Positions 1 to 12,964 of a stretch of DNA of 12,964 bases are shown in pieces. Origin of the DNA: Verrucomicrobiota bacterium (GTDB lineage Bacteria; Verrucomicrobiota; Verrucomicrobiia; Verrucomicrobiales; DEV007); assembly GCA_020629815.1 (NCBI GenBank), contig JAHDCN010000050.1:1-12964 (forward strand), read 5' to 3'. A program made the translations under genes and the position numbers. The number at the start of each line of letters is the position of its first letter. Positions within the stretch are counted from its first letter, which is position 1. Below the pieces are notes generated by a model. The model did no database searches, had not been told where the DNA came from, and saw only the letters and a list, made by a program, of their open reading frames with translations.

Positions 1-2
1 GC

Positions 3-92
3 GCCAAGCTGACGACTCTCACCAAGGATCAAGCCGACTACATTGGCGTTCCCGTCGAGGGCCCTTACAAGCCGGAGCTTTACCGCTACTAG
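3..92 (+). CDS. ahcY: S-adenosylhomocysteine hydrolase, C-terminal end (partial)
   Basis: The last 29 codons of a gene that begins before the window, in the frame starting at base 3 and stopping at TAG 90-92. The translation contains LTKDQADYIGVPVEGPYKP and ends in YRY. This matches the characteristic C-terminus of adenosylhomocysteinase, where a lysine and tyrosine of the tail reach into the NAD site of the neighbouring subunit. The enzyme is cytosolic and splits S-adenosylhomocysteine into adenosine and homocysteine in the activated-methyl cycle. Only the tail is visible, so integrity of the rest cannot be judged, but the signature is very specific. A strong terminator follows 23 bp after the stop. 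Confidence 0.93.
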   Translation, partial: AKLTTLTKDQADYIGVPVEGPYKPELYRY

Positions 93-114
93 GCTTCCTT
101 TTTACAGGATTTCA

Positions 115-156
115 CAAAAAACCGGTCGTTGGATTTTCCGACGACCGGTTTTTTTG
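115..156. terminator. Bidirectional intrinsic terminator between ahcY and the MerR-like gene
   Basis: ACCGGTCGT (121-129) pairs perfectly with ACGACCGGT (141-149). The stem extends inward through TGGA/TCCG to a 3-nt TTT loop, giving about 13 pairs including one T-G wobble. It is flanked by an A-run (116-121) on the left and a T-run (149-155) on the right, so a U-tract follows the hairpin when read from either strand. It lies between two convergent genes, as expected for a shared terminator. Confidence 0.92.
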
Positions 157-178
157 TGTCAAAATTTCAGACTGCGAA

Positions 179-874
179 CTACGCCTTCTTACCTTTCGCA
201 TTATTCTGCGCAAATCGAGCGGAGAGTTCCTTCCGAATTTTACGAACCTCACGGAGGGCCGCCCCGAAGCGCTGCATGAGCTCTTTCTTTCCCGGGCCTG
301 CTGGAACAGTGAAGCCACGTGCGGCGTGAAGTTCCAAGCCAGGAACGATCGTCACGCGAATCCATGGACCGGAAGCGGTCGGCTCGTCGGCTGATTTTTG
401 TTTTGCCGGCTTTGTTTGCGAGTCGGCAAACAGCAGCTGCATCAGCTGTTTTTCACCCAGCCCGTCGACCATGGTTTTCAGCTGTCGCCCCCGATTGCCA
501 AGAGCAAGCCCCCGCCGGATCGCCAGCAGTTGCAGCAAATGGGTGAAACCATAAACCGCTTTTTTGCCATCACGCGATGGAGCAGAGATCATTTCCCGGT
601 TCTGGTAGTTTCGGATATTCCGCTTGGTAATTTCCTCAGCGACTCGACCATCGGAATCCCCCTGAAACAGACCGGGATTGTTCTTCACAATTCGATTGGC
701 ACGATTGACCAATTGTTCAATACCGAGCTCCGGCCCGGAATCCTTTAGTTTCTTCAGTCGATCGCGCAGCAAGTTCGGCTTTTGATGACTGGCTTGTTTT
801 TTCGCCACACGAGCACGTTTCTTCGCAGCACGGGCTGCTTTTTTCTTTGGAGATGGTTTTTGATTTTCTTTCAT
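179..874 (-). CDS. MerR-like HTH protein with basic N-terminal tail
   Basis: The 231-residue product begins with a very Lys/Arg/Ala-rich segment (residues 9-32). Residues about 78-135 resemble a MerR-type winged-helix domain: EITKRNIRNYQNREMISAPS matches the helix-turn-helix plus 'RxYQxxGLIxPxR' wing pattern, followed by GFTHLLQLLAIRRGLALG. A C-terminal part (170-222) holds VTIVPGLELHAARGF and a charged amphipathic helix. There is no cysteine in the protein, so thiol metal sensing of the MerR/CueR kind is unlikely. The start was placed at ATG 872-874, just before the basic tail. An in-frame ATG at 899-901 and further upstream codons are possible, and no Shine-Dalgarno is seen at either. It diverges from the Nramp-like gene across 156 bp containing two dyads. 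A DNA-binding role is family inference; the target is unknown. Confidence 0.8.
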   Translation of the reverse strand: MKENQKPSPKKKAARAAKKRARVAKKQASHQKPNLLRDRLKKLKDSGPELGIEQLVNRANRIVKNNPGLFQGDSDGRVAEEITKRNIRNYQNREMISAPSRDGKKAVYGFTHLLQLLAIRRGLALGNRGRQLKTMVDGLGEKQLMQLLFADSQTKPAKQKSADEPTASGPWIRVTIVPGLELHAARGFTVPAGPGKKELMQRFGAALREVRKIRKELSARFAQNNAKGKKA

Positions 875-895
875 AAGTGAAAATACACCATTTAA

Positions 896-917
896 TGACA
901 TTGTCACTATTTTAGTG
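896..917. promoter_or_regulatory. Two overlapping dyads in the divergent intergenic region (candidate operator)
   Basis: TGACA-T-TGTCA (896-906) is a perfect 11-bp palindrome. It shares its last two bases with a second perfect dyad, CACTA-TTT-TAGTG (905-917). They lie 22-43 bp upstream of the chosen ATG of the minus-strand MerR-like gene. The second dyad contains TAAAAT on the minus strand, which could be a -10 element, although no good -35 pairs with it. Position and symmetry suggest a binding site, possibly for the adjacent MerR-like protein. This is inference. Confidence 0.4.
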
Positions 918-974
918 TTAATTTTTAGCAAACCGGACCATTCAGCTGTGTCAGAAAGGACGGATTCAACGACC

Positions 975-1002
975 TTGACGCTTTTGTCGCAGCCGGTAGA
1001 AT
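975..1002 (+). promoter_or_regulatory. Sigma-70-like promoter for the Nramp-like gene
   Basis: TTGACG (975-980, 5 of 6 to consensus) is followed after 16 bp by TAGAAT (997-1002, 5 of 6). This would start transcription near 1009 and leave a leader of about 22 nt containing the GGAG ribosome binding site at 1021-1024, 6 nt before the ATG. It is the best-scoring promoter-like match I noticed in the window. Confidence 0.6.
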
Positions 1003-1030
1003 CGCAACTCACCCTTCACAGGAGATTTTC

Positions 1031-2728
1031 ATGAGTGATAGTGCGATCAACGAACAGGAAACCGCTGAGTTAGCGGAAATTAATAAGCAGGGACTGGGCA
1101 AAAGGCTGGGTTACTACACGAAGAAATCCGGTCCCGGTTGGCTGCAGGCAGCGATTACTCTTGGAGGAGGATCACTGGCCAGTGCCTTGTTCCTGGGCGT
1201 GTTGCTCGGTTACAATATGATGTGGCTGCAACCGTTGGCGATGATCCTCGGTGTCATCATGTTGAGCGCCATTTCCTACGTGACTCTCTCAACCGGAGAG
1301 CGACCATTTGGCTCGATCGCCCGAAACGTTAGCCCGATTCTGGCATGGGCATGGCTGATTGCTGCGATGATGGCAAACATCGTCTGGTGTCTGCCGCAAT
1401 TTGCGCTGGCCTCCGGTGCGGTTCAGCAAAACTTGATTCCTTCCCTCGATGGCAATACGGCAGCACCCTGGATCATTGGTGCCGTAGTTCTGGTCCTCGC
1501 CGCAATCGTAGTCAAAGCGTATGACTCGAACAGCAAAGGCGTAAAGCTGTTTGAAATGATCCTGAAAATCCTGGTTGGGATCGTGGTGGTTTCATTCTTT
1601 GTCGTGGTATTCAAACTCTCCACTTCCGGTGCTCTGGACTGGGGCAAAATTCTGAAAGGGTTTGTGCCGAATCTGAGCTTCTTGAAAGATCCTGCTCCTG
1701 AAGTCGCGGCTGCCGTCCAGGCGACCGGTGATCATTCATCGACCTGGAGTTCTATGATCGGTGGTTTGCAGAAAGACAAGATCATTGCAGCCTTCGGAAC
1801 AGCGGTGGGTATCAACATGACCTTTTTGCTGCCGTATTCGATGCTTCGCAAAGGCTGGGGCAGAGAACACCGCGGCCTCGCACGCTTCGACCTTTCCACT
1901 TGTTTGATTATCCCTTTCATGATCGCAACCGGTTGTATTGTGATTGCAGCAGCCAGCCAGTTTCACGCGAAGTCTGCCGACATTTTGAATGAAGACGGAA
2001 CGGTGATCGCCGGAAAAGAGGCAAGCTTCAACGGCGTGGCCGACAAATTTGTAAAAGTGCAATATGCCGATGCCATCGCTGCGGTTAGCGGAGACGATGC
2101 AAAGGCAGCCAAGGTCGCTGAGCTTCGCGACAAACTGCCTTTGGCAGACAAAAAAGTCGCAGCCATGATGGTGGATCGCAAAGACCGCGATCTGGCGAAA
2201 TCCCTTTCCACTCTGGCAGGGGAAAATGTGGGCAAGCTGATCTTCGGTATCGGTGTGCTGGGAATGGCCATCTCTACCATCATCATTCTCATGCTGATCA
2301 ACGGCTTCTGCCTGTGCGAGGCTCTCGGTCAACCAAACAACAAGAAACTGCACTTTCTCGGCAGTCTGATTCCCGGAATTCTCGGCGTTTGTTTCCCGCT
2401 GGTCTGGACTGGAGAATCAAAAGCCGCGCTGGCGATCCCGACTTCTGTGATTGGGAGCTCTCTCCTGCCGATTGCCTACTTCATTTTCTTCCTGATGATG
2501 AATTCGAAACGCCTGCTCGGCGACGCTGCACCAACCGGAGGCAGCCGACTCATTTGGAATGTGCTGATGATCATCGCCACAGGTCTCGCAACACTCGGTT
2601 CAATTTGGGCATTGAAAGACAAAATGTGGGGCTCATTCCCGGTAGGGAAGCTCGGCATTGGAGTCATCCTGCTTCTATTCGTCATCGGCATCGTGGGATT
2701 CATGTCCCGCAATCGACGCGCTGCCTAG
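1031..2728 (+). CDS. Divergent Nramp-family-like membrane transporter
   Basis: A 565-residue polytopic protein with about 11 hydrophobic segments. The first, GPGWLQAAITLGGGSLAS (residues 34-51), aligns with Nramp TM1 (GPGFL...DPGN), but DPGN is replaced by GGGS. In the TM6-like segment (about 252-270, FGTAVGINMTFLLPYSML) the metal-binding MPHN is replaced by GINM. Both ligand motifs that bind Mn/Fe in Nramp are therefore absent. An unusually long hydrophilic loop (about 312-398) rich in Asp, Lys and Ala lies between two membrane segments. The start has GGAG at good spacing and a promoter upstream. A Gfo/Idh/MocA gene follows after 22 bp, so the two may be co-transcribed. The fold assignment is by motif recall; the substrate cannot be named, and classical divalent metal uptake should not be assumed. 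Confidence 0.75.
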   Translation: MSDSAINEQETAELAEINKQGLGKRLGYYTKKSGPGWLQAAITLGGGSLASALFLGVLLGYNMMWLQPLAMILGVIMLSAISYVTLSTGERPFGSIARNVSPILAWAWLIAAMMANIVWCLPQFALASGAVQQNLIPSLDGNTAAPWIIGAVVLVLAAIVVKAYDSNSKGVKLFEMILKILVGIVVVSFFVVVFKLSTSGALDWGKILKGFVPNLSFLKDPAPEVAAAVQATGDHSSTWSSMIGGLQKDKIIAAFGTAVGINMTFLLPYSMLRKGWGREHRGLARFDLSTCLIIPFMIATGCIVIAAASQFHAKSADILNEDGTVIAGKEASFNGVADKFVKVQYADAIAAVSGDDAKAAKVAELRDKLPLADKKVAAMMVDRKDRDLAKSLSTLAGENVGKLIFGIGVLGMAISTIIILMLINGFCLCEALGQPNNKKLHFLGSLIPGILGVCFPLVWTGESKAALAIPTSVIGSSLLPIAYFIFFLMMNSKRLLGDAAPTGGSRLIWNVLMIIATGLATLGSIWALKDKMWGSFPVGKLGIGVILLLFVIGIVGFMSRNRRAA

Positions 2729-2750
2729 TTTTCGCCAACCATATTGAATT

Positions 2751-3791
2751 ATGAAATTCGGAATCATTGGTGTTGGCATGATTGCCAACTTCCATGCGAA
2801 GGCGATTGCCGCGATGGAGGGTGGCGAACTGCACTCCTTTTACGGTCGCCGTCAGGATGCCGTTGATGAAATGGTCGCTGAAAACGGCGGCAAGGGATTC
2901 ACCGATTTGGATGAGTTTCTCGCCGATCCAGAACTCGAAATCGTTACCATCGCTACACCCAGTGGCGCTCATCTGGAACCAGCTGTCGCTGCTGCCAAAG
3001 TCGGCAAACACGTGATCTGCGAAAAGCCGCTGGAGGTAACCCCGGAGAGAATCGACCAAATGATTGCAGCCTGTGAAGAGGCCGGAGTTACCTTGTCCGG
3101 AATTTTTAACCGGAGGTTTCATCCGGCCATGGATGCCTTCAAAAAGGCGGTTGATGATGGTCGTTTCGGAACGCTGGCGATTTGTGATGCGCAGGTGAAG
3201 TGGTATCGCGATCAGGCTTACTACGATTCCGGAGCCTGGCGTGGAACCTGGGCGCTTGATGGAGGCGGTGCCTTGATGAACCAATCGATCCACTTAATCG
3301 ATCAATTGATTTACCTTGCCGGTGATGTAGCAGCCGTTTCCGCAAGCATGTCCTGCCTCGCGCATGAAGGAATCGAAGTCGAAGATACCGCCGTGGCAAT
3401 TCTGGAATTCAAGAACGGAGCCAAAGGAACGATCCAGGGATCTACCGCCTGTTGGAAGGGATATCCGGCAGAGGTCAATCTATCCGGCGATAAAGGTTCG
3501 GCCTTCCTCGCTGACGAGAAGTTCCGGATCTGGGATTTTCAGGAAGAGGCGGTCGAAGATCAGGCGGTTTTCGACAACTTGATGTTGGATTCCGAAGGCG
3601 ACGGACTTGGCGCAAGTGACCCCAGCGCAATTAACTTCACCGGACACAAACTGAATTTTGAAGACGTAGTCACCGCGATCTCAGCAGGCAAAGAGCCTAC
3701 CGTTGGCGGCAAAGAAGCCCGCCGTGCCGTCTCTTTGATTTGCGCAATTTACGAAAGCGCTCGCAACGGCGGCAAGCGCGTCGAATTGTGA
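2751..3791 (+). CDS. Gfo/Idh/MocA-family oxidoreductase
   Basis: A 346-residue protein of typical length for NAD(P)-dependent sugar or cyclitol dehydrogenases. The N-terminal Rossmann fold opens with GIIGVGMIANFHAKAI (residues 4-19, GxGxxA-type dinucleotide site). The family signature CEKPLEVTPE has EKP at 91-93, where Lys92 is the expected catalytic lysine. The C-terminal alpha/beta domain has DGGGALMNQSIHLIDQL (170-186) with the conserved His181 and Asp184. No signal peptide is present, so it is probably cytosolic. It starts 22 bp after the transporter with no clear Shine-Dalgarno. The pairing would suit uptake plus oxidation of a small polyol or sugar, but that is inference, since this family is too broad for a substrate call. 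Confidence 0.93.
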   Translation: MKFGIIGVGMIANFHAKAIAAMEGGELHSFYGRRQDAVDEMVAENGGKGFTDLDEFLADPELEIVTIATPSGAHLEPAVAAAKVGKHVICEKPLEVTPERIDQMIAACEEAGVTLSGIFNRRFHPAMDAFKKAVDDGRFGTLAICDAQVKWYRDQAYYDSGAWRGTWALDGGGALMNQSIHLIDQLIYLAGDVAAVSASMSCLAHEGIEVEDTAVAILEFKNGAKGTIQGSTACWKGYPAEVNLSGDKGSAFLADEKFRIWDFQEEAVEDQAVFDNLMLDSEGDGLGASDPSAINFTGHKLNFEDVVTAISAGKEPTVGGKEARRAVSLICAIYESARNGGKRVEL

Positions 3792-3880
3792 CCCCCTCTC
3801 AACTCGACAAGGTCTTCAGGAGACAGGTCGAAAAACCTGGCTTTGTGGCTACCCGATTGTCACCTTCAAGAAATACCATG

Positions 3881-4237
3881 ATGGCAAATGATAACGGCTC
3901 GGACACACCGGAAGAAAGCATGCGCTATGGGATTATCGGTGAAGACTTATCTTCCGACGAGGAGAAACTAGAGAAGTATACCGGAGAAGTAGATTGGTCG
4001 TATTTGGAGAAACACTACGCCGCCGGTTCCCTGGTCTACGTCGATCCATCGCTGGACCTAATCGAGGTCGGCAAGGCCTTTTCGGCCGATGATACGGATA
4101 AAGTCCAAGCCTGGAGGAAGTCGGGAGATATCCTCCAGCCTTCCACTCCTCACGCCATGTATTGGGAGGAAAGTAATGCCAGATTCCTCGCGTTGGTAGT
4201 GACTCCGTTTGTGCTTGCGCAACCAGTGGAAGACTGA
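3881..4237 (+). CDS. DUF2288 family protein
   Basis: A small acidic soluble protein of 118 residues. From residue 29 to the end it carries the recognisable DUF2288 pattern: KLEKYTGEVDWSYLEKHYAAG, LVYVDPSLDLIEVGKAF, VQAWRKSGDILQPS and RFLALVVTPFVLAQP. The function of the family is unknown. The frame is open back to 3740 inside the end of the upstream gene, but the extension is arginine-rich, unlike the family, and overlaps that gene. The start was therefore set at the paired ATG-ATG (3878/3881); either is possible, and neither has a good ribosome binding site. The N-terminal 28 residues before the domain are Asp/Glu/Ser-rich and look like a flexible tail. Confidence 0.88.
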   Translation: MANDNGSDTPEESMRYGIIGEDLSSDEEKLEKYTGEVDWSYLEKHYAAGSLVYVDPSLDLIEVGKAFSADDTDKVQAWRKSGDILQPSTPHAMYWEESNARFLALVVTPFVLAQPVED

Positions 4238-4287
4238 TTTTTTGCAACTCACTGAATAGAGTTGGTGTTCTATCCGTTAAGAAAAAG

Positions 4288-4812
4288 ATGAAAATTGTGC
4301 TTACCCTTACCTGTTTACTCCTGGCTGTTTCCCCGGCTCTCGCAGAGCGGAGCAAATACACAGCAGACTACGTTCGGAATTTCAAGTCCGACCAAATCGA
4401 CCAGAAGGTCACCCTCGAAGTCGCCTGGATGAAACCAGTCAAGATGAAGGAGGAGAAGGATTACACCGTTGTGATCGCGCACACCTGGGACGAGCGAGAG
4501 AAGAACTTTGGTGGTACCATTCCAGTCGTTTTACTGTCAGAGGATCGGGTGGACCTCCTGAAAAAATACGATACCGCTCCTGATAAAGAAGGAGGAAAGT
4601 TTCGTGGGCGCGATCTCGACACACGCCGTCTGTCCGGAATTCTTCGCGAAGTTGGGAAGGGCAAGACTTTAGTGGTCGATCTTACCGATGGTAAAGTAGA
4701 TTTGTCTGAGCTCCGGAAACCGGAAGAGGACAAAGACGACGGAAAAGGTCGCAAGCCTGAGCCAAAGAAGCCTTTGAAAAAAGGTCCAGGGAAGAAGCCG
4801 GGCAAAAAGTAA
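4288..4812 (+). CDS. Secreted hypothetical protein with Lys/Pro-rich tail
   Basis: A 174-residue product with a clear Sec signal peptide: MKIVLTLTCLLLAVSPALA, with predicted cleavage after Ala19. There is no lipobox cysteine at the cleavage site, so a soluble periplasmic or exported protein is expected. The mature core (about 24-140) alternates short hydrophobic strands such as KVTLEVAWMKPV, YTVVIAHTW, TIPVVLLSE and LVVDLTDGKV with charged turns. This could be a small beta-barrel (OB-like) fold, though that is a guess from pattern only. Residues 142-174 are almost entirely Lys, Pro, Gly, Asp and Glu, ending in repeated GKK/PGKK, a strongly basic disordered tail that might bind nucleic acid or anionic polymer. 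Product not recognised. It ends 6 bp before the convergent M20 gene. Confidence 0.72.
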   Translation: MKIVLTLTCLLLAVSPALAERSKYTADYVRNFKSDQIDQKVTLEVAWMKPVKMKEEKDYTVVIAHTWDEREKNFGGTIPVVLLSEDRVDLLKKYDTAPDKEGGKFRGRDLDTRRLSGILREVGKGKTLVVDLTDGKVDLSELRKPEEDKDDGKGRKPEPKKPLKKGPGKKPGKK

Positions 4813-4818
4813 TACGCC

Positions 4819-5982
4819 TTAGCAGCGTTCCGCATACGCGCGGATAAAATCCCGATAAAAATCCACACCATTCAAGAGGTCCTCTGCCAGGAGATATTCA
4901 TCTTTGGTGTGGGCCTCTCGAATGTTTCCCGGGCCGACTGCGACCGCAGGGATGTCTCCCTCAGCCAGCCGCCCGGCGTCACAGAACCAGGGAGCGGTAG
5001 TGAGCTCAGATCCTATCGAGCGCAGCGCAGCCACGCCATCATGGTCACGATCTGTGCTCAAGGGGACAGAATCGACTGCAACTTCAAGGCTGACATTCTG
5101 ATCCGCTCCGATTTTATCGAGAAGATTTTTCACCAGGGCGACCGCTCCTCCCGCCTCACGCAGAGCCGGAGTTTCCCGAATATCCAGGGAAGCCCGGCAT
5201 AGATGCGGCACTATGTTTGTGCTGTGCCCTCCATTCAGCTTACCCAGATTTACTGTCGGCGAGCCGAGCAGCTCATCGTTGAATCCTGCCAGTGATTCCC
5301 TCAGCAAGGGCAACAGTTCCCGAAGAACTTCCATCATGGCTTCGACAGCATTATCCCCGCGCTCGGGCGTCGATCCATGAGCCGGTTTGCCCGAAGTAAT
5401 CAGGTCGATCCAGCAACACCCTTTGTGAGTAAAGACGGTCTGCAACTCAGTTGGTTCTCCCACGACAGCAAAATCAAACTGGCCCCGGTACTTTTTGGCA
5501 AAATGAATCGAACCCGGTTGCCCTGCTTCCTCCCCCATTAGACCCACAAAGGAAACCCGGATATCCATTTCGTGAATTTCATCCTTCAATTCGTACAAAG
5601 CCCACAGCATGGCCGCCATCGTTCCTTTGGTATCGCTTGCCCCGCGCCCAAGAATTTTGCCATCTTTTAGCTCTCCACCAAAGGGCTCGATCGTCATGTG
5701 TTTTACACTGACTGTGTCGGTATGCGGAGCGAACAGCAGAGACTTTACTGGATCATTCGTTCCGCGCATGTGGCCGATCACATTTGGCCGATCCGGCAGC
5801 ACTTCATCGTAAACGACCTCAGCGCCGCAGCGATTTTGTAAAAAATCCCCAACAAACCGGGCACACTTCCCTTCTCCCACGTTCTCTGCCTTCGTTCCCG
5901 GGTCGCCTTCCGGGTTCACACTGGGTATGCGAACTAGTGCCTGCAAAAGCTCGATTGGCGATGTGATCTGATCGATAGACAT
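4819..5982 (-). CDS. M20-family metallopeptidase / ArgE-DapE-type deacylase
   Basis: A 387-residue protein of normal M20 length. Zinc-site motifs are complete: APHTDTVSV (His87, Asp89), GRGASDTKG (bridging Asp117), MGEEAGQPGS (catalytic Glu151 and ligand Glu152), VVGEPTEL (Glu176) and REAHTKDEY (His358). The dimerisation domain carries SGKPAHGSTPERGDNAV with His202. The family removes acyl or amino-acid groups from amides, as in acetylornithine deacetylase, succinyl-diaminopimelate desuccinylase and peptidases. No arginine or lysine biosynthesis neighbour is present to choose among these. ATG 5982 was chosen because the domain starts there; a TTG 30 codons upstream would add an unlike, Phe-rich extension. 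No Shine-Dalgarno is evident. It converges on the secreted protein gene with a 6-bp gap and no room for a terminator. Confidence 0.93.
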   Translation of the reverse strand: MSIDQITSPIELLQALVRIPSVNPEGDPGTKAENVGEGKCARFVGDFLQNRCGAEVVYDEVLPDRPNVIGHMRGTNDPVKSLLFAPHTDTVSVKHMTIEPFGGELKDGKILGRGASDTKGTMAAMLWALYELKDEIHEMDIRVSFVGLMGEEAGQPGSIHFAKKYRGQFDFAVVGEPTELQTVFTHKGCCWIDLITSGKPAHGSTPERGDNAVEAMMEVLRELLPLLRESLAGFNDELLGSPTVNLGKLNGGHSTNIVPHLCRASLDIRETPALREAGGAVALVKNLLDKIGADQNVSLEVAVDSVPLSTDRDHDGVAALRSIGSELTTAPWFCDAGRLAEGDIPAVAVGPGNIREAHTKDEYLLAEDLLNGVDFYRDFIRAYAERC

Positions 5983-6090
5983 TTTTAGCAGAAATTGCGG
6001 GAAATAAGCGTTTCCGGGAAGAAATTTGAAAAATTTCGCGAATCTGCGCGGAAAATCCAAACCTTTCGTCAAAACTGAGCGAATATACGG

Positions 6091-6120
6091 TTGACACTAC
6101 ACCAAAAAAAAGGCCTTAAT
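6091..6120 (+). promoter_or_regulatory. Possible promoter for the Pro-rich protein gene
   Basis: A perfect -35 hexamer, TTGACA (6091-6096), is followed after 18 bp, which includes an 8-A run, by CTTAAT (6115-6120, 4 of 6 to consensus). It lies 27 bp before the ATG in the 164-bp divergent gap with the M20 gene. The rest of that gap shows nothing convincing. Confidence 0.4.
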
Positions 6121-6146
6121 GATGGCTGGTTGTAAAATTTTTTACC

Positions 6147-7151
6147 ATGAGCGATAAGGACGACAAACCGTCAACGAGCACATCAACAGTGCCGCTGAAA
6201 AAAGAGACTGTTCGGATCAGTCTTCGTGCCCAGACTGAAGATTCCGGGCCAGTAGCACCAAAGGGATCTACAGCACCCATCACTACCGGTGATGCGACTA
6301 CCGATCCAGTTTCTCCCAATGTTGATGCCTCAACAGATCCAGTTGATACTGGCGGAGGTGCAACTGCACCCATCCCTAACGATGGTTCCACTGCACCGAT
6401 AGCCAGCGCAGAAGTTTCCGCAGCTCCAACCGGGCCCACAGGACCTTCCGCAGTGCCAGCACCGCCGGCTCCAGCGCCAACTCCGTCACCGGCACCCCCG
6501 CCGGCTCCCGCAGCTCCAACACCACCTCCTGCTCCATCTGCAAGTGGAGCCCCAGCGCCACCTCCGCCGCCCGCCGCAGGAGCAGCCGCTCCTCCACCGC
6601 CTCCATCCGGGAAACCTTCTGCAGCCGCTGTTGATGAGCTTGGACCGACTAAGCCCGTTTCTGTAGCACCACCCGCACCAGGAGCTCCTGATGGTGCGAC
6701 CAAACCAGTTCAAGCCGCACCGGCTCCACCATCTGCACCCGGCGCGAAAACTGTTCCTCTTTCCAAAGCTGACCCACTTGGGCCAACCAAACCCGTCCAA
6801 ACAGCACCTCCAGGTGCCACGACACCGGTTGGTGCCAAGACGATTCCTTTGGCCAAAGCACCTGGCGTCGGCGGTCCTGCCGCGGCACCCGGCAAAGCAA
6901 CGACACCTCTGCAAGCAGGTGGAGCCAAGCCATTGCCACAGGCGACTGTCAAAATGGGTGGAACCCAGCCGATGGGACAAAGCAAGACTCCAACTTCGAC
7001 CATTAGTCAGGCTCCGGATATCCAATCCACTGCTGTAGAGGAAGAAGAGTGGGAGGAAGAATACGAAGAAGGCGGCTTGATGCCGTTTGCTATCATTGTG
7101 TTCCTACTAGCCTTGGCACTGCTCGCCGTTGAGCTTCTCACGAAACTGTAA
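6147..7151 (+). CDS. Pro/Ala-rich disordered protein with C-terminal membrane anchor
   Basis: A 334-residue product of low complexity. The N-terminus has KKETVRISL (residues 18-26), a motif I associate with Verrucomicrobiota Pro-rich proteins. Residues 90-160 are a Pro/Ala core with two penta-proline runs. A short motif T-x-P-[V/I/L/M] recurs 14 times, at Thr 14, 42, 52, 63, 73, 82, 168, 185, 202, 214, 225, 232, 252 and 273. Longer repeats include LGPTKPV (165 and 211) and GAKT[V/I]PL[S/A]KA (199 and 229). Residues 298-308 are strongly acidic (Glu/Trp/Tyr), followed by one membrane helix (312-331) at the extreme C-terminus. There is no signal peptide, so it is probably tail-anchored with the disordered part in the cytoplasm. 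No Shine-Dalgarno is seen. Function unknown; a scaffold or tether is inference. Confidence 0.85.
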   Translation: MSDKDDKPSTSTSTVPLKKETVRISLRAQTEDSGPVAPKGSTAPITTGDATTDPVSPNVDASTDPVDTGGGATAPIPNDGSTAPIASAEVSAAPTGPTGPSAVPAPPAPAPTPSPAPPPAPAAPTPPPAPSASGAPAPPPPPAAGAAAPPPPPSGKPSAAAVDELGPTKPVSVAPPAPGAPDGATKPVQAAPAPPSAPGAKTVPLSKADPLGPTKPVQTAPPGATTPVGAKTIPLAKAPGVGGPAAAPGKATTPLQAGGAKPLPQATVKMGGTQPMGQSKTPTSTISQAPDIQSTAVEEEEWEEEYEEGGLMPFAIIVFLLALALLAVELLTKL

Positions 7152-7173
7152 AAATTTTCAACCCAACGAGATT

Positions 7174-7260
7174 ATGTTGTTTGCAATTATTGTCTTTATT
7201 TTCGCAGCCGGAGTACTCGCAATCGAGATCATCACCAAGCTGAACAACGGAGGCTTTTAG
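7174..7260 (+). CDS. 28-residue membrane micro-protein, paralogue of the upstream anchor helix
   Basis: An ATG-to-TAG ORF of 29 codons that is too short for usual gene calling. The product starts MLFAIIVFIFAAG and ends EIITKLNNGGF, a single hydrophobic helix. Aligned without gaps to residues 312-334 of the upstream protein, 14 of 23 positions are identical (M, FAIIVF, A, LA, E, TKL) and nearly all others are I/L/V swaps. The two lie in different reading frames, 22 bp apart, so this is not simple read-through. Codons differ at many silent positions, which suggests an old duplication kept at protein level. A strong terminator follows 31 bp after the stop, so both genes probably share one transcript. 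The ribosome binding site is weak (ACGAG close to the ATG). It could be a dimer partner of the larger anchor; expression is unproven. Confidence 0.62.
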   Translation: MLFAIIVFIFAAGVLAIEIITKLNNGGF

Positions 7261-7286
7261 TCCCTCCTTTTGATCCAACCTTTTTC

Positions 7287-7324
7287 AAAAGAGCCTCTTC
7301 GTTTCGGCGGAGAGGCTTTTTTTG
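7287..7324 (+). terminator. Intrinsic terminator after the Pro-rich / micro-protein pair
   Basis: AGCCTCT (7292-7298) pairs with AGAGGCT (7311-7317). The stem extends inward through TCG/CGG to a 6-nt TTTCGG loop, giving 10 pairs including one wobble. A run of seven T starts at 7317, and an A-run (7287-7290) precedes the stem. Confidence 0.92.
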
Positions 7325-7376
7325 TAAGAAATCGAAAACCAATTCGTCTTGATTCTTAGCCATTTCCGCTGACAGA

Positions 7377-7405
7377 TTGATCAGGCGGAACCAACCAATT
7401 ATAGC
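7377..7405 (+). promoter_or_regulatory. Probable promoter for the thioredoxin gene
   Basis: TTGATC (7377-7382, 4 of 6) and TATAGC (7400-7405, 4 of 6) are separated by exactly 17 bp. The start of transcription would be near 7412, leaving a leader of about 16 nt before the ATG at 7428. Placement between a strong terminator and a single gene supports it, but the hexamers are only moderate. Confidence 0.45.
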
Positions 7406-7427
7406 AACCAAAAGCAAAAATACAGCC

Positions 7428-7757
7428 ATGGCACACGAATCAATTGTTGAACTCACTGAAGAGACTTTCACTGGAGAAGTCGAAGAATCATCCGTTCCCG
7501 TTCTGGTGGACTTCTGGTCTGAGCATTGCGGACCCTGCAAGATGCTGGCACCGGTTCTCGATGAAGTTGCGGAAGAGCTCGGCGATACCGCCAAGATCAC
7601 TAAAGTCGACGTGATGAACAACCGCGAACTCGGAATGAAATTCTCCGTTCGGGCAGTTCCCACACTTCTCTTTTTCAAAGACGGGGAAATCAAAGAGACC
7701 AAAACAGGCATCATGAGCAAAGACGCAATCATTGCTCAACTTCAGTCACTTTCGTGA
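7428..7757 (+). CDS. trxA: Thioredoxin, with HCGPC active site
   Basis: A 109-residue protein, the normal size for a cytosolic thioredoxin, without a signal peptide. VLVDFWSEHCGPCKMLAPVL (26-45) is the beta-strand and active site with Cys34 and Cys37, and RAVPTLLFF (76-84) carries the cis-proline Pro78. It reduces protein disulphides using electrons from thioredoxin reductase. Oddity: the tryptophan that normally precedes the first active-site cysteine (WCGPC) is histidine (His33), while the other core positions are conventional. The longer frame from 7377 was rejected because the extra residues are unlike the family and would overlap the candidate promoter. Downstream lies an unusual repeat array before the next gene. 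The symbol is by family; other thioredoxins may exist in the genome. Confidence 0.93.
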   Translation: MAHESIVELTEETFTGEVEESSVPVLVDFWSEHCGPCKMLAPVLDEVAEELGDTAKITKVDVMNNRELGMKFSVRAVPTLLFFKDGEIKETKTGIMSKDAIIAQLQSLS

Positions 7758-7822
7758 CGATACCCTGTTGAGTCATTGACCTAACCCTGTTACCTTGGCG
7801 ACCTAACCCTGTTAGGTCGCTG
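7757..7822 (+). repeat. Three 22-bp-phased direct repeats
   Basis: The heptamer CCCTGTT recurs at 7763, 7785 and 7807, exactly 22 bp apart, so the array reads as three abutting 22-bp units (7757-7778, 7779-7800, 7801-7822). Units two and three share an exact 15-base repeat starting one base before each unit (GACCTAACCCTGTTA at 7778-7792 and 7800-7814). The first unit is more diverged (ACGATACCCTGTT). The array fills the gap between the thioredoxin stop and the DUF6580 start. The phase of about two helical turns would suit cooperative protein binding on one DNA face. Confidence 0.75.
7798..7820 (+). promoter_or_regulatory. Perfect 10-bp hairpin just before a TTG start
   Basis: GCGACCTAAC (7798-7807), loop CCT, then GTTAGGTCGC (7811-7820) is a perfect inverted repeat. 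It coincides with the third 22-bp unit and ends 4 nt before the TTG start at 7825. No T-run follows, so it is not a standard terminator, and it occupies the place where a ribosome binding site should be. It could be an operator dyad or an RNA hairpin that limits initiation or blocks read-through from the thioredoxin gene. Confidence 0.6.
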
Positions 7823-7824
7823 AT

Positions 7825-8406
7825 TTGAAAACGAAAGCATCTCCCAAGATTCACCTACCTCTTCTGGTGGGACTTCTCATCCTTACAATTTTGTATCGTT
7901 GGGGAGCAGCTCACTTTTCCTTTTTGGGCAATACAGCTCCACTCATGGCAGTATGCTTTGGTGGAGCTCTTTTGTTGGGAGCAAGGTTTTGGTGGTTACC
8001 CATCTTGCTGCTGGTCGGTAGCGATTTGTTTCTCGGGCTAACGCGTGGCACCGGTGTAGGCAACTACACGCTGATGTCTGCGGGCTTTTACGCGGTGGTG
8101 GCATTCGTTGCCAGCCGCTTTGGGCAATGGTCCGGTCGCACATGGCCGGCTCTCTGGTGCGGGACACTGCTTGCGAGCGTAGGGTTTTACGTCTTTGCCA
8201 ATACCTTTTCCTGGATGGTCAGCCCGGAGTATGCCAAGTCCATTGCCGGTTGGTGGCAGAGTCAAACCACCGGTCTGCCTCAGTATTCTCCACAGGCCTG
8301 GGTGTTCCTCCGCAACGCGTTGATTGCCGACACCATCTGGTGTGTAATCGCGGGGCTTTTGTTCTTTCGGAAATCGGCACCTGCCGAACCTGTGCCTGCT
8401 CGATAG
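7825..8406 (+). CDS. DUF6580-type integral membrane protein
   Basis: A 193-residue protein with about five or six membrane segments (roughly 11-29, 38-52, 57-72, 83-97, 108-127 and 160-181). NTAPLMAVCFGGALLLGARF, the SDLFLGL segment, FANTFSWMVSPEYAKSIAGW and FLRNALIADTIW match my recollection of the DUF6580 family. That family resembles small ECF-type substrate-binding membrane components, though no ECF ATPase or T-component is nearby and the substrate is unknown. The start is TTG: an in-frame TAG at 7813-7815 excludes anything upstream, and the next ATG (codon 41) would delete the first helix. No Shine-Dalgarno is visible, and a perfect hairpin ends 4 nt before the start. It converges on the TauE/SafE gene with a 12-bp gap. 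Confidence 0.82.
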   Translation: MKTKASPKIHLPLLVGLLILTILYRWGAAHFSFLGNTAPLMAVCFGGALLLGARFWWLPILLLVGSDLFLGLTRGTGVGNYTLMSAGFYAVVAFVASRFGQWSGRTWPALWCGTLLASVGFYVFANTFSWMVSPEYAKSIAGWWQSQTTGLPQYSPQAWVFLRNALIADTIWCVIAGLLFFRKSAPAEPVPAR

Positions 8407-8418
8407 ATCAATCGTCGT

Positions 8419-9150
8419 CTATCCGAATACAAGGTAGCGCAAGCCGATCAGAAGAATCAGGGAAAACACGACGACCCGCAGCCTTTCCGTAGGGATCCGA
8501 TCCAGAGTCTTTTTCCCCAACCAGGTGGCAAAGATGGCGGGAACTATCGAGCACGCTCCCATCAAAAGGATACGACTGCTGTAATCGCCGGAGCCAACCA
8601 TCAGGACACTGCGAAACAGGCCGGAAGCCAGAAAGACAATCTGCATCACCGCCACCGATTGGACCTTTGACCAATTGCGCGAGTAGATATAGGCCACCAC
8701 TGGAGGCCCTCCCACATTGAAGGCACCGCCCAATACGCCGGCGAAGATGCCCACAGGAAGACCGGAACGCTCCGGCCATTGAAAACCGCGAGCCAGTCGG
8801 TCTTTCGCCAGTTCAAACAAGGCGATAGCTGCCAGCACGATTCCCAGGATTCGAATGATCAACACGCTGTCTATCGCCTTGAGGCAGTAGAAGCCAATGG
8901 GTATGCCGATCACGGAACCAATGGCAATAGCGGCAGCCGGCTTCCAGACAATCCCTTTTCGGTTTGCAAACAGGATTGCCGAAGTGATCAGCAAATTGAA
9001 AAGAGTAACCAGCGCAATCCCTTCCTCAGCCGGAATAATCATGGGCAGAAAAGCCAGGCAAACCAAAGCAAGACCAAATCCTATCGATGCCTGCAAATAG
9101 GCCGCTACCGACAAAATCAATGTCACGACGACTAGGTCTGGGATCGACAT
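8419..9150 (-). CDS. TauE/SafE-family permease
   Basis: A 243-residue membrane protein of typical TauE/SafE length with about eight hydrophobic segments in two related halves. The first half opens with AYLQASIGFGLALVCLAF (17-34). The second has AGVLGGAFNVGGPPVVAY (137-154), the family's GxxxGxxGxGGPP-type signature. Members export or import small organic sulphur or carboxylate anions such as sulphite or sulphoacetate; the substrate here is not determined. The ATG is preceded by GGAAG at suitable spacing. It lies 12 bp downstream of the M23 peptidase stop, so the two are probably one transcript, although their roles are not obviously linked. Confidence 0.9.
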   Translation of the reverse strand: MSIPDLVVVTLILSVAAYLQASIGFGLALVCLAFLPMIIPAEEGIALVTLFNLLITSAILFANRKGIVWKPAAAIAIGSVIGIPIGFYCLKAIDSVLIIRILGIVLAAIALFELAKDRLARGFQWPERSGLPVGIFAGVLGGAFNVGGPPVVAYIYSRNWSKVQSVAVMQIVFLASGLFRSVLMVGSGDYSSRILLMGACSIVPAIFATWLGKKTLDRIPTERLRVVVFSLILLIGLRYLVFG

Positions 9151-9162
9151 AGTGATCTTCCG

Positions 9163-9960
9163 TTATTCGCCGGAGGTGTTCACCTTCAGACTTTGTCGGT
9201 AGGATTCCGATTCGCGGGGCGCGGCGGAGAGCATGTCATCAGGTCGGCCACGCCATTTCAGCAGGGACAATTCACCCGACAATCGTCCAAGTGCAGACTC
9301 CGCATAGCCCGCCCCTACATCCAAAGTCGGATAGCGCCTGATCTCGAAGTGAAGGTGCGCCAGGTAGCGACCGTTGGCATTTCCGACCGTGCCAACCTTC
9401 TGTCCACGGCGAACATTTTTCCCGACAGGGACCAGAATCGTATCGAGGTGCCCGTAGAAGGTTTCGATCATTCTGCCATCAGGAAGCTCATGCAAAAGTA
9501 TCACCACGTTACCCCAACCATCAGTAGGCCAGCCGGCATAAATGACACGCCCATCACTGACTGCGTAAACCGGATCTCCCAGATCAGAGTTTTGTCCTCC
9601 GATGCCATTCAGGTCGTCGCCCAAATGCCTGTCGGTCAGGAATGGTTGAGCATTGTAGGAAAGTCCACCATGCTCTGTCCCCATTGGTGAATCGAATCGC
9701 ACAGCTTTTGGAGCGATTGCCATTTCTGTCGGAGACAAGGTAACAAAGGCAGGGTCATAAACGGCGTCATCCTTGATCTCGAGAAGCCCCATTCGGACAT
9801 CCCGCTCCTGCTCCCACATCGCCTGCTTTTTGGTGGGCTTGATCACCAGGAACACAATGAGAAACAAGGCCAGAACCAACACAAAGATCGGCAGGACATA
9901 GCGATACCACTCCTGCGCGTGCTGCTTTAGATCGAGATGTTCGAGATACTTGAGATTCAA
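9163..9960 (-). CDS. Membrane-anchored M23 family metallopeptidase
   Basis: A 265-residue protein with a short cytoplasmic N-terminus, one membrane helix (about 21-41, YVLPIFVLVLALFLIVFLVI) and a periplasmic LytM/M23 domain (about 108-208). Zinc ligands are intact: RHLGDD (His112 and Asp116), the catalytic-site YGHLD (His171) and AHLHFEIR (His202 and His204). DPVYAVSDGRVIYAG and VRRGQKVGTVGNANG are also typical. An active peptidoglycan endopeptidase, rather than a degenerate activator, is therefore expected. The start is TTG at 9960: an in-frame TGA lies seven codons upstream with no ATG or GTG between, and the first internal Met (codon 48) would remove the helix. It is first in a two-gene unit with the TauE/SafE permease and diverges from truA. 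Confidence 0.93.
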   Translation of the reverse strand: MNLKYLEHLDLKQHAQEWYRYVLPIFVLVLALFLIVFLVIKPTKKQAMWEQERDVRMGLLEIKDDAVYDPAFVTLSPTEMAIAPKAVRFDSPMGTEHGGLSYNAQPFLTDRHLGDDLNGIGGQNSDLGDPVYAVSDGRVIYAGWPTDGWGNVVILLHELPDGRMIETFYGHLDTILVPVGKNVRRGQKVGTVGNANGRYLAHLHFEIRRYPTLDVGAGYAESALGRLSGELSLLKWRGRPDDMLSAAPRESESYRQSLKVNTSGE

Positions 9961-10002
9961 ACCACTGGAAACTACCGGTCAGTCGACTAGCATGCAACTG
10001 AC

Positions 10003-10782
10003 TTGAATCCTGAACTCCAGCGCTTTCGCATTGATCTCGCCTACGACGGACGGCCCTACGAAGGTTGGCAAAGCCAGCCCGGCGGAAACACAGTGCAAGA
10101 TGTTCTGCAGTTGGCTCTACATCGAATCTGCCCGGAAGCAGGTCGTTTGCAGGGTTCCGGCCGAACTGATTCCGGCGTGTCCGCCGAAAACCAGGTAGCT
10201 CACTTTGATGTGCCTGCCGAATGGCGTATGCAGGGTGACGATTGGCGGAAAGCACTGAATGCTAATCTACCTGCCGCGATTCGAGTGTACGGATGCCAGG
10301 CAGTTACTTCCGACTTTCATGCGCGATTCTCCGCTGTTGGAAAAACCTATCGCTACCGTTTTCACACTGCTCCGGTTTTGCCACCACTACAGGCAGGTCT
10401 TAGCTGGCATTTGCCCTGGGTGAGCGAAGAGCAGATCACGGAAATGACGAATGTTTTGCAGGAAATCACAGGGACACACGATTTTCGCTCCTTCTCCGCC
10501 AACCGGAACGATGGCAAAGACGCCGACAGAAACACAACCAGAACCATATTTTCAACCGACCTGCTAAAGGAGAAGGAAAACCAGTATGTGATCGAAGTTC
10601 ATGGGAACGGGTTTCTCTACAAAATGGTCCGTTTCCTCGTCGGAACCTGCACCAGTCATTTGAGAAAAAAGATCACACTGGAAGAGATCAAAGAACTCCT
10701 CGAGGGCAAGTATCCGGAGCAAAAGGCACCCCATTGTGCCCCACCCGACGGTCTGTCCCTGTGGCAAGTTCACTATGATTGA
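10003..10782 (+). CDS. truA: tRNA pseudouridine synthase A
   Basis: A 259-residue cytosolic enzyme that isomerises uridines 38-40 in the tRNA anticodon stem-loop to pseudouridine. Family motifs are clear: FRIDLAYDGRPYEGWQSQPG near the N-terminus, GSGRTDSGVSAENQVAHFD with catalytic Asp56, HARFSAVGKTYRYRF (106-120), THDFRSFSANR (158-168) and VHGNGFLYKMVRFLVGTC (199-216). The usual GRTDAGVHA is GRTDSGVSA here. The start is TTG: an in-frame TAG at 9988-9990 leaves no earlier start, and the ATG at 9992 is in another frame. Only 42 bp separate it from the divergent M23 gene, which also starts with TTG. Confidence 0.96.
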   Translation: MNPELQRFRIDLAYDGRPYEGWQSQPGGNTVQDVLQLALHRICPEAGRLQGSGRTDSGVSAENQVAHFDVPAEWRMQGDDWRKALNANLPAAIRVYGCQAVTSDFHARFSAVGKTYRYRFHTAPVLPPLQAGLSWHLPWVSEEQITEMTNVLQEITGTHDFRSFSANRNDGKDADRNTTRTIFSTDLLKEKENQYVIEVHGNGFLYKMVRFLVGTCTSHLRKKITLEEIKELLEGKYPEQKAPHCAPPDGLSLWQVHYD

Positions 10783-10837
10783 GGGTTGAACTTCAGACGA
10801 TTTCGCGGCATCTAGGGAGAGGTATCAGTAAACGCAT

Positions 10838-11758
10838 ATGGCCCTTTTCTTCAAAAAGTCCGGTCCCGGGGAGAATCGAATCGAAAACTCCGGCCGTTGG
10901 CCCGTACGTCTGACCCATTTTCATCTGGTTGAGGAGTATGAGTTTCCACCGACCAACTTCCCGGAAATCTTCTACGTTCAGGAAGGTTCGTTCCTTCACG
11001 AAACCGATTCCGGAAGTCAGGCTTTGCGCGAAGGTTCCGTGGTTGTTTTGAACCCGGGCAACCGTCACGCGGTCAAGCAGCCCGAACAGGTGGTCTTCAC
11101 CCGGCTGCGATACCTCCCTGAGTGGCTGTCTGCGGACTTTAATCTGCTGGTTCACTCACCCGATGTGATGTCGATCTTTTTCGACCAAAGCTGGTTCCGC
11201 TATCCACGCGATGAGACGATCCATGTATTCACTACCAAGGAGGAAGCTTCGGAGCGAATCAGTGGGGAGTTGGCGTATCTGCGAGAGCTGATCAAAGACA
11301 ACCGGCAAATGGAGCCGATTACGCGCGTGAGCATCATCAAGCTGATGATGCTGATCGGAGACGAATACAATCGATACTGGCGCGGAGTGAATGAGTTGGA
11401 TTTTCTACCGGAGGCGACGCATGCCCTGGATGTAATCGAGAAGAAAATCGAAAATGGCGAACGTTTTTACGAAAAGAAAATGGCCCGCGGTGGCTTTGAC
11501 TTGGCAGACATCGAAACAGCATTTCGAGATTTGACCGGGCTTTCAATGAGTAACTACGCTGACCGTCGGAGAGTTTTTCATGCGGCTCACCGCCTGCTCT
11601 GCACCGACCTCGAACCACGCATCATTTCCAAAGATTTGGGCTTTGCTACTACTTCGCAATTCTCCAAGTTATTTCAGGACATTTTTGGTATATCGCCGAA
11701 TGTCTACCGCCAAAAGTTCAGCTCCCCTGAACTGGATACGGCAGGAGCGGATTCCTAA
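10838..11758 (+). CDS. AraC-family transcriptional regulator
   Basis: A 306-residue protein with an N-terminal cupin-like sensor (about 28-92; FPEIFYVQEGSFLHETDSG, then LREGSVVVLNPGNRHAV). A helical linker follows, then a C-terminal AraC DNA-binding domain (about 205-295). The second helix-turn-helix is easily seen: IISKDLGFATTSQFSKLFQD then IFGISPNVYRQKF. The first is more divergent (GFDLADIETAFRDLTGLSMSNYADRRR). Such proteins usually sense a sugar or related ligand and activate a nearby catabolic operon, but no such operon adjoins it here. A purine-rich AGGGAGAGG (10813-10821) lies 16 nt before the ATG, farther than ideal. It is followed by tyrS after 33 bp, probably by chance. Confidence 0.92.
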   Translation: MALFFKKSGPGENRIENSGRWPVRLTHFHLVEEYEFPPTNFPEIFYVQEGSFLHETDSGSQALREGSVVVLNPGNRHAVKQPEQVVFTRLRYLPEWLSADFNLLVHSPDVMSIFFDQSWFRYPRDETIHVFTTKEEASERISGELAYLRELIKDNRQMEPITRVSIIKLMMLIGDEYNRYWRGVNELDFLPEATHALDVIEKKIENGERFYEKKMARGGFDLADIETAFRDLTGLSMSNYADRRRVFHAAHRLLCTDLEPRIISKDLGFATTSQFSKLFQDIFGISPNVYRQKFSSPELDTAGADS

Positions 11759-11764
11759 ACCGCT

Positions 11765-11770
11765 TACAAT
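11765..11770 (+). promoter_or_regulatory. Possible -10 element for tyrS
   Basis: TACAAT (5 of 6 to TATAAT) lies 21 bp before the tyrS ATG in a 33-bp gap. No recognisable -35 hexamer sits 16-18 bp upstream, inside the end of the AraC gene, so this alone is weak support for a tyrS promoter. Initiation from it would give a very short leader starting inside the following hairpin. Confidence 0.2.
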
Positions 11771-11771
11771 T

Positions 11772-11788
11772 TTGAATCGGAGATTCAA
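11772..11788 (+). promoter_or_regulatory. 7-bp hairpin enclosing the tyrS Shine-Dalgarno
   Basis: TTGAATC (11772-11778), loop GGA, then GATTCAA (11782-11788) is a perfect inverted repeat. The only Shine-Dalgarno for tyrS, GGAG (11779-11782), lies in the loop and the first base of the right arm, 9 nt before the ATG. The RNA fold could present or mask the ribosome binding site, or the dyad could be a protein site. No T-box-like leader is present, as the gap is only 33 bp. Confidence 0.45.
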
Positions 11789-11791
11789 CCA

Positions 11792-12955
11792 ATGAAATCA
11801 CCAGAAGAACAACTGGAATTACTCACCCGTGGTGTAGCCAATCTGATCAGCGAGAAAGAGCTGGAAGAGAAACTAAAGAAAGGCAAACCGCTGCGCGCAA
11901 AACTCGGCGTCGACCCGACTTCGCCCGACCTGCACCTCGGTCACAGCGTCGTGTTGGAAAAACTGCGACAATTTCAGGAACTCGGTCACCAGGCAGTTCT
12001 GATTATTGGTGATTTTACCGCGCAGATTGGTGATCCGACTGGACGCTCCAAGACCCGCCCTCCCCTTTCGCGGGAAGACATCCTGGCCAATGCAGAAACC
12101 TACACAGAGCAGGCGTTTAGAATTTTAGATAAGGACAAAACCGAGATTGTCTTCAACGGGGAGTGGTTCAATAAAATGACCTTTTCCGAAGTGATCCAGC
12201 TGAATGCCCGGGTCACCATGCAACAAATGCTGCAGCGCGAAGACTTCAAAAACCGGATCACCCAGAATCAGGAAGTGCGCCTTCACGAAATTCAGTATCC
12301 AATTGTTCAGGGTTGGGATTCGGTTGAAGTACGCGCCGACGTTGAACTCGGAGGCACTGACCAGCTTTTCAACATTTTGGTTGGTCGTGACATGCAGAAG
12401 ACCGAGGGTATGGAGCAACAGGTGGTGATGTGTATGCCTATTCTTGAAGGGCTGGACGGCGTGCAAAAAATGAGCAAGAGCCTCAACAACTATGTTGGCA
12501 TCAGCGAACCGCCAAGTGAGATGTTCGGCAAGATCATGAGTATTTCTGACGAGCTGATGGAGCGATACTTCGTTCTTTTACTCGGCGAAGAATTAGATAC
12601 CAATGCGCATCCGCTTGAGGCGAAAAAATCACTGGCCGCCAAGATTGTCACCCGCTACCACAGTGCCGAAGAGGCAGAGGCAGCAATCGCAAACTGGAAC
12701 AACAGAGGTAGCCTGAGCGATGCCGATCTCCCGGAATTTTCCCCACCGGGGGACCGCTCAGATTTATTGGGGATCGTGTTAGCAGCATTCCAAGACATCG
12801 AGGAACCCAAGTCAGGCTCGGACGTCCGCCGCTTAATCCAGCAGGGCAGCATCCAGATCGATGGTACCAAGGTAACTGATCCAAAGGCAGAACCGGGCCT
12901 AACCAGTGGTCAGGTTCTGAAGTTGAACAAAAAACGCAGCGTGCGGGTTTCCTAA
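11792..12955 (+). CDS. tyrS: Tyrosyl-tRNA synthetase (TyrZ-like subclass)
   Basis: A 387-residue class I aminoacyl-tRNA synthetase that charges tRNA-Tyr. The Rossmann domain has KLGVDPTSPDLHLGHSVVL with the HLGH signature (48-51). Tyrosine recognition is by IQYPIVQGWDSV (Tyr169, Gln173, Asp176), with VELGGTDQLFN (184-194) and the KMSKS loop at 226-230 (VQKMSKSLNNY). An S4 RNA-binding domain closes the protein (about 341-386, DVRRLIQQGSIQIDGTKV). Length and the LGVDPT/KMSKSLNN context look more like the TyrZ group than the E. coli TyrS group; this is from memory. The ATG has GGAG at 9-nt spacing within a hairpin. The gene is complete, ending 9 bases before the window edge. Confidence 0.96.
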   Translation: MKSPEEQLELLTRGVANLISEKELEEKLKKGKPLRAKLGVDPTSPDLHLGHSVVLEKLRQFQELGHQAVLIIGDFTAQIGDPTGRSKTRPPLSREDILANAETYTEQAFRILDKDKTEIVFNGEWFNKMTFSEVIQLNARVTMQQMLQREDFKNRITQNQEVRLHEIQYPIVQGWDSVEVRADVELGGTDQLFNILVGRDMQKTEGMEQQVVMCMPILEGLDGVQKMSKSLNNYVGISEPPSEMFGKIMSISDELMERYFVLLLGEELDTNAHPLEAKKSLAAKIVTRYHSAEEAEAAIANWNNRGSLSDADLPEFSPPGDRSDLLGIVLAAFQDIEEPKSGSDVRRLIQQGSIQIDGTKVTDPKAEPGLTSGQVLKLNKKRSVRVS

Positions 12956-12964
12956 GCTACGCCA

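Follow-up and report, generated by a model that had tools for sequence, protein, structure and literature searches.

Genes and features at the locus

The window, a 12,964-nt stretch of contig JAHDCN010000050.1 from a Verrucomicrobiota bacterium, carries on its forward strand a gene for a Pro/Thr/Ala-rich membrane protein and, downstream of it, a short open reading frame for a one-helix micro-protein (hereafter the mini). The features are:

6147..7151, + strand: 334-aa Pro/Thr/Ala-rich membrane protein, the presumed partner (ORF listing)
6186..6224, + strand: N-terminal short linear motif TVPLKKETVRISL of this protein (DNA pattern for [VI]PLKKETV)
7038..7070, + strand: acidic stretch EEEEWEEEYEE just ahead of the membrane helix (read from the sequence)
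7080..7148, + strand: C-terminal membrane helix of the larger protein, residues 312-334 (sequence; helices of relatives)
7154..7173, + strand: G-poor, SD-less leader of the micro-protein (2 G in 20)
7174..7260, + strand: 28-aa one-helix micro-protein, 87 nt including the stop, ATG 7174, TAG 7260 (ORF listing, profile searches, census, dN/dS)
7287..7322, + strand: intrinsic terminator-like hairpin closing the pair (folding: 16-bp stem, -22.4 kcal/mol)
7428..7757, + strand: thioredoxin gene (PF00085, E 2.4e-29), a conserved neighbour outside the claimed mechanism

The short ORF translates to MLFAIIVFIFAAGVLAIEIITKLNNGGF (beginning MLFAIIVF). An earlier sequence-only reading of this DNA had described it as a single hydrophobic helix that matches the 334-aa protein over residues 312-334, without gaps, at 14 of 23 positions, and the match was confirmed: when the helix was shuffled with its first Met kept, the best of 200,000 shuffles reached 12/23 against the real 14/23, and the ungapped BLOSUM62 score of the window's mini against the tail stood 10 SD above 60 shuffles. 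Nucleotide identities over the 23 codons numbered 15, 20, and 9 at codon positions 1, 2, and 3, which indicates that the likeness is maintained at the protein level and agrees with the earlier remark that codons differ silently while the protein pattern is kept. In the window, 22 nt separate the stop of the large gene from the ATG of the mini, and the two are in different reading frames. The gap modulo 3 across 136 loci was 0, 1, or 2 in 59, 38, and 39 cases; this rules out a read-through or frameshift product, and the earlier reading had already dismissed read-through on account of the two frames. A 43-aa version starting at TTG 7129 was also ruled out, since relatives have in common an ATG at the helix start. 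The score against the NADH-ubiquinone oxidoreductase MWFE subunit (PF15879) was 14.6 bits, below the Pfam cut-off of 27, and there was no Rfam match within the window.

Folding supported the terminator that had been suggested to close the pair (z -5.1; 0/200 shuffles equally stable), with seven T ending the 3' arm of the hairpin. A consensus scanner did not include this hairpin among its calls, and our guess is that the stem reaching into the T run caused the miss. The thioredoxin gene adjoins the pair in loci of the families that we label f1 (to which the window belongs), f2 (genus g33), f3, and f4 (genus g12), and was not beside it in the f4 loci of genus g9 that we examined. Most loci of the window's genus have the order M20 peptidase (divergent), Pro-rich gene, thioredoxin, 193-aa gene; the last of these (7825-8406 in the window) encodes a hydrophobic protein for which no Pfam match at E<=1 was found.

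The larger protein

Homologues of the 334-aa protein were present in 35 of 56 genomes searched, its own included, some of the distant matches being partial. It has no Pfam match, and its homologues in protein databases (22 matches, 8000 scored candidates) were annotated as 'hypothetical protein' where named. Its motif TVPLKKETVRI[ST]L is strongly conserved and occurs once per matching genome. The DNA pattern for [VI]PLKKETV was found in 224/386 genomes of the order, in 12/13 genomes of family f3, and in 18/387 genomes of a phylum sample, all 18 being among the 45 of the same order and none among the 342 others. The exact pattern was absent from the genomes listed for genus g4; with two mismatches allowed it matched in 14 of 16 g4 genomes, the counts being below those of a reversed control in 15/16 (in G042 they were 18 vs 17), so these looser matches carry no weight.

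The protein of the window contains 14 T-x-P-[ILVM] tetrapeptides, compared with a shuffle mean of 1.1 and a median of 4 in 181 relatives, and these are spread along the Pro-rich region (6147-7148). Their threonines might be phosphorylated and recognised in that state by FHA domains. Acidic residues precede the membrane helix in many of the listed relatives. No signal peptide was apparent by eye, which argues for an N-in topology of the large protein, whereas by the positive-inside rule of membrane topology the N-facing acidic side and the lysine that follows the helix speak against it. The window's protein ends with its helix, as do tail-anchored (C-tail) proteins; unlike these, the versions in f4 and some f1 genera carry about 50-60 residues after the helix, which is then not C-terminal, so the earlier description of the mini as a copy of a tail anchor holds where the large protein ends with the helix and fails in f4 and those f1 genera.

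Distribution of the gene pair

Using a profile of three small proteins, we found the small ORF in 4/33 genomes of the window's genus, namely G000 (the window's own), G005, G023 (where the pair is split over two contig ends), and G029; the other matches below E 1e-6 were to the tail of the large protein itself. Two genomes carry no weight in this count, G002 (large gene not found) and G018 (large gene running off the contig). Two metagenome-assembled genomes outside the genus also have the small ORF (JABDJT010000046.1 and JAEUHH010000073.1). A six-member profile gave matches, tails included, in 49 of 74 family genomes (E<=0.01) and 79 of 386 order genomes (E<=0.001). In 54 stretches taken from profile matches there were 44 small ORFs of 25-30 aa, and all 44, which are outside the genus, lay 11-75 nt after a long ORF of the large-protein kind. 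A KKETV-type motif was present in 40 of these 44 pieces, the other four being cut by a contig end or an N run.

We used the KKETV motif as an independent anchor to find loci. The resulting census covers part of the 224 pattern-matching genomes, with families f5 and f6 left out, and comprises 188 genomes with a motif locus, 181 of them with a readable end of the motif's frame. An ATG ORF of 17-80 codons within 110 nt and with a hydrophobic 15-residue window was found in 138/181. One scan-positive genome (G024) was judged a chance match; in G170 the scan chose an ATG inside a large gene broken by an N run, the true small ORF coming from the profile search; and G247, G264, G296, G310, G357, and G370 (weaker, longer, or GTG-start versions) as well as the split G023 were added by eye. 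With these adjustments, and leaving the window's genus aside, the small ORF stands behind the large gene in 141/151 readable genomes (six by eye). The search for a short ORF after the Pro-rich gene in relatives, which the sequence-only reading had suggested as a check, was hence positive outside the genus and gave 4/33 within it. The accompanying idea of a local duplicate of the tail was not borne out, as the mini occurs in four families and is absent from most of the window's genus. As a control, 13/396 other long ORFs scored; 11 of these matches were minis or tails of the family itself, read in overlapping frames, and 2 were unrelated; a chance hydrophobic ORF is ruled out by this comparison (141/151 vs 2/396). 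The 138 scan-positive minis, from four families of one order, have a median length of 26 aa (range 19-66) and a gap of 8-87 nt, and 127 are under 90 nt including the stop. They were selected for hydrophobicity, and profile matches obtained without that filter agree.

The ten non-genus genomes without the mini were G033, G092, G081, G082, G083, G087, G089, G114, G209, and G332. In G033 the large-gene frame is broken, and a different ORF is followed, at a distance of 21 nt, by a small one (MPIAIICF...). The scanned contig of G092 looks foreign, and the genome's own locus (L091, with a KRETV variant) has the pair. On that contig (G092:C146, locus L096) both the end of the large gene and its 3' flank are almost the same as in G009, although G092 is of another genus, and by these sequences it looks like a contaminating contig; locus L062 (QQNE01000146.1) is also near-identical to G009 in the neighbour-gene tree. 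G079, whose motif was missed by the exact pattern, also has no mini. The 3' flanks of L172 (G332) and L228 (G209) resemble, by eye, a decayed small ORF with no ATG, with codons close to those of the 19-aa minis at L173 and L174. Part of genus g33 has a small protein with a long C-terminal extension, acidic where read (L144, L147, L162, L168, and L169, from G161, G151, G203, G341, and G240, respectively).

A type I toxin-like hydrophobic peptide would account for the length and hydrophobicity of the mini and for nothing else about it, and we consider it very unlikely given the fixed place by one gene in four families, the lack of an Rfam match in the window, and the one copy per mini-bearing genus genome.

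Selection and translation signals

In 29 disjoint same-genus pairs the mini had a dN/dS of 0.151 (245 synonymous changes over 625 sites, 125 nonsynonymous changes over 1580 sites). A value near 1 had been named in advance as counting against a functional micro-protein; the value obtained is not near 1 and points to purifying selection. Across 359 overlapping, non-independent pairs, pN/pS was 0.52 in frame compared with 1.11 and 1.39 in the shifted frames. The mini is under protein-level purifying selection.

We compared the 20 nt preceding different classes of ATG. Before 136 mini starts, G made up 5.5%, a pyrimidine stood at -1 in 91%, and SD-like cores occurred in 1%, similar to the sequences before 131 large-gene starts (12.4%, 81%, and 2%, respectively). 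The corresponding values were 29.7%, 34%, and 17% before 35 ATGs downstream of mini-less large genes, and 29.5%, 11%, and 16% before 370 out-of-frame ATGs inside large genes. The first ATGs past the mini (123), some of which may be true starts, gave 21.7%, 70%, and 8%. With its G-poor, SD-less leader, the mini start looks like the genuine gene starts beside it. Akkermansia has been counted among the SD-scarce bacteria (PMC10783764).

Based on the census, the dN/dS, and the start signature, the earlier claim of an independently translated and selected membrane micro-protein is very likely correct, translation being predicted. Prodigal scores start-stop pairs above 90 bp (PMC2848648); the mini is shorter, and this floor would explain why it went uncalled. 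It is probably a gene present in four families that annotation has missed. A decaying partial duplicate of the 3' end of the large gene, untranslated or translated by accident, would fit the likeness to the tail and the presence in only 4/33 genus genomes. However, the dN/dS of 0.15, the G-poor start signature, the occurrence in four families, and a tree in which an ancestral mini is simplest (below) leave this idea with almost no probability.

Relation of the two helices

The two helices resemble each other differently from family to family. In f1, PFAIIV...VLAIE can occur in both; in f2, FLAAAAVLVIQFMT stands opposite FLLAAAVLAIAFMT; in f3, VGAIAA is common to both in G049, G106, and G109; and in f4 the large protein has PLSVVC...VVQM where the mini has MPIALL...ALNF. 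Scores of own versus swapped pairs across families gave 18.9 (null 1.3±2.0, maximum 7.2 of 60), and across f2, f3, and f4 without f1 they gave 10.4 (null 0.4±2.6, maximum 10.1; p<=0.005). Within families the pooled value was 9.4 (null 0.6±1.6, maximum 3.95), and it splits to significance in f1 only (18.0; null 0.5±2.8; p<=0.005), the likeness of own pairs being not significant in f2 (2.9, p 0.14) or f3 (8.5, p 0.11), negative in f4 (-4.1, p 0.92), and 0.8 (p 0.35) for f2-f4 pooled. We accordingly rejected within-family coupling as a general property. The families are thus shown to differ in matched ways, with genus-level matching of the helices in f1 only. The signal across families would equally arise if each family had undergone its own ancient duplication.

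Identical codons were slightly commoner in own pairs than in cross-genus pairs in all four families (0.36-0.45 vs 0.32-0.37), and on these values recent gene conversion is unsupported as a general cause of the likeness, although some conversion may have occurred. In G005 (L025) the mini and the tail have 14/23 third positions in common and the same unusual Arg, and local gene conversion is possible there.

These comparisons bear on whether the mini might be an independent small membrane protein acting elsewhere, e.g., in another envelope complex, and resemble the large helix by common descent only. The lack of significant genus-level matching within f2, f3, and f4 and the long C-terminal extensions of a few f2 versions (G151, G161, G203, G240, and G341) are in line with this, whereas the position of the profile-found small ORFs behind the large gene (44/44 outside the genus and 4 in it) and the cross-family matching that persists without f1 speak against it; overall we consider it unlikely.

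Evolutionary history

In a phylogeny of three neighbouring genes that included outgroups and omitted eight taxa for want of sequence, the mini-less genus members form one clade (support 64), and G023/G029 and G000/G005 diverge ahead of it. Elsewhere in the tree, G081-G083, without the mini, lie beside mini-bearing G080 (support 100), and G087/G089 (support 69) and G079 are likewise without it. This suggests an ancestral mini and several later losses, the one in the genus having modest support (64). A first tree rooted on G017 had led to a gain of the mini within the genus, which we discarded since with outgroup genera an ancestral mini is simpler.

The anchors of mini-less genus members are highly alike: their 21-residue core is 18.4/21 identical on average (25 genomes), and 18.1/21 in 74 pairs with M20 identity below 0.66. 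Those of mini-bearing genus members are 8-16/21 identical in six pairs, three of which have M20 identities of 0.59-0.66. An HMM of f2 and f4 minis beat the corresponding anchor HMM in 25/26 mini-less genus anchors, 2/4 mini-bearing genus anchors, 4/18 f1 anchors from other genera, and 4/5 other mini-less anchors; HMMs from f4 only favoured the mini in 17/26, 2/4, 1/18, and 1/5 of these, respectively. These scores suggest that, in the mini-less clade of the genus, the anchor acquired the character of the small helix; the 26 tails concerned, being nearly identical and from close relatives, represent a single event or a small number of them.

Proposed function

We think it reasonably probable (about 60%) that the ORF is a genuine gene and that its product, a single-helix membrane micro-protein, serves as a dedicated subunit of the upstream Pro/Thr-rich [VI]PLKKETV protein. 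The large and small genes would share one mRNA that stops at the terminator. Packing of the mini against its related counterpart in the large protein, the two being in register and having E/Q/N/A close to the helix end, would give the anchor of this seemingly disordered, Thr-x-Pro-rich protein a second helix, and the heteromeric two-helix anchor would stabilise or position the large cytoplasmic domain. Among genus members without the mini, the large helix in most cases resembles the small one, and a homomeric anchor may have replaced the pair. A broader form of this proposal, which we offer as tentative and rather doubtful, is that the two-helix anchor is order-wide and near-obligate, that selection couples the helices, and that upon loss of the mini the large anchor takes on the mini's character.

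The sequence-only reading had offered a heteromeric partner or a competitor; a partner is the best reading, and the evidence does not separate it from a titrating competitor, which we rank behind it as less likely. Such a microProtein-like competitor would bind the large helix or its docking site and limit self-association or docking. The likeness of the helices, strongest in the window's family, would suit it, as would the uniform gene order of the examined loci, by which the two products would be kept at a fixed ratio, and the apparently repeated loss, which is possible for a regulator. However, a constant gene order kept in 141/151 genomes outside the genus is more subunit-like, and no promoter-like site was found near the mini (a weak test), so that on balance a competitor seems improbable.

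Comparison with known systems

KdpF is the single-helix small subunit of an enterobacterial membrane complex, and the genes neighbouring CydX, KdpF, and AcrZ are cydAB, kdpABC, or acrB. We know of no case among these three in which the small helix is a relative of its partner's own anchor. CydX and AcrZ are described as very short, easily missed one-helix partners of larger enterobacterial membrane proteins (PMC6005532). The mini, a short ORF coding for one hydrophobic helix, is like them in this respect, its role as a dedicated partner being predicted from the conserved adjacency and the matching of the helices, and single-helix partners such as CydX and AcrZ are by analogy its closest functional class. 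It is not itself a CydX, KdpF, or AcrZ, the neighbours at this locus being an M20 peptidase, the Pro-rich protein, and thioredoxin, and whereas the partners of those proteins are enzymes or transporters, the presumed partner of the mini is a single-helix Pro-rich protein. The microProteins (miPs) of plants and animals are short single-domain proteins that resemble the interaction segment of a larger relative; those known to us carry soluble dimerisation domains and are usually encoded elsewhere in the genome, in contrast to the mini with its membrane helix and its gene adjacent to that of the larger protein.

The global smORF catalogue GMSC includes ORFs predicted from 30 nt up, and the term 'verrucomicrobi' does not occur in its main text (PMC11364881); members of this family may be listed there anonymously. 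Our literature searches gave no printed description of the gene pair or of the [VI]PLKKETV motif protein, in keeping with the earlier remark that no described micro-protein of this type was known to the reader.

With the mini, the [VI]PLKKETV protein gains a candidate partner, and the several apparent losses provide a natural experiment on the mutual recognition of single membrane helices. The G-poor start signature offers a route to other sub-90-nt genes in this group. If the two-helix-anchor reading is true, the order would offer, among single membrane helices, a natural series of switches from hetero- to homo-oligomer, and the genes responsible would be ones lying beneath the annotation limit.
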